Part shown: positions 1-63,197 of the stretch, one piece after another
Position numbering within the stretch: the stretch's first letter is position 1
Layout of the letters: every line of letters begins with the position of its first letter
Assembly (NCBI GenBank): GCA_018821305.1
Contig: JAHJMN010000144.1
Span: forward strand, 1-63,197
DNA length: 63,197 nt
Reading direction: 5' to 3'
DNA from: Myxococcota bacterium
Lineage (GTDB): Bacteria > Myxococcota_A > Polyangia > HGW-17
The notes under the pieces: model-generated
Told to the model about the DNA's origin: nothing
What the model saw: the letters and a program-made list of their open reading frames with translations, nothing else
Database searches by the model: none
Program-made: the position numbers and the translations under genes

Positions 1-227
1 ATACGATTGTGAGTTATTTTAAAGAAATGCTTCAGGAAAGAGCCCCTGATTTCCTGTTCCTGCTACTGATTTCCTGTTTATCTGAAATTTTTTAACAGGG
101 ACTCAGGTAGTCAGGCAAACAGGATCAGGATCAGGTCATAAGCATTCAACATCAAAGCATAATTACAAATGGTTGATGAAAACATACACTTTTCACTTTT
201 CGATCCTTTTACTAATGAAGCGGTCTA
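1..227 (+). repeat. MITE-like family A, copy 1 (left end cut by window)
   Basis: This is the right-hand ~227 bp of a repeat found about eleven times in the window. It ends in GAAGCGGTCTA, the inverted counterpart of the TAKACCGCTT left end seen in complete copies. The interior is an imperfect long inverted repeat built from CCTG/CAGG blocks (CCTGTTCCTGCTACTG on the left, CAGGTAGTCAGGCAAACAGG on the right). It ends about 11 bp beyond the stop codon of the polymerase gene that follows. No coding capacity is seen. Confidence 0.85.
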
Positions 228-238
228 GACCCAACTAT

Positions 239-3163
239 TCAGATTTTCTCGACTCGCTCCACTATCAGCGAAATCTCACCAAATTCACTTTTTACAGTAC
301 CACTTACAACAAAAGGTCGCAGGAAAGCCACATCATCACCGTATTTTCCATACATTTCGGGAAATAAAACTGTCTCGTAAATCGCAGTTTCGTCTTCAAA
401 TGACACAAACTCCATCATTTCGCCTTTGATGGTTGTCAAAACACGACGGGTTACAGGCCAACCCATTACAGTGACAAAACGATCGATATGATGCTCAAGA
501 TCTATTGCTTTGATGCATTGTCGACGAATAAAAGCTGGAATATCAAAGAGTACAAGGGGGTGCTCATCCGCAAGAAATCCACATTTTTCAAAAAAAAACT
601 GCCTCTGCTGACGAAGAGGAACTGGACGAGATGCTTTACCGGGAACCGGGAATTCCTCGTGGAAGAGCGTGGGTTTAGATGGGTTGAAATTATCGCGGAG
701 GGCATAATGCCAGAGGATCTCCTGTCTTGTCTGACTATTTGAAATGCTGTCCAGAGCACCAAGGTTGACTAGAAGTTCAAAATCCGCTGGAAAGGGTTGA
801 ACTCGACGAATAAAATCATCGCAATCAGTGTAGGGGCCTTCAGTTTCTCGCATGCGTACTATGCGCTTTGCCGTATCCTGCCTCAACTCACTGATGGCCA
901 TAAAACCGATTCTTAAAACGCCGCCGCTCCCGCGATATTTCCACTGACTTTCATTGACATCCGGTGGTGCAACGCGCACACCCAATCGACGAGCTTCACT
1001 GACATATGCCGAAGGGGAATAGAAACCACCCATATTTGACAAAACGGCAGCAATAAATTCTGCCCCGAAATGGGTTTTCAGGTAACCACTCTGAAATGAA
1101 ACCATGGCATATGAAGCACTGTGGGGCTTGCAGAATGAATACCCGTCAAAGGAAAGGATCATGTTCCAGACTTCAGTAATAACGTCCTCGGAAATACCTC
1201 GCGAGATCGCGCCCTCTCGAAAATCTATATAATATTCGCGTAATTTGACTTCCTTATTCTTTTTAGAAAGTATCCGCCGGAGATTGTCAGCTTTGCCTTC
1301 GGAAAACCCAGCTAAAGCCATAGCTGTGCGCGAAACATCCTCCTGGTAGCACATGATTCCGTAAGTTTCGGAAAGTATTTTCTCTAAAACAGGATGGAGC
1401 GGCTTGTATTTTTTCCCTCTCAAGCGTGCCACATACTCGTTTATGTATTTATTAGCTGCGGGTCGAATAATAGAAGAATGTATAACCAGATGTTCAAAAT
1501 CACCATGTTTTGTCTTACGCTGAAGTTGACGCATGGCAGGAGATTCAACATAAAAAACTCCCATGGTTTCCCCTCGGGCCATGAGGTTGATAGTCTCCGG
1601 ATCAAGAGCGGGGTCACGAAAAGACTCTGGAATCTCAATACCGTTCTCACGAATATTTTCAAGTGTATCTCTTATAACCGCAAGGCTTCTATTGCCAAGT
1701 AAATCAATTTTAACAAGCCCCGCCTCTTCGGTCCAGTCCTTCTCCCAGTTGATTATCGGGACCCCCTTGGGAGCCATTTCCACGGGGACTCTGGAAGAAA
1801 TTGGGTCCGGTGTAATAACCATTCCGCCGGGATGGACACTGATATACCTCGGGAAATGATTAAGCCTCTGAGCAACAGAAGTAATTTCATCCCATGGTGA
1901 ATCTAATTCGAAGGAAGTTGTCGTGTAAAAACGCTCGGACCAGGGACGCCGACCGTGGTCACGACCATGCCTCGATAGAGCCTTCTGCATGGCGGTAATT
2001 TCGCCATCGGGAATGCCAAAAGCTCTGGCAACCTCACGAACAGCACTCTTTGGTTTGAAATGTACGTGATTACAAACCATTGCGCAGTGCTCACGGCCAT
2101 ATTTTTCCATTGCGCTGTCAATAATGGCATCTCTTTCATCCCACGCAAAATCCACATCAATATCAGGAGGATCCACCCTCTCCATATTTAGAAATCGCTC
2201 AAAAAACAGATTATAACGGATGGGATCAACATTAGTTATTCCAAGTGAGTATGAAACTATGGAAGCAGCCCCACTTCCCCTTCCGCAGGTTCTGGAAGCT
2301 TTACTTACGATGTCCTGAACAATGAGAAAATAGTCTGCAAAACCCTTTTTATTTATTATATTTAGTTCGTACTCAATGCGTTCGATGACCGCTTCGGAAA
2401 GCTCCCCATAGCGTTTCATAGCTCCATCAATAGTGTTAATACGAAGGGTTTCGGCACTGTTTCCAGAAAGTCGAGGAAATATAGTGCCCTGATCCATGGA
2501 AAAATCATCGCAAAGGTCTGCAATCTGATAGGTGGCATTAATAGAAGCAGGGGAAAAGGAAAACATAGCTTTCCAGCGTTCCGGAGACGGTGGCATTTTA
2601 ACTGGAGGCGTGTAAATTGAGTTATTGTCAATGGCCCTGAGAATACAATGAACTTTGTAATCAAGTGTTGTCCCCCAGGATATTTCAGGAACAGCAACGG
2701 GAGGAATCCCCATGCTTTGAGCTCTCTTGAGGGAATCTATTCGTGGAAAGAGAAGTGGATACCAGATTAGAGTCGAAGGAGGCAAAACACTGATAATCGA
2801 CTCAATGTCCGTGATACAGACAACATCGCTTGTTATATAGGGAATAAGATCAATGGATTCAGGTTCGCTGTTTCTATCTCTGAGATTAATTGCACTCAAA
2901 AGAGAACTGAGTTGGCGAAACCCGTTGTAATTACGAGCAAACAGAATCAAATTACCGTCTTTTCGCAGGAAATTTACACCGGTTACAGGTTTTATTGAAC
3001 GCGCCCGGCATTTATCCCGGAAATCAAAAAGTCCGTAGAAATTGCCGTTATCAGCACATCCAATAGCCGGCATCCCCATGGAAGCCGCCATTTCCGAAAG
3101 TTCAGCGTTTGTCATGGCTCCATAAAGTAAAGAATAAGGTGTCCGAACGTTCAGAAAAATCAT
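239..3163 (-). CDS. dnaE: DNA polymerase III alpha-subunit-like protein (DnaE/DnaE2 family, short form)
   Basis: C-family DNA polymerase of about 974 residues. Replicative DnaE is usually ~1,160 and error-prone DnaE2 ~1,050, so this is short. The palm motif PPDIDVDF (near residues 332-339) supplies two catalytic aspartates and GLVKIDLLG the third, so polymerase activity looks intact. The N-terminal PHP domain is degenerate: the usual HVHT/HxH metal motif reads NVRT and the TDHG-type motif reads ADNG, so metal-dependent exonuclease activity is unlikely. An OB-fold region ends the protein. The ATG at 3163 is chosen because a GTG at 3169 would abut the -10 box and homologues begin close to this point. 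The isolated setting and regulated-looking promoter suggest a DNA-damage or translesion polymerase rather than the main replicase. No imuA or imuB is seen nearby. Confidence 0.85.
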   Translation of the reverse strand: MIFLNVRTPYSLLYGAMTNAELSEMAASMGMPAIGCADNGNFYGLFDFRDKCRARSIKPVTGVNFLRKDGNLILFARNYNGFRQLSSLLSAINLRDRNSEPESIDLIPYITSDVVCITDIESIISVLPPSTLIWYPLLFPRIDSLKRAQSMGIPPVAVPEISWGTTLDYKVHCILRAIDNNSIYTPPVKMPPSPERWKAMFSFSPASINATYQIADLCDDFSMDQGTIFPRLSGNSAETLRINTIDGAMKRYGELSEAVIERIEYELNIINKKGFADYFLIVQDIVSKASRTCGRGSGAASIVSYSLGITNVDPIRYNLFFERFLNMERVDPPDIDVDFAWDERDAIIDSAMEKYGREHCAMVCNHVHFKPKSAVREVARAFGIPDGEITAMQKALSRHGRDHGRRPWSERFYTTTSFELDSPWDEITSVAQRLNHFPRYISVHPGGMVITPDPISSRVPVEMAPKGVPIINWEKDWTEEAGLVKIDLLGNRSLAVIRDTLENIRENGIEIPESFRDPALDPETINLMARGETMGVFYVESPAMRQLQRKTKHGDFEHLVIHSSIIRPAANKYINEYVARLRGKKYKPLHPVLEKILSETYGIMCYQEDVSRTAMALAGFSEGKADNLRRILSKKNKEVKLREYYIDFREGAISRGISEDVITEVWNMILSFDGYSFCKPHSASYAMVSFQSGYLKTHFGAEFIAAVLSNMGGFYSPSAYVSEARRLGVRVAPPDVNESQWKYRGSGGVLRIGFMAISELRQDTAKRIVRMRETEGPYTDCDDFIRRVQPFPADFELLVNLGALDSISNSQTRQEILWHYALRDNFNPSKPTLFHEEFPVPGKASRPVPLRQQRQFFFEKCGFLADEHPLVLFDIPAFIRRQCIKAIDLEHHIDRFVTVMGWPVTRRVLTTIKGEMMEFVSFEDETAIYETVLFPEMYGKYGDDVAFLRPFVVSGTVKSEFGEISLIVERVEKI

Positions 3164-3169
3164 CAGCAC

Positions 3170-3197
3170 ATAATACCTTACATTTGTAAGGTGTCAA
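3170..3197 (-). promoter_or_regulatory. sigma70-type promoter with perfect palindrome between -35 and -10 (SOS-box-like)
   Basis: Read on the minus strand, TTGACA (3197-3192) is followed by a 16-bp spacer and TATTAT (3175-3170). The whole spacer is a perfect inverted repeat, CCTTACA-AA-TGTAAGG. A repressor bound there would block RNA polymerase. Its TTAC-N4-GTAA core resembles the TTAC-N3-GTAA LexA box described for Bdellovibrio. The expected transcription start, about 7 nt past the -10, coincides with the ATG at 3163, so the mRNA may be leaderless. Confidence 0.7.
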
Positions 3198-3235
3198 GTT
3201 CCTCTGATTATTTTCAAGGTCAGTAAGGAGGAATG

Positions 3236-4336
3236 TTACTCTGCCATGAGATCCCGGGTAATCCGAATATCGTTTTCAATCGACTTTACAACATTAATTA
3301 TACGAGGGTCAAAATGTTTGCCACTTCCTTCGTATATAATTCCAATAGCTTTCTCATGAGTCATGGGTTCTTTATATGGTCTTCTAGACCGTAGAGCATC
3401 ATAAACATCCACAACTGCCATAATTCTCGCAGAGAGTGGGATCTGTTCCATCGTAAGCCCTTGAGGATATCCGCTCCCATCCCATTTTTCATGATGGCAT
3501 TTGGCGATCTCTATTCCCATCTTTATAAACGTGTTTTTAGGATACTTTGAATGCACTTCTTCAAGAGTTCTGGCCCCCAATGCTGCATGAGTTTTCATTG
3601 TTTCAAACTCTTCCGGAGTTAATTTCCCTGGTTTGAGGAGAATTGCGTCGGGAATTCCAACTTTGCCAATATCATGGAGAGGGCTTGCATGGTATAGGTT
3701 TGCAAGAAAGTCTTCATTGATCTGATGACGAAAATTCTCATAAGAAGCGAGTTTCTCACCGATCATATGACATAACGTTTGCACACGCTCAATATGTTTT
3801 CCAGTGTCATCATCTCGACTTTCCGCGAGTTTTGCTAAAGCCGCAATAGTAGCGATTTGAGACTCACTGATCTCCTTGACCTGAGCCATTACCATCTGCT
3901 CCAGAAATTGATTCCTCTCTGCCAGATCCTTCTGAAGTTTGCGGATCCGAAGGTGAATGTCTACCCGGGCTATAAGTTCAGTAACCTGAAAGGGCTTGGT
4001 AATATAATCGACAGCACCATGTTTGAAAGCCTTCACTTTACTGCCCAGATCTTTCTCACCACTGAGAAAAAGAATTGGAATATCCTTGATACCCATGCGA
4101 TCCCTGATGGATTCTGCAACATCGAATCCATTCATATCAGGCATGTTGATGTCAAGAATGAAAAGATCGGGAATAAATTCAAGCAATCTTGCAAGAGCCT
4201 CAACCCCACTACTAAGCTGGGTTATAACATACCCCCGCCGTTTCAAAAGCTCTCCAAGAAGTTCAAGGGACTCCAGTTGATCATCAACGATCATTACATT
4301 CGGAGTCCATCCAATTTCCGCTACTTCACCAGTCAT
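3236..4336 (-). CDS. response regulator with HD-GYP domain (cyclic-di-GMP phosphodiesterase type)
   Basis: RpfG-like two-domain cytoplasmic protein. The N-terminal receiver domain (about residues 10-125) has the phospho-acceptor aspartate in LFILDINMPDMNG and the conserved lysine in YITKPF. A helical linker follows, then an HD-GYP domain with HDIGK, HHEKWDGSGYP and DVYDALRSRRPYK. In this family the domain hydrolyses c-di-GMP to GMP or pGpG, so the protein probably couples a histidine-kinase signal to lower c-di-GMP. The second ATG (4336) is preferred over 4342 because GAGG lies 7 nt upstream of it. No cognate kinase is adjacent, so the partner is unknown. Confidence 0.9.
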   Translation of the reverse strand: MTGEVAEIGWTPNVMIVDDQLESLELLGELLKRRGYVITQLSSGVEALARLLEFIPDLFILDINMPDMNGFDVAESIRDRMGIKDIPILFLSGEKDLGSKVKAFKHGAVDYITKPFQVTELIARVDIHLRIRKLQKDLAERNQFLEQMVMAQVKEISESQIATIAALAKLAESRDDDTGKHIERVQTLCHMIGEKLASYENFRHQINEDFLANLYHASPLHDIGKVGIPDAILLKPGKLTPEEFETMKTHAALGARTLEEVHSKYPKNTFIKMGIEIAKCHHEKWDGSGYPQGLTMEQIPLSARIMAVVDVYDALRSRRPYKEPMTHEKAIGIIYEGSGKHFDPRIINVVKSIENDIRITRDLMAE

Positions 4337-4493
4337 CAGCATACCTCAATTCAAACTCAGCAGTTTATTTTCCATAAACAAATGGAAGCGTTCTGGCTCA
4401 AATAAAATAGATTGAAACTTCAAAATATCTTGAAATTTAAAGAAAAAAACACCAGAAAAGCTCTGTCCTTTTAACCGAAAACGGTCGGCATTT

Positions 4494-4637
4494 AGTTCGT
4501 GTCCGGAAATTCGCTTCGCGAAGAATTTTATTAAAAATTCTATCCAGCCACTAGTAATAAATTCAACACCTTGCGGTTACTATCCTGAGCCAAAAATCGG
4601 CGAAAAATTTGATTTTCGGTATTACAGGACAGTAACT
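4494..4637. repeat. family B repeat (long form) in a 600-bp gene-free interval
   Basis: The ends are AGTTCGTGTCCGG on the left and CAGGACAGTAACT on the right, imperfect inverted repeats shared with other family B copies. Just inside the left end is the small hairpin ATTCGCTTCGCGAAGAAT, followed by an ATTTTATTAAAAAT palindrome. The flanks (4343-4493 and 4638-4943) show no convincing gene. They presumably hold the promoter of the lipoprotein gene that follows. Confidence 0.6.
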
Positions 4638-4943
4638 ATTTAAGGAATATACATTAAGAAGTGAATCATTCCAAGATCCACCTTCATCATTTATCGGTTG
4701 CCAGACTCGCCACTTTAACTTTCACTCAAAAATTCAACGGAACTGTCGGAAAACCGAAAAGCGTTTTTAATATAATAATTTAGCCCCAATGCGATTGAGC
4801 GGATCAGCAATAGGCTCAGTATAACTATATATATGCTAAATGTTAATTTTGTGTGAGGAGTTTTTTATCCTGCGTTTTTAAGATTTTATGTAATATATTC
4901 TTAATACTATTGAGCATTTCTTTATTTTTTGAAAGTGAGCAAA

Positions 4944-7415
4944 ATGAAATTATTTTTAACCTTTTTTTTATTTATTACGCTTTCCAATTGCTCCAGTGAC
5001 AAGGTCTCAAATAACAACAATTCACAAAATAATACCAATACATCCAACAACTCGAATAATGTCAATAACATTGAAGAAAGCCGAATTATTATAATAAAAT
5101 CTATAAAGTTACCGGATGCCCTGGCCTTAAAAGTCTCTTCCCTGTTAGGGCAAGCAATTGGCGATATCAACCGTGTTGAAATAACTGAGACCATTCCATT
5201 AAAAGTTCCTGCTGGCTCCACAGTCATTTATACGGGAGACCATGCTACACAGGTAATTCCCGAAGAACTTATTGGAAGTATCGGAGAGGATTCATGGATT
5301 GTCAGCACTGAAGTTGTCGAAGGAATTACCAGAATTGGCATTGGCGCGTGTAGTTCATGCATCAACGGAAACGGGACATCATATGGTCTGCTGGCATTAC
5401 TTGAAAATGCGGGGTTTGCCTTTTTGCATCCATTAAAACCGGTAATACCTCAACTTCAACCGGGAGATCCACGTTTTATATTCAACACCTCATCCTCACC
5501 GCGATGGACACGACGAGGGATCCACATACACACAATGCACCCCACCGAACTGGCCCACGTACTTAATGGCTGGGGACTCTCATCAATGGAAGATGAAACA
5601 AGCTTTCAGCAACAGCTTATTCTCTGGGAAAATACCCTCATCTGGGCCCTTGCAAATGGTCTGAATATGCTTCACTGGGTTCTTCTTGAATCTCCTGATT
5701 GGGAGGCATTCAGTAGAAGTGACTTACGGCTAAGTCGCCTCACTCAACTTGTTTCCATGGCTCATGACTATAACCTGAAAGCAGGTGTAGATGTGCCAAT
5801 TTCCCTTGCTCAGCAAAATGCATTCCGACTGGTCAGAAATGCTGAAGCCCCACTGGAAGAAAGAATAATGGAGCTGGAGTCAAGCGTAGACTGGCTGATG
5901 CAGGCTGGTTTTGATTACTTGATGACGGAAGCGGGAAACAGTGAATTCACTCATGGTGATCCCGCTGAGACCATTCAATTATATGATGCCCTCTCGCTTT
6001 ATCTTAAAAACGACCATAACGGCACTCCTGTCTGGATAAAAGTACACTGTAGCTCGAATCAGACGGCACAAGGGTATGCGGATCCGCTCACAGGAAACGA
6101 TATAAATTATAATTTTCTAGTTCACTATTCAAACCCTGCCATGGGCGCATTGCCTCACACTGTTCAACATTATTCACTTTCGGATCCGGCACCTACATAC
6201 GGGAACACTGATTTCGAATTTATTAGAGATTTCATGTACTACGAAGCATCTGAGCGTTCTGTTATCTGGTATCCTGAAACAGCCTACTGGGTCAGTTTCG
6301 ATATTGATGTTCCATTGTTTCTTCCAGTATATGCACTCAATCGGTACAAGGATCTTCATGAAATTGCCCTGGACGAAGATTCCGGTCTGGTAGGATCAGG
6401 AAATAGAATTGATGGGCAGTTTTTCTTTTCTTCCGGGTGGGAATTCGGGTACTGGCTCAATGATGCCGTTGCGGCTCGGTCCTCATGGAACATTGACACG
6501 GCCCTGGGGTATCAGGACAGTTTTCGAGATTTTCTCGTTCAAAAGTTACATTTTCCTCAAGATATTGCTGATTTCATTACTGAATATGCAATTTTCCAAC
6601 TTGATTCATACATTTATGGAAAAGTAAACGGAGCATCCCCACAGGATGTTATACAAAAAAATGCTCAGGCATACCTGCAAGGATGGGAATCCTGGGATGA
6701 CATTACAAAGACAGGATCCACTCACATGCCATCCTCATTTCAGATGACACAGCCCGATCGTATTGGCCTTGTCGATACAAAAACGAATTTTACAGGTTTT
6801 GAATCTGATGTAAAACCACTATTGGATTTCACTGAAAACCAATCTGAATATTATTTAACAATGATTACGGATAATAGTTCCTTTTCCACAGAAACACATG
6901 ATTTCACAAATATTTTCTACGATTTTTTAATTGGGGTAGAAATCAATTATCTCCGGGCAACTCAGATTCACGGACTTTATGACTATTCCGATACCTGGAA
7001 AGATGATCCTCTTAAACTTGATGAAACTCTTCAGACCTGGCGGATGGAGCGACTGGATACTGCCAGATCAGCCCTTGATAATGCGCAAATTATTATTGAT
7101 AATTACACTGGAAGCGCCATCCTTCCTCACATCTACTCCTGGGGTACAAACCCAACCTGCTATGATTTTAATTATCTTTGGACGGCGAAATCTCTGTATT
7201 ACTGGTGGCGCGATGAAGGTAAGGCAGTTGATGCTCCTCTTTCACCTTGTTATCTCAATATTATTAATGCTGCTAAAACTGCCGGAGATGAAGCTGTTTC
7301 AAATCTACAAACATTATTTTCAACGCTATCATGGACATACAATATTTCTGAGTGTCTCGTACCCCCTGCAAGTGAGCCACAATTCCCTCAGGATGATCTT
7401 CGGTCACGACCGTGA
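4944..7415 (+). CDS. large lipoprotein with glycoside-hydrolase-like domains (GH20/GH67-type architecture)
   Basis: About 823 residues. A lipoprotein signal peptide ends in the lipobox LSNC, followed by an Asn/Ser/Thr-rich linker (about residues 20-45), so the protein is probably tethered to the outer membrane or cell surface. Residues ~45-160 look like the small alpha/beta domain that precedes the barrel in GH20/GH67-type enzymes (GTSYGLLALLENAGFAFLHP). From ~165 a TIM-barrel-like region begins (RWTRRGIHIHTMHPTE) with many aromatic and acidic residues. The C-terminal ~200 residues are helical. The substrate cannot be told and catalytic acids were not assigned. The start at 4944 fits the signal peptide; an upstream TTG would lengthen it unnaturally. 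The gene stands alone between two repeats. Confidence 0.6.
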   Translation: MKLFLTFFLFITLSNCSSDKVSNNNNSQNNTNTSNNSNNVNNIEESRIIIIKSIKLPDALALKVSSLLGQAIGDINRVEITETIPLKVPAGSTVIYTGDHATQVIPEELIGSIGEDSWIVSTEVVEGITRIGIGACSSCINGNGTSYGLLALLENAGFAFLHPLKPVIPQLQPGDPRFIFNTSSSPRWTRRGIHIHTMHPTELAHVLNGWGLSSMEDETSFQQQLILWENTLIWALANGLNMLHWVLLESPDWEAFSRSDLRLSRLTQLVSMAHDYNLKAGVDVPISLAQQNAFRLVRNAEAPLEERIMELESSVDWLMQAGFDYLMTEAGNSEFTHGDPAETIQLYDALSLYLKNDHNGTPVWIKVHCSSNQTAQGYADPLTGNDINYNFLVHYSNPAMGALPHTVQHYSLSDPAPTYGNTDFEFIRDFMYYEASERSVIWYPETAYWVSFDIDVPLFLPVYALNRYKDLHEIALDEDSGLVGSGNRIDGQFFFSSGWEFGYWLNDAVAARSSWNIDTALGYQDSFRDFLVQKLHFPQDIADFITEYAIFQLDSYIYGKVNGASPQDVIQKNAQAYLQGWESWDDITKTGSTHMPSSFQMTQPDRIGLVDTKTNFTGFESDVKPLLDFTENQSEYYLTMITDNSSFSTETHDFTNIFYDFLIGVEINYLRATQIHGLYDYSDTWKDDPLKLDETLQTWRMERLDTARSALDNAQIIIDNYTGSAILPHIYSWGTNPTCYDFNYLWTAKSLYYWWRDEGKAVDAPLSPCYLNIINAAKTAGDEAVSNLQTLFSTLSWTYNISECLVPPASEPQFPQDDLRSRP

Positions 7416-7437
7416 AAACAATTGAATTTCCGGACAC

Positions 7438-7724
7438 TAGACCGCTTGCGGAGTAATACGATTGTGACTCGGTTTAAAGAAAATCTTCAAGAATGAGCCC
7501 CTCTAAAGCATTCCGCTGCGCGAAATTGCCTACCTGATTTTCCTGTTGCTGCTACTGATTTCCTGTTTATCTGAAATTTTTTAACAGGGACTCAGGTAGT
7601 CAGGCAAACAGGAAATCAGCATCAGTGGCATGTCGTAAACATCCAATATAAATGCATAATTACAAAGGCTGGATGAAAATATTCAGTTTTCACGTTTCGA
7701 GCCTTTTATTCTGCAAAATGTCTA
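7438..7724 (+). repeat. MITE-like family A, copy 2 (with a nested palindrome)
   Basis: The left end, CTAGACCGCTTGCGG, lies 22 bp after the stop codon of the lipoprotein gene. The right end is degenerate (AAAATGTCTA). It is longer than other copies because a 22-bp GC-rich palindrome (GCATTCCGCTGCGCGAAATTGC, 7508-7529, about half symmetric) is inserted in the left half. A family B end (TTTCCGGACACT) directly abuts it at 7427-7438. Confidence 0.85.
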
Positions 7725-7788
7725 AAAAACTGATTTCCGGTGCAGGGTTTTATTGAGATTGAAGGGGGAAATCCGCGAAGGAAGCGGA

Positions 7789-8925
7789 TTAAATAGCGGT
7801 TTTGAGAGGAACAGTCTTTACAATAGAGTTGTTGCGGAGTTTACCTGCACCGGAAACCACGATCATTGAGCCGTCAGCAAAATCCCCGGTTACCAGATAA
7901 CTGTTTTCAATCATCATCAGGGGAGTTACAGATTTCATTGATGCAGTCTTTTTTGAGACTACATATACATATTTTTTCCCATTTCGCTCAAGAACACTCT
8001 CAACGGGGATTATATATCCGTTAACAGCAGGCTTGAAGAAAGATATTTTCATGGTCATCCCATCGTTAATCATCCAGCGCTGCTCGGTCCCATTAGTTAC
8101 AATATTATTTTTAAATTCAATTGTTACGGGAAAAGTTCCGGAAGCAGGATCCGCCGCAGGGCTGATAAATTTAACTTCGCCAACCCAGGTACGGCCGCCC
8201 CAGGTCACACTTTGAACTTCAACTTTATCTCCAACTTTAACATTCATAACATCAGATTCACTTATCCCTGTTTTGATCCGCACAGTGCTGAGATCAATCA
8301 ACCTTGCAAGTGGACTACCCGCACTTACAAGATTTCCCTGATTCTGATGCACTGAGCTTATCTGACCGTCAAAAGGAGCCAGGAGATGAGTACCTGTAAG
8401 GCTTTCATTAACTTGGCCAAGTGTCGCCCGGGCGGTTTCAAGTTGAAGGTTCTGGCTTTTATACTGAAGCTCAGATAATTCAAAATCGCGTTGGCTTATT
8501 ACCCCTTGTTTCCGGAGCTCCTTCATTTTTTTGTAATCTCTCGTAGTCTGCTCAAGAGAGGTACTGATTTCATTCACTCTTGATTTAGCTTGATTATGCT
8601 GAGACCACAGGCCAATGGTTTTCACCCTGGCCACCGGTTGTCCTTTTTTAACCCAATCGCCGGCATTCAGATTAAAACTTATGAGTTTCCCGCTCATTTC
8701 CATTCCCAGAATAACTTCGCGAACCGGACCTGCTTTTCCAACGGTCTTAATAACAGGTCTGTAATCCTGTTTTTTTGCAGTAACAACATTAACAGCTTGT
8801 TCCACAATTTTTATTTCATCGCGATTATTTGCGTTTGCCCCTGCGGAGCAACCTGAGAAGTAAATCAGAAAGCTGAGGGAAAGAATACTGACGGCAATTG
8901 TAAAAAATAGTCTGCTCTTTTTCAT
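7789..8925 (-). CDS. orphan RND-type membrane fusion lipoprotein (HlyD/AcrA family)
   Basis: Periplasmic adaptor of about 378 residues. The signal peptide ends in a lipobox (YFSGC), giving an inner-membrane-anchored lipoprotein. The barrel-sandwich half-motifs lie around GKLISFNLNAGDWVKKGQPVARV and HLLAPFDGQISSV, with a coiled coil between them, then beta-barrel and membrane-proximal domains. It is clearly paralogous to the adaptor at 24742-26190 (shared LGLWSQ, the coiled-coil turn and the VMNVKVGD region) but has no pump or TolC gene beside it. The start is the ATG at 8925 with AAAGGA just upstream; more upstream ATGs lack a ribosome site. Candidate LytTR direct repeats lie 104-155 bp upstream, suggesting control by the regulator at 11399-12142. 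Confidence 0.9.
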   Translation of the reverse strand: MKKSRLFFTIAVSILSLSFLIYFSGCSAGANANNRDEIKIVEQAVNVVTAKKQDYRPVIKTVGKAGPVREVILGMEMSGKLISFNLNAGDWVKKGQPVARVKTIGLWSQHNQAKSRVNEISTSLEQTTRDYKKMKELRKQGVISQRDFELSELQYKSQNLQLETARATLGQVNESLTGTHLLAPFDGQISSVHQNQGNLVSAGSPLARLIDLSTVRIKTGISESDVMNVKVGDKVEVQSVTWGGRTWVGEVKFISPAADPASGTFPVTIEFKNNIVTNGTEQRWMINDGMTMKISFFKPAVNGYIIPVESVLERNGKKYVYVVSKKTASMKSVTPLMMIENSYLVTGDFADGSMIVVSGAGKLRNNSIVKTVPLKTAI

Positions 8926-8970
8926 AGGTGTTCCTTTCATGAGCATCCAGTTACCGATGCCCATGAGACT

Positions 8971-8976
8971 TTTATA
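8971..8976 (-). promoter_or_regulatory. candidate -10 box of the orphan fusion-protein gene
   Basis: TATAAA on the minus strand, 46 bp before the ATG at 8925. The hexamer 17 bp further upstream (ACGAAC) is a poor -35, as expected for a promoter that needs an activator bound at the direct repeats just beyond it. Confidence 0.4.
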
Positions 8977-9028
8977 ACCCTGAATAATTAACTGTTCGTT
9001 ATGTCTTAGGTCAGTACAATGTTTTCTT

Positions 9029-9080
9029 CGGTAAAAAGTTAGAACTTCGGTGAATGACGTTTTTTACCCGGTGAAAAACG
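9029..9080 (-). promoter_or_regulatory. direct-repeat cluster resembling a LytTR-family binding site
   Basis: Three related 12-mers appear in the same orientation: CGGTAAAAAGTT (9029), CGGTGAATGACG (9048) and CGGTGAAAAACG (9069). The last two are 21 bp apart. LytTR regulators bind two ~9-bp direct repeats with ~21-22 bp periodicity. The same motif recurs upstream of the liaF-like/lytS/lytR operon at 13996-14029. Here it lies ~50-100 bp upstream of the predicted -10 of the fusion-protein gene. Confidence 0.6.
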
Positions 9081-9204
9081 CATGCATCGCGATAATAACC
9101 ACAGGTGCCGGAATTTTTATTCCAGATTTTTTAAATCGAAAAGAACGTTTTTCTCTTTTTTGGCTCTCGCCATTTTTTCTGCGAAAAAAAGGCTGCCGCC
9201 TGTT

Positions 9205-9229
9205 GAACGTTTTTCTACGAAAAACGTTC
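9205..9229 (-). terminator. perfect 11-bp hairpin at the end of the pseudokinase gene
   Basis: GAACGTTTTTC (9205-9215), a 3-nt loop, then GAAAAACGTTC (9219-9229). It overlaps the last base of the kinase stop codon. It probably acts as an intrinsic or bidirectional terminator, though no clean T tract follows. The surrounding 9130-9230 has further GAACGTTTTTC copies. Confidence 0.5.
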
Positions 9230-11025
9230 TAAGCAAACCGTGTGAGGAGCCATATTGTAAGAAAGAATAGTGTACCACCAATTAGAACGGTAAGAATCAT
9301 TGCACTGATGTTTTTAGTCCGGTCTGTTACCTGAAATTTGCTTTCTACCTGTCCTTGATGAATACGCTGAGGCGGTGGGGGTTGCACAGGTGGTGGAGGC
9401 ACAGATTTTGGTGGTGGAGGATTCGAAGGCCTTGTTTGTCTTGCAGGAGATGCTGCAGGGAGTGGAGATCGTGAAGGGACACGACTGGGAGGAGGAACAT
9501 CGGAAGAAGCATTAGCTGCGTCACGTCTTCGACTTTCCTCAAGAGTTTTTTTAAATTGCTCAGAAAGACTTTCATCTGTTTTGAAATACAGTGTAGGTCT
9601 CCGCCCGTATCTGGAGCTGGTTTCATCATCAAGCAATCTTGTCTCGTCTTCGTTGAGATCAATATTGGATGCAGGCTTAACCTGCGGAGTAATTCCGGGA
9701 AAATCGTCGTCATCATCCACAAGGCGGGTTTCTTCCTCATCAAGACTTGGAAGAGCGGTGGAATCAGTAACCCGTATTTTTTTCTCCGGTTCAAAAGACT
9801 GGCCTTTTCGCAAAATACCTATTTTGGTTGATTTTTCGAAATCCGCCTCGTTTTTTTCGTTATAATAGTCCGGATCCTCACCAAGGAGACGGGTTTCCTC
9901 ATTGTCCTCAATGTCCAGTTCAGGAGCCCCAAACATTTCTTTTGTCTTTTCCTCATCCTCCACAGTCGGAGGCTCAGTTACCTCTCGGGGAGTCTGATTA
10001 AAGCGATGATAAAGCATTACCGGTACAGCTTTAAGCAAAGAAGCGCCTTCTCCGCGCCAGTCGTAAAAAAGATCATAAAATACTTTTATTTCGTATTTCA
10101 CATCGTTAATGAAAAGACCCTTAATTAGTTTGGATAAATTCCGTCTGTTATAATCAGGACGTCTCTTTTTAAGCCAACCCTCAAGTATTCGCGCCAATTC
10201 ACCGGGAGATCGGAACCTATCCGCAGGGTCAATACTCAGACATTTGGAAATAATGGCAGTGAGCTCGCGATCTATCCCCGGAATGATTCTCTCCGGAGGC
10301 GTATAAGTTGATTTTTTTATACGACTTAAAACAGCTCTGGCATTTTTATCAAGGAATGCGGGCATCCCTGTAAGCATTTCATATAAAATTGCCCCAACAC
10401 TGAAAATATCCGCTGAAGTGTCATCGGAGGGTTTTGATATTATTTCCGGAGCAATATAACCAATAGTACGAAAATCAAAGCGTTCAAGGTTTGCGGCATT
10501 AAGAGATACCGGTTCTAATCCAAAACCTGCTACTTTGACATCCCCATCGAAGGATAGAATTACGTTGCGTGGATTAATATTCAGATGTGAAATTCGACGA
10601 CCGTCAATGTCCAGGCGCACAGACCAGGCATATTCGAGAACCCGGGCAAGTTCAAAAGCAATAAGAACTGCCTGATGGGGAGCCATCAATTTTTTTAAAT
10701 CACGCAGTTGACGAAACATCTGCAGGAGACTTTTACCCCAGACATATTCCCGTGTAAAAAAATATGAGTCTCCACTTTTCCCAGTATGTTCATAGCGTGG
10801 TATTCCTGGATGATTCAGAGCCTGAAGAACTTTCATCTCGCGGAATAATTTCTGAGTTGTGGCTTTGAGATCCTTAACCCCGGGATGTACCCTGTGCAGA
10901 GCAACAAAACCGTCAAAATATTCAGAGTTTGTTTCAACTGCTCGAAATACTTCAATAGAATGACCCAGATTAAGTCCTTCAACAATAAGAAGATTTTCAA
11001 ATTTTACAGGTTTAACCAAGCTCAT
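9229..11025 (-). CDS. Ser/Thr kinase-fold protein lacking catalytic residues (probable pseudokinase), tail-anchored
   Basis: 598 residues. An N-terminal kinase fold (~10-275) is followed by an acidic/proline-rich region and a single C-terminal membrane helix (~573-595), so the kinase domain faces the cytoplasm. The fold is clear (IGYIAPEI, DIFSVGAILYEMLTGMPAF), but key residues are replaced. The VAIK lysine is His44 (VALH), the catalytic HRD aspartate is Asn149 (HLNINPRN) and the DFG aspartate is Gly167 (GFG). The glycine-rich loop is also weak. It is therefore predicted to bind partners rather than phosphorylate them. The middle region repeats an EETRLL-type motif three times, each followed by acidic residues. 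This could be a phospho-threonine or scaffold docking site. The gene ends in a hairpin and is not obviously in an operon. Confidence 0.85.
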   Translation of the reverse strand: MSLVKPVKFENLLIVEGLNLGHSIEVFRAVETNSEYFDGFVALHRVHPGVKDLKATTQKLFREMKVLQALNHPGIPRYEHTGKSGDSYFFTREYVWGKSLLQMFRQLRDLKKLMAPHQAVLIAFELARVLEYAWSVRLDIDGRRISHLNINPRNVILSFDGDVKVAGFGLEPVSLNAANLERFDFRTIGYIAPEIISKPSDDTSADIFSVGAILYEMLTGMPAFLDKNARAVLSRIKKSTYTPPERIIPGIDRELTAIISKCLSIDPADRFRSPGELARILEGWLKKRRPDYNRRNLSKLIKGLFINDVKYEIKVFYDLFYDWRGEGASLLKAVPVMLYHRFNQTPREVTEPPTVEDEEKTKEMFGAPELDIEDNEETRLLGEDPDYYNEKNEADFEKSTKIGILRKGQSFEPEKKIRVTDSTALPSLDEEETRLVDDDDDFPGITPQVKPASNIDLNEDETRLLDDETSSRYGRRPTLYFKTDESLSEQFKKTLEESRRRDAANASSDVPPPSRVPSRSPLPAASPARQTRPSNPPPPKSVPPPPVQPPPPQRIHQGQVESKFQVTDRTKNISAMILTVLIGGTLFFLTIWLLTRFA

Positions 11026-11155
11026 ATTTCAATATTCCGGTAAAGCAAACTATCAGAATATTCACATCCTGTCATCCTAAAGTAACCATCAAAAATCATT
11101 TTATTTTATGTCTGTGCAGCTTTCACAGAAAACTGCAGTACATCGGCAGGCAGTC

Positions 11156-11401
11156 TATACCGCTTGCGGGGTAATACGATAGTGACTTAATTCAAAGAAA
11201 GCCTTAAGGAAAAAGACCCTGATTGTCCTGTTCCTGCTACTGATGTCCTGTTTCCCTGAAATTTTTTAACAAGGACTCAGGTAGTCAGGCAAACAGGGTC
11301 AGGATCCGGGCGTAACCATTCAATATCAATGTAAAATTACAAAAAATTGAGGCAAATATTCACTTTTTAGATTTCGATCCTTTTACTCATGAAGCGGTCT
11401 A
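11156..11401 (+). repeat. MITE-like family A, copy 3 (complete)
   Basis: A complete 246-bp copy running from TATACCGCTTGCGGGG to CATGAAGCGGTCTA. The terminal inverted repeats match over ~20 bp with a few mismatches, and TA is present at both ends. Its right terminal repeat supplies the TAG stop codon of the LytTR regulator gene (CTAG at 11399-11402). The gene-free interval 11026-11155 before it presumably holds the pseudokinase promoter; nothing else is seen there. Confidence 0.9.
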
Positions 11402-12142
11402 GAGCATTGAAGAGAGTTTGTTATATCCGGATCTTGAAACTGGTAACTCCACTCCATTTGAAAGTACAGCTACCTTTGAATCCCGGGTGTAAGGTTCGAT
11501 ACGGGCAAGAAAATTAAAATTAAGAATATAAGACCTGTGGATCCTGCAAAAATCTGACTCCGGTAAAAGTTTCTCAAGTCTTGCCAGAGTATCGTTTTTT
11601 AAATAACTCTTCTTTGGGGTGACTATTGAAACATAATCGTCTTGCGCTTCAAGATATATGATTTCATTCAGCATTATAATATTAACAACTGCGCCGTCTC
11701 TTATAACGATACGCTCAATGGGTTTATTTTTCTCATCTCGATCATGAGCAACAGGTGTGTAGTCATAGCATTCCGCTGAGTTATCAATTTTCAAAAGTTT
11801 GTCAATCGTGTTCCGCAGGCGATCTTCTTCCACAGGCTTCAGAAGATAATCAAAGGCATGCACTTCAAAAGCCTTGATCGCATATTCATCATAAGCGGTG
11901 ACAAAAATTACTTTTGTTCGAGTTTCTCCCAGAAGATTAACTACATCAAACCCATCAATTTTGGGCATCTGGATATCCAGAAATAAAATATCCGGGTCCA
12001 GAGATTGGACAAGCCTCACGGCATCAAATCCGTTGGAGCCCTCCCCAACAACATCTATTTCTTCAATATTATCAAGAATATACTTTAATGCATCTCTTGC
12101 TAATTCTTCATCATCAATAATTACAGCTTTTATACGGTTCAT
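11399..12142 (-). CDS. LytTR-family response regulator (LytR/AlgR type)
   Basis: 247 residues. The receiver domain (~5-120) has the acidic pair DDEE, the phospho-acceptor in LFLDIQMPKIDG, and the lysine in YLLKPV. The C-terminal LytTR DNA-binding domain (~145-245) contains VNIIMLNEIIYLEAQDDYV and FCRIHRSYILN. It is the partner of the LytS-type kinase 11 bp upstream. Direct repeats of the kind LytTR domains bind lie upstream of this operon and of the orphan fusion protein, suggesting autoregulation and an envelope regulon. The stop codon lies inside the terminal repeat of a family A element, so the original C-terminus may have been altered by that insertion. The last residues are KLSSML. Confidence 0.93.
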   Translation of the reverse strand: MNRIKAVIIDDEELARDALKYILDNIEEIDVVGEGSNGFDAVRLVQSLDPDILFLDIQMPKIDGFDVVNLLGETRTKVIFVTAYDEYAIKAFEVHAFDYLLKPVEEDRLRNTIDKLLKIDNSAECYDYTPVAHDRDEKNKPIERIVIRDGAVVNIIMLNEIIYLEAQDDYVSIVTPKKSYLKNDTLARLEKLLPESDFCRIHRSYILNFNFLARIEPYTRDSKVAVLSNGVELPVSRSGYNKLSSML

Positions 12143-12153
12143 TTCCTACTCCA

Positions 12154-13230
12154 TCAAATACCAGTTTTATTTCCTATTGGGAGCATAATTACTACAGTGA
12201 AAAGATTATCTTTCTTAAAGATTTCCATGGCTGCATCACCACCATAAACAGATTTAAGAAGTTCGGAAAGAGTCCTGATTCCCATGCCCTCCCCCCTTGT
12301 TACTGCCGCAGGAGTCTCAAATGGGTTTTTAACGACGATTTTGATAAAATCACCGTCACGAAATGCCTTGAGGTCAACCGTGCCACCTTCAATAATCTGT
12401 TGAATGCCGTGTTTAACTGCATTTTCCACAACCGGAAGTAAAATCAGAGGGGGAATGGTCATGGAAAGAAGTGATTCTTCGGTATCAATTTCCCAATTCA
12501 ATCTGGCCCCGAATCGGACTTTTTCAATTTCGAGATAGGTTTCAATGTGTTTTATTTCATCTGCCAGAGTCACATTATCCTTTTGACCATACCTCAGAGA
12601 GTACCTGAGAAAATTCGATAACTTCATCGAAAGTTCCCGGGCAACAGCGGGCTCTTTCATGATCAGAGCGGAAAGCACATTAAGAGTATTGAATAAAAAA
12701 TGTGGGTGTACTGTTGTTCTGATAGTTTTAAGTTCTGCCCTGCTAAGCTCAAGATTCTTTTGAACAATTTTCCTATTTGCGTCCATTACATTTTCCATAT
12801 TTATGACAACGTAGTGAAAAAGGGCCGCAATGAATATATACAGTGCACCAAACCCACCAAAAATAGTCTTATAATCATAGGCAACCGTTGTAAAAATTCC
12901 TTCTTCCATCGCATATGACAAAAGCCTTGACCATAACTGAACACTTGTATTCCAGATTGCCTGCAGAATAAACATACTCACAAAGAAGACAAGAATAAGC
13001 CTTTGAATTGATGTGCTATTCAAAGGGTATGCTTTGCAGACGAATTTAAGGCTGTAAAGTTGAAATAGTTCAATTCCCATTGGAACGGACACCAGCAGAA
13101 GGCTGTAGTGAAATCCCATTCCTGAAAGTAGCCAGATGCCGAAAGAAATCTGAAGAGTCAGAAACAACCACAGTAAACTGAAGACAAGAAAACTTTTTCT
13201 TGAATGAAGATAACTGAAATTATCATCCAT
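12154..13230 (-). CDS. LytS/YehU-type sensor histidine kinase
   Basis: 358 residues. The N-terminal half has about five or six hydrophobic segments (to ~residue 150) and no large periplasmic domain. Next comes a short coiled coil and the His_kinase domain with the phospho-acceptor in TVHPHFLFNTLNVL. The ATPase part follows with VENAVKHGI (N box) and GEGMGIRTL (G box). It is predicted to sense the membrane or cell-wall state and phosphorylate the LytTR regulator downstream. Its start overlaps the stop of the LiaF-like gene (TAATG), indicating translational coupling. Confidence 0.92.
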   Translation of the reverse strand: MDDNFSYLHSRKSFLVFSLLWLFLTLQISFGIWLLSGMGFHYSLLLVSVPMGIELFQLYSLKFVCKAYPLNSTSIQRLILVFFVSMFILQAIWNTSVQLWSRLLSYAMEEGIFTTVAYDYKTIFGGFGALYIFIAALFHYVVINMENVMDANRKIVQKNLELSRAELKTIRTTVHPHFLFNTLNVLSALIMKEPAVARELSMKLSNFLRYSLRYGQKDNVTLADEIKHIETYLEIEKVRFGARLNWEIDTEESLLSMTIPPLILLPVVENAVKHGIQQIIEGGTVDLKAFRDGDFIKIVVKNPFETPAAVTRGEGMGIRTLSELLKSVYGGDAAMEIFKKDNLFTVVIMLPIGNKTGI

Positions 13231-13919
13231 TAGTTTTTAACTTCAACGCCGCCCATTGTGGCAAAACCAGTTATAATCAATTTGCAGGATTTTTCTTCTG
13301 AAGCGCGGAAAAATGTCTTATTTTCCATGCCCCCGAGAATTGGCGAGCCCTGAATTATTACCTGCCAGTCCTCAGGAACCCTTATACTTATTCCACCGAA
13401 CATTGCAAAGACTTCGAGGGTAGATTCTTTTTCTTTCATTTTGGTCTTTCTGAGGTCAAGCTCAATCCCCCCCATTATAGCGCTTATCCGACCACCTTCA
13501 AAATCATCAACAGGATTCTGGTATGCACCACCCCCAAACATGACGTTTAGATCCATAAGACCATTAGACAACTTGTTATGCTTTTTTCCTGTGATTGCAA
13601 AAATTATAAAAGTCGCCCCTGTCAAGATCAAAACAAAGGGCCAGATGTGATTAAACGGTATATCCAGAATTTTCAGATTTTTCAACAGAAAGACAGTACC
13701 TATTCCAGAAAATACTAGAAAATGAAGAAATTTATGAAACTGAATCGGCCTGCTCAAATGCCCGATTCCTACAAAAATAAGAATCATAGGCCACAGTTTC
13801 CACAATTCAAAGTTTCCCAGTAAACCCATATTTCTCAAAAGAAACAAAACGCCGATTGCTATAATTGCGAATCCTGAGATAACGCGGACATTCATCATAT
13901 TGCATTTATGGTTACGCAT
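13230..13919 (-). CDS. LiaF-like membrane protein (cell-wall-active antibiotic response type)
   Basis: 229 residues. About four hydrophobic segments occur in the first ~110 residues, in two repeats of the LiaI/LiaF-type pattern (GVLFLLRNMG ... LWPMILIFVGI; HIWPFVLILTG). A soluble C-terminal domain follows, rich in Gly-Gly and beta structure (LNVMFGGGAYQ, ISAIMGGIELDLRK, AMFGGISIRVP). This matches the LiaF C-terminal/DUF2154-type domain. In Firmicutes such proteins inhibit a LiaRS system; here it heads the lytS-lytR operon and is probably its modulator. AAGGT precedes the ATG at 13919; a downstream ATG pair (residues 8-9) is an alternative start. Confidence 0.82.
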   Translation of the reverse strand: MRNHKCNMMNVRVISGFAIIAIGVLFLLRNMGLLGNFELWKLWPMILIFVGIGHLSRPIQFHKFLHFLVFSGIGTVFLLKNLKILDIPFNHIWPFVLILTGATFIIFAITGKKHNKLSNGLMDLNVMFGGGAYQNPVDDFEGGRISAIMGGIELDLRKTKMKEKESTLEVFAMFGGISIRVPEDWQVIIQGSPILGGMENKTFFRASEEKSCKLIITGFATMGGVEVKN

Positions 13920-13942
13920 TTGAGCATCTACCTTTCGTGGAT

Positions 13943-13970
13943 ATTATCCACACCGTTTGTAATAAATCAA
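13943..13970 (-). promoter_or_regulatory. candidate promoter of the liaF-like/lytS/lytR operon
   Basis: On the minus strand, TTGATT (13970-13965), a 16-bp spacer, and GATAAT (13948-13943), followed by AAGG and the ATG at 13919. The -35 is weak. The LytTR-type repeats sit 26 bp upstream of it, an activator-like position. Confidence 0.45.
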
Positions 13971-13995
13971 AAACTACTGGTTTACACTGATTTTT

Positions 13996-14029
13996 CGGTA
14001 AATGACGTTTTAGTAACCTGTGAATGACA
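13996..14029 (-). promoter_or_regulatory. direct repeats resembling a LytTR-family binding site
   Basis: CGGTAAATGACG (13996) and CTGTGAATGACA (14018) are direct repeats 22 bp apart. Together they match the pair at 9048/9069 upstream of the orphan fusion protein. This is the expected layout for autoregulation by the LytTR regulator encoded in the operon. Confidence 0.6.
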
Positions 14030-14071
14030 AAAAAGAGGGTCGCAACTCGGAAACAAATCTATATTTAAATA

Positions 14072-14890
14072 TTATTGAATATAGATAGTTTGAAATCCAA
14101 TTTTCCCCTCACGAATAGTGTATATACGAAAAGCACTTTGTCGGCCCCAGTAAACTGCAATGGAAGGTGCTGAATGGACTGGAACGTGGTTTATATAATG
14201 AAGTTCACTACGGTGCAGGTGGCCGGTTATGACCGCTTTTACACCGGCCTTTGAAATGCTTCTTTTCCACATTTCAGAAGTATTTTTATGCCTCCAGACA
14301 GAATGGATTTTCCCACGGTAGAAATCATCCACACAAGGGGCGTGATGAAAAATTATATTATTTTTTTTATTATCAATTAACTTTTCAATATCGAATGCGT
14401 GGTCCATATCCCCAGTTCGCAAAGGCTCAGAATTGTAAAAAATAAAACGCCAATCTCCAATATCCCTGTAATTATTATATTTTCCGAAAAGATTTTTGAA
14501 ATAGTTATGAACTTCCGCCCAGTTCAAAACACCATTTATATCATGATTTCCAGGAAGAACGTGTAATGGAAACTTGATTTTTTTGAGCATACTTGCAGTT
14601 TTTCTAGCGGCCGGGTCCAGAATATTATCTGCAAAAATATCACCAGTCACGACAACAAAATCGATGGAATAGGCCAGATTATTTATTATATCTATGGCCC
14701 GCTCAGTATTTTTATCATGTATGTCGTAGCCGAAATGTAGATCCGTAAGTTGGACAAACCGGATTATTTTTGAATTTGTCCGCCCCGGCACCTTTTCAGT
14801 TGGGTTCTTCTCTGAGCAACCAAAAATGGAGAAATAAAATACAATCAGAGCATAAAAAAATGGATTTTTTAGTTTGAATTTTCTATACAT
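14072..14890 (-). CDS. metallophosphoesterase lipoprotein (calcineurin-like)
   Basis: 272 residues. A lipoprotein signal ends in SIFGC, so the enzyme is exported and lipid-anchored. It carries the full set of metallophosphatase motifs: DLHFG, VVTGDIF, LPGNHD, FHHAP and TGHLHR. These bind two metals, and the closest general type is the CpdA/purple-acid-like phosphodiesterases. Its substrate is unknown. The start at 14890 has only a weak GGAA upstream. It is divergent from the kinase at 14952. Confidence 0.85.
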   Translation of the reverse strand: MYRKFKLKNPFFYALIVFYFSIFGCSEKNPTEKVPGRTNSKIIRFVQLTDLHFGYDIHDKNTERAIDIINNLAYSIDFVVVTGDIFADNILDPAARKTASMLKKIKFPLHVLPGNHDINGVLNWAEVHNYFKNLFGKYNNYRDIGDWRFIFYNSEPLRTGDMDHAFDIEKLIDNKKNNIIFHHAPCVDDFYRGKIHSVWRHKNTSEMWKRSISKAGVKAVITGHLHRSELHYINHVPVHSAPSIAVYWGRQSAFRIYTIREGKIGFQTIYIQ

Positions 14891-14951
14891 TTATTAATAT
14901 TCCACAAAAGTACTGTTTTCCAGATAAAGACTTTACAGCAAAGGATTTGCC

Positions 14952-15806
14952 ATGACAACGTGGAATATTGAGGTACCTCCACAGATTAATCATAAGGAAC
15001 TCTACTACCGCATTGGAACTGAAATTGGCAGGGGCGGATATGGCATAGTTTACGAATGCAGAGACGACTGGGATAATGACCTCGTTGCAAAACTTGTTGT
15101 ACCCCAGCAGGGTGATACCACGGAAACCGTATATGCACGATGGATGGATGAAATCCAAAAACTTATGCTCCTTCGCCACCCAAATATTACTTTTTTACAT
15201 GATGCCTTTTTCTGTGAAGGACACTTTTACCTGATAATTGAAAAATGTGACCTTACCCTGTGGCAGATCCTTAATAATCCCGCAATCCCTAAAAAACCGC
15301 TGATTTTTCCCATCGCACGCTGTATCCTGCAGGCAATTGATTTTATACATAAAAATGGCTACGTTCACAAAGATCTGCACCCGGGCAATGTTTTTGCAAC
15401 ATTTATTAAAGATGATTTACACCCGGACAATCGCAATGCAGTGACTTTCAAAGTCGGAGATCTCGGCATTTCCCGCCTGGTTAAAGATATCAATGTATTC
15501 AACACTATTTTAGCACCATGGATGCTTCCTCCGGAATATTTATCACCGGAATCGTTTGGGGTAGTAGGCCCTGCGACAGATATCTATCATGCTGGACTCA
15601 CACTGTTATCCTTCGTTGTTGGTCAGACCCTTGCTTTCACCAATGATCAAATTCTCAATGGATATCCAATGAAATACGCTGAAAATTTTGGGGAAATAGG
15701 GAAATTACTGGCAAATGCGCTGAATCCCCACGTGGAAGCTAGATATCAAACTGCACTGGAATTCTGGAAAGATATTAAAGAATTAAGAGTAACAAAAACA
15801 ATCTAA
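14952..15806 (+). CDS. small soluble Ser/Thr protein kinase
   Basis: 284 residues, essentially a lone kinase domain without sensor or membrane segment. It has a glycine-rich loop (IGRGGYGIVY), ATP lysine K47 (LVAKLV), catalytic D141 in HKDLHPGN, and DLG at 170-172 in place of DFG, a tolerated variant. An APE-like PPEYLSPE follows. It should be catalytically active in the cytoplasm. AAAGGA precedes the start. No phosphatase or obvious substrate is adjacent; the convergent YjbQ gene is separated by a repeat. Confidence 0.88.
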   Translation: MTTWNIEVPPQINHKELYYRIGTEIGRGGYGIVYECRDDWDNDLVAKLVVPQQGDTTETVYARWMDEIQKLMLLRHPNITFLHDAFFCEGHFYLIIEKCDLTLWQILNNPAIPKKPLIFPIARCILQAIDFIHKNGYVHKDLHPGNVFATFIKDDLHPDNRNAVTFKVGDLGISRLVKDINVFNTILAPWMLPPEYLSPESFGVVGPATDIYHAGLTLLSFVVGQTLAFTNDQILNGYPMKYAENFGEIGKLLANALNPHVEARYQTALEFWKDIKELRVTKTI

Positions 15807-15829
15807 TGAAGAAATTGAATCAAAAATTA

Positions 15830-16052
15830 CGTTCTTTTTAATTATTAATTGATATTGAATGGTTACGCCCTGATCCTGAACCTGTTTTCCTGACTTCCTG
15901 ATTACCTGTAAAAAAATCAGGCAACAGGAAATCAGTAGCAGGAACAGGGAGGCAATTTTTGCTTTGCAAAAATGCAAGGTGACAATCAGGGTCTTTTTCC
16001 TGAAGGTTTTCTTTAGAATAACTCACAATCGTATTACTCCGCAAGCGGTATA
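15830..16052 (-). repeat. MITE-like family A, copy 4 (reverse)
   Basis: Reverse-oriented copy. The left terminal repeat ends in GCAAGCGGTATA at 16052, one base before the stop codon of yjbQ. The other end is decayed (recognisable only from about 15830). It lies between two convergent genes. A small palindrome (GGCAATTTTTGCTTTGCAAA, 15951 on) is nested inside. Confidence 0.8.
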
Positions 16053-16053
16053 A

Positions 16054-16470
16054 TTATTCTCCGATAATTTTTACGAGGACTCTTTTCCGACGTCGACCAT
16101 CAAATTCTCCGTAGAAAATCTGCTCCCAGGGGCCAAAATGAAGTTTCCCTTCGGTAACTGCAACAACGACTTCTCGGCCCATTACTTGCCTTTTCAGGTG
16201 AGCATCACCGTTATCTTCACCGGTCATATTATGATTATAAAGCTCCGGATTGTGCGGTGCGAGTTTTTCAAGCCAGGACGCATAATCCTTGTGCAGACCT
16301 CTTTCATCATCGTTTATAAACACACTTGCGGTAATATGCATAGCATTAACAAGACAGAGCCCCTCTTGAATTTTGCTTTCCTCAAGCAGACTTTCTATCT
16401 GCCTGGTAATATTGACGAAACCAAGTCTATCTTCAGTATTAAACCACAACTCTTTTGTAAATGATTTCAT
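16054..16470 (-). CDS. yjbQ: YjbQ family protein (UPF0047, secondary thiamine-phosphate synthase-like)
   Basis: 138 residues, the usual family length. The conserved core is fully present: [36 protein letters not shown] and [17 protein letters not shown]. Family members give weak thiamine-phosphate synthase activity in E. coli, but the true role is unsettled. The gene starts 4 bp after the rhomboid-like gene and is probably co-transcribed with it. Its stop is 1 nt from a family A element. Confidence 0.95.
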
Positions 16471-16474
16471 TATT

Positions 16475-17197
16475 TTATCTAATCTCCTTCAGTTCCTGAT
16501 GACTGTCCTGATGCATTCCCCAGCGTCCGCCCTTTATAGCCCATAATCGTCGGCGCCGACGGAGATAGAGTAAATTAAAAATATGTCCTTTGTCAAAAAA
16601 CAGAAAACATAGACCAAATGTAACAAACATTCCGAGAATATTTGTTTTGCTTGCACCCTTTGCCAAAGACACAAGAAGGGAAAGACCCAGACCAAATCCA
16701 ATAAACCATGGAAGAAACCGAATATTTCCAAAGGCATATCGGCCCCACATGAAGGGTTTATTTAAATGAACTCGATACATCGCAACCGATAATGCAATTG
16801 CTATATTGGGCCCAATAATTATTGCTTCGGGCTTGAGCACAAAAGAAAGAGTGAACGAAACCGCAAAACCTCCAATAACAGTGAATCCAAGGTAAGAATA
16901 AAACTTCGGTTTTCCTAACTTTGCAATGACATCATCCTCGAAAAACCATACCGCTGCTGAAGATAGAATCAGCGGGAACACAAAGATTTCTCCAGATCCA
17001 CCGAAGGAAAATGGTATTGTTAGAACTCTGAGCGCCGTAATATTATCAACTGTTGGAATAAAAGCAAGTGCATCAAGACGGGAAGGAAGAAAAATAACTA
17101 CAAGGACATAAATTGCCCACCCTCCCAGAAGAAATTTTCCGAAATGGCCGGGACGTCGATTTTTTAAATCAATCATAGGACCATAATAATACTGCAT
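16475..17197 (-). CDS. rhomboid-like multi-spanning membrane protein without catalytic serine
   Basis: 240 residues with about six hydrophobic segments. The order of features follows rhomboid proteases: RVLTIPF before the second segment, then [20 protein letters not shown], then FTVIGG. The position of the GxSG serine reads GPNIAIAL, so the nucleophile is Asn or absent. If the family assignment is right, this is a rhomboid pseudoprotease, a membrane chaperone or binding type rather than an enzyme. The Arg-rich stretch near residue 212 (YLRRRRRLW) marks the cytoplasmic side. GAGG lies about 9 nt before the ATG. It is in an operon with yjbQ. Confidence 0.55.
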
Positions 17198-17319
17198 ATT
17201 TTAAACCTCACTAAAAAACGAACGACATTGTACCTGATCCATCGAATCTTTAATCACTTTTTTTCAAAAACCAATGTCTGTCCGTATTCCACCACCGGAT
17301 TTGGCCAGATCACGTTCAA

Positions 17320-17546
17320 ACCCGCTGCCAGAGTAAAAGGATCGAAATCTAAAAAGTAAATATTTGCTTCAAGGTTTTGTAATTTTATTTTGATGTTAAA
17401 TAGTTACGCCCTGCTCCTGACTCTGTTTTCCTGACTACCTGAATCCCTGTTAAAAAAATACAGGAACACAGGCAAGCAGTACCCAGAACCAGGACAATCA
17501 GGGCCTGTTCCTGAAGGTTTATAATACAGTACTGGATTGTATTAAG
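17320..17546 (-). repeat. MITE-like family A, copy 5 (reverse, decayed ends)
   Basis: The internal CCTG/CAGG block and the GAGTAAAAGGATCG subterminal motif are clear, but both termini are altered. The left end reads ATTAAGACCGCTTT close to the stop codon of the transporter gene (17554). The rest of the gap 17198-17319 holds nothing recognisable beyond a possible promoter. Confidence 0.7.
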
Positions 17547-17553
17547 ACCGCTT

Positions 17554-19854
17554 TCAATATTTAATATTATCAGGTTTTACTTCCGGAGAGGATTCTTCAA
17601 GGTCAACCTCGTCAACGAGTTTTATTTCCATAATTTCAGCACTAACAAACAAAGTATCTCTGAGTTTTGGGAATTTTTTGAATACTTCCGTTCCACCTTC
17701 TGCAAACTGATCCCTTGTAAAACCGATAATAACCAAATCGGCCTCGTTGGATGTTTTTGTAACAACATTTTCATACGAATCCCAATCAGTGTAGGGAAGC
17801 ACCTGAACGTTCTGCGATGAAATAGGCAGACGACCTTTTTGCAGGAGATTTCGCAGAAACTGGCCGCGACTTTCATGGGTAGTTTCGGGCATAGCTGCGT
17901 AGACTGATATTTCGCCATTGGCCCAGTCCGGGTGCCCCAGCATAATATATGCCAATAATATCATGAGGTTTGCGTTACCCAGTTGCCGTTCAGTCAACCA
18001 GATGTGAATCCGACTATGATAACCGCATCGGTAGTCCGAAGACCTGAGCACGCATATATTAAAGTTGCATTTCTGAGCCAGAGCAACTCCGTTCTGGATG
18101 TCCTTCATAACCGATTCAACATTTCCCTGAGTTCCTGGAAACTCCAGAATTATTCCATTATTATCCATACCAGCAACACCGGGAACCTGAATTATCTGGG
18201 CAACACTCGTTGTAAATGAAGGGGATACAATTGTATCCGCATAAACCCCCGCGCGAGAATCACCGGTTAAACGAATTATTTTTTCAAGTTCTTTTCCCGC
18301 CTGGTGATGGCTTTCTTCACTTAAGATACCCTGAATATAATGAAAATATGTACCGAATCCATGTCTATGAGCGATCCAGCGCAGGAGATCAAAAGCCGCA
18401 AGGCGCTCAAAAGTGGACCCACTGACTGCAATAAATGAAGGTCGCCAATCAGCCCCTCGAATGGGAGACCGATTTTTCTGAAGCCAGATTTGTAGTTTCC
18501 TCACCATCTGCTGGATTGCGCCTTTAAATAGAATTGCAATACCCTGCTCGTTTTTATGAGTTCTTCTCATGGAAATATAAATTCCGGTCATAAAAAGTAC
18601 CGCAACAATTGAAGCTATCAGTCCGGAAACTATCATCATAATGATTGAACCAACGGCGCCCATAAGGGAAATCCACCATCGAGAACGGAAAGACGGCCTG
18701 TATGAAGGGTTAGCAGCGAAGTGTTCCATTATGCTGATAATGCAAATAGCACCGTAAGTAACTAAAAAGAATTGAGATACAATAGATGCAACTGCGTTCA
18801 CATCACCCAGGGCGATAAAAACTATAGTAATAACCAGGGTCAGAAGTGTGCCATTGAGAGGCTCGTTGGCAGCTCCAGTCCCACGGGAAAATATATTATT
18901 GAGCCCTGCCCATGGAAATATTTTATCCACCGCAAGGGCCTGCATTGTGCGAGGGGCAATAAGCAAAGAGCCAATAGCTGATGACAGTGTTGCAGCACCA
19001 AGACCAATAGGAATAAGCGGCCCCCAAACGGCTATTTTTGACATGTAAAGTTCATCATTTGCAAGATCCTGAGGATTACCGTTCAGCCCGAGTTTTAAGA
19101 CAGCGAGAATATAAATCAGAAAACCAACTATCGTTGCTATCATCGTTCCGAGAGGAATCGCCTGTCGTGGATTTTTCAGATCCCCGGAAAGCCCGACTCC
19201 AGCAATGATGCCGGTAAAAGCCGGAAAACATACCGCAAAAACAAAAGCCCAGCTCTCACCTCCCGCAATTCCTTGAGAAGTATTTTTTATGTTTGAAAAG
19301 TCCCACGTACCGCCAAGGAAAAAAGCACCAAGGCTGACAAAAAGAATAACGACAACTGAATAGAGCAGCATGATACCCAGGCTTGCACCTTTTTTATAAA
19401 CTAACACCGCAAGGAGGAGAGCGAAAGGAATGGAAATCATTCTCGAGTCCGGGACAAAACCAAAAGTTTTTTCAATCACAGGGTAAATAGGAACAAAACT
19501 ATGTGCAAAAGCAATAAGATAGAATGCAACACTGATAGCCTGACTTAAATACAAACTTAAGCCTATTGCAGCTCCGATGTTCGTGCCAAAAGACCTGGAA
19601 ATAATATAGTAAGCTCCACCGCCTTCGACTTTTCGATTTGTGGCGATTTCCGACACCGCAAGAGCCGTGGGAATAGTAATCAGATGACCCACCACAATTA
19701 TCAATAATGCGCCCCATATTCCCTGATGCCCCACAGCCCATCCAAATCGCAAAAATAGAATCGCTCCCAAAATCGTGCTTATTGCAGTCAGAAAAACGGC
19801 CATTGCACCAAACTGGTTTCCCCGGGTGGTTGTTTCAGGCATTGCTTCAGGCAT
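17554..19854 (-). CDS. SLC12-like (cation-chloride cotransporter / APC superfamily) permease
   Basis: About 766 residues. Roughly twelve transmembrane helices fill the first ~450 residues. The first one (AVFLTAISTILGAILFLRFG) and the segment TALAVSEIATNRKVEGGGAY match the cation-chloride cotransporter branch rather than typical amino-acid permeases. The C-terminal ~300 residues are soluble and resemble the regulatory/USP-like tail of that branch. Transported ions are inferred, not shown; an amino-acid substrate is possible. The ATG at 19854 is preferred over an upstream TTG at 19896 because GGGAG lies 8 nt before it. The gene is alone downstream of the tolC-ending operon. Confidence 0.8.
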   Translation of the reverse strand: MPEAMPETTTRGNQFGAMAVFLTAISTILGAILFLRFGWAVGHQGIWGALLIIVVGHLITIPTALAVSEIATNRKVEGGGAYYIISRSFGTNIGAAIGLSLYLSQAISVAFYLIAFAHSFVPIYPVIEKTFGFVPDSRMISIPFALLLAVLVYKKGASLGIMLLYSVVVILFVSLGAFFLGGTWDFSNIKNTSQGIAGGESWAFVFAVCFPAFTGIIAGVGLSGDLKNPRQAIPLGTMIATIVGFLIYILAVLKLGLNGNPQDLANDELYMSKIAVWGPLIPIGLGAATLSSAIGSLLIAPRTMQALAVDKIFPWAGLNNIFSRGTGAANEPLNGTLLTLVITIVFIALGDVNAVASIVSQFFLVTYGAICIISIMEHFAANPSYRPSFRSRWWISLMGAVGSIIMMIVSGLIASIVAVLFMTGIYISMRRTHKNEQGIAILFKGAIQQMVRKLQIWLQKNRSPIRGADWRPSFIAVSGSTFERLAAFDLLRWIAHRHGFGTYFHYIQGILSEESHHQAGKELEKIIRLTGDSRAGVYADTIVSPSFTTSVAQIIQVPGVAGMDNNGIILEFPGTQGNVESVMKDIQNGVALAQKCNFNICVLRSSDYRCGYHSRIHIWLTERQLGNANLMILLAYIMLGHPDWANGEISVYAAMPETTHESRGQFLRNLLQKGRLPISSQNVQVLPYTDWDSYENVVTKTSNEADLVIIGFTRDQFAEGGTEVFKKFPKLRDTLFVSAEIMEIKLVDEVDLEESSPEVKPDNIKY

Positions 19855-20072
19855 AATTGTGTTCTCCCGATTCGGCCCAAATGTGGATTCAGCCAATAAT
19901 TTCTTGTCCTGAAAGACTCAAGCAAAAGATACTCGGAATGTGTCAAACAGAGCAGTAACGAATAGAATCCGCAAATAAACCGATCCTGGATATTATGAAT
20001 TCCTCAGGCGTGTATCGTCAAGTATAAAATAATAAATTTCTAATACGAAAAGTGCAGGCTTTATTTCTGATA

Positions 20073-21551
20073 TTATTCAGGAATAATAATTTGATTATTC
20101 TTCAGGAGATCTCCAGAAAGGGCTTGAATCTGAGTCCAGGCAATAATCAGTTCCTTTTTAGCGGAAAGCAAAGTGAGTTTCGCCTGATCAAGCTCTGTCA
20201 ATCTGAGCAGAATACTGTGATTGGTACCCCTGCCCATCTCAAATAAAGATTTTTCATTATCAAGATGTAATTGAGCATTCTTCACACTGAGTTCTCCAGC
20301 TTTTATCTTTCTAAGGGCTGTCCGAATGGTTTCTACGGCTAAAACAGCACTACCAGCTAGAGCCTGAGCAAGATTAGTTGCCTGCAAATCCATTAAAGCC
20401 TTTGTTACTTTCACCTGAGCCATGGTAGCTTTAGCTGCGGAATTCTCCACAGACATTGAAAAAGTAAGACCTGCCGTCACCTGGAAAGCTTCAAATTTAA
20501 TGAGTCTGGACAAAGATGAGGAAAACTCACTGTTATCGCCTTTGGGCCCTGCGGTCACGGTGAGATCAAGTTGCGGTTTCATTGAATTTTCCGCAGCCTT
20601 CATCTCAAAATTAAGTGTTTCAATCTTCTTTTTGAGATAGGCCAGATCTTTTGACCGTTTAATCGCCACAGAAATCAGATTTTCGGGAACCTTGAACGAG
20701 GGTAGTTCAAGTTCTTCTCCCGGTTTAAGAATCCATGGAGGTTTACCCGTATCCATCCCAATGAGGGTTTTAAGTTTAATGCTGGCAGCGACTATTGAAG
20801 TTCGAAATGATAAAATATCACTTTCTCGTTGAGCTAAAGCTGATTTAACAGCAAGGAGATCAGATGTTTTCGCCCGCCCGGTAGTAAGAAGTGCCTGGGT
20901 CAATTTAAGCTGGCTTTTAAGCACTTCAATGCCCCCCTGCAGGGTTTCCCATTGCTTCCAGGCATATCTCAGTTCCCAGTATGCATTTATTATATCACGG
21001 ACCATGGTTTCTGCTTTAACCTGACCGGCAATCTTCTCTGCTTCAATATTTACCGTTGCTTTTTCAATATTGAGCTTAGTTATTTCAGTCCCGAAACCGC
21101 GAAGGAGGGGGTGGGAAACCATAAAAGTAAGGTTATTCGAAAAAACCTTTGAGTTTATAACCTGAGGTGGCCCACCAAATGCTATTTCCATATCCTGATC
21201 CTGACGGTATCCGGAAAAAGTCACTCCGACAATACCACCCGTAGGCAAAACCCGTGAAATTCCAAGTTCATAATCCAATTTGCGCAGCATGGTCGTGTTC
21301 ATAAACTGCCCCGGAACAGCCTTGGCATGCGTTTCTACAAAATTTGTTTTTGCGCTGATTCTTGTATCAAACACCGCCAACGCGGCATCCTTAGCAGAAT
21401 CCAGTTGCTTGATTGTCAACTTAACTTCTTTCAGCGTTCGGTTATTTTTAACTGCATGGTCTAAAATAACGGAAAGCTTAACAGGCTTTGCCTCACCGGC
21501 GGAAATAACCTGAGAAGAGGAAATATTGAATAAAATTAATAAAACAAGCAT
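20073..21551 (-). CDS. TolC-family outer-membrane efflux protein
   Basis: About 492 residues with a signal peptide beginning MLVLLILFNISSS and two repeats of the long-helix outer-membrane efflux pattern (ELRYAWKQWETL, LLAVKSALAQRES, LLRLTELDQAKLTLL). It should form the trimeric outer-membrane exit duct for the pump encoded just upstream. The start is the ATG at 21551. It follows the pump stop codon by one base (TGAaATG) with AAGGA inside the pump 3' end, so it is translationally coupled. It is the last gene of the operon. Confidence 0.92.
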   Translation of the reverse strand: MLVLLILFNISSSQVISAGEAKPVKLSVILDHAVKNNRTLKEVKLTIKQLDSAKDAALAVFDTRISAKTNFVETHAKAVPGQFMNTTMLRKLDYELGISRVLPTGGIVGVTFSGYRQDQDMEIAFGGPPQVINSKVFSNNLTFMVSHPLLRGFGTEITKLNIEKATVNIEAEKIAGQVKAETMVRDIINAYWELRYAWKQWETLQGGIEVLKSQLKLTQALLTTGRAKTSDLLAVKSALAQRESDILSFRTSIVAASIKLKTLIGMDTGKPPWILKPGEELELPSFKVPENLISVAIKRSKDLAYLKKKIETLNFEMKAAENSMKPQLDLTVTAGPKGDNSEFSSSLSRLIKFEAFQVTAGLTFSMSVENSAAKATMAQVKVTKALMDLQATNLAQALAGSAVLAVETIRTALRKIKAGELSVKNAQLHLDNEKSLFEMGRGTNHSILLRLTELDQAKLTLLSAKKELIIAWTQIQALSGDLLKNNQIIIPE

Positions 21552-21552
21552 T

Positions 21553-24500
21553 TCAGTTTCCTTTATCCGCATTGAGACTGGCATCATCGCGAGGTGGCGC
21601 AGGTGCAAAATTGAAGCCGAAAAAGCCTAATATAAATTTTGCTCCATTTTTAAGGGCAGCCATGGCAAGATAAACACAGGGTACAAGGAACAGGGTAAGT
21701 GTTGTAGCCCACCCTAAACCCCAAACGATAGCTATTGCCATTGGCTGCAAAAACTCTTCACTCCCCATGATTCCCAGGGCCATTGGCAGAAGTCCGAAAA
21801 TCGTTGTAACCGTAGTTAAAATAACCGGGCGCAACCTCAATTTGCCACCGTCAATTACAGCCTGCTTAATGGGAGTACCTTTTTTCAATTCGTTATTTAT
21901 AAAATCCACCATAACAAGGGAATCGTTTACAACGACTCCGAGCAAGGCGACCACCCCCATTGACGCCATCATCGAGAGATTCATATTATGCACCCACATA
22001 CCTAAAACAACACCAACAAACCCGAAAGGAACCGCCATCAGAACAATGAGTGGCTGTAGAAAACTTTGAAGAATTGTAGCCAGAATTATATAGATCCCGA
22101 GGAATGAAATTATTAAGGCAATGACAAGTGAGCCCATTATATCGCCGGATACTTTTGCTTCTCCTTCGAAAACAAACTTGAATTTAGGGTTTTCCCGTTC
22201 AAGTTTTGTAACAAGTTTTTTAAGTTCTCCGTTTACAATGGGTGAACTTGTTTTAGAAATATCAATGGAACCGATTATTGTGACAGTTCTCTTTTGATTT
22301 ACTCTCAAAAGGCGACCGGGGCCACGCCCTTCTTTAATTGAAGCAATTGCCCTGAAAGGAATCGGTTTTCCTGTAAGCGGGCTTCTGATTTCCATATTTA
22401 AAATCTCTGAAATGGACTGTCTTCTATTTTCAGGATATTTTACAACAACGTCCTCATCTTCATCATCTTTTTCTATTTTAAGTGCAACACCGCCGGAGAA
22501 TGCCTGCCGGATTGCTAGACCAACCTGAGCGGGATCAAGGCCGTAGAAGCTCGCACGCTCCTGATTAACACTTACCTGAAGCTCTCGCTTTCCTTCACTG
22601 ATATCATCAGTAATATCCGTAACACCGGGAAGTTTCCATGCGTAATCTTTAATTCGCTCAGCCATCTGTATACAGGATTCCTGATCCGGCCCCTGAACCT
22701 GAAGTTCGATTGGATTACCTGGAGGAGGACCTCCACGGGTAATTGTAAGGGAATATTTCTCAAGATCATGCTGCTGACTTAAATATTTTCGCCACATTCC
22801 AATCATTTGAAATGGCGTAAGCGGCTTGGTTTTTCCGTCGTTGGCGAAGTTAATCTGACAACTGCCGATGTGAGAAGCGATGAGGCTCGATGGCCCTTTC
22901 ATAACACTTCCAACGGTGCACCACATACTCTCAACTTCATCTTCCGACCGCAAATTAACCATTTTTTCAAAGCGTTTGATAACGTCTTCAGTTTGTTCGA
23001 TTTTTGAACCGTTTGCTATTTCAAACTCAACAGCAATTCTAGTGACGGTAGTTGAAGGAAATGGAACAAACTCAAGTTGGGTACCTGCAAACCAGAAAGA
23101 GTAAAACAATATCCCAATAAAGACCAGAATCGATACAGGCCAAATCTTTGTTACTGCTTTCAAAACCGACATGTAACCACTCTGGAAAGCTATAAACCAT
23201 CTGGCTTCAGCATTGAAATCTCCGTGACTGGTTTTCCTTGTATTCGTTGGCGTTTTCATAAATTCGGCCATGTGGGATGGGAGAACAAACAAAGCCTCAA
23301 TAAGTGAAACAGCCAAAGCAATGGAAACAACAAGAGGAATTACTGCAAGGATTTTACCCATGTTTCCGGGCATGAAAGTTAAAGTCGAAAAAGCCAGAAT
23401 TGTTGTTGTAACAGAACCGATAACAGGCCAGAAAACCTCCATTGTGCCCTTGATTGCCGCTTCTTTGCGGTCCATACCCTTCATCAAATAACGGTAAACA
23501 TTTTCCACGACAACGATAGCATCATCGACGATCATACCCAGAGCCACAATGAGCCCGAACATGCTCATCATGGACAAACTTATGCCCATAGCCCACATAA
23601 TTCCAAAAGTCCCAAGGAAAGCCACAGGAATTCCAAGGGCCGTGAGCAAAGCTGCCCGGAAATTAAGAAACACAAAAAGCAACCCCACGACGAGAATGAG
23701 GCCTGTAATACCGTTGGAGTACAGGGTATTTAGCCTTCTTTTAATAAATTTTGAAGAGTCAAATAGAACAGTGAGTTTAACCCCCGTGGGCGCTGTTTTG
23801 TTATAATCAGCAATAAATTTCTTCATACCGTCAGCTATTGTGATGCTGTCGCCAACGCTTTTTTTCATAATCCCAAGATAAATTGATCTGGCCCCATTAA
23901 CGCGACCTATAACCGTAGCTTCTTTCAGACTTTCCCTTACTTCAGCTATCTGCTCCAGCCTTATAACCCCATACTGACCTGATTTTATTACAACTTTTCT
24001 AAACTCATGAACTTTATCAACTTTACCAAGAACTCGAATGAGATACTCGCCTTTTGCGAGTTTCATCGTCCCTCCGGGAATATCCTGCTGCCTGGTTTTT
24101 AAAGCAGCAACTACGTTTGCAATTGTCAACCCGTGGGATTTAAGCTTTTCGGGGTTTACAACTATTTCAAGTTCCGGCTCCTGAACTCCATACAACATTA
24201 CCGAAGAAATATTCTTCTTTTTTTCAATTTCGTCTTTCAGTTCCCTTGCCAGAGCTCTGGTTTCGATATCCGGCAGTTCCGATTGAATTCCAATCCAGAC
24301 GACGGGAATTTCAAAGCGGGCCACGGAGACAATAGGCTTATCCATATCCGCTGGTAAATCAGGAATGCGACCAATAGCTGCTTGAATATCAAGGCCGATG
24401 CGGGATACTTCATCCTGTGAGAGTCCTTCTTCAGCTTCAACGACGATGTTGACCATGCCTTCCGAACTGACAGCCTTTATATCTTCAATACCACGTATAT

Positions 24501-24729
24501 CTTTGATTTCTCTTTCAATCTTTTTTGTAACCAGATTCTCCATTTCCACGGGGCTGACTCCGGGATAAATGGCAATGATAGAAACCTTTCCCTGGGGGAT
24601 TTCCGGAAACATTTCCCGGGGCAGTTTTCTGGCGGTGACGATTCCCACGACTATTAAAAATATTGTCAGAAGGTTCATGAGAACCGGCTGACTGACGCTG
24701 AATTTTGCCAGGCCTTTCTGTAAACTCAT
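21553..24729 (-). CDS. RND-family efflux pump, HAE1 type
   Basis: 1,058 residues, the full family length. Twelve membrane helices are present, with two large periplasmic loops. The proton-relay acidic pair is in GMIVDDAIVVVENVYR. The N-terminus carries the usual FSVSQPVLMNLL and PREMFPEIPQG motifs. It works in the inner membrane with the fusion protein upstream and TolC downstream to expel small molecules. The substrate class (drug, lipid or envelope precursor) cannot be decided from sequence. AAAGGAAGAG precedes the start, 12 bp after the fusion-protein stop. Confidence 0.96.
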   Translation of the reverse strand: MSLQKGLAKFSVSQPVLMNLLTIFLIVVGIVTARKLPREMFPEIPQGKVSIIAIYPGVSPVEMENLVTKKIEREIKDIRGIEDIKAVSSEGMVNIVVEAEEGLSQDEVSRIGLDIQAAIGRIPDLPADMDKPIVSVARFEIPVVWIGIQSELPDIETRALARELKDEIEKKKNISSVMLYGVQEPELEIVVNPEKLKSHGLTIANVVAALKTRQQDIPGGTMKLAKGEYLIRVLGKVDKVHEFRKVVIKSGQYGVIRLEQIAEVRESLKEATVIGRVNGARSIYLGIMKKSVGDSITIADGMKKFIADYNKTAPTGVKLTVLFDSSKFIKRRLNTLYSNGITGLILVVGLLFVFLNFRAALLTALGIPVAFLGTFGIMWAMGISLSMMSMFGLIVALGMIVDDAIVVVENVYRYLMKGMDRKEAAIKGTMEVFWPVIGSVTTTILAFSTLTFMPGNMGKILAVIPLVVSIALAVSLIEALFVLPSHMAEFMKTPTNTRKTSHGDFNAEARWFIAFQSGYMSVLKAVTKIWPVSILVFIGILFYSFWFAGTQLEFVPFPSTTVTRIAVEFEIANGSKIEQTEDVIKRFEKMVNLRSEDEVESMWCTVGSVMKGPSSLIASHIGSCQINFANDGKTKPLTPFQMIGMWRKYLSQQHDLEKYSLTITRGGPPPGNPIELQVQGPDQESCIQMAERIKDYAWKLPGVTDITDDISEGKRELQVSVNQERASFYGLDPAQVGLAIRQAFSGGVALKIEKDDEDEDVVVKYPENRRQSISEILNMEIRSPLTGKPIPFRAIASIKEGRGPGRLLRVNQKRTVTIIGSIDISKTSSPIVNGELKKLVTKLERENPKFKFVFEGEAKVSGDIMGSLVIALIISFLGIYIILATILQSFLQPLIVLMAVPFGFVGVVLGMWVHNMNLSMMASMGVVALLGVVVNDSLVMVDFINNELKKGTPIKQAVIDGGKLRLRPVILTTVTTIFGLLPMALGIMGSEEFLQPMAIAIVWGLGWATTLTLFLVPCVYLAMAALKNGAKFILGFFGFNFAPAPPRDDASLNADKGN

Positions 24730-24741
24730 GATTCTCTTCCT

Positions 24742-26190
24742 TTATTTGCCTGTCGGCTTTGTCACGGTCATTGGTACTACCGAGGGTTTCGGTGCCGGAG
24801 CCATGATTGCGGGAGTTTTCGGTGCTGGTGTTTTTACAACGGGAACCATCACAGCCGTCACTTGAGTTTTCACAGGAGCGGCCGGGGATTTATCACTTGA
24901 TTTAGTCTCATTCATTCCGTTTTTTAAAGATTCATATTTTTTGCCACCGGTAGCTTTTGTCAGGGCATCGGGCCATTCTGTACCAGTTGATTTCAATAGT
25001 GAAATTGTAAGTTCTTTGATGGATACTTTCGAATCCTTCCGGAGTCTTGAGTTTCCCGTAACAACAAGACGACTTCCGTCTTTAATAGTTTTTGAACTGA
25101 TGTGATACCATCCTTCATAAATATCATGGACCGTAACTTCTTCGATGGAAACTGAATTTCCATCTTTTTCGGTGCCGTTTCCTACGGCGAAAACCACTGT
25201 TTTGCCATTTCTCTTAAGGACTGCATCAACGGGAATAAAGTGACCTTTTACAGCTGGTTTAAAAAACCGGCCTTGAATTGTCATCCCTGCTTTAATTGCC
25301 CAGTTGCGCACTTTGTAGGTGCGGATCATTTCTTTTCCTTCTATTTCTGTTTTCAATGTCTTCTCTTCCTCGGAAATGACTGTATTCGGGAACTTAACTT
25401 CAACGGGGTAAGTACCGGTTGTTGTATCCGCAGCGGGAGAAATAAAAGAAACTCTCCCCTCCCATTTTCGGTTTGGATAAGCAACAGTACGAAGATGAAC
25501 TACATCACCTACTTTAACATTAATCACTTCAAGTTCACTGATTCCAAATTGAACTTTAATCTCAGACAGGTCTACGATTCGGTATACAGGGGTCCCCATT
25601 CCGGCAAAATTTCCAAGTTGCTGGAACTTTCCTGCGATTTCACCATTAAAATCCGCAAAAAGGGATGTGCCGAAAAGACTTTCACTTACCTGTGATACGG
25701 AAGCCCTTGCTGAATTGAGCTGTGCCTGTCTGGCTTTAAGATTATTCTCAGTGAGTTCAAACTCATGCTGAGAAACAGCTCCGCTTTTCCTTAGTTTTTT
25801 CATCTGCTCAAAGTCAGATTTTGCCTGACTGAGGGCGGTTTCAATCTCACTGAGCCTTGCTGCCGCTGCATTCTTCTGAGACCAGAGACCAAGGGTCCTT
25901 ACTCTTGCAATAAGTTGCCCCTTTTCAACAAACTCTCCAATTTCTCCCGGCAAATAAACAAGCTTGCCACTGGCTTCCATCGCATGTGTAACCTCACGAA
26001 CAGGATTAGCCTTTGCAACGGTTTCAATCGTTGGATAGTAAACCTCACTTTTCAATGTCATTGTGCTTACGGCATTGATAATTTTAGCTGCAGGCCCTGA
26101 TTTCTTTCGTCTACTTTTCGGGCCCTTGCATGAAATAATTACAAAAAAGGCTGTAAGACTTAGTATTAAAATTTTATTATTAAGAATCAT
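24742..26190 (-). CDS. RND membrane fusion lipoprotein (HlyD/AcrA family)
   Basis: 482 residues. A lipoprotein signal ends in VIISC. The lipoyl/barrel-sandwich halves flank a coiled coil (SEIETALSQAKSDFEQMKKL), followed by a beta-barrel domain. It has a Pro/Ala/Lys-rich C-terminal tail of ~70 residues (repeats of VKTPAPKTPA type) absent from the paralogue at 7789-8925; it may bind peptidoglycan or span the periplasm. Its ATG overlaps the regulator stop (ATGA), so the pump operon is regulator-adaptor-pump-TolC. Confidence 0.94.
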   Translation of the reverse strand: MILNNKILILSLTAFFVIISCKGPKSRRKKSGPAAKIINAVSTMTLKSEVYYPTIETVAKANPVREVTHAMEASGKLVYLPGEIGEFVEKGQLIARVRTLGLWSQKNAAAARLSEIETALSQAKSDFEQMKKLRKSGAVSQHEFELTENNLKARQAQLNSARASVSQVSESLFGTSLFADFNGEIAGKFQQLGNFAGMGTPVYRIVDLSEIKVQFGISELEVINVKVGDVVHLRTVAYPNRKWEGRVSFISPAADTTTGTYPVEVKFPNTVISEEEKTLKTEIEGKEMIRTYKVRNWAIKAGMTIQGRFFKPAVKGHFIPVDAVLKRNGKTVVFAVGNGTEKDGNSVSIEEVTVHDIYEGWYHISSKTIKDGSRLVVTGNSRLRKDSKVSIKELTISLLKSTGTEWPDALTKATGGKKYESLKNGMNETKSSDKSPAAPVKTQVTAVMVPVVKTPAPKTPAIMAPAPKPSVVPMTVTKPTGK

Positions 26191-26663
26191 TTGTTATTCC
26201 TATTCCATCTTTCAATAACAGATTCAAGTGCTTCTTCACTTAAATGATGAACTTCTATCTGCTGTTTAATTCGGTCCGATATTTCTTCATTCCGTTCTTC
26301 AAAAAGTCCAAGAGCGACTGTCAACTGACGACAAACCTTTTTCATATGCTCCAATTTCCTTTTCAAAAGTCCAATCATAGCTGGTTCAGCTACCTTAAAG
26401 TAAGTCAACCTTGAACCTGCAACACCAACTTTCTCAATAACTCCAACATTAATCATCTGTCGCGTCAGGGTACTTATTGAGCCTTTGGAACCCCCGGTAA
26501 CATCCATTAGTTCCCGAGCAGAAAGATAACCTTTCTCCGCAACTAAAAGATTAGCAAAAATCTTCCCCGCCATTCGCGGAATGCCATACTCTTCAAAAGT
26601 AATTGCAAGATTTTCTATAAATTCATTAACTTGCCTTAGAAATTCAGTATTGTCTTTTCCCAT
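26187..26663 (-). CDS. GbsR/MarR-type transcriptional regulator
   Basis: About 158 residues from the ATG at 26663. The winged-helix motifs (YLSARELMDVTGGSKGSIS, TRQMINVGVIEKV) match the GbsR branch of the MarR superfamily, followed by a helical dimerisation part. It is the first gene of the efflux operon and overlaps the adaptor gene by 4 bp, so it is probably a ligand-responsive repressor of the pump. A perfect CACAATTGTG palindrome ~60 bp upstream is a candidate operator. An upstream TTG extension is unlikely, since it would run through the palindrome. Confidence 0.88.
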   Translation of the reverse strand: MGKDNTEFLRQVNEFIENLAITFEEYGIPRMAGKIFANLLVAEKGYLSARELMDVTGGSKGSISTLTRQMINVGVIEKVGVAGSRLTYFKVAEPAMIGLLKRKLEHMKKVCRQLTVALGLFEERNEEISDRIKQQIEVHHLSEEALESVIERWNRNNK

Positions 26664-26724
26664 TAAAATATTTCTCTTAGAATTACCTGACAAAAAAACA
26701 TATCCTGTAAAATCAGCAGAATTG

Positions 26725-26734
26725 CACAATTGTG
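26725..26734. promoter_or_regulatory. candidate operator (CACAATTGTG) of the efflux operon
   Basis: A perfect 10-bp palindrome, 61 bp before the regulator start codon. It is the best symmetric site in the leader and so a reasonable target for the GbsR-type protein. A -35/-10 pair could not be assigned with confidence. Confidence 0.4.
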
Positions 26735-26941
26735 AACATGAAGATTTTTAACTGCTCCAGTCGTCTGTTGCAGTTTAAAAGTCTGACTGAATATAAGGTT
26801 TCCAGCATGGTTTGACAAGTTCAAAAATTATTGAACCCAAATTCACTGGGCTGTGGACCATGTATTTTCATGCTTGAACAGCAAAACGTCAATAGACTTG
26901 CTACCTGTGTCAATCCTTTGAGCATAAAAGCACTGTTTTCG

Positions 26942-26956
26942 TTGACATCATGTCAA
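26942..26956. promoter_or_regulatory. 15-bp palindrome in the divergent gap
   Basis: TTGACAT-C-ATGTCAA is a perfect 7-bp inverted repeat between the efflux regulator and the kinase-lipA pair. It is operator-like. TTGACA could also serve as a -35 element in either direction. Other TTGA/TCAA half-sites lie at 26814-26826. Confidence 0.4.
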
Positions 26957-26969
26957 TAGAGTAATAATG

Positions 26970-27124
26970 AGTTAATGTCCTGTAACACGATATTTTCAAG
27001 TCAACGACGAAATCAAACACAGGACATTAAGAATGAAGACCTTGAAATTATTGTAGTGTTCTGAATAGCATGTTTTCCTAAACATGCTCAATTTTGACAA
27101 AAATTGAATTTCAGGACACGAACT
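26970..27124. repeat. family B repeat (long form)
   Basis: A ~155-bp element running from AGTTAATGTCCTGTAA to TTCAGGACACGAACT. It is nearly identical to 33628-33813. It contains two conserved hairpins, GCATGTTT-tcct-AAACATGC and CAATTTT-gac-AAAATTG. TAATGAGT occurs on both sides, a likely target duplication. It lies directly in front of the kinase gene and may provide its leader. Confidence 0.75.
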
Positions 27125-27211
27125 AATGAGTCATCAGATTGTCCGTTTTTAAGTTTTATATTTTTAGTTGAAATAAAACATTGTTTAATACGGACGGGAA
27201 GGCAATTATTC

Positions 27212-28057
27212 GTGATTCCAGAAGGTTATGCTCCACTTACGACCATGGGTGAAGGGGCCATTGCCAAGGTTGTCAAATGCCTTGACACAAGGAGCGGGGA
27301 TATAGTTGCACTAAAAATTCTAAAAGATATTACGGATGATGATGATGTGAAGCGTCTCGGAGTAGAGATCGAATCCATATCTAGAGTCCGTCACCCGAAC
27401 ATTGTGACCTTCATCACGCATGGAAACACAAAAGACGGGGCACCATACGTTGTTATGGAATGGCTTGACGGTGAGAATTTAAGAGATCTTCTCGAAAAAG
27501 AAGAATCCCTTGATATTATGAAGATTATTGAGATTACACTTCAGATACTCAATGCACTTGAAGCCTGCCATAGAAAAAGTATTGTTCACCGGGATCTCAA
27601 GCCGGAAAACGTCATGCTGTGCGGAACCAACCGTGATAAGGTTAAACTTATCGACTTCGGTATGGCCAAATTACTCCTTGACGGAACAGATCTCACAATA
27701 GATGGGCAACTCTTCGGAACACCACAATATCTGGCTCCCGAACGGATTACTGGGTCATGCAAAGCGACTCAACAGACTGATATTTACAGTCTTGGAATCA
27801 TGATCTATGAAATGGCGGCAGGATTCAGACCCTTTGATGGTGAGGATGCTCAGGCAATTCTTCGTCAACACCTCTCGGAAAGGCCCAAGCCTCTTTCGTC
27901 CGTGGCCCTTGGAGAGCTTGCAAACCCTCTTTTGAGCCAGCTTGTGAGACGCATGATGAGACAAACCCCTGACCAGCGGCCAAGTGCGACCTCTTTGTTA
28001 TCAGAATTCAGAAAATTAAGACAGAATCTTCTTAATCTTAAATCAGGTTCGGTATGA
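27212..28057 (+). CDS. Ser/Thr protein kinase, translationally coupled to lipA
   Basis: About 281 residues, a lone kinase domain. All catalytic elements are present: MGEGAIAKV glycine loop, K35 in IVALKIL, HRDLKPEN (126-133), DFG (148-150) and GTPQYLAPE. There is no membrane segment or sensor domain. The GTG at 27212 is chosen because GGGAAGG lies ~10 nt upstream and the kinase domain begins right after it. A longer reading would run back into the family B repeat. Its stop overlaps the lipA start (ATGA), implying co-translation with lipoyl synthase. Confidence 0.88.
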   Translation: MIPEGYAPLTTMGEGAIAKVVKCLDTRSGDIVALKILKDITDDDDVKRLGVEIESISRVRHPNIVTFITHGNTKDGAPYVVMEWLDGENLRDLLEKEESLDIMKIIEITLQILNALEACHRKSIVHRDLKPENVMLCGTNRDKVKLIDFGMAKLLLDGTDLTIDGQLFGTPQYLAPERITGSCKATQQTDIYSLGIMIYEMAAGFRPFDGEDAQAILRQHLSERPKPLSSVALGELANPLLSQLVRRMMRQTPDQRPSATSLLSEFRKLRQNLLNLKSGSV

Positions 28058-28908
28058 ACAATCTGCCGCGAAAACCCTCCTTTTTGAAACGTGATTTACC
28101 CGGTTATGGTGACTACTCCGAAGTTAAACGCACAATCAAGCATTACGGGCTAAATACCGTATGCACTGGCGCTTCCTGTCCCAATATCGGGGAATGCTGG
28201 GCTGCGAAAAGCATGACCATCATGATTATGGGTAGCATTTGCAGTCGAAACTGCCTCTTTTGCGATGTTTCTAAAGGTACCTGTGAGAATCTGGACCCAC
28301 AAGAGCCACAAAAAACCGCTGCTGCCTTATCTCATCTGGGCCTTCGTCATGCAGTTTTAACAAGTGTAACTAGAGATGATCTTCCTGATGGGGGATCTGC
28401 TCACTGGGCTTCCACAATTAAGGCTGTTCATGAAGCATCCATAACAGTTGAAGCTCTTATCCCGGATTTTCAGGGAAATCGCATGCATATTGATTCAGTA
28501 ATTGAATCCAAACCTGAGATTCTTTCCCATAACGTAGAGACAGTGCCTTCTTTAAGTCCCCACATTCGACCTCTGGCGGACTATAGAGTTTCCCTTGAAG
28601 TATTGAAATATGTCGCTTCAAAGGGGCTGATAACCAAATCCGGATTGATGCTCGGTATGGGTGAAAATATTTCAGAAGTTATACAGACTATGCATGAACT
28701 GCGTGAATCCGGAGTCCGAGTCCTTACTCTGGGACAGTATCTCATGCCATCACGAAAGCATTATCCCGTTTCCAGATATCTTGAGGAATCGGAATATGAA
28801 GATTTAAAATTTAAAGGTCTGGAAATTGGTTTCGACATTGTTGAAAGCGGCCCCCTTGTAAGATCATCATGGAACGGGGCTTCTCATGTGAAGCATTTTT
28901 TCAAATAG
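28054..28908 (+). CDS. lipA: lipoyl synthase
   Basis: 284 residues, normal for LipA. This radical-SAM enzyme inserts two sulfurs into the octanoyl chain on lipoyl-dependent enzymes (PDH, OGDH, GcvH). Both iron-sulfur motifs are visible. The auxiliary cluster is C-x4-C-x5-C (CTGASCPNIGEC), the SAM cluster is CSRNCLFC, and the terminal serine ligand is in VRSSW. It starts within the kinase stop codon. No lipB or lipoate ligase is in the window. Confidence 0.97.
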   Translation: MNNLPRKPSFLKRDLPGYGDYSEVKRTIKHYGLNTVCTGASCPNIGECWAAKSMTIMIMGSICSRNCLFCDVSKGTCENLDPQEPQKTAAALSHLGLRHAVLTSVTRDDLPDGGSAHWASTIKAVHEASITVEALIPDFQGNRMHIDSVIESKPEILSHNVETVPSLSPHIRPLADYRVSLEVLKYVASKGLITKSGLMLGMGENISEVIQTMHELRESGVRVLTLGQYLMPSRKHYPVSRYLEESEYEDLKFKGLEIGFDIVESGPLVRSSWNGASHVKHFFK

Positions 28909-28962
28909 TTCGTCTCCTCTACTTTACACCAAGGGAGCGAAAGCCATTTTACGCCTTTCAAC

Positions 28963-28991
28963 TTGACTTACACGGGATAAATCTTTAATCT
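28963..28991 (+). promoter_or_regulatory. candidate promoter of the lipoprotein at 29015
   Basis: TTGACT, a 17-bp spacer, TAATCT, then a ~17-nt leader with AGGAAG ahead of the ATG. Confidence 0.5.
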
Positions 28992-29014
28992 CGGAGGGAT
29001 TTCAGGAAGCGGCC

Positions 29015-30094
29015 ATGAAAAATATCTGTTATCTTTTGACTTTATTCATATTTACAATGGGTTGTTCTAAAAAAGGCGGTATGTCCGACAGTTCGGATGA
29101 TAAGAAAAAAGCCTGTCGAAAGCTTTTTACCGAAAGCCAGAAAGAACAATATCCCCTTGTTCAATCCCCAGCCCTTGCCACGGTTACTACAAAAAAAGGG
29201 GGAATTCCTGCGCCTGCAGTATCAGCCTCCAGTGACGTTATTGTCGGTGTAAATATCAAATCACTTACAAAACTTCCTGTCTATAAAACCGTGCTCCAGA
29301 CTATTCCCGAAGCAAAGTCTTACATTAATTATGCAGGGTTTATTGGGCTTGATCCTGGAAACGGCGTTGAATCCATTGTTGGTGGTGTCACCTTCACAAA
29401 AACAAATAAAATCATATCAGATTATCAACTTTCGGTCCGTGGGAACGCCGATGCAAAATCGATTCTGGAAAAAGTTGGCGGGTTGTCTTCAATGCTTTCC
29501 TCTCGTGGTATCAATTTAACCAAATCCGATTCATCACTTAAGGTAACTTGGCAAAATTACACTGTTTTTGCTTCTTCCTCTTCAGACACGATGAATCTAA
29601 GTTCACAGAATTCTTTAAAAGATCCAGTGACTTCAAATGCTGCCTATACAGCGATGAAAAATAAAATCCCCGCAGATACTACTTTGTGGATGATCCTCCT
29701 TCGAAAGCCGCAGTTTCCCATCGATATTCCAAAAGTTTTAAAACCTGTTTATGACAGCATCGAAATGGCAAGTGGATATATGAATTCAGATGATCAGGGA
29801 AATGTAGAAGCCCAGTTCAGGCTCAAAATGAAAAATCCTGAAAGTGCACGACAACTTAAAGAACTTGCAAATCTCGGACTTTCAAGGCTGTTACAGAAAC
29901 TTGGTCCCAAAGTAGGGCGAAGTATATCTCTGGACAATATGGGAACGCATAAAAACATTGTAAGTCGTGGACAATACGTGCGTTTGCTTCTCAGACTTGA
30001 CCGTTTTCAAGCGCAACATGTTATGAATTTCATAAAAAAGCAAATTGCTGCAAATACCCACTGGATTCCCGGCGAAAACATTGGTATAAACTAA
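29015..30094 (+). CDS. lipoprotein of unknown function
   Basis: 359 residues. The signal peptide ends in TMGC, followed by a charged linker. The rest is mixed alpha/beta. Residues ~75-130 (VIVGVNIKSLTKLPVY, YAGFIGLDPGNGVESIVGG) resemble lipoproteins found in myxobacterial genomes that lack assigned function. No catalytic motif is seen. It has its own promoter and probable single-gene transcription. Confidence 0.7.
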   Translation: MKNICYLLTLFIFTMGCSKKGGMSDSSDDKKKACRKLFTESQKEQYPLVQSPALATVTTKKGGIPAPAVSASSDVIVGVNIKSLTKLPVYKTVLQTIPEAKSYINYAGFIGLDPGNGVESIVGGVTFTKTNKIISDYQLSVRGNADAKSILEKVGGLSSMLSSRGINLTKSDSSLKVTWQNYTVFASSSSDTMNLSSQNSLKDPVTSNAAYTAMKNKIPADTTLWMILLRKPQFPIDIPKVLKPVYDSIEMASGYMNSDDQGNVEAQFRLKMKNPESARQLKELANLGLSRLLQKLGPKVGRSISLDNMGTHKNIVSRGQYVRLLLRLDRFQAQHVMNFIKKQIAANTHWIPGENIGIN

Positions 30095-30178
30095 CGCCCT
30101 GCGAGAGTAGATTTTTTACTGCAGGTTCACAATTTAATAAGTTTTTTAATATTTTTTAATTTTTGAAAGGATAAAGCC

Positions 30179-30508
30179 ATGGCTAAAATATCACCGTTAC
30201 AGATCGTTAAAGAAAAATTCGGTTCCAAAGAAGAACTCGCAAAGAAAGTTGTTGATCTTATTGCAAAAGGCAAAGAAGAAAAAGACAATCTTCAGGAAAA
30301 ACTTCGCACTGCTGCAAACACTCAACTCCTCAGACTTTATGAGATTGCTCAGGAAGTCCAGACCAAGTACAAGACCAAAGAAGGCATGGTTGAGAGAATA
30401 CTTGAATTACAGAACAAAGTAAAAGATCTCCCCCACAAAGAGAAGCTCCTTTCCCTCAGTCTGCCCAGACTTCTTGACATGGTAAAGAGATTCGAAAAGA
30501 AACAGTAA
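30179..30508 (+). CDS. small Lys/Glu-rich helical protein, unknown
   Basis: 109 residues, nearly all predicted helix, with alternating charged patches (KEEKDNLQEKL, VERILELQNKVKDL). No membrane segment, signal or known motif is seen. A strong ribosome site (GAAAGGA) precedes the ATG, so high expression is plausible. It could be a coiled-coil or nucleoid-type protein; this is unproven. Confidence 0.65.
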   Translation: MAKISPLQIVKEKFGSKEELAKKVVDLIAKGKEEKDNLQEKLRTAANTQLLRLYEIAQEVQTKYKTKEGMVERILELQNKVKDLPHKEKLLSLSLPRLLDMVKRFEKKQ

Positions 30509-30538
30509 TATTGATTCAGGATCATGTAAACTCTAAGT

Positions 30539-30560
30539 AGTTCGTGTCCTGTAATTCTTT
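30539..30560. repeat. solo family B end
   Basis: AGTTCGTGTCCTGTAATTC matches the terminal repeat of family B elements; no partner end is nearby. It lies between the helical protein gene and the small membrane peptide gene and may form part of that promoter. Confidence 0.5.
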
Positions 30561-30571
30561 TTTTGTTAAAA

Positions 30572-30724
30572 ATGAGTAGTAAAATGAAATTCAATGATAT
30601 TCCTGTTGCTTTAAAACAGAAACTCAATTCAGACTTTGCCGCCAGTGCTGTCGTTACACTCGTCAGCGGACTTGCCTTCATGGGGCTCGTTCAACTTCTT
30701 GTAATGGTATTTCCGGTCAAATAG
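30572..30724 (+). CDS. 50-residue single-pass membrane peptide upstream of mutL
   Basis: An open frame from ATG 30572 (or 30584) encodes a short charged N-terminus (MKFNDIPVALKQKLNS) and one hydrophobic helix (about residues 24-48), ending FPVK. Its stop is 6 nt before the mutL ATG, so translation is likely coupled. The length and layout (soluble helix, then membrane span) look like a genuine small protein. No homologue is recognised. Confidence 0.5.
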   Translation: MSSKMKFNDIPVALKQKLNSDFAASAVVTLVSGLAFMGLVQLLVMVFPVK

Positions 30725-30730
30725 CCTGAA

Positions 30731-32638
30731 ATGGAAGAAACTGTTTCCACCATACACCTGCTTGCGGATGATGTCGTTAACCGTATCGCAGCTGGTGAAG
30801 TAGTTGAAAGACCCGCAAGTGTCGTGAAAGAACTTGTGGAAAATTCTCTTGATGCCGGAGCTGACTTTATTGAAATTTCAATGAATGAGGGTGGAGTCGC
30901 ACGGATTTCCGTGGAAGACAACGGTTCTGGAATTGCCCCCGGGGATGTTCCCCTTGCTCTGATGCGTCACGCAACAAGTAAAATTAATACGGCGGATGAT
31001 ATTTACAGTATCAATTCATATGGTTTCCGGGGAGAGGCCCTCGCGTCAATTGCAAGCGTCTCAAAGCTTCGAATTACCTCATCCACTGGAAAAATGGATC
31101 CTTTTTTCATGGAATTTGAAGGAGGAACCCATACACAGACAGGGATGGCTGCGCGAAACCGGGGCACTGGAATTGAATGCAGGGATCTATTCTTCAATAT
31201 GCCCGCTCGACTTAAGTTTCTAAAGACTCCCCAGACGGAGAACAGCCATGTGCAGGATACGGTTCTTCGTTTTGCTCTTGCACGACATGATGTTCATTTC
31301 CGGTTTGTTCTTGATTCTCGGATTGTTTTAGATTTTCCAAAAGATACTGATCGATTTCAGCGAATCAAGACGGTTCTTGCAAGGAGAGGAAGAGGCAGTC
31401 TTCTAACGGAACCTGCGAGCCATGAGTTATCCGTGGATGGGACTTATGTTTATGCAATATGTGCTCCTCCTGACGTTTCTCTTCGTGACTCCGGTGGGCT
31501 TTATATCTTTGTAAATGGACGACCGATAAGGGATCGGGTGCTGATGAAAGCTATAACTGGCGGATACGGATCTCTGCTTGATCACGGGCGGTATCCTCTC
31601 TGCGTAGTTTTCATTACATTGCCACCACAGGATCTTGACGTTAATGTCCACCCACAAAAAACCGAGGTTCGCTTTAAAAATGAGCGAATTGTCACAGGAA
31701 CGGTACGTCGATGTATCACAGACTGTGTGACGAGTGTAAAACTCAAGTTAACTGAGGGTTCACCGGTTTACGAGATCGAGGAAACTGGTGGAAATCCCCA
31801 AAACACTGTTATGGAACGGATAGCAAAAACGCTATCTGAAGCAAGAGATAAACAGCTTTCCGGCGGTTTTTCATCAGGAAAACCCAAATCATTTTCTCCC
31901 GGTCAAACATCTGGAAGTTTTACATACAAACTTAATTCTTCTGAAGGTTCGTCAACAGGACCTTCACAAAGTCCCGTTTCGTCCAAACTCCCCGAAGTTA
32001 AATTTTCGGAATACAAAGGGGAACCCGTTCCACTTCTTTTTGAAACAGAACGGGATTACTTCAGTGATTTCAGGTACCTGGGATGTCATGGTGGGCTATT
32101 TTTGCTTTACTCATCAAGGGGAAAACTTCTTGTCATGGATATGCATGCGGCCCATGAGCGGATTCGCTATAACGATCTGATGACTCAATGGAATTCCCGG
32201 AAAATGGTGGCTACTCAACTTTTACTTCCTCACAAGATGACAGTAAGTCCTGAACAGATTGAAATTATTGAAAAAACAAAAGATGAGCTTCTTCAACTTG
32301 GTATGGAAATTGAAATTTTCGGAACTGATGTGATCATATTACGTTCATACCCTGCGGTTTTAAATGATCCCAAACTGGACGATCTCATTCATGATGTAAT
32401 ATCAGAACTGGAAACGGGAGGAACCGGCTCCGAAATGGGAAGTCGAATTCCTTCAATAATTGCAACAATGGCATGTCACAGTGCACGCCGCAAAGGAGAT
32501 ACAATTACTCATCAGGAAGCTATGATTCTTCTGAAACGGATTCAGGAGGTCGAAACGGGAGGTTTTTGTCCTCACGGAAGACCTGTGAGTTATTTTATCT
32601 CAGATGCAGAACTCGAAACAAGATTTAAAAGACGATGA
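30731..32638 (+). CDS. mutL: DNA mismatch repair protein MutL
   Basis: 635 residues. The N-terminal GHKL ATPase has RIAAGEVVERPASVVKELVE, DNGSGI and GFRGEALASI. The C-terminal dimerisation domain carries the endonuclease-type motif DMHAAHERIRYND (a DQHA variant) and CPHGRP, so this is probably the nicking form of MutL found in bacteria without MutH. A Ser/Gly/Lys-rich linker (~350-430) joins them. It acts with MutS (50171-52813). It follows the 50-residue peptide gene by 6 nt. Confidence 0.97.
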   Translation: MEETVSTIHLLADDVVNRIAAGEVVERPASVVKELVENSLDAGADFIEISMNEGGVARISVEDNGSGIAPGDVPLALMRHATSKINTADDIYSINSYGFRGEALASIASVSKLRITSSTGKMDPFFMEFEGGTHTQTGMAARNRGTGIECRDLFFNMPARLKFLKTPQTENSHVQDTVLRFALARHDVHFRFVLDSRIVLDFPKDTDRFQRIKTVLARRGRGSLLTEPASHELSVDGTYVYAICAPPDVSLRDSGGLYIFVNGRPIRDRVLMKAITGGYGSLLDHGRYPLCVVFITLPPQDLDVNVHPQKTEVRFKNERIVTGTVRRCITDCVTSVKLKLTEGSPVYEIEETGGNPQNTVMERIAKTLSEARDKQLSGGFSSGKPKSFSPGQTSGSFTYKLNSSEGSSTGPSQSPVSSKLPEVKFSEYKGEPVPLLFETERDYFSDFRYLGCHGGLFLLYSSRGKLLVMDMHAAHERIRYNDLMTQWNSRKMVATQLLLPHKMTVSPEQIEIIEKTKDELLQLGMEIEIFGTDVIILRSYPAVLNDPKLDDLIHDVISELETGGTGSEMGSRIPSIIATMACHSARRKGDTITHQEAMILLKRIQEVETGGFCPHGRPVSYFISDAELETRFKRR

Positions 32639-32803
32639 TTTTATATCATTTTTAGATTTTTTTTCGTCGTTCAATTCCATCGTTCAATTCTGTTGAATTT
32701 ATTGTCACCTGAGACTAAATTCATTTTCAGTTCTGTCACTTTGATTGGGCATTGTGCGGAAATTCGCTTCGCGAAGAATTTTATTTTGTTCGTCAGGAAT
32801 CTC

Positions 32804-33277
32804 ATGGCCGACTTTATTCCATTAAGTTCATCCATCGAAAAACTTCTTAGGCCCGCAAACCGGGACGTTCTCAATATAGTAAAGCTCAATTCAATATGGC
32901 ATAAAATGCCTGCCAAAGTTCAAAACGGTGCAATAATTCGGATAATAAAAGACGGAGCACTAGAACTGGATGTTTTTAACAGTGTGTGGAAACAGGAAAT
33001 TGGATTCCTGGTAATGGATATCCTGCGCATTCTTGATGAAAATATTCCCGATGCGGGAATTTGTGCCGTAAAACTTCGAGTTAACCGTAAAGCTTTTCTT
33101 CCCGCTCTGCCACCCCTCGATTATGGCTATAACGGTAAACCTGAATACCCATCTCCCGGATCTCCAGCCTTCAATTCATTTATCTCAATTCTTCGGAAAA
33201 CAAAGGAAGAACCTGAAGAATATCAAACTTTCTTCCGCAATGTGAGCTCCTGGTTTCTCAATATCAAAAATCAGTAA
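32804..33277 (+). CDS. DciA-like (DUF721) protein
   Basis: About 157 residues. The core NSIWHKMPAKVQNGAIIRI ... ALELDVFNSVWKQEIGFLVM ... AVKLRVN matches the DUF721/DciA pattern. DciA is the ancestral loader of the replicative helicase DnaB in bacteria lacking DnaC or DnaI. The ATG at 32804 is chosen because AGGA lies 7 nt upstream. The DNA before it (32755-32790) is a piece of family B (AAATTCGCTTCGCGAAGAAT). It follows mutL by ~165 bp. Confidence 0.72.
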   Translation: MADFIPLSSSIEKLLRPANRDVLNIVKLNSIWHKMPAKVQNGAIIRIIKDGALELDVFNSVWKQEIGFLVMDILRILDENIPDAGICAVKLRVNRKAFLPALPPLDYGYNGKPEYPSPGSPAFNSFISILRKTKEEPEEYQTFFRNVSSWFLNIKNQ

Positions 33278-33357
33278 AAACGAATTAGACCCATTGCTGC
33301 TCGGTTAAGGCGTGTTAACTGAAATTGTTAATAAAAACAATAAGTATTGATAAAAGC

Positions 33358-33535
33358 AAGGACATTCAGGTAGTCAGGCAAACAGTAGCAGAATCAGGAA
33401 AATCAGGGTCTTGTGCCTGAAGGGCCATATGCAAGTACTGAATTGAAAGCGATCTTTATGCCACAAAAACACTTTCCTTCAAAGTAAACGCCCTGCTCCT
33501 GTCCCTGTTTACCTGACTTACTGTTTTCCTGTAAT
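33358..33535. repeat. two rearranged halves of family A
   Basis: 33358-33425 matches the CAGG-rich left half in reverse (CAGGTAGTCAGGCAAACAG ... AATCAGGGTCTTG). 33487-33535 matches the right half (CGCCCTGCTCCTGTCCCTG). They occur in swapped order without terminal repeats, so this is an old, recombined copy. Confidence 0.55.
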
Positions 33536-33627
33536 TATTATACAATGTTTTATTTATTAAATATTTGTCTTAAAAATTCACGAACCTAGCAGCATTGGAA
33601 TTAGACCACTTTCGGCACGAACTATTG

Positions 33628-33813
33628 AGTTAATGTCCTGTATTACGATATTTTCAAGTTTACACTAAATTTGGACACAGGACATTAAGAATGAAGACTA
33701 TGAAATTATTATAGTATTCTGAATAGCATGTTTTCGTAAACATGCTCAATTTTGATAAAAATTGAATTTCAGGCAAGCAATTTCGCGCAGCGGAATGCAA
33801 GTGGACACGAACT
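33628..33813. repeat. family B repeat (long form) with nested palindrome
   Basis: Nearly identical to 26970-27124, including the GCATGTTT/AAACATGC hairpin with a changed loop. A 29-nt GC-rich palindrome (33773-33801, CAATTTCGCGCAGCGGAATG core) is inserted near its right end. CTATTGAG occurs on both sides. The right flank supplies the TAG stop codon of the next gene (33812-33814). Confidence 0.75.
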
Positions 33814-34780
33814 ATTGAGCAGTGAATGTTACTTGAGCTGAAGTTACTTTTTCATCTGAGGGAGAAAGGGATGAAACAGAATCGCCACCTGTCAAATCAA
33901 TAGTGCCTTCATAATAATAAACTGGAAGAATAGGATGACCCGTTCCATCAAAAGTTACTTCAACTTTTACGGTATATAATCCCCTGGGAATCAGGTTTCC
34001 GCTACGGTCCATGCAATCCCAGGTTTCAGACCTGTACATTCCAGAAAAATTTAAGCCTCCTGGTGTTGCTGTTGTAACACCATCAAGGACAAGGGTATCA
34101 GTTTCACCACAAGCTTCCTGCCATTCTACGGGCAGATCATTGGGGAAACGAAATCCAAGCACATTATATCTCATATTCGGGTCGTCTCCCCTGCCAAAAT
34201 ACTGCTGAATCGTATCAATATAATTACCTTCGGAGTCTTCGATCCATATGTAAAGTCCACGACTTCGCTCAACTGTAGGGAAAGAAAAATCAATAAATAT
34301 AGTCCCACTTACTGAGCAGAAAACAGAACCGGAACAATCAGGATCATCACAATCTGTCAACCCGTCCCCGTCATTGTCATTGAAGTCATCACAGATGGAC
34401 TCACTTGATTCACATTCAAATCCTTGAGGGCCCGTAAGTCCATCACATTCGGGATCCGCACAGTCAGCAAATCCATCACTGTCCTCATCCCCTGAAGCAC
34501 TGCAATCTTCACCAATTACACAAGAAGCATGTTCGTTGCATGCTGGATCCTCGCAGTCCGTAGTGCCATTTTCGTCATCATCAAGACCATTGTTGCAAAT
34601 TTCAACCAGTTGACACTCCTGATGCCCACTGCAGGCAGGATCCAGACAGTCGACTAAACCGTTTTCATTATCATCAATACTATTATTGCAAATTTCAACG
34701 GGGTCCGTTCCACTGTCGTTATCACAACCAATTAAAGTAAGTGCCATCGTACATAAAATAAAAATAAATATATTTTTCAT
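33812..34780 (-). CDS. Cys/Asp-rich lipoprotein with MopE-like repeats and DUF2271-like domain
   Basis: About 322 residues. The lipobox is LIGC. Residues ~25-155 hold four or five repeats of the type EICNNGLDDDENG..DC.DPAC, a Cys/Asp pattern seen in deltaproteobacterial surface proteins (MopE-like/calcium-type loops). The C-terminal ~160 residues (GTIFIDFSFPTVERSRGLY ... GLYTVKVEVTFDG) resemble DUF2271. A surface metal-binding or adhesion role is inferred. The ATG at 34780 has GGGA upstream. It is the third gene after 36204 and 34801. Confidence 0.7.
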   Translation of the reverse strand: MKNIFIFILCTMALTLIGCDNDSGTDPVEICNNSIDDNENGLVDCLDPACSGHQECQLVEICNNGLDDDENGTTDCEDPACNEHASCVIGEDCSASGDEDSDGFADCADPECDGLTGPQGFECESSESICDDFNDNDGDGLTDCDDPDCSGSVFCSVSGTIFIDFSFPTVERSRGLYIWIEDSEGNYIDTIQQYFGRGDDPNMRYNVLGFRFPNDLPVEWQEACGETDTLVLDGVTTATPGGLNFSGMYRSETWDCMDRSGNLIPRGLYTVKVEVTFDGTGHPILPVYYYEGTIDLTGGDSVSSLSPSDEKVTSAQVTFTAQ

Positions 34781-34800
34781 ATTATATCCCAATTCTTTTC

Positions 34801-36207
34801 CTACTGGTCAGCGCCGGGGAATTCCCCGACGTTCTGTTCCCCGTCGATATCAAAATCACAGACACCATTTTCGAGGTCAGTAGTTGAATTTACAGTGCAT
34901 TCTCCATCAATGTGAAGATCTGCTTCAGAGATCGAAGCAAAACAGGCACTGTCAGCATTTTCGGTATTTCCATCAAGTGTTGAACTACCGCCTCTATCTC
35001 TCAGGTTATGAGTTACAAGGTTATTATAAATATAGACCAGAGTATCGCCCCATCTCCATTCAATGGAAGAAAACGGTGCCTGGGTGCTGGCGACGGAATT
35101 ATGGGCCACCACTGTTCCATGAGCCTGTTCAAGGCAGATGCCACAATCAAAACTGCTTGATGTAGCAAACAAACTTGCTGATGAAGCAGCGATAAAGTTA
35201 TTGCGTATAATTCCATCTATGTGCCCTGCATTAACGACGTCCGGATAAGGATTATCTTCCCACGGCCTTGAACTGACTGTTTCTCCAAGTCCGAAACCGA
35301 TTCCCCGGGCACAGTTATTGATTACATTACGCTCCACAAGGGTGTCCCGGCAATTTTGCCAGAAATGGATCGCATGTTCCGATAGTCCTTCATTGCAATA
35401 AAAACCTTCAATATAGTTATCAGTAATTTCCCATCCCCAGGCTTTATGGGCATCAATCCCACCGGTATAGCAGTTGTTACGAATGTGAGGTCGACCTTCA
35501 TCGGAAAGAGAAATGTGACTGCACCTGACGGCACTGAAATCCACCCATCCGTCTTCTGCCGGGTTTATTTTTATCGCCTGCTCACCGGGTTCTTCAATGC
35601 GAACGTTGTAAATCAGGAGCCCCGAAATGGGATTTCCTGCACTTCCCGACGCATGAATCGGGTGGTTATATGCCCGGCGCAGCGTAATATCGGCCACGGT
35701 GACGTCTGATGCGTATATCGAAATCAGTTCGTCTGTCGCATAATTGCCGTCAAGAATTACATTTTCCCGAATTCCTGATGCACTGCGCAAAGTTACACCG
35801 GGTGTAGACATTACAATTCTAGAAGTGCTGTCCCCGCTGCTCATATCATAAAAACCGTCTTCAAGCTGAATCGTTGACCCTTCCGGAGCATTTGTAACAA
35901 TTTGCCTGAGTTCTCCTGCCTGTGACGGAGTAACAGTAATAATATTACCCGTTGCCGCGGCAAGTGGTTCACAGAAACCAACCTGATTTGTGTTATTCAA
36001 ATTATTGGTGTTATTGGTGTTATTAAGATTATTAGTATTATTACTGTTGTTTGTATTATTTAAGTTATTTGTATTATTACTATTATTCGTCAAATTATTA
36101 GTATTATTAGTGTTATTCGCAGCAGAATCATCATCACATGATACGAAAACAATGCCAGTCAAAATAATAATTAATGTAAATTTCCAGCAAATTTTTAATA
36201 AATTCAT
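34801..36207 (-). CDS. lipoprotein with Asn/Thr-rich stalk and right-handed beta-helix
   Basis: 468 residues. The lipobox (VFVSC) is followed by a stalk of Asn-Thr/Leu-Asn units (~30-75) encoded by an AAT-rich microsatellite at 35987-36118. The remainder is a parallel beta-helix of the pectate-lyase/polysaccharide-binding type (VTPSQAGELRQIV, GVTLRSASGIRENVILDG, then repeated N-x-I/V turns). Such proteins bind or cut carbohydrates; no catalytic residues were assigned. It overlaps the upstream small lipoprotein gene (ATGA). Confidence 0.75.
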   Translation of the reverse strand: MNLLKICWKFTLIIILTGIVFVSCDDDSAANNTNNTNNLTNNSNNTNNLNNTNNSNNTNNLNNTNNTNNLNNTNQVGFCEPLAAATGNIITVTPSQAGELRQIVTNAPEGSTIQLEDGFYDMSSGDSTSRIVMSTPGVTLRSASGIRENVILDGNYATDELISIYASDVTVADITLRRAYNHPIHASGSAGNPISGLLIYNVRIEEPGEQAIKINPAEDGWVDFSAVRCSHISLSDEGRPHIRNNCYTGGIDAHKAWGWEITDNYIEGFYCNEGLSEHAIHFWQNCRDTLVERNVINNCARGIGFGLGETVSSRPWEDNPYPDVVNAGHIDGIIRNNFIAASSASLFATSSSFDCGICLEQAHGTVVAHNSVASTQAPFSSIEWRWGDTLVYIYNNLVTHNLRDRGGSSTLDGNTENADSACFASISEADLHIDGECTVNSTTDLENGVCDFDIDGEQNVGEFPGADQ

Positions 36208-36464
36208 TTTGTTCTCTCCCTTTTTACTTCATTCAGTTCACAACCAGAGTTGGCAGCGAAACCATAGTCAGGACATCCCATGTGATACTTGATTCGATAA
36301 CCGCAGCCCATCGCCCACCAGGTGCTTTCGTATGTATTCATTACTGTGACTTCATTACAACGTAAATCAAACTCGCCACGCTTTCGCACAAAATCCGTTG
36401 TTGTGCTTGTATCAGAATAGGTGCAGGCACTTATTAATAAAAGAATTCCTACAATTTTAACCAT
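36204..36464 (-). CDS. small Cys-rich lipoprotein, myxobacterial type
   Basis: 86 residues. The signal peptide ends in LISAC. The mature part has the pattern LRCNEVTV ... YESTWWAMGCGYRIKY ... GC, which recurs in short secreted lipoproteins of myxobacteria. The function is unknown; it may be structural on the cell surface. It is the first gene of a three-gene secreted-protein operon (36464 to 33812, all minus strand). Confidence 0.65.
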   Translation of the reverse strand: MVKIVGILLLISACTYSDTSTTTDFVRKRGEFDLRCNEVTVMNTYESTWWAMGCGYRIKYHMGCPDYGFAANSGCELNEVKRERTK

Positions 36465-36615
36465 CTTCAGGTACTCCTCATATTTCTGATCAAATTCAAA
36501 GGCGAATACAATTTATCATATATTATCCATTCTTCACCTGAAAAAATACCAATAAACAGATTTCAGCACTGCCTGAAATTTGCAAATGTGGTATACAACA
36601 CAAGACTCGAATTTC

Positions 36616-36640
36616 CTGTTACCGCACGGGTTGGTAACAG
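36616..36640 (+). other. leader hairpin before the carboxypeptidase gene
   Basis: CTGTTACC (36616-36623), a 9-nt loop, and GGTAACAG (36633-36640), 31 nt upstream of the ATG. It could regulate mRNA stability or translation, or be an operator; nothing decides. Confidence 0.35.
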
Positions 36641-36670
36641 TCAGGTTCCGTCTTCGGAAGGGTTTACATT

Positions 36671-38779
36671 ATGTCAAAACTATCCTCATCAATACTTCTC
36701 TTAATATTGATCACTGTCTTCTGCCCACTACAAGTAGTAGCCAAATCAGGAAAAAATCTGGAACTTATTGTTACTACAGACAGATGTGTCTCTCCTGATT
36801 GGTTCCGAACGTGGGAAGGCCGCTCTCAACTGTCGTTCTTTCGAAACCGATGGCGTAGTGTGATTGAAATCAATGGGTGTGAAGTTCAGGTATCTATTCC
36901 CCCCACGGATACATCCCTTCTTCCCAAAGCTGGATTCCGGATTGTGAAACAGCTTTCAAGTTCAACTCCAAAACTTGGAGGGACTTATGAGTCATTTTCT
37001 TCTGTTTATACCTATCTTTATAGCCTTACACAGGCCACTAAAGCCGCAACACTGCATATTACGGGTTATTCGCAAACGTCAAATAGACCGATTTACCTTC
37101 TTAAAATCAATAAATCCGGAGAAAAGCGGCCGATTATAAGGGTCACAGGAGCACACCACGGTAATGAACCCATTTCCACGGAAATTGCCCTGCGCACCGC
37201 CCGATACATCATTGAAACATCAAACCCCGCATTTGAGGATTTCGAGTTTCACATCGTCCCCGTCCTGAATCCTGAAGGGTTTATTGCCGATCAGCGGTAC
37301 AATTCAGAAGGAATTGATATCAATCGCGATTATGGCGGACAGTGGGATGACAATCAAACAGATTTTCCGTTTTATACATCTGAAAGTCAGGCGATGTTCA
37401 GCTTGAATGTCAGCCGAACACCCGTTGCCGTGATCGATTACCACAGTACAGCTGAATACGTTAACATGCTTTTTGATTATACACCCTGGTTGCCTCAAGA
37501 TGACGCTTTGAGCATATTCCTCGGCCAAACCATTGCCGATGAAGCGGATCTTATTCCAGTACATGGATATGACTGGTATCAAGCTAATGGAACATCTCAG
37601 GACAGCACCTACAGTTCCTTCGGGATTCTGGCATGGACCATCGAAACTCTCTACCCATCAAACCCGGACAACCTTGCCCTCATCAACGCACAGGCCTTTG
37701 AAGGTTTTGTGGTTGAAGCAGCCACCCTTGTAGGCTGTGGTCAGATAAACGATTCTGAAGGAAACCCTACCTCCGCCATGATCCGATTTTCTTCCTCCCA
37801 GCGTGTTTCATACACCGATGAAAACGGCTTTTTCTGCCGCCTTTTACCTTCTGAAAACCAGTCTGTCACTGTCGTTTCTCCCCTCGGCGGCACAGCTACC
37901 GGATCAATTTCCAGAAATGAAACAGTCACTATCTCAGTTTCAGGAGGCCCCTCCGGGACAGCTTTTCGAGTGGTCGACTTCGGATACACTAATCCTTTCA
38001 ATGAGTTCGGAACAGAAAAATGGGAATATAACGTCCTTGGAAATGCCGATGGATCAACATTCAGCCTTGCGGGGGGGTTCATAACTCTGGATTTCGGCTA
38101 CGGCATCGCCGATGACTCCGGCACCGAATTTGATATCGTTGAAAACGGTGCGGATGGAAACGAAAGCATTTCGGTGTACCTGAGCCCCTACCCTCATGGT
38201 CCGTTTACCCATGCAATGGACTGTAACGGTTCATGCAGCATCGACATCGGCAGCTCCGGCCTCTCCGGAGCACGTTATATGCGCATTGTGGACAACACAA
38301 ACCCTTCACATCAGGTGACAACGGGGTATGATCTTGACGCTGTAATTGTAACAGGCATTGCAGATACTTCCGATGCTGACAACGACGGTGTTCCAGCATG
38401 GCTTGATTGTGATGACAACGACCCGAAACGAGGATTTGGCCTTCCGGAATTGTGCGATGGAATTGACAATGACTGCGACGCCCTGACGGACGAGCCATTC
38501 TTCGTTCAAGCGGGAGGCTCATTCGACTGTGATTTCCTCATTGACGGCGGCATACCAGATGCTTCTGATGCCGATTCCGATACGGGGCCTGATTCCGATG
38601 TTGATTCCAGTACCGATGCGAGCTCAGATGCCGACGCCGACGCCACTAACCCGGGAGAAAAAGATGGATGTAAATGCAGTGCAGGTCAAACGGGAACATC
38701 AAACCCTTCTTTGATTTTTCTATTCCTCGGACTCGCAATTTTTCTGCGTTCGCGTCCTGCTTCTAAGGGTCGAAAATAA
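36671..38779 (+). CDS. secreted M14-family zinc carboxypeptidase with MYXO-CTERM-like tail
   Basis: 702 residues. A signal peptide (~1-25) is followed by an M14 peptidase domain. Zinc ligands are H and E of GAHHGNEP and H of IDYHS, and the catalytic glutamate is in WTIETLYPS. A beta-sandwich region (~360-560) follows, then a MopE-like motif (LCDGIDNDCD), an Asp/Ser-rich stalk, and a C-terminal sorting signal: a Cys pair (GCKCS), a hydrophobic helix (IFLFLGLAIFL) and basic residues (RSRPASKGRK). This tail matches the MYXO-CTERM type processed by myxosortase, so the enzyme is probably displayed on the cell surface. Confidence 0.88.
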   Translation: MSKLSSSILLLILITVFCPLQVVAKSGKNLELIVTTDRCVSPDWFRTWEGRSQLSFFRNRWRSVIEINGCEVQVSIPPTDTSLLPKAGFRIVKQLSSSTPKLGGTYESFSSVYTYLYSLTQATKAATLHITGYSQTSNRPIYLLKINKSGEKRPIIRVTGAHHGNEPISTEIALRTARYIIETSNPAFEDFEFHIVPVLNPEGFIADQRYNSEGIDINRDYGGQWDDNQTDFPFYTSESQAMFSLNVSRTPVAVIDYHSTAEYVNMLFDYTPWLPQDDALSIFLGQTIADEADLIPVHGYDWYQANGTSQDSTYSSFGILAWTIETLYPSNPDNLALINAQAFEGFVVEAATLVGCGQINDSEGNPTSAMIRFSSSQRVSYTDENGFFCRLLPSENQSVTVVSPLGGTATGSISRNETVTISVSGGPSGTAFRVVDFGYTNPFNEFGTEKWEYNVLGNADGSTFSLAGGFITLDFGYGIADDSGTEFDIVENGADGNESISVYLSPYPHGPFTHAMDCNGSCSIDIGSSGLSGARYMRIVDNTNPSHQVTTGYDLDAVIVTGIADTSDADNDGVPAWLDCDDNDPKRGFGLPELCDGIDNDCDALTDEPFFVQAGGSFDCDFLIDGGIPDASDADSDTGPDSDVDSSTDASSDADADATNPGEKDGCKCSAGQTGTSNPSLIFLFLGLAIFLRSRPASKGRK

Positions 38780-38826
38780 ATCATTCTAAAAAGTGTCTGT
38801 TCGGCTTTTAAATATATATAAAAGTG

Positions 38827-38855
38827 TTGAGTTTTACAGGCAAAAAGAATATACA
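38827..38855 (+). promoter_or_regulatory. strong promoter of the trk operon, predicted leaderless
   Basis: TTGAGT, a 17-bp spacer, TATACA. The expected start of transcription (~38862) is only ~2 nt from the ATG at 38864, and no Shine-Dalgarno sequence is visible. This is the clearest of three promoters in the window with this geometry. Confidence 0.65.
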
Positions 38856-38863
38856 CACTAGCC

Positions 38864-39283
38864 ATGAGCAGTGACTTTACTTCTTTCGAAACTATCGTTC
38901 AATCTACCCACCTTGATTCCTTCGGACATGTTAATAATGCAAAATTTCTGGAGTATTTCGAATGGGCAAGATGGGACTGGGCTCGGAAAAAAGTCGATGG
39001 TTTTGAAAAATTCCTGGAAGAAGGATATGCACCTGCTCTGGTGAAAATTGAAATTACATTTTTGAAAGAACTTCACCACTACGAAAAAATTAAAATTGAA
39101 ACGACGACTGGTGAGCGCGGAAACAGGTCCTTCAGTTTCATTCAGAAATTATACAATTCCAATGGTGAGCTTTGCTCCGAAGCCATATCCAGAATAGTTT
39201 TTATAGATTTAAACACCAGGAAATCCGTTGATATACCGGCCCATTTTTCCGCAGGGCTCGGTTCGAGAATCGTGGAGCCGTAG
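38864..39283 (+). CDS. acyl-CoA thioesterase, hotdog fold (YbgC/4HBT type)
   Basis: 139 residues, normal for the family. The active-site segment LDSFGHVNNAKFLEYFEWAR has the catalytic aspartate and the N-N-A-x-F/Y pattern of YbgC-like thioesterases. The substrate acyl-CoA is not predictable. It is the first gene of the five-gene operon; its stop codon directly abuts the trkA ATG. Being the leaderless first gene may set its expression level. Confidence 0.88.
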   Translation: MSSDFTSFETIVQSTHLDSFGHVNNAKFLEYFEWARWDWARKKVDGFEKFLEEGYAPALVKIEITFLKELHHYEKIKIETTTGERGNRSFSFIQKLYNSNGELCSEAISRIVFIDLNTRKSVDIPAHFSAGLGSRIVEP

Positions 39284-40660
39284 ATGAATATTATAATTAT
39301 TGGTGCCGGAGAGGTGGGAAATACGCTGGGTGAAAAACTCAGTATGGACGACCATGACGTAACCATTATTGAACCAAAACCTGATCGAGTCCGGGAACTT
39401 CAGGAAGATCTGGATGTTTCGGTAATTGAAGGAAGTGGCACTGACCCACAAGCCTTGCGCAAAGCGGGAATTGAGGACGCAGACCTTCTGATTTGCGTAG
39501 CTGACCGCGATGAAGTTAACATCACAGCCTGCATAATTGCGGAAGCGTGGGGTCGCAAATACCTCATTAAAATCGCACGAATCCGAAATATGGGCATCGT
39601 TACCGACTCAAAAATGAGTGAGCACAAGTATCTCCCCGTAGACTTTATTATCAATCCTGAACTTGTCGCAGTGGACCGGATAATTGATGCGGTGCGATTT
39701 CCACAGGTTACGGAAATCCTGCGTTTTGCCGCCGGGCGAATTGCTCTGGCAGAGATTGAACTTGAACGGAATCACTGGGCTTCGGGAAAAACCATCATGG
39801 AAATTGCAGAGATGAAAAACCTCCCGGTTCTCATCGCCATGGCAGACGATGAAGGGAAAATGTCCGTCCCTGGAGGAAACTACCGACTCCAGGAAGGAAT
39901 GAAACTTCATCTGATTGCGAAAATAACGGATCTTGGTGGAATACTGAAAAGGCTTACGGGAAAAGGCAGCACCTATACTGATGTTATAGTCGGTGGAGGT
40001 ACATATTTCGGAGAACTTATATCTCAGCGCCTCACGGAAGAGGGAATACGTGTTAAACTAATTGAATCAAACCGAAAAAGGGCTTTTCAACTGGCAGACA
40101 ACCTTCGGGGTGTACTCGTTTTAAACGGAGATACTACGGACACGGACCTGCTGACGGAAGAAGGAATAAACTCCTGTGATCTTTTTGTCAGCGTAACAGA
40201 TGATGATGAAGTAAATGTCGTCTCCTCACTTATCGCCTCCAAAAGTGGAGCCCAGCGTACAGTTACACTGATCAAAAACGGCCGACTGGCCGGGCGCCTG
40301 TCTAAAGTCAATCTCGGAATGATTGTCTCCCCTCGCCTTGTAGCTGTTGATCATATTCTGCATTTTATTTCGCGAGGAAAACTCTTCAGTGTCTCAAATA
40401 TTGAAGGAAATACCGATATTAACGTTCTGGAATTTGAACTGAATAAAACCAGCCTCATCGTTGAAATGGTGCTTAAGGATATAAAATTCCCAGCCCTCAC
40501 CCTCATTGGAGCAGTTATCAGAAACGAGCAGGAATTCATTCCGGATGGCAACTTCAAACTTCAAAAAGGCGATAGAATTCTTGTGTTTACGGTATCATCA
40601 AGTGTTGATGAACTGGAAAAACTGATTCAGGGCCGCGGCCGGGCCGTCACACGGAGATAA
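39284..40660 (+). CDS. trkA: Trk potassium uptake regulator TrkA
   Basis: 458 residues, two RCK units in tandem. Each begins with a Rossmann NAD-binding motif (IIIIGAGEVGNTLGEKL; DVIVGGGTYFGELIS) and ends with a TrkA-C domain. It forms the cytoplasmic gating ring of the TrkH channel in response to NADH/ATP. It directly follows the thioesterase and precedes trkH by 3 bp. Confidence 0.97.
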   Translation: MNIIIIGAGEVGNTLGEKLSMDDHDVTIIEPKPDRVRELQEDLDVSVIEGSGTDPQALRKAGIEDADLLICVADRDEVNITACIIAEAWGRKYLIKIARIRNMGIVTDSKMSEHKYLPVDFIINPELVAVDRIIDAVRFPQVTEILRFAAGRIALAEIELERNHWASGKTIMEIAEMKNLPVLIAMADDEGKMSVPGGNYRLQEGMKLHLIAKITDLGGILKRLTGKGSTYTDVIVGGGTYFGELISQRLTEEGIRVKLIESNRKRAFQLADNLRGVLVLNGDTTDTDLLTEEGINSCDLFVSVTDDDEVNVVSSLIASKSGAQRTVTLIKNGRLAGRLSKVNLGMIVSPRLVAVDHILHFISRGKLFSVSNIEGNTDINVLEFELNKTSLIVEMVLKDIKFPALTLIGAVIRNEQEFIPDGNFKLQKGDRILVFTVSSSVDELEKLIQGRGRAVTRR

Positions 40661-40663
40661 TCA

Positions 40664-42247
40664 TTGAAACCTAGACCTGTATTGCTTGTGCTGGGCGGAA
40701 TACTGCTTATTCTTGGCGCTGTCATGCTCGTTCCTGCGGGGTTTGCTCTGGTATACGGTGGTGAAGATTTACTTGCAATTCTCGCTGCTGCCGCCCTCAC
40801 CGCATGCACCGGTGGACTGCTCACTTTAATCGGGAAAAAAATAAAAGACAGCTCCAAAGCCAGCAGCCGAAACGCTTTTCTAATAGTATCCCTCAGTTGG
40901 TTTGTCATCTCTCTCATGGGCTCATTCCCTTATTTCTTTTATGCTCAATTTGCCCACTATTCCAATCCAGGCAAAGTTAAAGGTGCAAACGGTGCCGTTT
41001 ATAAAGTAACCCGTTGTACCAAGCCTGGTGACGGTCTGGGTAGTGAGTTCTGCTCTTTTTCCAACTGCTTTTTTGAATCAGCCAGTGGATTCACAACCAC
41101 GGGAAGCTCTATTTTAAACAGCGGATTATGGAAAACACCAGAAGTCAGAGATGGCCTTCCCCACGGGCTTTTAGTCTGGCGGAGCCTTTCCCAGTGGCTT
41201 GGGGGTATGGGAATCATCGTTTTAGGGATGGCAGTATTTCCCATCCTCGGAATAGGTGGGATGGCCCTTTTCAAAGCTGAAGTGCCGGGCCCTACCAAAG
41301 ATAAACTCAGTCCCAGAATTGCGGAAACGGCAAAATTGCTATGGGTTATCTATGTTGTTATTACAGTTGTGGAAATACTACTGCTGTTGCCGTACACAGG
41401 TTTTTTCCAGGCATTCAACCATGCTCTCACAACTATGGCCACAGGTGGTTTTTCACCCCTGGCTGACAGCGTTGGCGGTTTTTCTGCACCCTATGTCCAC
41501 TGGGTTATAACCATTTTCATGTTCATTGCCGGGGCCAATTTCGTTCTGCATTACCTTCTCTTAGCTCAACGTGATGTCAAGGCCCACATTCTGGACAGGG
41601 AATTCGTTGCCTATACCGCAATTGTCATTATTGCCACAGTCATTATTTCCATGGGAATAAAGTCACTTTATGGCGCTGATGCAGTCCGGCATGCGGCGTT
41701 TCAGGTGGCATCTATTGTAACAACTACAGGATATGCCACAGTTGATTTTGAGAAATGGATTTCTTTAAAGGGACTTGCGGCTTTGGCCCCAATGATACTT
41801 GTCCTACTGATGTTCGTAGGCGGATGCGCTGGTTCCACGGGGGGCGGCCCCAAAGTCATGCGCTACATTATTATAATTAAAAAATCACTCCGTGATTTAT
41901 ACCGGCTTATACACCCAAGAGCTGCCGTGGTAGTCCATTACGCTGGCAAGCCTGTGTCGGAAGATATTTTAAGCGCTGTCACGGGTTTTTTCTTTCTTTA
42001 CATGGCAGTATTTATAATCGGTGCCGTTGCTGTTGCCGCCGCTGGATATGACATCGTAACTTCATTTACCGCGTCCATTACATGTCTCGGTAACATCGGA
42101 CCCGGTCTCGGTGATGTGGGCCCCATGGACAATTTCCTCCATTTCCCTGCGGGAATAAAATGGATGCTTTCCGTATTAATGATCGTTGGCCGGTTGGAAG
42201 TTTTCACCGTTTTGATCCTTTTAGTGCCGGAATACTGGAGAAAATAA
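40664..42247 (+). CDS. trkH: Trk potassium channel subunit TrkH
   Basis: 527 residues, 10-12 membrane helices. Four K+ selectivity loops are visible: [33 protein letters not shown] and TCLGNIGPG. It forms the K+ uptake pore with TrkA. The start is a TTG at 40664 with GGAGA 8 nt upstream and 3 bp after the trkA stop. No in-frame ATG lies close enough to give the full first helix. Confidence 0.96.
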
Positions 42248-42248
42248 A

Positions 42249-42845
42249 TTGGAATTCATATATGTCGTAAAAAGATCAGAAATATCAGACATCCTGCCTG
42301 AAAAAGGAGTTTGCGATATAACTTCAAATTGGAAAAGTGTTTTGGCCCGTGGTTTTTTCATTGAACGAAGTTATGCGGAAAAAGACAGTTCTTTCAAACA
42401 GGTTATTCCCTATGTCATCATAAGGCGTGGCACCGAACTCTTCAGATTCCTGCGATTGAAGGGTGGTGGAGAAAAACGCCTGCACAACAAATCCAGCATT
42501 GGAATTGGTGGACACATCAATCCGGATGGTACTTTACTGGGTTGGGATCTCATAATGGCAAGTGCCATGAGGGAAATAAATGAAGAACTTAAAATCGATA
42601 TGACGAACATTGAAATCCGCCCACTGTTTTTGCTTAATGACGACACCAACGAAGTCGGAAGCGTTCACCTCGGACTGGTCTGTGAATGCAATCTGCCCGG
42701 GAATCACGAAGTGGAAGTCCGGGAAAAAGATGTATTAACCGGAGAGTTTGTAAATCCGGCAGTTATAAGGACTGAAGATGCTGCACTGGAAAGCTGGAGC
42801 GAAATTGTCCTCGACCTTATACATCCTGCGGGAGGTCTGAAATGA
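42249..42845 (+). CDS. Nudix-family hydrolase-like protein
   Basis: 198 residues. A Nudix box is recognisable: GIGGHINPDG ... ASAMREINEELKI, i.e. the REx2EE core with the leading glycine. It would hydrolyse a nucleoside-diphosphate-linked compound. The TTG at 42249 is one base after the trkH stop, so it is tightly coupled to the operon. A long N-terminal region (~1-80) precedes the box. Confidence 0.8.
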   Translation: MEFIYVVKRSEISDILPEKGVCDITSNWKSVLARGFFIERSYAEKDSSFKQVIPYVIIRRGTELFRFLRLKGGGEKRLHNKSSIGIGGHINPDGTLLGWDLIMASAMREINEELKIDMTNIEIRPLFLLNDDTNEVGSVHLGLVCECNLPGNHEVEVREKDVLTGEFVNPAVIRTEDAALESWSEIVLDLIHPAGGLK

Positions 42846-44083
42846 AGTTTTTTCAAATACTTATGAGTTTTCTTCTCCTTGCATCCACATCCTGTTCTAA
42901 AAAAAAGACTGAAGAGACAGAAATAAAAAAGCCTCATGGGGCAAAACCAACGGTTTATTCGAAAAATGCAATGGAGGTTACTCCTGAAAATCGCGGGAAC
43001 CCTGAGCTCAAGGCCATCGTCGCTTCTCTTCCGGAGAATCTTGCAGTGTTCGAAATGCCGGATGTCAGCAGCAAACTTGGTAAAGTTCCGGGGTTTGAGC
43101 TGTTTTTCGTTTCATCTGGTCATAATGCTGTAATGAATTCTAAATGTGATGGTGGCGGTGGAATAGCCCATCTTGCCACAGGACTTAAAGAAAACATCAA
43201 GAAAGAAGTCCCGCATCTTCTGTTTGCCACAGGAGATACTCTTGGGCGTCGACGTTCAAAAAGAGAACCTCTCCCCGTAACTAAAGAAGAAGAGAAGGCG
43301 GCGGAAAACATATTAAAAGTACTTGGAAAACTTGGATTTAAAGCCATTTTTATGGGCGAATCTGATCTGCATCTTGGTGGAAATTGGATCAGACCCCGGG
43401 CAAAAGCTGCGGGTATTCAAATAATCAGCGCATCGGGTGGAACCTTTGAATTCGAAATGATGGGTAAAAAGGCAATTCTCGCAGGCCTTGCAGAAAGTAA
43501 ATTTGATCGTTCCTCCTGGGAAAAAAACCTTAAAAAATGGCGAACTGAAAAACGGCCCCTCATCGGTGCCGTTGTTTCCGGTTCCATCAAATTTGCAAAG
43601 GATCTGACAACCTTTGCCGGCGGCCCGGATTTCGTATTTATTTCGGGCTCTCGAAGTTCAACCATAAGCCGCCAATTCAATAATGTTCCCGTAATACACG
43701 CTGGAAGCTCCTTCCAGTTCCTCGGGCGCGTTCAATTTTTCGGCAAAGGTCATTCACCATTTGCAGGTCTCGAATCAATCGGCAACTGGTCAGCAAAACT
43801 GAATAAAATCCGTGATGATTATACACGGACTCTTTCAGTTCTCAAAAAGCAGATGATGCATCCGACAGGAAAAAAGTTTAAGTATTTCCATAGGAGAATA
43901 AAGCTTATTTTATCTGACTATGATAGATTAAAGAAGGAAGTTCAAGATTCGGAAAAGCTCCTTTCCAGCGGAGCTACTGTCTACCATCCGTTTTTCGTCT
44001 ACCTCCGTGACAAAACCCCTGACACCGATGTTCTGAAACTCCTCGGCAAAGCGGCCGAAATCCCCCAGTGTACCCAAAAATAA
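42842..44083 (+). CDS. lipoprotein with 5'-nucleotidase/UshA-like metallophosphatase domain (degenerate)
   Basis: 413 residues. A lipoprotein signal ends in STSC. The core (DGGGGIAHLATGLK, HLLFATGDTLG, AIFMGESDLHLGG) follows the order of UshA/5'-nucleotidase metallophosphatases, but several metal-binding histidines are not where expected. Activity is doubtful. The C-terminus is helical (~320-400). Similar proteins occur in deltaproteobacteria as lipoproteins of unknown function. It overlaps the Nudix gene (ATGA) and ends the operon. Confidence 0.65.
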   Translation: MKFFQILMSFLLLASTSCSKKKTEETEIKKPHGAKPTVYSKNAMEVTPENRGNPELKAIVASLPENLAVFEMPDVSSKLGKVPGFELFFVSSGHNAVMNSKCDGGGGIAHLATGLKENIKKEVPHLLFATGDTLGRRRSKREPLPVTKEEEKAAENILKVLGKLGFKAIFMGESDLHLGGNWIRPRAKAAGIQIISASGGTFEFEMMGKKAILAGLAESKFDRSSWEKNLKKWRTEKRPLIGAVVSGSIKFAKDLTTFAGGPDFVFISGSRSSTISRQFNNVPVIHAGSSFQFLGRVQFFGKGHSPFAGLESIGNWSAKLNKIRDDYTRTLSVLKKQMMHPTGKKFKYFHRRIKLILSDYDRLKKEVQDSEKLLSSGATVYHPFFVYLRDKTPDTDVLKLLGKAAEIPQCTQK

Positions 44084-44183
44084 CTCCAATCAACCACTTT
44101 CACAAAATGAGAAAAAACAGTCAATCGGCTAACGCGACCTTTATTTCCAATATCTCCAACCTCAAAAAGAGAAACTGGGAAAA

Positions 44184-44200
44184 GAGCCAAAACTTGGCTC
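44184..44200 (+). terminator. possible terminator hairpin after the trk operon
   Basis: GAGCCAA-aac-TTGGCTC, a perfect 7-bp stem about 100 nt after the last stop codon. It has no T tract, so at best it is a weak terminator. It is followed at once by family A copy 7, itself strongly foldable. Confidence 0.4.
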
Positions 44201-44208
44201 TCACACAT

Positions 44209-44453
44209 TATACCGCTTCCTGAGTAATACGATTGTGACTCATTTAAAAGAAATGCTTTAGGAGAAAGTCCCTGATTGTCCTGATCCTGCTACTGATTAC
44301 CTGTGTTCCTGTATTTTTTTAACAGGTATTCAGGCATGCAGGAAAACAGGTTCAGGATCAGTGGTTAAACATACAACATCATTGCATAATTACAAATGGT
44401 TGTGAAAACATACACTTTTCACGTTTCGATCCGTTTACTCATGAAGCGGTCTA
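44209..44453 (+). repeat. MITE-like family A, copy 7 (complete)
   Basis: 245 bp, from TATACCGCTTCCTGAGTAA to ACTCATGAAGCGGTCTA. The terminal inverted repeats align over ~27 bp with about four mismatches (left CTTCCTGAGTAATACGAT, right reversed CTTCATGAGTAAAAGGAT). This is the best copy for defining the family. Confidence 0.92.
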
Positions 44454-44650
44454 GCGAAGGGATTAAAAATGCCAAAGGCATTGAAAATCTCTGGTGGGCG
44501 GTGGGGTAATCACATAGACATGAATGACCTCGACCCCTGAATCCAAACACGGTCCTGTACTCAATGAGCCGATCCATCCAGGGCATTTCACCCTCAAAAC
44601 GGCGAATTTCCCGGAAAATGGGGATTTCTTGACGATATATTTCTCCGTCG

Positions 44651-44800
44651 TCGATATATATTTCGCAGGCGCGTGTATATATTTACAAAATGTCGATATA
44701 TATTTCGCAGGCGCGTGTATATTTTTACAAAATGTCGATATATATTTCGCTGACGTGAGGTTATATTTTAAAAATGTCGACATATTTTTGTCGAAAATCA
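44651..44800. repeat. 42-bp tandem repeat (3-4 units)
   Basis: Units begin TCGATATATATTTCGCAGGC at 44651, 44693, 44735 and (decayed) 44777, i.e. exactly 42 bp apart. Diverged relatives lie at 44903-44925 and 44969-45005. Because 42 is a multiple of 3, both strands stay open as 14-residue repeats. The minus strand (44463-44855) gives AKYISTFCKYIHAP units; the plus strand (44524-44805) gives FAGACIYLQNVDIY units. Neither has a convincing start region, so coding is undecided. The remaining gap to 45211 holds no recognisable gene. Confidence 0.75.
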
Positions 44801-45010
44801 CGTAAAAAGTGCTTGTTGCCGCCCTATTTTTCTTAGAATCGACAACATCTACCATCGTAACTCAGAATAAAATTCCTAGAATCGTGCATATCTAACAAAA
44901 ATGTCGATATATAATTCAAAATGTTGGTGCTATTACTATCAAAAACGTCGTTAATTCCAACTTGACGCGGATATATATTTCGCAGGCGTCGACATATTTT
45001 TCGCAGAATT

Positions 45011-45587
45011 TCAACCCTTCCCTTCGATATTTCCGATGCTTTGAAAAAAGAAACGAAGAAAAAATGCATTTTCCCGGAAAAAAAATCACCGCTTTCTGCA
45101 GCTTATTTTGGAACCTCGAAATAACTTTTTTGCATGGGCGAAAAAGACTCGAAGTCGCAGTCTGATAATCGCAAAACATTCAAATAAAAAACAATGGTGT
45201 CTTTTAATAACTAACCGGGGTCATCCCATATAAAGGAAATGATTCGATGAATTAACCACCCGTGGTTATGTTTTCGCAATCCTGATAACAGTAGGTTTAT
45301 GACAATTTCTGTGCCAAAATGAGGAAAAGCATCACAAGACAAAAGTCGCAGTTACAAATGGAAAGATCTTCAATAAAGATTAAGTAAGTCCAAAGGGTAA
45401 AAGAGTAAAAAAAGTGAAAAAAAGTGAAAAATCTTTTTGAAAGCGAATATAGGCCATCCCTAAACGGTCATTTAAATGGATAAATTATTCACATTGACCA
45501 CAGAGCGGAGAAAATGGGCGAAACAGATATTGAAAAATGTCACTTTTTAAATAAAATAAAAAAACTAACCCCAGTCGGTTATTTTGA
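45011..45587. other. gene-poor interval of the accessory region
   Basis: No credible gene is seen. The interval holds the first three copies of the TTAACC...GGTTA palindrome (45212, 45252, 45566), an A-rich segment with repeated GTGAAAAA (45410-45435), and only very short open frames. It looks like decayed accessory DNA. Confidence 0.5.
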
Positions 45588-45851
45588 TTGACACCAGCAG
45601 GAAAATCCCTTCAAAGTCATTCAATGAGACCCAACTCTTGGCTATCAGGTATTTCAAAAACTGGCAATGCTGCAACTAACTCTCAGGCCGCTGAGAAACT
45701 CATAATAAATATTTTAGATAATGGAACGATGACTCAAGGATACCATAAGGTGTTTGGTAATGTTATAAAAGTAAGATTACCTAACGGAGCTGGAGCCTGG
45801 TGGAAATCATCTGGCGAATTTATCGGTTTCTTGGAAAGGTTTACACCGTGA
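45588..45851 (+). CDS. small toxin-domain-like protein (polymorphic toxin C-terminus type)
   Basis: Up to 87 residues (TTG 45588; ATG at 45624 gives 75). The region from NSWLSGISKTGNAATNSQAA to the end, VRLPNGAGAWWKSSGEFIGF, has the look of C-terminal nuclease-type toxin domains of Rhs/CdiA-like polymorphic toxins. The family is not identified with certainty. There is no N-terminal delivery region, so it is a displaced ('orphan') toxin tip or a stand-alone toxin. Its stop overlaps the next gene (GTGA), the typical toxin-immunity arrangement. Confidence 0.55.
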   Translation: MTPAGKSLQSHSMRPNSWLSGISKTGNAATNSQAAEKLIINILDNGTMTQGYHKVFGNVIKVRLPNGAGAWWKSSGEFIGFLERFTP

Positions 45852-46075
45852 CAAAAAAAAAAGGGGATCTATTAGAATGGAGTGCAGAAATAACAACTGA
45901 CCCTGACTTGGATTTTCAACTCTATATTGAGATTTTATATGGAGAAGAATACATAGGAAAAATTATTAAAAAAGAAGATGGTTCACTTTGTCTTGTGATT
46001 TATGAAATTCCTACCTCTATTCCAGTAGACTGGCTTTTGTTATTATTTAAAAAAGCAAAAAATGAGTTAAAGTAA
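45848..46075 (+). CDS. putative immunity protein to the preceding toxin
   Basis: 75 residues from a GTG at 45848 that overlaps the upstream stop by 4 bp. It is acidic with aromatic residues (LLEWSAEITTDPDLDF, EILYGEEYIGKIIKKEDGS) and a C-terminal amphipathic helix. No known immunity family is recognised. The assignment rests on position, size and charge. Confidence 0.5.
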   Translation: MTKKKGDLLEWSAEITTDPDLDFQLYIEILYGEEYIGKIIKKEDGSLCLVIYEIPTSIPVDWLLLLFKKAKNELK

Positions 46076-46288
46076 CCGAAAGATCGGACTTATAGATTAA
46101 CCGTCTGGGGTCACATTTTTTACATCATTCAATTAGTATCCTGAAATAGCCCTCTTGCTTATGCTTCTCAAATCAACTATGATTACTATGTCCTGATTAT
46201 GGATTTGATATAATAATAGGCTTTTGCAGGAGACTTCCAGCGTTTCCACAAATTGTGAAAATTAACCGTCCGGGGTTATTTTTTTTGG

Positions 46289-46645
46289 ATGGAAACCATG
46301 AACGATATAATTGATAATATAATAAAATGTTCTTTTGAGTATGAGAAGGCGCTTATTGAAAGTAATAGAAAAAAAGTAAATAAGAACGCTGCCAAAATTA
46401 ATAAATTAATAAGAGAGCTATATAAACTTAATGAAGATTATAAATTATCAACTCTTTTAAATAATAAAAATTTAGTCGTTCAATTTGTTGGCGCTATGGG
46501 CTTATTAAAAAGAGATTATGATAAAGCGATAAATAAAATCATTGAATTGTCTGAAAAAGATCATATTGTTTCTTGCTTAGCATTTTTAATTAAATGCAAC
46601 AAAGACAATAGGGACGAATTATTAAAAGATATGTGGCCTGAATAA
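46289..46645 (+). CDS. small DUF2019/HEAT-like protein, possible orphan immunity protein
   Basis: 118 residues, Lys/Asn-rich and AT-rich DNA unlike the core genes. Two helical repeats (NKLIRELYKLNEDYKLSTLL; LVVQFVGAMGLLKRDYDKA) resemble DUF2019-type HEAT proteins that often act as immunity proteins in polymorphic toxin loci. No toxin is adjacent. Palindrome copies flank it on both sides (46262 and 46670). The second ATG (46298) is an alternative start. Confidence 0.5.
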   Translation: METMNDIIDNIIKCSFEYEKALIESNRKKVNKNAAKINKLIRELYKLNEDYKLSTLLNNKNLVVQFVGAMGLLKRDYDKAINKIIELSEKDHIVSCLAFLIKCNKDNRDELLKDMWPE

Positions 46646-46648
46646 AAA

Positions 46649-46664
46649 TCCCCCACCCGGGGGA
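46649..46664 (+). terminator. GC hairpin after the DUF2019-like gene
   Basis: TCCCCC-accc-GGGGGA, starting 4 nt after the stop codon. The stem is strong, but no T tract follows. Confidence 0.45.
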
Positions 46665-46772
46665 GGAAATTAACCGTCCGGGGTTATGTTTTCGTATGAA
46701 GAAAGTGGTGGTGGAATGAACCCTAAAGGGGTTCATCGCATACTGCGGAAATTATGAATTTATTATCAGTGA

Positions 46773-47357
46773 TCAGTGGTTTAGGTTTGAGTGATTGGGA
46801 TACTTTTCGATTTTGCCAATATCCTGTATTTTCATAATTTCCCAATAAAATTTAGAAAATTTTTCGTTTGATAATTCCGTACCAGCATTTAGCTTTCCGA
46901 TGCAGGCATCCAGTAAGTCAATCATATCCAAGTATGCAAACTCCCAGAGACCAGAACCAAAATTATAACTAAGCATCATATAATTTATTTCCTTTCTAAT
47001 CTCAATTACTTTATTTCTTTCCAATCCGGCTTTTTCTAATATCTCCAAATTTCTTTCGTTATCTTCCTTCGTATGTTTTTTATCCAGAAAAACATCTAAA
47101 ATTAATGACCAGATATTGATATAGTTGGTTTTTCTTATTTTATTTAAATTCGCATAATCTTTTAAAATATTAATATCAGGCCTGGATTCATAAAATATAA
47201 TGAATTCACCGTCCTTTGTTCTGATTGTTGGGAAATTCAATCCTTTGACAATACAATCAATATTTGATGGATGAATTATTGCTGAAGGAAATATTTTGCT
47301 TGGTGGATATGGATACTTTTCAATTATAATATTATTTTCAAAAATTTTTAGTTTCAT
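46773..47357 (-). CDS. hypothetical protein of the small-gene array
   Basis: 194 residues, AT-rich, opposite in strand to its neighbours. Not recognised. The first ~65 residues are beta-rich with proline (EKYPYPPSKIFPSAI); the rest is helical (DVFLDKKHTKEDNERNLEIL, YWEIMKIQDIGKIEKYP). It could be another immunity-type protein. GGAA lies 7 nt before the ATG. It is bounded by palindrome copies at 46670 and 47570. Confidence 0.5.
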   Translation of the reverse strand: MKLKIFENNIIIEKYPYPPSKIFPSAIIHPSNIDCIVKGLNFPTIRTKDGEFIIFYESRPDINILKDYANLNKIRKTNYINIWSLILDVFLDKKHTKEDNERNLEILEKAGLERNKVIEIRKEINYMMLSYNFGSGLWEFAYLDMIDLLDACIGKLNAGTELSNEKFSKFYWEIMKIQDIGKIEKYPNHSNLNH

Positions 47358-47810
47358 ATCATTCCATTTAAAAGATGGTTTAAATCATCCAAGAAAATAA
47401 AACAAAAATATCAAATTAGAACAACGAGGTTCGTCTTATGGTCACATGGAACAAGAATACTTTATAGCACTAAAATCTCAGCCCTTAAAATGTTTTTTCT
47501 AATGGGGAAATTCCCCAGCCGGGTTGATTTTTTATTTTGAATTTCCGTGGTCTGGGTAGGGTCGGTAAATTAACAGTCCGGGGTTATGTTTTCGTATTTA
47601 TTCCTTCTATACTGAACGCTGACTTTTTTTTGCTGTCAAAATTAACAGTCCGGGGTTATGTTTTCGCAATAATTCCTGACCGATGATTTTTTTTATTGCT
47701 GTTTGAAATCTGGGAAAGGTGAAGAGTCATTGAAAGAAAAGAATGTCCTGGAACTTTTTTACAATAACATGAAAACGAGGTCATTAGACTTGCATTTATT
47801 TTGAGAACTA

Positions 47811-48008
47811 AGTTTCATGATCGAAACGGGAAAAGTACTTGTTTTCATCCTGCCATTTGTAATTATGCTTTGATGTTGAATGTTTATGAACTGATCCTGT
47901 CTGCTTGCATTTCGCAACGTAGTGCGGAATGCAAGGCGAAATCAGGGTCTCATTCCTGAAGGTTTTCTTTAAAATGAGTCCCAACCGTATTACTCAGGAA
48001 GCGGTATA
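47811..48008 (-). repeat. MITE-like family A, copy 8 (reverse, nested palindrome)
   Basis: Reverse copy ending TCAGGAAGCGGTATA at 48008, 22 bp beyond the stop codon of the membrane kinase. The internal CAGG block is partly replaced by a 35-nt GC-rich palindrome (47903-47937). The rest of the gap 47358-47810 holds only palindrome copies and no gene. Confidence 0.8.
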
Positions 48009-48029
48009 ATTATTACATTGAAAGTAAGG

Positions 48030-50048
48030 TCAGTCTCTCAGGGCGGCGCGGCGATCGCGGTATGGATCGGCGGATTTGCGGGCTTTTTCAATGTGCTTTG
48101 TCATCCATTTACATGCACTTAGAGCAGCTCGTTTATACTTTGGTCCGGAAAAGCAAAATATAACCTTCAGATATGCAAGACCAGCATGAATTATTTCCGG
48201 ATTTTTGTAACTCAAACTGACTTGTTTTCGCATACATTCCATCTGGTCCGTAGGTGACTTTTCTTTCTGACACAAGTGCTCAAGATTTTTTATCAGTGGC
48301 TTCATACTCCTTGGGCCTTTAATCGCAAAGGCGTTTTCATAGGCTGTGCATGCTTTAAATGATGCCCGGAGTTTTTTATCTGAAGCGCCGTGACAGAAAC
48401 GATGATATCCTTCAAGCAATACAAGATATTGCAGAAGTTCAGGTTTTAAAGAAGTTGAAGCAGCTTTGTCAAAACACGAAAGGGCCATATCCCCTGCTTT
48501 AGTCTTGGCGCAGCTTTTGAGAGTCGCTTTAAAAACCAGATCATACAATTTCAAACAATTTTCTTCCTGACCTGCCGCTTTTTCATTGGAAAAACAAATT
48601 TCATCCGCGGTTTTACCAATCATTTCCAGCCATTTTTCCCCCAGCTCAAAATTCGATTCTTTTATTACACACGACAAAAAGGAATCAGCATTATCGAGAA
48701 TGCCGCAGGATGATTTCAAGGATGGCGTCGGGGACTTGTTGGAGGATACTATTCCTTTTTTATCAGTGTTTTTCTCTACCGTTGACTTTTCTTCCGTCTT
48801 ATTCGACCCTTTAAGCCCCATGGACAGAAATATTACTCCAATAATTAAACCCACGGCCACTGCTCCGATAATAAAGTACTTTTTCGATATCATCTGCTTT
48901 GATGATGCAACATCTGACGGTTCAACATAGTTTAATGTATTTACTTTAAGATCCTTTGTGGAATCAAGAGTAATCGAAATCTGTGATCCGGCATCATCGG
49001 GAGGCGGAGGCAGTTTATTTTTTGTGTTTGCTGTCAATAATGAAAAATTTGCTTCTGTATAAACATCCGAAAGTGAAATCATCGCTTTCGCCAGTTCATC
49101 CATAGTGCGGTAGCGGTTTTGTGGGTCATATGCCAGACACCGCCTGATTACAGGTCTGTATTCCGCCGAAATGACTTCTAACCGTTTTCCGATTCTATCT
49201 ACGCCGTCTGTATCGGAATTTTTAATAACATTGAGCATCCCCATGACTCGTTCGAAAATGGGAAGGCCGTCACTTACAAGCCCTTTATAAAACTCCTCTC
49301 CAGCGAGAATACGGAAAAGAACAAGCCCCATGGAAAAAATATCCGATGCAGCAGTGACTTCATCGGTCTTTCCCATTAGTTGCTCCGGAGACATATAGGC
49401 CGGAGTGCCCATCATTGTTTGACTTTCCGTCAAATGCCGGTCGGGGTTTTTTGCGATACCAAAATCAACGAGTACCGGTTGCAAGGGCGCAGAAAAGTCT
49501 TTGTAGTCACGGATGAGAATATTTGAAGGTTTGAGATCACGATGGATGATTCCAAGACCGTGAGCTTTATGAAGTGCAAAAGCCACGGTACTGAGCATTT
49601 CGACCAATGCCCGTGTACGTAGATCCTTTTGCGCATCTTCTACATATTGGTTAAGCATATTATCCAGAGGAGTCCCACTGAGATATTCCATAATTATTCC
49701 AAGTGGTTCTTTTGGCATATGGTAAATAAGCGGCACACAGGGAATCTTTTCATCCGAAAGTTGCCACATTATCTGAGCTTCATTTGTAAATCTTTCAATC
49801 TGCGATTTGCGGTCGCGCTCGCCCATGGACTCGTCTAAAATGAGCACTTTCAAGGCCGCAACTTTTCCTGTCATTTCATCCCTGACCCTGAAAACCTTCC
49901 CCATGCCTCCTTTGCCGATCATACTCTCAACTCGATACCCTGCAACCATATCGCCTTCATTTACTTCTGCAGGGCCAACTTCAGGGGCAGGAGAGTTTTT
50001 TACTCTTGCGATTGTTTCAGCTTCGGTGAAATCCCGGGTATTATCCAT
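48030..50048 (-). CDS. transmembrane Ser/Thr protein kinase
   Basis: 672 residues. The kinase domain (~38-325) is complete: IGKGGMGKVF, K67 in AALKVL, HRDLKPSN (169-176), DFG (195-197) and GTPAYMSPEQL. A single membrane helix (~391-411, [16 protein letters not shown]) follows a linker. The exported C-terminal ~250 residues have regularly spaced cysteines (SSCGILDN ... LSCVIKE ... SCFDKA ... RFCHGA), probably disulfide-bonded and helical, as a sensor. This is PknB-like topology with a novel sensor. GAAGGA precedes the ATG. Confidence 0.92.
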   Translation of the reverse strand: MDNTRDFTEAETIARVKNSPAPEVGPAEVNEGDMVAGYRVESMIGKGGMGKVFRVRDEMTGKVAALKVLILDESMGERDRKSQIERFTNEAQIMWQLSDEKIPCVPLIYHMPKEPLGIIMEYLSGTPLDNMLNQYVEDAQKDLRTRALVEMLSTVAFALHKAHGLGIIHRDLKPSNILIRDYKDFSAPLQPVLVDFGIAKNPDRHLTESQTMMGTPAYMSPEQLMGKTDEVTAASDIFSMGLVLFRILAGEEFYKGLVSDGLPIFERVMGMLNVIKNSDTDGVDRIGKRLEVISAEYRPVIRRCLAYDPQNRYRTMDELAKAMISLSDVYTEANFSLLTANTKNKLPPPPDDAGSQISITLDSTKDLKVNTLNYVEPSDVASSKQMISKKYFIIGAVAVGLIIGVIFLSMGLKGSNKTEEKSTVEKNTDKKGIVSSNKSPTPSLKSSCGILDNADSFLSCVIKESNFELGEKWLEMIGKTADEICFSNEKAAGQEENCLKLYDLVFKATLKSCAKTKAGDMALSCFDKAASTSLKPELLQYLVLLEGYHRFCHGASDKKLRASFKACTAYENAFAIKGPRSMKPLIKNLEHLCQKEKSPTDQMECMRKQVSLSYKNPEIIHAGLAYLKVIFCFSGPKYKRAALSACKWMTKHIEKARKSADPYRDRRAALRD

Positions 50049-50170
50049 AAATATTCCTTCTCCGCAAAAGCGGATTTCCCCCAGATTTTCCTACACTATC
50101 AGTTGGTGGTCAAGCTGAGAGTACTTGAGTCAATGATTGATAAATTACAGAACACGAAAAAGTTGAAAAA

Positions 50171-52813
50171 CTATTCTTTTACAAGAGACAGCAGGTCGTA
50201 GATGAGGTCAAGGGCACTTTTGGGGGATAAGTCATCGGGATTCAGGGCTTTCAGTTTCAGAATAACCGGATTTTCATCAACTTCGGAAGTTACTTCCTCA
50301 GACTCTGCTTCATTCAGATCGAAACTGAACAGCCCGGGCATAGCGTCTTTTGAGTTGCGTTTTCCCGGAAGGATGAGGGATTCGCCATCTTCAAGCAGCT
50401 TGATTATCTGCCTGCTTCTGGCGATAACGCTGTCTGGAACTCCCGCCAGTTGAGCAACCTGTATTCCGTAACTTCTATTAACACTTCCGGCAATTAATTT
50501 CCTGAGAAACAGGATTTTGCCATTCCACTCTCTGACACTTATGGCCCCGAGACAGACTCGCGGCTTGACCTGGGCCAGAGCACTGAGTTCGTGGTAATGA
50601 GTTGCAAATAGCGTCCGAGCCCCGATATGATCGTGAATATGCTCAACCACAGACCAGGCGATGCTGACGCCATCCCAGGTGGAGGTTCCTCGACCGATTT
50701 CATCAAGAATCAGGAGACTGCGCCGCGTTGCATATCGCAAAATCGCGGCGGTTTCCTTCATTTCAACCATAAATGTGGAATCACCACGGGCAATGTTATC
50801 TGATGCACCGACACGGCTGAAAATGCGATCGCATATGCCAATGGATGCTTTTCTTGCGGGGATAAAACTACCTGTCTGGGCAAGCAGTACCATGATTGCG
50901 AGCTGCCTGATGACGGTACTTTTACCCGCCATGTTGGGCCCTGTGATAAGCAGAACCTGTCGGTCATCACATGAGAGATTCATGTCGTTGGGAATAAACT
51001 CCCCTGTCTTAAGCATTATCTCAATTACCGCATGGCGGCCATCTGTAACACGGAACTCAAAGGAATTATTGACTTCCGGACGGCAGTATCCGTTTTTATG
51101 TGCAACCTGGGCAAACGAAGCAAGCACATCCACCGTGGCAATGAAATCAGCTAAAGCGGAAATGCGGGTTGTATGCAATGAAATCTCACGCCTTAAAGCA
51201 GTGAACATTTCCTCTTCTAAAATGAGTTGCCGTTCCTGAGCTGTCAGTACTTTGGATTCAAGCTCCGCAAGCTCAGGCGTAACAAAGCGCTCGGCATTTG
51301 CCAGAGTCTGTTTGCGCATATAATCCGAAGGAACCTCACCTGTGCGGGCCCGCGGAACTTCGATATAATAGCCAAAAACTCTATTAAATTTTACTTTCAG
51401 GGAGTTTATCCCCGAACGCTTTTTCTCACGTTCTTCAATGGCAATAAGGGCATCTTTTCCGCCAGCGGCAAGCTCAAGCAGTTCGTCAAGTTCACTTGAG
51501 ACACCTTTGCGAAAAATCCCGCCATCTTTCAGGTTCACCGGCGGTTCATCCACAAGCATCACAAGCAGATTTAAAATATCCTCAAAAACATCCTCAAATG
51601 GAGTAAGAAGCTTTAAAGGGCCAATGGTTGTGGAACGGGCTATTTCATCCAGAATGCTACCGAGAACCGGTAAATTTTCAAGACCTGAGCGGAGAGTTCC
51701 CATATCCCGGGGAGTCGCGACGTGGTGTGATATTCTGCTGGCAAGGCGCTCAATATCCGGAAAAGTTTTCAAGACATCTATTAATGATTTGCGTAAATCC
51801 GCCCGCTCAAAAAGGATTTCCACGGCATCCTGTCTGTGTCTGATAGAGGCTATATCCAGCAGTGGATACAAAAGCCACGATCGCAGCCTGCGCCCGCCCA
51901 TCCCCGTTGTAGTGCGGTCTATAACTGAAATGAGAGAGCCTTCCTTCTTGCGCTCTCGAGCAGTCTGAAAAAGTTCCAGCGAAGTGATGGTAGTTTCATC
52001 AATCACGAGATAATCACCGGGAACATAGGGTACAACTCGTTGCCGGGGAAGTTCATCTGCGGGATGCGCCCGGGACAGCTCCGTCATCAGAGCACTGCAT
52101 GCAATTACCGCATGCTCGTCACCATCATCTCTCGTAAGTGCTTCCGAGCTATAACGATTGTATGTTTCAAGGGACTTTTCATATCCCATAAAAGACGATG
52201 ATGAAGCTTCAACTAAAATTCCACTTCCACCGAGTCGTTCGGACATAGCCGGGAAAAGACTATCCGGTACTATCAATTGCCTTGGTCTGATTCTCGCGAT
52301 TTCAGCAAAAACACTGTCTGTACCGGTTAATACAGCGGTTTTAAATTCACCGGTACTGATATCTGCTGCAGCAATAGCATACTTTGTGTTATCCGGAGTA
52401 TAGACAACGGCAATATAATTACCGCTTCTTGCGTCAAGTTGTTCTTCATCGAGGATCAGGCCGGGAGTCACTACTCTAGTTACATCCCGCCTGACAATTC
52501 CTTTTGCTTCTTTCGGGTCTTCAACCTGCTCGCAGACTGCAACTTTGAAACCCGCATCTAAAAGGCGCGGAAGATAGGTTTTCAGCGCGTGATGAGGAAC
52601 TCCGCACAGAGGAACGGGATTTTCCTTGTTTTTATCACGGCTTGTGAGAACCAGGCCGAGAGCTTCACTCGCCATGCAAGCGTCTTCATAAAAAAGTTCG
52701 TAGAAATCTCCCACGCGGAAAAGGAGCAGACAGTCCGGATACTTTTCCTTGTGCTCCATGTATTGTCGCATGAGGGGCGTAAGGTCTTCGTTATTTGCCT
52801 TTGTCTTCGTCAT
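50171..52813 (-). CDS. mutS: DNA mismatch repair protein MutS
   Basis: About 880 residues. The N-terminal mismatch-binding motif is present (FRVGDFYELFYEDA, with the FxE-type phenylalanine). The C-terminal ABC ATPase has the P-loop GPNMAGKST, Walker B LLILDEIGRGTS and signature-type residues. It recognises mispairs and recruits MutL (30731-32638). The ATG at 52813 is chosen because homologues start just before LTPLMRQY. It overlaps the upstream gene by 23 bp. It ends the operon that begins with hydantoinase. Confidence 0.97.
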   Translation of the reverse strand: MTKTKANNEDLTPLMRQYMEHKEKYPDCLLLFRVGDFYELFYEDACMASEALGLVLTSRDKNKENPVPLCGVPHHALKTYLPRLLDAGFKVAVCEQVEDPKEAKGIVRRDVTRVVTPGLILDEEQLDARSGNYIAVVYTPDNTKYAIAAADISTGEFKTAVLTGTDSVFAEIARIRPRQLIVPDSLFPAMSERLGGSGILVEASSSSFMGYEKSLETYNRYSSEALTRDDGDEHAVIACSALMTELSRAHPADELPRQRVVPYVPGDYLVIDETTITSLELFQTARERKKEGSLISVIDRTTTGMGGRRLRSWLLYPLLDIASIRHRQDAVEILFERADLRKSLIDVLKTFPDIERLASRISHHVATPRDMGTLRSGLENLPVLGSILDEIARSTTIGPLKLLTPFEDVFEDILNLLVMLVDEPPVNLKDGGIFRKGVSSELDELLELAAGGKDALIAIEEREKKRSGINSLKVKFNRVFGYYIEVPRARTGEVPSDYMRKQTLANAERFVTPELAELESKVLTAQERQLILEEEMFTALRREISLHTTRISALADFIATVDVLASFAQVAHKNGYCRPEVNNSFEFRVTDGRHAVIEIMLKTGEFIPNDMNLSCDDRQVLLITGPNMAGKSTVIRQLAIMVLLAQTGSFIPARKASIGICDRIFSRVGASDNIARGDSTFMVEMKETAAILRYATRRSLLILDEIGRGTSTWDGVSIAWSVVEHIHDHIGARTLFATHYHELSALAQVKPRVCLGAISVREWNGKILFLRKLIAGSVNRSYGIQVAQLAGVPDSVIARSRQIIKLLEDGESLILPGKRNSKDAMPGLFSFDLNEAESEEVTSEVDENPVILKLKALNPDDLSPKSALDLIYDLLSLVKE

Positions 52814-53255
52814 TGGTTTCCACAACGCGGACTTCTGTCTTGGGTTTGATTTCAAGTCCGCCACGCTCCGAAGGCAGGAGCCTTATCTGCATTTTTACTT
52901 CAAATGTCAGGTAGGTGAGTAAATTGAGCATTTCCTGCCCAAGATTAATGGATTTGAGGAAGGAGTTCATCTCTCTTCCAACAATTGTTACCACATCTTT
53001 CCGCAGGGACCCGATTTGTTCTTTCCCGTAGGAAATCAGTTCCTTGGGAATTCTCATATCCGTTGCTTTCTTAAAACTTCCTTCCCCAACACTCACAACT
53101 CGGCTCAGGATATCACCCATAAGACCCGTCAGGCCGTCTTTTCTAGAGGGATCATCGGTTTCCGGATGCGTTGCAGGGCCACTTTCCTTTGGAATTGCAT
53201 CATCCGCCGCAGTGGTTACTGGTGGCGTATTTTCGGGGGTTTCATCCATTTTCAT
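52791..53255 (-). CDS. amphipathic protein of unknown function between ssnA and mutS
   Basis: 154 residues. The N-terminal third is a disordered, Pro/Asp/Thr-rich tail. The middle (GLTGLMGDILSRVVSVGEGS ... GKEQIGSLRKDVVTIV) is amphipathic helix with a phasin-like feel, and the end is basic/acidic (RVVETNDEDKGK). No signal or membrane span is found. It overlaps the aminohydrolase (ATGA) and mutS, so it is translationally coupled to both. The function is unknown. Confidence 0.6.
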   Translation of the reverse strand: MKMDETPENTPPVTTAADDAIPKESGPATHPETDDPSRKDGLTGLMGDILSRVVSVGEGSFKKATDMRIPKELISYGKEQIGSLRKDVVTIVGREMNSFLKSINLGQEMLNLLTYLTFEVKMQIRLLPSERGGLEIKPKTEVRVVETNDEDKGK

Positions 53256-54562
53256 GAAAGTTCCTCCATCCTGCGATACATTTTCGCTGCGGACTCACGA
53301 CTATGAGCAAGAACGGATTCTTCATCGACTGTAACTAGCTTTCTGTCTTTCATGACCCATTTACCGGCAACTAAAGTTGAACGCACGGCCCAACTTTCCA
53401 TGCCGAAAATTATATGTCCCGCAAAATTGTCCCCAGAGAGAGGAGTTGGCGGGTTGTAATCCAGGATTGTTAAATCCGCCATGGAACCCGGCCCCACGAC
53501 ATCCAGTGTCTCTCCGAAAAATGAGCCGAGAAGTCTCTGAGAATTACGCAGGAACTCAAGAGGAGCATCAAAACGGATAGCAACTTTATCTTCTCGACCA
53601 CGGAAAAAGCATGAACGAACTTCAGATAGGATATCACTGTCGATGCCGTCCGTTCCCAGAGCCCATTTACCCTTTTCAAGGTTTGCACGACCGACGCGAT
53701 TATTCATATTTGAACGTGGATTGTGAAGCATGAAGACTTTTTTATCATCAAGGAGTGCCTGTTCGGCGTCCGTCAGATGAACTCCGTGAACAATAATGTC
53801 GTTTTCACGCAGGAGATTTCTTATCTGTATTCGAGCTACGGGAGTCATGCCGAATTCATTCAGGGATTCCGTCCGGTCAGATATATCTTCCAGAACGTGA
53901 ATATGAAGAGGTAAATCAAGTTCATGACATACTTCGGCAATACGGTCGAAAGTTTTGTCATTAATTGTAAAGCTGGCGTGAGCTCCGACTGCGCCCCTCA
54001 GAAGTGCATGATTTCTGTATGAAAAGCCAAAATTGCGATTTTCTTCAACCCCAAGACGACCTTCGTCGGGACCATTTCGATCCGTAACTTCATAGCACAG
54101 ACTACCGCGCATCCCGAACTGTTCAAAGGCCTTTGCCATGGTTGAAAGGCTGCCTGATATAAAAGATGGGCTGGCATGGTGGTCCACGATTCCCGTTATT
54201 CCAAGACGAGCCGCACCAGCCAGACCAGCGGCAGCGCTGTGATAAACAGAATCTTCATCCAGAGCTCGGTCTAAAACCCACCAGAGATATTTCAGGGTTT
54301 CAATAAAATTTGAAGGCGTTTTCTTCGGACCCGCCATACCGCGGGCAAGAGCACTGTAGAGATGGTGATGTCCTACTACGAGACCCGGGGCAACAATACA
54401 CCCGGGTAGAGAAATAACGCTTTCACCTTCAACTTCTGTCAGATTATCAGCAACTTCAACAATTTTTCCCGTTGATTCGTCAATTCGTAAGTTTGTTTTT
54501 TTAAGAATACCGTTGTGCCAGGATGTAAGAATCTGTGCATCTTTTATTGACAAAAAGCCCAT
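53252..54562 (-). CDS. ssnA: SsnA-like amidohydrolase/aminohydrolase
   Basis: 436 residues, amidohydrolase superfamily. Metal and substrate motifs are PGLVVGHHHLYSALARGM, IVDHHASPS, GAHASFT, HIHVLE and GTDGIDSD. The SALARGM signature and overall length match SsnA, an uncharacterised aminohydrolase of purine/selenium-linked gene clusters in enterobacteria. Here it partners hydantoinase only, without the xanthine-oxidase-type genes. GGAGG lies 8 nt before the ATG. The start overlaps the hydantoinase stop by 19 bp. Confidence 0.85.
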   Translation of the reverse strand: MGFLSIKDAQILTSWHNGILKKTNLRIDESTGKIVEVADNLTEVEGESVISLPGCIVAPGLVVGHHHLYSALARGMAGPKKTPSNFIETLKYLWWVLDRALDEDSVYHSAAAGLAGAARLGITGIVDHHASPSFISGSLSTMAKAFEQFGMRGSLCYEVTDRNGPDEGRLGVEENRNFGFSYRNHALLRGAVGAHASFTINDKTFDRIAEVCHELDLPLHIHVLEDISDRTESLNEFGMTPVARIQIRNLLRENDIIVHGVHLTDAEQALLDDKKVFMLHNPRSNMNNRVGRANLEKGKWALGTDGIDSDILSEVRSCFFRGREDKVAIRFDAPLEFLRNSQRLLGSFFGETLDVVGPGSMADLTILDYNPPTPLSGDNFAGHIIFGMESWAVRSTLVAGKWVMKDRKLVTVDEESVLAHSRESAAKMYRRMEELS

Positions 54563-55971
54563 GGAAAATCCTCCATTTTAACGGCCCATAGCCTATCGGG
54601 TTTTACGCGGCTGCGGGGAATAAATTGTCCACGTCCCTTTTCAGCTGTGAGAATTCCGTTGTCGTATACAACTTCGCCTCGGGACAGAACAACAGCGACG
54701 CTTCCTGAAATCTGCATACCATCATAGGGGTTGTGATCGCAACCGGAAAACAGGTCTTCAGAATTGAAAGAAGTAACGGAAGCGGGATCGAAAAATATAA
54801 GATCCGCGTCACTGCCCGGCCTGATTGTGCCTTTTCGCGGATAAAGACCGGACAAAATTGCAGCATTGGTTGATAATAGCCTGACGAGCCTCGTCCAACC
54901 GAATCGTCCCGCAGTAATAGCGCCATTTTGTAAAAGCATGAACCGGTTTTCAATTCCCGCAAGACCGTTGGGTACCATTCGAAAATCTTCACCGTTTTCC
55001 ATTCTGTCTTCCATATTGAAGGGACAGTGATCCGTACTTACTACATCAATATCTCCCGTTATCAGGCCATCCCACAATGCGTCAAGATGTTCAATGTTCC
55101 GAAGAGGTGGTGAACATACGAAGGGAGCACTTTCAGGCCAGGGTCTGTCAAGCATTGTGTCATTAAGCCACAGATACTGAGGGCAGGTTTCACCAAAGAG
55201 TGGAATTCCTTTCAGTGACGCATCACGAAGAACTTCAAGGACTTCTGCTGCGCTGATATGAACAATCACTGTGGGACAGAAAGTCTCCCTCACAAGTTCA
55301 TAGAGTACCTTTGCCGCATTAAGTTCCTGATATGCGGGTCGTGTCCGGGCATGCTCAGCCATGGACAACTGATTTTGCTCGGATGACTTGGCCCTGAGAC
55401 TTTCAATTTCATTTCCGTCTTCCGTATGAACAAACAGAACTCCGCCACATTCCTTTACTTTTTTCATCACATTCATGATCTGCAGTGGAGTCATCATATA
55501 ACGATCGGGATAGGCCATAAAAACCTTGAATCCGCGAATACCTCGCCCAACTGCGTGTTCGATGCCCGCCATGGTAGACTCTGAGTCGTCGGTAAGACAG
55601 AGATGAAATGAGTAATCTATTCTGGAGTCCTGAGCTTTTTCAAACCAGCGATCAATTGCTGCGGACAGGGATTCACCTTTCGCAGGGGAAATGTAATCAA
55701 CAATTGTGGTTGTACCACCAGCAATGGCTGCTGCTGTTCCCGTATCGAAATCATCGGCAGATGTGTATTTACCGACTTCAAGGCTCAAATGCGTATGGAT
55801 ATCAATAAGTCCCGGCATGCATATCAAACCGCGAGCATCAAAAATAGTATCCCCTTCCGATGGATCAATATCGAAAAAAGTCCCTATAATTGTACCGTTT
55901 TCAACAGCAATATCCACCGGAGCAACGCCACAGTGATCCACAACAAGAGCACCCTTGATTAAAAGAGTCAT
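54544..55971 (-). CDS. dihydropyrimidinase/hydantoinase (cyclic amidohydrolase)
   Basis: About 475 residues. Motifs include GLIDIHTHL, the carboxylatable lysine in GFKVFMAYPD, HTEDG, VIVHISAAE and the catalytic aspartate in STDHCPF. It opens six-membered or hydantoin rings in pyrimidine or amino-acid-derivative degradation. Which substrate is used is undecided. The ATG at 55971 has AGGAG upstream. It is the first gene of the operon with ssnA, the amphipathic protein and mutS. Confidence 0.92.
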   Translation of the reverse strand: MTLLIKGALVVDHCGVAPVDIAVENGTIIGTFFDIDPSEGDTIFDARGLICMPGLIDIHTHLSLEVGKYTSADDFDTGTAAAIAGGTTTIVDYISPAKGESLSAAIDRWFEKAQDSRIDYSFHLCLTDDSESTMAGIEHAVGRGIRGFKVFMAYPDRYMMTPLQIMNVMKKVKECGGVLFVHTEDGNEIESLRAKSSEQNQLSMAEHARTRPAYQELNAAKVLYELVRETFCPTVIVHISAAEVLEVLRDASLKGIPLFGETCPQYLWLNDTMLDRPWPESAPFVCSPPLRNIEHLDALWDGLITGDIDVVSTDHCPFNMEDRMENGEDFRMVPNGLAGIENRFMLLQNGAITAGRFGWTRLVRLLSTNAAILSGLYPRKGTIRPGSDADLIFFDPASVTSFNSEDLFSGCDHNPYDGMQISGSVAVVLSRGEVVYDNGILTAEKGRGQFIPRSRVKPDRLWAVKMEDFPWAFCQ

Positions 55972-56111
55972 TCTGCACTCCTGACCGGGGAACAAACCCG
56001 GGAATAATACTGACAGTTCAACAGGTTTATGAAAACATTCAAGGCCTCATTACGAATAAAAATGATGAGAACTGAATATTTTACTTTTTTAACAAAAGGT
56101 TATATATACAT

Positions 56112-56175
56112 AGTTAATGTCCTGTAATTCGCTCAGCAAAGGACTTTATTTAAAAATTCTGATAGGACTCGAACT
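56112..56175. repeat. family B repeat (short form)
   Basis: AGTTAATGTCCTGTAATTCGC ... AGGACTCGAACT, ~64 bp, with an internal TTTATTTAAAAAT palindrome. It lies in the 311-bp gap between two divergent genes. A TTCTGAA/TTCAGAA hairpin (56255-56274) sits against the ribosome site of the next gene. Confidence 0.6.
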
Positions 56176-56282
56176 ACATAAACCTGATGTGTGGTATTGG
56201 ACAACATTTTTAATGTTATGTACAGAAAAAAAACCTACAACTATATAGTCACTATTCTGAAATTCACTTCAGAAAGGAATTT

Positions 56283-58535
56283 ATGAAAAGGGATAAAATG
56301 CGATTTTCAATTATTTTAATTACCTCCCTCACGTTACTGGCGTGCGGTGATAATAAAAAACAGAACAACACAAAAGATAATAATTCAGAATCTACTGAAA
56401 ATACAAAGAATAATCAGACCAACTCTGAGAAGCCAACCAACAAAAAACCACCGGTACCTGTGAAAAAAGAAATCAAAGATCCGGTGACTTTTTGCAGTGC
56501 CGGCAAATGCGAACAAATAGAAAGAGCAGATGCAGAAAAGAACGGCCTGGCGATTATCGACATGTCCGATAATTTTGCTCCATACATTTTTTCTGAAGTT
56601 ACGCCGGGAGAAACAGAAAAGAAAACCAATAATTACCGGAAAACATGGTTTAACCTTGCCAATGACGTTACTGATGAAGGCGGTCGTAAATTAAAAGACG
56701 GTGAGCACAATTATCTGGAATTATTCGGTATTCCCCCGTCAATGACGGTTCTTAAAAAGCGATTTGTTAACTCTGCAGATTCAGAATGCGCCAAAAAACA
56801 CCGACCGGAACTTTTCAAGGAATTCGGAAAAAGCCTTTACTGGAATGTGGAACGGCCTAAAGCTGTTGCACAGGTCTATGAATCAGCACGAAAGCAAGCC
56901 CTGAAATACGCAAAATCCAAGAAAATCGACAATCTTGATGAATACATACAGAACCCAAAAAATACAAAAAATCGAATTTTGAAACAGTACCGGGCTGCCT
57001 GGTTTAAATACCATGCCCTGAATGAGCTTTCTGAGCGACTCCTGTGCGAAGAAGTTGTGATTAAAGGCGAACTTCGCAAAAACCTTTTCGGTTCCAATCT
57101 CCGTTCTGCCGTGCGTTCTTTCGAAAGAAAACATATGATTTTCGGATGGGGCTATGTAAATAAAAAAATGCTGAAGTATCTTCAGAATTCTATGCTTGAA
57201 AACGATTTCCTTGCCCTTAAAAGAGCCATGCGTGAGCGCGTTGCCCACTCTCTGGCAATTTTTGAAGATGGCAGCATAAAAAAGCGAGCATATTTCAAAG
57301 AAAGCACTGACCTGATCCATGATATTCGAGACCAACTTCTAAAAGATATGGGAATCGACTCTCCCGCAAAAGCATTGGAGTTTTTCCGTAAAACTAATGA
57401 TTTTTCACGTTTTGATGTAGCAATTAAAATAAAACCACTTCCACCATATTATAAGAAACACATGGAACTGTTTGCGAAAACCAGCATCGGTGACGTCTGG
57501 TATGATGTCCCCTATACAAAAGACGGTAAACCGCTGGGCCAGGGACGTGGACGGCTTCCTCATGTTTATCTTTACACTCGCTGGAAAGGGCAGGATTTGC
57601 CCCTCATGAAACTGGGAACAACCGCCGGCGGATGGCAAAAAGAATTTGTTGAAAATGAAATCTTCCTCAAATACAAAAGCTCGGACCTCGGTGCTTACGA
57701 ATGGAAGTACATTGTTGGAGCTCCCGTTTGGTTCCCTCCTGCAACGACTCCACCAAGGGAGCTCATGTCCTTTGTTAAAACGAAACAAGGGTGGAAACAT
57801 ATACTTAAAAAATCAAGTTTTGGCCCGTCCTACGCATCTGCCTATGGACTGGCAATGGGTATTCATACAATCACTCGAAAAAAACGTAACGGTACTGAAG
57901 AAGATCTGGATCGCGGAATCAGAACTCACGGCAGTGTCAACTATATGTCGATTCTTGTGGGTCACTCCCACGGATGCCACCGCCTTCACAATCATCTGAG
58001 TGTGCGCATGTTCTCAAATATCCTGCGCCGCCGCAAACACGAACGGATGGGTCAGCAGATCATTAAAGATTGGCGTCATTTTTTCATGTATGATGGGAAA
58101 ACTCAAAAGCTGGAACTTAATGATAAAGGATATTACTTCAAGTTGACACCTCCCTTGTCCATTACTGTTGGTAGAGGAGCCATTTTGGGCAAAGTAAAGC
58201 AGCCTATCAAGGATCTTGTTCGAATTCCGAATAAAAAATACCGTGAGGATGTGGAAATAGGAATGAATATTGGGGAAAATGGGAATCTTGAACCCGCGAA
58301 CACCGAAGATGCCACAGCAATTGACGGTACCGAAACTGGTGACGCATCCAAAGTAAAAACAGTGACGGACCCTGCGACAGCAAAACCTGACGATGTAAAA
58401 GACGGTAAAAAGCCCAACGCAGACAAAAAAGATGTCAAACCTGATGGAACGAAAAAAGACCCCAAACCGAGGGCCGAGAAAAACCTTAAAACTGCCCCAG
58501 CCCTGAAACCCGCAACGCCTGCAATGAAACCCTGA
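56283..58535 (+). CDS. lipoprotein L,D-transpeptidase (YkuD domain)
   Basis: 750 residues. The lipobox LLAC is followed by an Asn/Lys/Pro-rich linker. The central ~300 residues are helical with no known family. The YkuD domain (~400-620) has the catalytic segment THGSVNYMSILVGHSHGCHR, i.e. His and the SHGCxR cysteine. It would cross-link peptidoglycan 3-3 or attach lipoproteins to it. A Lys/Asp/Pro tail (~670-750) may bind the wall. AAGGA precedes the ATG; a second ATG (56298) is possible. Confidence 0.85.
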   Translation: MKRDKMRFSIILITSLTLLACGDNKKQNNTKDNNSESTENTKNNQTNSEKPTNKKPPVPVKKEIKDPVTFCSAGKCEQIERADAEKNGLAIIDMSDNFAPYIFSEVTPGETEKKTNNYRKTWFNLANDVTDEGGRKLKDGEHNYLELFGIPPSMTVLKKRFVNSADSECAKKHRPELFKEFGKSLYWNVERPKAVAQVYESARKQALKYAKSKKIDNLDEYIQNPKNTKNRILKQYRAAWFKYHALNELSERLLCEEVVIKGELRKNLFGSNLRSAVRSFERKHMIFGWGYVNKKMLKYLQNSMLENDFLALKRAMRERVAHSLAIFEDGSIKKRAYFKESTDLIHDIRDQLLKDMGIDSPAKALEFFRKTNDFSRFDVAIKIKPLPPYYKKHMELFAKTSIGDVWYDVPYTKDGKPLGQGRGRLPHVYLYTRWKGQDLPLMKLGTTAGGWQKEFVENEIFLKYKSSDLGAYEWKYIVGAPVWFPPATTPPRELMSFVKTKQGWKHILKKSSFGPSYASAYGLAMGIHTITRKKRNGTEEDLDRGIRTHGSVNYMSILVGHSHGCHRLHNHLSVRMFSNILRRRKHERMGQQIIKDWRHFFMYDGKTQKLELNDKGYYFKLTPPLSITVGRGAILGKVKQPIKDLVRIPNKKYREDVEIGMNIGENGNLEPANTEDATAIDGTETGDASKVKTVTDPATAKPDDVKDGKKPNADKKDVKPDGTKKDPKPRAEKNLKTAPALKPATPAMKP

Positions 58536-58584
58536 TCCTGAACTTACCCCCTTTGTTCCCCACATGAATTTACGTTAGCATAGT

Positions 58585-58644
58585 ACGTGGCCTGTTAGGA
58601 TTTTTAATAAAATCCTTCGCGAAGCGAATTACAGGACAGTAACT
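58585..58644. repeat. family B repeat (short form)
   Basis: A ~60-bp hairpin: ACGTGGCCTGTTAGGATTTT ... ATCCTTCGCGAAGCGAATTA ... CAGGACAGTAACT. Closely matches 62723-62781 in reverse. Confidence 0.7.
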
Positions 58645-58698
58645 AACTAGCGTAAACAGAAAACATATTATATTATCATTCAGAAAATGAGGGACATC

Positions 58699-60486
58699 AT
58701 GAAAAAACTAATAATTTTTGCTGTAATATTAATATCATGCGGAAAAACTAAAACTGAAGAAAAACCCAGAAGTTTTTATGAGCAGAAAATCAGACAGTGC
58801 AAACCTGATTTACTGACTACTGCCAATGGAATTATTGAAAAAAATATCGATGTCTTTAAAAATTCGGGATTTAAAATACCCCTTGGCAATCCTCTTCAAA
58901 ATGCCATTTCCTCAATACTCTATCGAAAAACCCTCGAATCAATTCTATTTGCAGGTTCCGAAGAAAAATTCAATGCAAAAATAAATGGTGAGTGGTCAGC
59001 ATTCAAAAATTGCTTTGATAAAACAGATTGCAAATCACTTGCTGTTTGCAGCATGGATTTTTTTGGTGTCCGCTTTATAAATTCTATTTCGGAACAGGAA
59101 AAACTCAGATTAATCAATACATACCAGCCTGTACCTCAAGAAAATGTTTTACCTGATAATATTGATTCGGGGCTCAAACCTAAACCAATTGATTTAAAAT
59201 TAGAATCACATGATATTTCCCAAATACCCGATGGATTTAAATTTGAGAAATCCACAGGTGAATACATAAGTTTCTGGACTGCAAATGTTAACAGCGTATT
59301 TTATAACTACTATGAAAATAAAGACATTAACAGTCGTAGAGTAAAATTTCCGATGATTCCTGCTTCCCCAGTTGTATTTAAATCAAAAAGCGGAGGCGTT
59401 TTTGTAAATGGAGGCAAATATATTTATGCCGTGGATAAAAAACTACTTGCTCACCCCGTCTGGAAAACAAAGGAAGGATTTAAAATTGGGGCAGCAACTA
59501 TCCATAAAAACAATATTTTAATTGCCTCTCAGGGTTCACTTATTATTTTGAATGCTCAATTTAAAGAAGTGTCCAGAGTTGATTTTAAGCTTTCTCGTCA
59601 AAAGGAAGGGCATGATATCATAATGAATGGCGATGAAGCCATGATTCTGGATAATGTAGTTATCCCGATTTTTCTATTCAGAGTTGATATCTCAAATCCT
59701 GAAAAACCTGTACTTCTTGATAGAATCCAGGATATGGCGACCTGGGCCCATCTGAAATTTCAATGGCTCGATACAAAATCAAAACGCTGGGCGGTTTTAC
59801 GCACCAGTTCAAACCGATGTGGAACTACCGAATCAATATTGACCATGGATATCAAGACTCCAGCTTCCCCCGTGGAACATAAATCCGGTAGAGACCACTT
59901 CATGGAGAAATCTGATTCTATCCTCAACATTTTCACTCCATGGACATATTCCAGTGGGCACTGCAATCGCTTCGCTGTTGGTTTCAAAAAGAAATTTCCA
60001 ATGAAACGCCGCAAACTTATAATGAGAAGCAAAAAACATAAACATCCAGAGATGATAAGTATGCCAGCAATCGGTGACCATAGATTAGACATGGAAGGAA
60101 CTGAAGACATATCTGATGATGAAATGGGCTCAAATAAAAGGGCATCCCCTAAAAAAGAAAATGAAATGAAGGATAAAACAACTGGCTACCGTTTCAGTTC
60201 CGGAACCGGCAATGATTCTGTCCATATACTTGCGAGTAATTCCGGAGGCTTTTTTATTGGAAAATACGATCTCACTGCAAAAGGAGTATTTAAACCAATT
60301 TATAAATTTAAAGAAAATGATATCCAGGATTTAAGACAGGCTTTAATTACTGATTCCGGTAATATCGTAATAGTTTATATAAATAAACAAGTGTTTTATT
60401 TCTCATATTTAAACGAAAAATACAAAAAACTGAAACAATTCCCAATCAATCTCAAATCACCTATATTCATTCTTGCAGGCTTCTAA
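58699..60486 (+). CDS. lipoprotein with beta-propeller-like region, unknown function
   Basis: About 595 residues from the ATG at 58699, which has GAGGG upstream; an earlier ATG (58687) lacks one. The signal peptide ends in LISC. The middle is built of repeated beta segments (GGVFVNGGKYIYAVDKK; ILIASQGSLIILNAQFKEV; GGFFIGKYDLTAKGVF) like a PQQ/WD-type propeller. No catalytic motif is seen. It may bind proteins or wall polymers next to the L,D-transpeptidase gene. It converges on the next gene. Confidence 0.6.
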   Translation: MKKLIIFAVILISCGKTKTEEKPRSFYEQKIRQCKPDLLTTANGIIEKNIDVFKNSGFKIPLGNPLQNAISSILYRKTLESILFAGSEEKFNAKINGEWSAFKNCFDKTDCKSLAVCSMDFFGVRFINSISEQEKLRLINTYQPVPQENVLPDNIDSGLKPKPIDLKLESHDISQIPDGFKFEKSTGEYISFWTANVNSVFYNYYENKDINSRRVKFPMIPASPVVFKSKSGGVFVNGGKYIYAVDKKLLAHPVWKTKEGFKIGAATIHKNNILIASQGSLIILNAQFKEVSRVDFKLSRQKEGHDIIMNGDEAMILDNVVIPIFLFRVDISNPEKPVLLDRIQDMATWAHLKFQWLDTKSKRWAVLRTSSNRCGTTESILTMDIKTPASPVEHKSGRDHFMEKSDSILNIFTPWTYSSGHCNRFAVGFKKKFPMKRRKLIMRSKKHKHPEMISMPAIGDHRLDMEGTEDISDDEMGSNKRASPKKENEMKDKTTGYRFSSGTGNDSVHILASNSGGFFIGKYDLTAKGVFKPIYKFKENDIQDLRQALITDSGNIVIVYINKQVFYFSYLNEKYKKLKQFPINLKSPIFILAGF

Positions 60487-60522
60487 CCCTTCTTCCCATC
60501 AGTGCACCATCACGACCATAGG

Positions 60523-61407
60523 TCAAGGACACCTCCAATTCTGACGTAGAAGAAGATAAATATCTCTAGCTAAAATTGTTATATCATATGTGGGAGTCCC
60601 TATTTTTCGTAGTTCTTTAATTATAACATTTACGACATTTTCAGGTATTTCTGTATTTACATTCAAATCCAGGACTATGTTTAACAGTATAAGACTCCTT
60701 TTTACTCTAAAGTCTTCTATACCTCCTAAATTACAATAATGCTCATTCAGAAGGTGGTTTAAATATTCTTTTCCTGAATTGCTGATATATTTCAATCTTG
60801 GAAGGAAAACTCTTAATGGATCAAAATTCTTAATTCCTGAATCTTTTTCATTAAGAATTATTTTAAAATCTTCCACCCCAAGTTGCCTTTCTAATTCTAT
60901 TTTTGCCCGGTCTAACCAACGAAAATGGTTATAATCCCATGGCTTTGAAACAATATAATCAATTAATTGTGTAACACTTGAAATATTTACATCACAGTCT
61001 TCAAAAAGTGTTTTCCATTCCAATTCAACTGTGTACGGAATCTTACCGTTTTCCTTAATAAAACTTTTATCAACATGCTTTAAAAACCTTAAACTTCTAG
61101 CCCAGGCAACTGCCCATAAATCAGCAATTGAGTCATTAAAATCAAGGCTTATCTTATCAGGATGAATCCATTCTTTAGATAATTTTACCAGAATTTGAGT
61201 AGAGTATGCAGCAATTGCTTCCACACGTTCTCCAACCAAATTATATGTGTAAGAAGGGCCTGTAGTACCCATCTCAATAGACTTTTTTTTCAATCCTTTA
61301 ATGGTTTTCTGAATTGATTTTTTATCTCCGTTGGCTGTATTAAGTAATTCCCAATAACCATCGCTTCTTTTCATAATTTCTTTTATCAAAATATCTTTTA
61401 TTTCCAT
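60523..61407 (-). CDS. hypothetical protein, AT-rich orphan
   Basis: 294 residues, almost entirely helical. Segments such as DLWAVAWARSLRFLKHV and NHLLNEHYCNLGG hold many aromatic residues. No family is recognised. The DNA is more AT-rich than the core genes, suggesting transfer. AAAGG lies before the ATG. It is 14 bp after the next small gene and probably in an operon with it. Confidence 0.5.
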   Translation of the reverse strand: MEIKDILIKEIMKRSDGYWELLNTANGDKKSIQKTIKGLKKKSIEMGTTGPSYTYNLVGERVEAIAAYSTQILVKLSKEWIHPDKISLDFNDSIADLWAVAWARSLRFLKHVDKSFIKENGKIPYTVELEWKTLFEDCDVNISSVTQLIDYIVSKPWDYNHFRWLDRAKIELERQLGVEDFKIILNEKDSGIKNFDPLRVFLPRLKYISNSGKEYLNHLLNEHYCNLGGIEDFRVKRSLILLNIVLDLNVNTEIPENVVNVIIKELRKIGTPTYDITILARDIYLLLRQNWRCP

Positions 61408-61421
61408 TTTGCGACCTTTTA

Positions 61422-61667
61422 CTATTTGCCTATTAATATTTCAATCCAATTCTTTCCTGATTCATCAACTCCTTTTTGAATACCAGCCTCTTCTCCAATA
61501 TACAACTCAATCAATAATTCTGGATTTCCGCTCTCATAAACAGCGACGAGATAATCAGGCTCTGATGAAGTATTTTCAGGACGGATATCGAAAGTTATCG
61601 TTTTTTTAAAACGCTCATAATTATGCTCAACAAATTCAACTTTTATATCTATATGCTCTACGGTCAA
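61422..61667 (-). CDS. hypothetical small acidic protein
   Basis: 81 residues from a TTG, with no better start visible. Beta-rich and acidic (DIRPENTSSEPDYLVAVY, ELYIGEEAGIQKGVDESG). It may be an accessory or immunity-type partner of the 294-residue protein; this is only positional inference. Confidence 0.4.
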   Translation of the reverse strand: MTVEHIDIKVEFVEHNYERFKKTITFDIRPENTSSEPDYLVAVYESGNPELLIELYIGEEAGIQKGVDESGKNWIEILIGK

Positions 61668-61695
61668 AACAGCACTATTTTCTTTCGATGTTCGC

Positions 61696-61936
61696 TAACT
61701 GCTTCCTGAGAAATACGATTGTGAATCATTTTGAGGAAATACTTCAGGAAAAAGCCCCTGATTGACCTGTTCCTGCTACTGATTACCTGTTTTCTTGATT
61801 TTTCAACAGGGACTCAGGAAAACAGGATACAGGAACAGCAGCAGGTCATAACCATTTAGTATCAAACAATAATTGTAAAAGATAAAGTTTTCAACTCACC
61901 TTCAATATCACGATCCTTTTCTAATGAAGCGGTCTA
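61696..61936 (+). repeat. MITE-like family A, copy 9 (complete)
   Basis: 241 bp, from TAACTGCTTCCTGAG to CTAATGAAGCGGTCTA. It separates the orphan genes from the toxin-antitoxin locus. It is one of few copies not directly downstream of a gene. Confidence 0.88.
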
Positions 61937-61971
61937 ACCTCTGAGAAGGTTACTTATAAAATATATTCTCA

Positions 61972-61999
61972 TTGACATTTGTATCTTATAAGCTACAAC
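61972..61999 (+). promoter_or_regulatory. toxin-antitoxin promoter with 20-bp operator palindrome
   Basis: TTGACA (61972) is followed by TTGTATCTTATAAGCTACAA (61979-61998), a palindrome with only one mismatched pair. TACAAC (61994) is a possible -10 at 16-bp spacing, placing the start at the ATG (62006). Autorepression by the antitoxin is expected. Confidence 0.55.
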
Positions 62000-62005
62000 A
62001 CTTAT

Positions 62006-62338
62006 ATGGCTGATGTATTCGAATTACAAGAATATATTAACGAAAACGGTCAAAATAAATTTCGTAACTGGATTTTATCACTGGATAGATCACTCCGAAA
62101 TAGAATAAACATTGCCTTAACTAAGGCACGTTTAGGAAACTTAGGAGATCATAAATCAGTTTGAAATGGACTTTTTGAAATCTGGCTTGATTTTGGAGCA
62201 GGGTACAGAATTTATTACTACAAAGATGGAGCTAAGTTAATTATTTTATTATGCGGTGGTGACAAATCATCACAAAAAAAAGATATAAAACAAGCAAAGG
62301 AATATCTTGTTGAGTATATCAGGAGAACCCATGAATAA
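62006..62338 (+). pseudogene. RelE/HigB-type toxin (addiction module killer protein), interrupted by in-frame TGA
   Basis: A 110-residue frame would encode the family's usual length: FELQEYINENGQNKFRNWIL ... GNLGDHKSV, then GLFEIWLDFGAGYRIYYYKD, LLCGGDKSSQKKDI. An in-frame TGA sits at codon 53 (62162-62164), where the family normally has glycine. A single GGA-to-TGA change explains it. No selenocysteine signal is visible, so it is best read as an inactivated toxin. The downstream antitoxin overlaps its end and remains intact. Could also be a sequencing error or recoding. Confidence 0.8.
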
Positions 62339-62645
62339 AATTACAGAAAACTACACTGATAACCTTTATAATGATTTAAGAGATCCTGCAGAAGCTGCTG
62401 AATATTTAAACGCCGCACTTGAAGAAGGCTCGTTGGATGTCTTTTTACTTGCATTAAAAGACATCGCATCAGCAAATAACATTTCAGAAATTTCCAGAAA
62501 AACTGAACTTAACAGGGTAAACATTTACAGAATGCTTTCACCAAAGGGAAATCCTCAATTAAAAAGTTTATTTGCAATTTTACACAGTTTAGGTCTACAG
62601 GTACAAGTATCTGCAGAAAAAAATCACAAATCCTCCCAAATTTAA
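62331..62645 (+). CDS. addiction-module antitoxin, HTH (HigA-like, COG3636 type)
   Basis: 104 residues. Starts ENYTDNLYNDLRDPAEAAEY, as in probable addiction-module antidote proteins. The helix-turn-helix is ISEISRKTELNRVNIYRML, followed by LKSLFAILHSLGLQV. It neutralises the partner toxin and represses the operon at the upstream palindrome. It overlaps the toxin frame by 8 bp. The partner carries a stop codon, so the antitoxin may be free-standing now. Confidence 0.85.
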   Translation: MNKITENYTDNLYNDLRDPAEAAEYLNAALEEGSLDVFLLALKDIASANNISEISRKTELNRVNIYRMLSPKGNPQLKSLFAILHSLGLQVQVSAEKNHKSSQI

Positions 62646-62722
62646 TTGTCCTGAGTGATCAACTCCTTTTTTAATATTGGAAACATTCCCCAATCTTTTT
62701 GCAGACCCTGTTTAGTTTAGAC

Positions 62723-62781
62723 AGTCCGTGTCCTGTAATTCGCTTTGCGAAGGATTTTATTAAAAATCCTAACAGGACACT
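62723..62781. repeat. family B repeat (short form)
   Basis: GTGTCCTGT ... ACAGGACAC is a perfect 9-bp outer stem, with AATTCGCTTTGCGAAGG and AGGATTTT/AAAATCCT-type inner palindromes. It is the best short-form copy. Confidence 0.75.
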
Positions 62782-62784
62782 AAA

Positions 62785-62869
62785 GTAGCAGAAGCAGGAT
62801 AATCAGTGTCTTTTTCCTGAATATTTTCTTTGAGTTAAGTTACTATCGTATTACTTCGCAAGCGGTCTA
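62785..62869 (-). repeat. MITE-like family A, copy 10 (half copy)
   Basis: Only the left half remains (GCAGGATAATCAGTGTC ... TTCGCAAGCGGTCTA). It abuts the family B element, which may have broken it. Confidence 0.7.
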
Positions 62870-62924
62870 GTTTTCCGAAATCAACACGTAAACCCTCAAA
62901 TGTAGTTGAATGAAAAGATCATGA

Positions 62925-63047
62925 GCCTGTGCAAACACAGGCGCAAGCTTATCAGCCCGGCTCGTAAGAGCCGGGTAAGCAAATAACACTCACCCCTTTC
63001 CCCCTTTTGTTGTGCCGCCTGCGGCGGCACAACAAAAGGGGGAAAGG
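62925..63047. ncRNA. three-hairpin structured segment (candidate RNA or DNA element)
   Basis: Hairpin 1: GCCTGTG-caaa-CACAGGC (62925-62942). Hairpin 2: GCTTA and TAAGC flank CCCGGCTC-gtaa-GAGCCGGG (62947-62980), closed by a GNRA-type GUAA loop. Hairpin 3: a perfect 25-bp inverted repeat with a 3-nt loop (62995-63019/63023-63047), starting CCTTTCCCCC. No open frame covers it. It lies between two family A ends in a gene-free 550-bp stretch, so it could be a terminator cluster, a small RNA, or mobile-element DNA. Type is uncertain. Confidence 0.45.
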
Positions 63048-63076
63048 ACAGGGATTTTATCCCCAAATCCTGAAGC

Positions 63077-63197
63077 TAGACCGCTTCATTAGTAAAAGGA
63101 TCGAAAAGTGAAAAGTGTATGTTTTCATCAACCATTTGTAATTATGCTTTGATGTTGAATGTTTATGACCTGATCCTGATCCTGTTTGCCTGACTAC
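63077..63197 (-). repeat. MITE-like family A, copy 11 (cut by window end)
   Basis: Starts TAGACCGCTTCATTAG, the right-hand end in reverse, and continues to the window end with near-identity to copy 1. Confidence 0.85.

Follow-up and report, generated by a model that had tools for sequence, protein, structure and literature searches.

A palindromic box filling the spacer of the dnaE2 promoter is a probable LexA operator in a family of Myxococcota

We observed that the promoter of a dnaE2-type polymerase gene in a Myxococcota genome carries a dyad, CCTTACAAATGTAAGG, between its -35 and -10 hexamers, and that copies of this box stand upstream of imuB, lexA and a DUF72 gene. Judged from sequence comparisons, the box very probably serves the family of this bacterium as its SOS (LexA) operator, at which LexA would bind, repress and, upon DNA damage, permit induction. 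A sequence-only reading of the window (the whole stretch of 63,197 nucleotides analysed here) had suggested a lineage-specific SOS box; this is supported by the copies at imuB and lexA, with weaker ones at the recA operon.

Table 1. Features of the dnaE2 locus (positions in the window)
Feature	Position	Strand	Remarks
dnaE2-type error-prone DNA polymerase, 974 aa	239..3163	minus	PHP metal site degenerate; PPDIDVDF kept
dnaE2 start region	3163..3165	minus	ATG read 3163-3161, A at 3163; from sequence and orthologue alignment
-10 hexamer TATTAT	3170..3175	minus	16-nt spacing from -35
Proposed LexA operator CCTTACAAATGTAAGG	3176..3191	minus	whole 16-bp promoter spacer
-35 hexamer TTGACA	3192..3197	minus	window sequence; 6/6 in promoter scan
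Response regulator with HD-GYP domain	3236..4342	minus	upstream neighbour of dnaE2

The dnaE2 product matches the DNA polymerase III alpha families (finger, HHH and PHP domains). Metal-binding PHP enzymes carry histidines at positions where this protein has LNVRT and ADNGN, and its catalytic PPDIDVDF is intact. The initial description of a PHP-degenerate C-family polymerase was thus borne out, the enzyme being of the DnaE2 type with the PHP metal ligands lost. It is the second C-family polymerase of this genome, the housekeeping DnaE (1213 aa) being encoded on contig C158. As it fails the cut-off of the NCBIfam error-prone DnaE model NF004225 (516.9 vs 939 bits), we place it in a divergent DnaE2-like subgroup outside the curated error-prone subfamily. 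The HD-GYP response regulator gene ends 38 bp before the -35 box of dnaE2, a neighbour which shows that dnaE2 stands apart from imuB and DUF72 here.

On the minus strand, from 3197 to 3163, the DNA upstream of dnaE2 reads TTGACA-CCTTACAAATGTAAGG-TATTAT-GTGCTG-ATG. The promoter scan gave this site 11/12 with a spacer of 16, the top of four promoter-like sites in 1.8 kb. The box consists of two fully complementary 7-bp arms and a 2-bp centre, AA. It does fill the spacer, as had been noted from the letters, but since the central AA is not self-complementary it is a dyad and not the perfect palindrome claimed. At this site the arms extend to 8 bp, with a pairing between the final A of TTGACA and the initial T of TATTAT. 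As the ATG lies 7 nt past the -10 box, the dnaE2 mRNA is predicted to have no leader or almost none, the transcription start being itself a prediction. A later start codon is unlikely, since orthologues begin at the same residue in the alignment. The imuB and DUF72 genes, unlike dnaE2, have leaders with GGTGG or GGAGG.

We derived a search consensus, CCTWACANNTGTWAGG, from the dnaE2 and imuB sites alone (lexA was not used) and searched the whole 5.22-Mb genome, a draft of 216 contigs that is 97.7% complete. There were only two exact matches, at dnaE2 and imuB, both translesion-polymerase genes. The sole one-mismatch matches were upstream of lexA, the DUF72 gene and a DUF3795 gene (families by Pfam), so that all five sites with at most one mismatch stand in front of a gene. 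As a null we used 40 simulated 5.2-Mb genomes, generated by an order-4 Markov model for which 221 kb of the genome served as training sequence. These contained no exact match (2 observed) and, at up to one mismatch, a mean of 0.95 and a maximum of 3 (5 observed). There was no excess over the null at two mismatches (20 vs 22) or three (288 vs 338); weak sites, including the one at the recA operon, therefore cannot be called by score alone, and the regulon visible by score is small. These counts also bear on whether the dyad arose by accident inside a strong promoter. Promoter-like hexamers by themselves occur at the expected frequency in this stretch, which would suit such an origin, but an exact copy occupies the same promoter position at imuB where none is expected in the genome, the DUF72 copy has a single mismatch, and the box is conserved in relatives. 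We regard the probability of a chance origin as negligible.

Upstream of imuB the sequence is TTGACA-CCTAACATGTGTAAGG-TAAAAT, an exact consensus in a promoter position identical to that at dnaE2, while the DUF72 gene (CCTGACATATGTTAGG), the DUF3795 gene (CCTTATATATGTTAGG) and lexA (CCTTCCAAATGTTAGG) each have a one-mismatch box. At dnaE2, imuB and DUF72 the box is the exact spacer between TTGACA and a -10-like box, and at DUF3795 it lies between TTTACA and TTATAA. This promoter-embedded layout is common to the four genes; the lexA box, unlike the others, lacks the flanking TTGACA and -10 box. When the combined promoter-operator pattern was searched in eight family genomes with at most one mismatch, it was found here only at dnaE2, imuB and DUF72, and in G001 only at the DUF72-imuB-dnaE2 operon and a gyrI-like gene; gyrI (sbmC) belongs to the SOS genes of E. 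coli.

The layout of the box is constant, with two 7-bp arms, a 2-bp centre and equal spacing at every listed target. As read from these sites, the conserved unit is CCTWACA-N2-TGTWAGG and not TTAC-N4-GTAA, the core named in the sequence-only reading; the lexA and imuB copies both lack an intact TTAC-N4-GTAA. We rejected TTAC-N4-GTAA or TTACANNTGTAA as a working motif. Eleven of the 12 exact TTACANNTGTAA sites in the genome lie inside reading frames, and the short core thus defines no regulon.

In this genome lexA is present once and recA twice, and Y-family polymerases are encoded by two genes. The proposed site search at lexA, recA and imuB gave the exact site at imuB and the one-mismatch site at lexA, whereas the recA operon had weaker copies only. 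In our genome and in G001, a two-mismatch site, CCTTACTTTTGGAAGG, lies before the recA operon, in the 3' end of cinA, with a score at background level. The six codons at this site are identical between the two genomes (6/6), as compared to 38/82 at conserved residues gene-wide. Related sites occur about 1.2 kb before recA in G005 (CCTTTCAAATGTTCGG) and G003 (CCTTTCATTTGTTCGG), and no recA-operon site was found in G002. We treat the recA operon as a probable target; in LexA regulons a site at recA is frequent, though not universal. The gene between cinA and recA (L042:4045-5373) codes for a 442-aa protein without Pfam match, and G001 has a similar-sized ORF there. We saw no convincing box in the upstream regions of recA2 or dinB. 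The second RecA (336 aa; L045, contig C88) is encoded behind a 128-aa ORF without Pfam match, with no such box before it. Myxococcus xanthus likewise has two RecAs (PMC7029660).

The identity of these targets, along with the form of the box, is relevant to another possibility, that the palindrome is the operator of a repressor of the BlaI/MecI/CopY type. Boxes of these repressors have a TACA-N2-TGTA core, and the core TTACA-N2-TGTAA is of that form. However, no Penicillinase_R (PF03965) protein was found in the 97.7%-complete genome (control genomes were positive in 7/14), and the box stands at lexA, imuB, dnaE2, DUF72 and, probably, the recA operon, not at beta-lactam or copper genes. Such a repressor is, in our estimate, highly improbable.

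We further evaluated the box in relatives (G001 is of the same genus, and G002 and G003 are of the same family). A one-mismatch box stands upstream of lexA in our genome, in G001 and G002 (CCTTTCAAATGTTAGG), in G003 (CCTTTCATATGTTAGG) and in G005 (CCTTCCATATGTTAGG), with weaker related forms in G006 and G007. DUF72, imuB and dnaE2 form one operon behind a single box in G001 (CCTAACATATGTTAGG), G002 (CCTTACATATGTTAGG) and G003 (CCTAACGCATGTTAGG). Here the three genes are on three contigs with one box each, and the flanks that are visible hold unrelated genes. Since each of the three boxes has a sequence of its own, they are unlikely to reflect a duplicate in the assembly.

The single LexA of this genome (L016:1486-2121, minus strand) has, at the level of residues, the Ala98-Gly99 (AAG) cleavage site and the catalytic Ser133 (GDSM) and Lys170 (TVK). 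The recognition helix, KAPS-VHEQL, is invariant in the family; the class (Myxococcus-type) LexA has STNGVNDHL there, with one residue more. Class members with the STNGVNDHL helix have Myxococcus-type boxes at lexA, and it is by such boxes that the class resembles Myxococcota. A tree built from 76 LexAs, rooted at the midpoint for display only, separated the family LexA from the Myxococcus-type clade with 100/97 support. It grouped the family LexA with LexAs beside DUF72-imuB-dnaE2 cassettes of other phyla, and also with the second LexA present in family f11. The fork joining it to the nearest cassette LexAs is weak (87/6), which makes replacement, as opposed to simple divergence, a tentative reading. 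In three f11 genomes (G074, G063 and G051; L122, L123 and L124) the resident Myxococcus-type LexA has lost its self-cleavage residues (GDSM to GDAM, TVKY to AVRY) and should not be cleavable; the second LexA in these genomes has its self-cleavage residues intact. A published model holds that a diverged LexA, duplicated or imported, retakes the regulon once the primary LexA is lost (PMC8565304). The LexA pattern in our family, as far as sequences can tell, fits this model.

These LexA comparisons also help in weighing whether the box could belong to a different regulator of DNA-damage genes, for example of the phage or AraC/GyrI type, that also controls lexA. In G001 and G002 the box targets include a GyrI-like gene, and our genome encodes an AraC-GyrI fusion regulator (L033:1462-1520, contig C114) with a two-mismatch box, CCTAACATATGTAATT, 39 bp upstream. 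Against this, the box is kept upstream of lexA across the family, as LexA autoregulation predicts. In f11 the second LexA and dnaE2 have in common a palindrome related to the box, CCATACATWTGTATGG, and at least two class genomes that keep the Myxococcus-type LexA have, in front of dnaE2, a box of the Myxococcus type instead (CTGAACATAGGTTCAG in G054 and CTGAACATACGTTCAG in G023). We therefore consider a different regulator unlikely, and LexA remains the protein that we would place on the box.

When we compared the box with known systems, it was distinct from each of them. The LexA box of Bdellovibrio bacteriovorus is TTAC-N3-GTAA, as quoted in PMC8565304. Both are short palindromes with TTAC and GTAA half-site letters, and the Bdellovibrio one is a LexA operator; ours differs by its N4 spacing, its added conserved CC/GG flanks, and the loss of the TTAC/GTAA pair from the lexA and imuB copies. 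The box had been described as near but not identical to that of Bdellovibrio, and while the difference is real (N4 vs N3, and the flanks), the nearness is superficial. Going by the title of Campoy 2005, as cited in PMC8565304, LexA reportedly does not repress the canonical SOS genes of Bdellovibrio. The Myxococcus xanthus SOS box, CTRHAMRYBYGTTCAGS (PMC9705874), is of the same length class, has similar central ACA/TGT-like letters and also has dnaE2 as a target. However, in our box CCTWACA/TGTWAGG replace the outer CTGAACA/GTTCAG arms, and the dnaE2 site has no GTTCAG arm.

The genes behind the box resemble lexA2-imuA-imuB-dnaE2, a damage-inducible mutagenesis cassette (PMC3919608, PMC6511836). 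Both combine an inactive Y-family polymerase with DnaE2, are contiguous or split, and the known one is LexA-regulated. Unlike that cassette, ours has no imuA, a DUF72 TIM-barrel gene is in its place, ImuB is short, and the genes are split in three with a box at each. The imuA-less polY-dnaE2 operons of the Kyrpidia and Geobacter types are similar in that a Y-family protein is joined by DnaE2, ImuB-C or both, lexA is often present and the genome has no imuA, but a standalone ImuB-C, not DUF72, is reported for them (PMC6511836). DUF72 has been reported near polB2 operons (PMC11791011).

The ImuB found here (385 aa) lacks the catalytic acids, having HINV for HIDMD and GGHIFLD for DEAYLD, and keeps the clamp motif QLSLF. 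For ImuA, no searched genome passed the cut-off, and the listed weak matches in our genome and its family are RecA proteins. Among 80 named loci with close DnaE2 relatives, 43 have DUF72 upstream of imuB, in most cases no more than 100 bp away, and 21 have lexA upstream of DUF72. The order lexA-DUF72-imuB-dnaE2, with DUF72 in the place of imuA, is widespread in Desulfobacterota, Planctomycetota, Spirochaetota and other MAGs (examples are L152:3026-5001, L163, L180 and L186). Cassettes of some spirochaete MAGs have related boxes upstream of DUF72, 28 bp before the cassette (CTATACATATGTATAG at L180 and CTATACGTTTGTATAG at L158), and these are possibly the LexA box of Sphaerochaeta-like bacteria. 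The exact consensus, which as a search pattern is biased to our own family, was absent from the cassettes of other phyla, and most Desulfobacterota loci had no common box.

A predicted model of the DUF72 protein (pLDDT 94.7) was compared with solved structures. DUF72 proteins were nearest, followed by many xylose-isomerase-like TIM barrels; a UV-damage endonuclease was among the matches, tied with sugar epimerases. Since the barrel matches are generic and the endonuclease and epimerases tie, no DUF72 function follows from the fold. Our literature search found no paper linking DUF72 with imuB or dnaE2.

The mechanism that we propose would start with a LexA dimer bound to CCTWACA-N2-TGTWAGG. Since at dnaE2, imuB and DUF72 this site makes up the spacer of a sigma-70-type promoter, bound LexA should occlude RNA polymerase completely. 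RecA filaments formed upon DNA damage would trigger self-cleavage of LexA at Ala98-Gly99. With the repressor gone, DnaE2, ImuB (catalytically dead) and the DUF72 protein would be released at the same time as a translesion mutasome, in which we infer that the three proteins act jointly. The separate promoter-operator copies would keep the dispersed genes co-induced. More tentatively, and with some doubt on our part, the Myxococcus-type LexA may have been lost and a cassette-travelling LexA may have gained control of the entire SOS network, including recA, through an operator of its own; the cassette would then have split with its embedded operators kept, and DUF72 would replace ImuA as a functional part of the mutasome.

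LexA boxes are known to jump in evolution, and the retaking route has few clear cases (PMC8565304). This lineage is a candidate case, with the class having the Myxococcus-type box at dnaE2, f11 having both LexAs, and our own family having the second kind of LexA only, and a box of its own that is also seen at lexA and probably before the recA operon. The findings also tie DUF72, an uncharacterised TIM-barrel family, to SOS translesion synthesis, as it is clustered with imuB and dnaE2 in several phyla and has its own copy of the proposed operator where the operon is broken.
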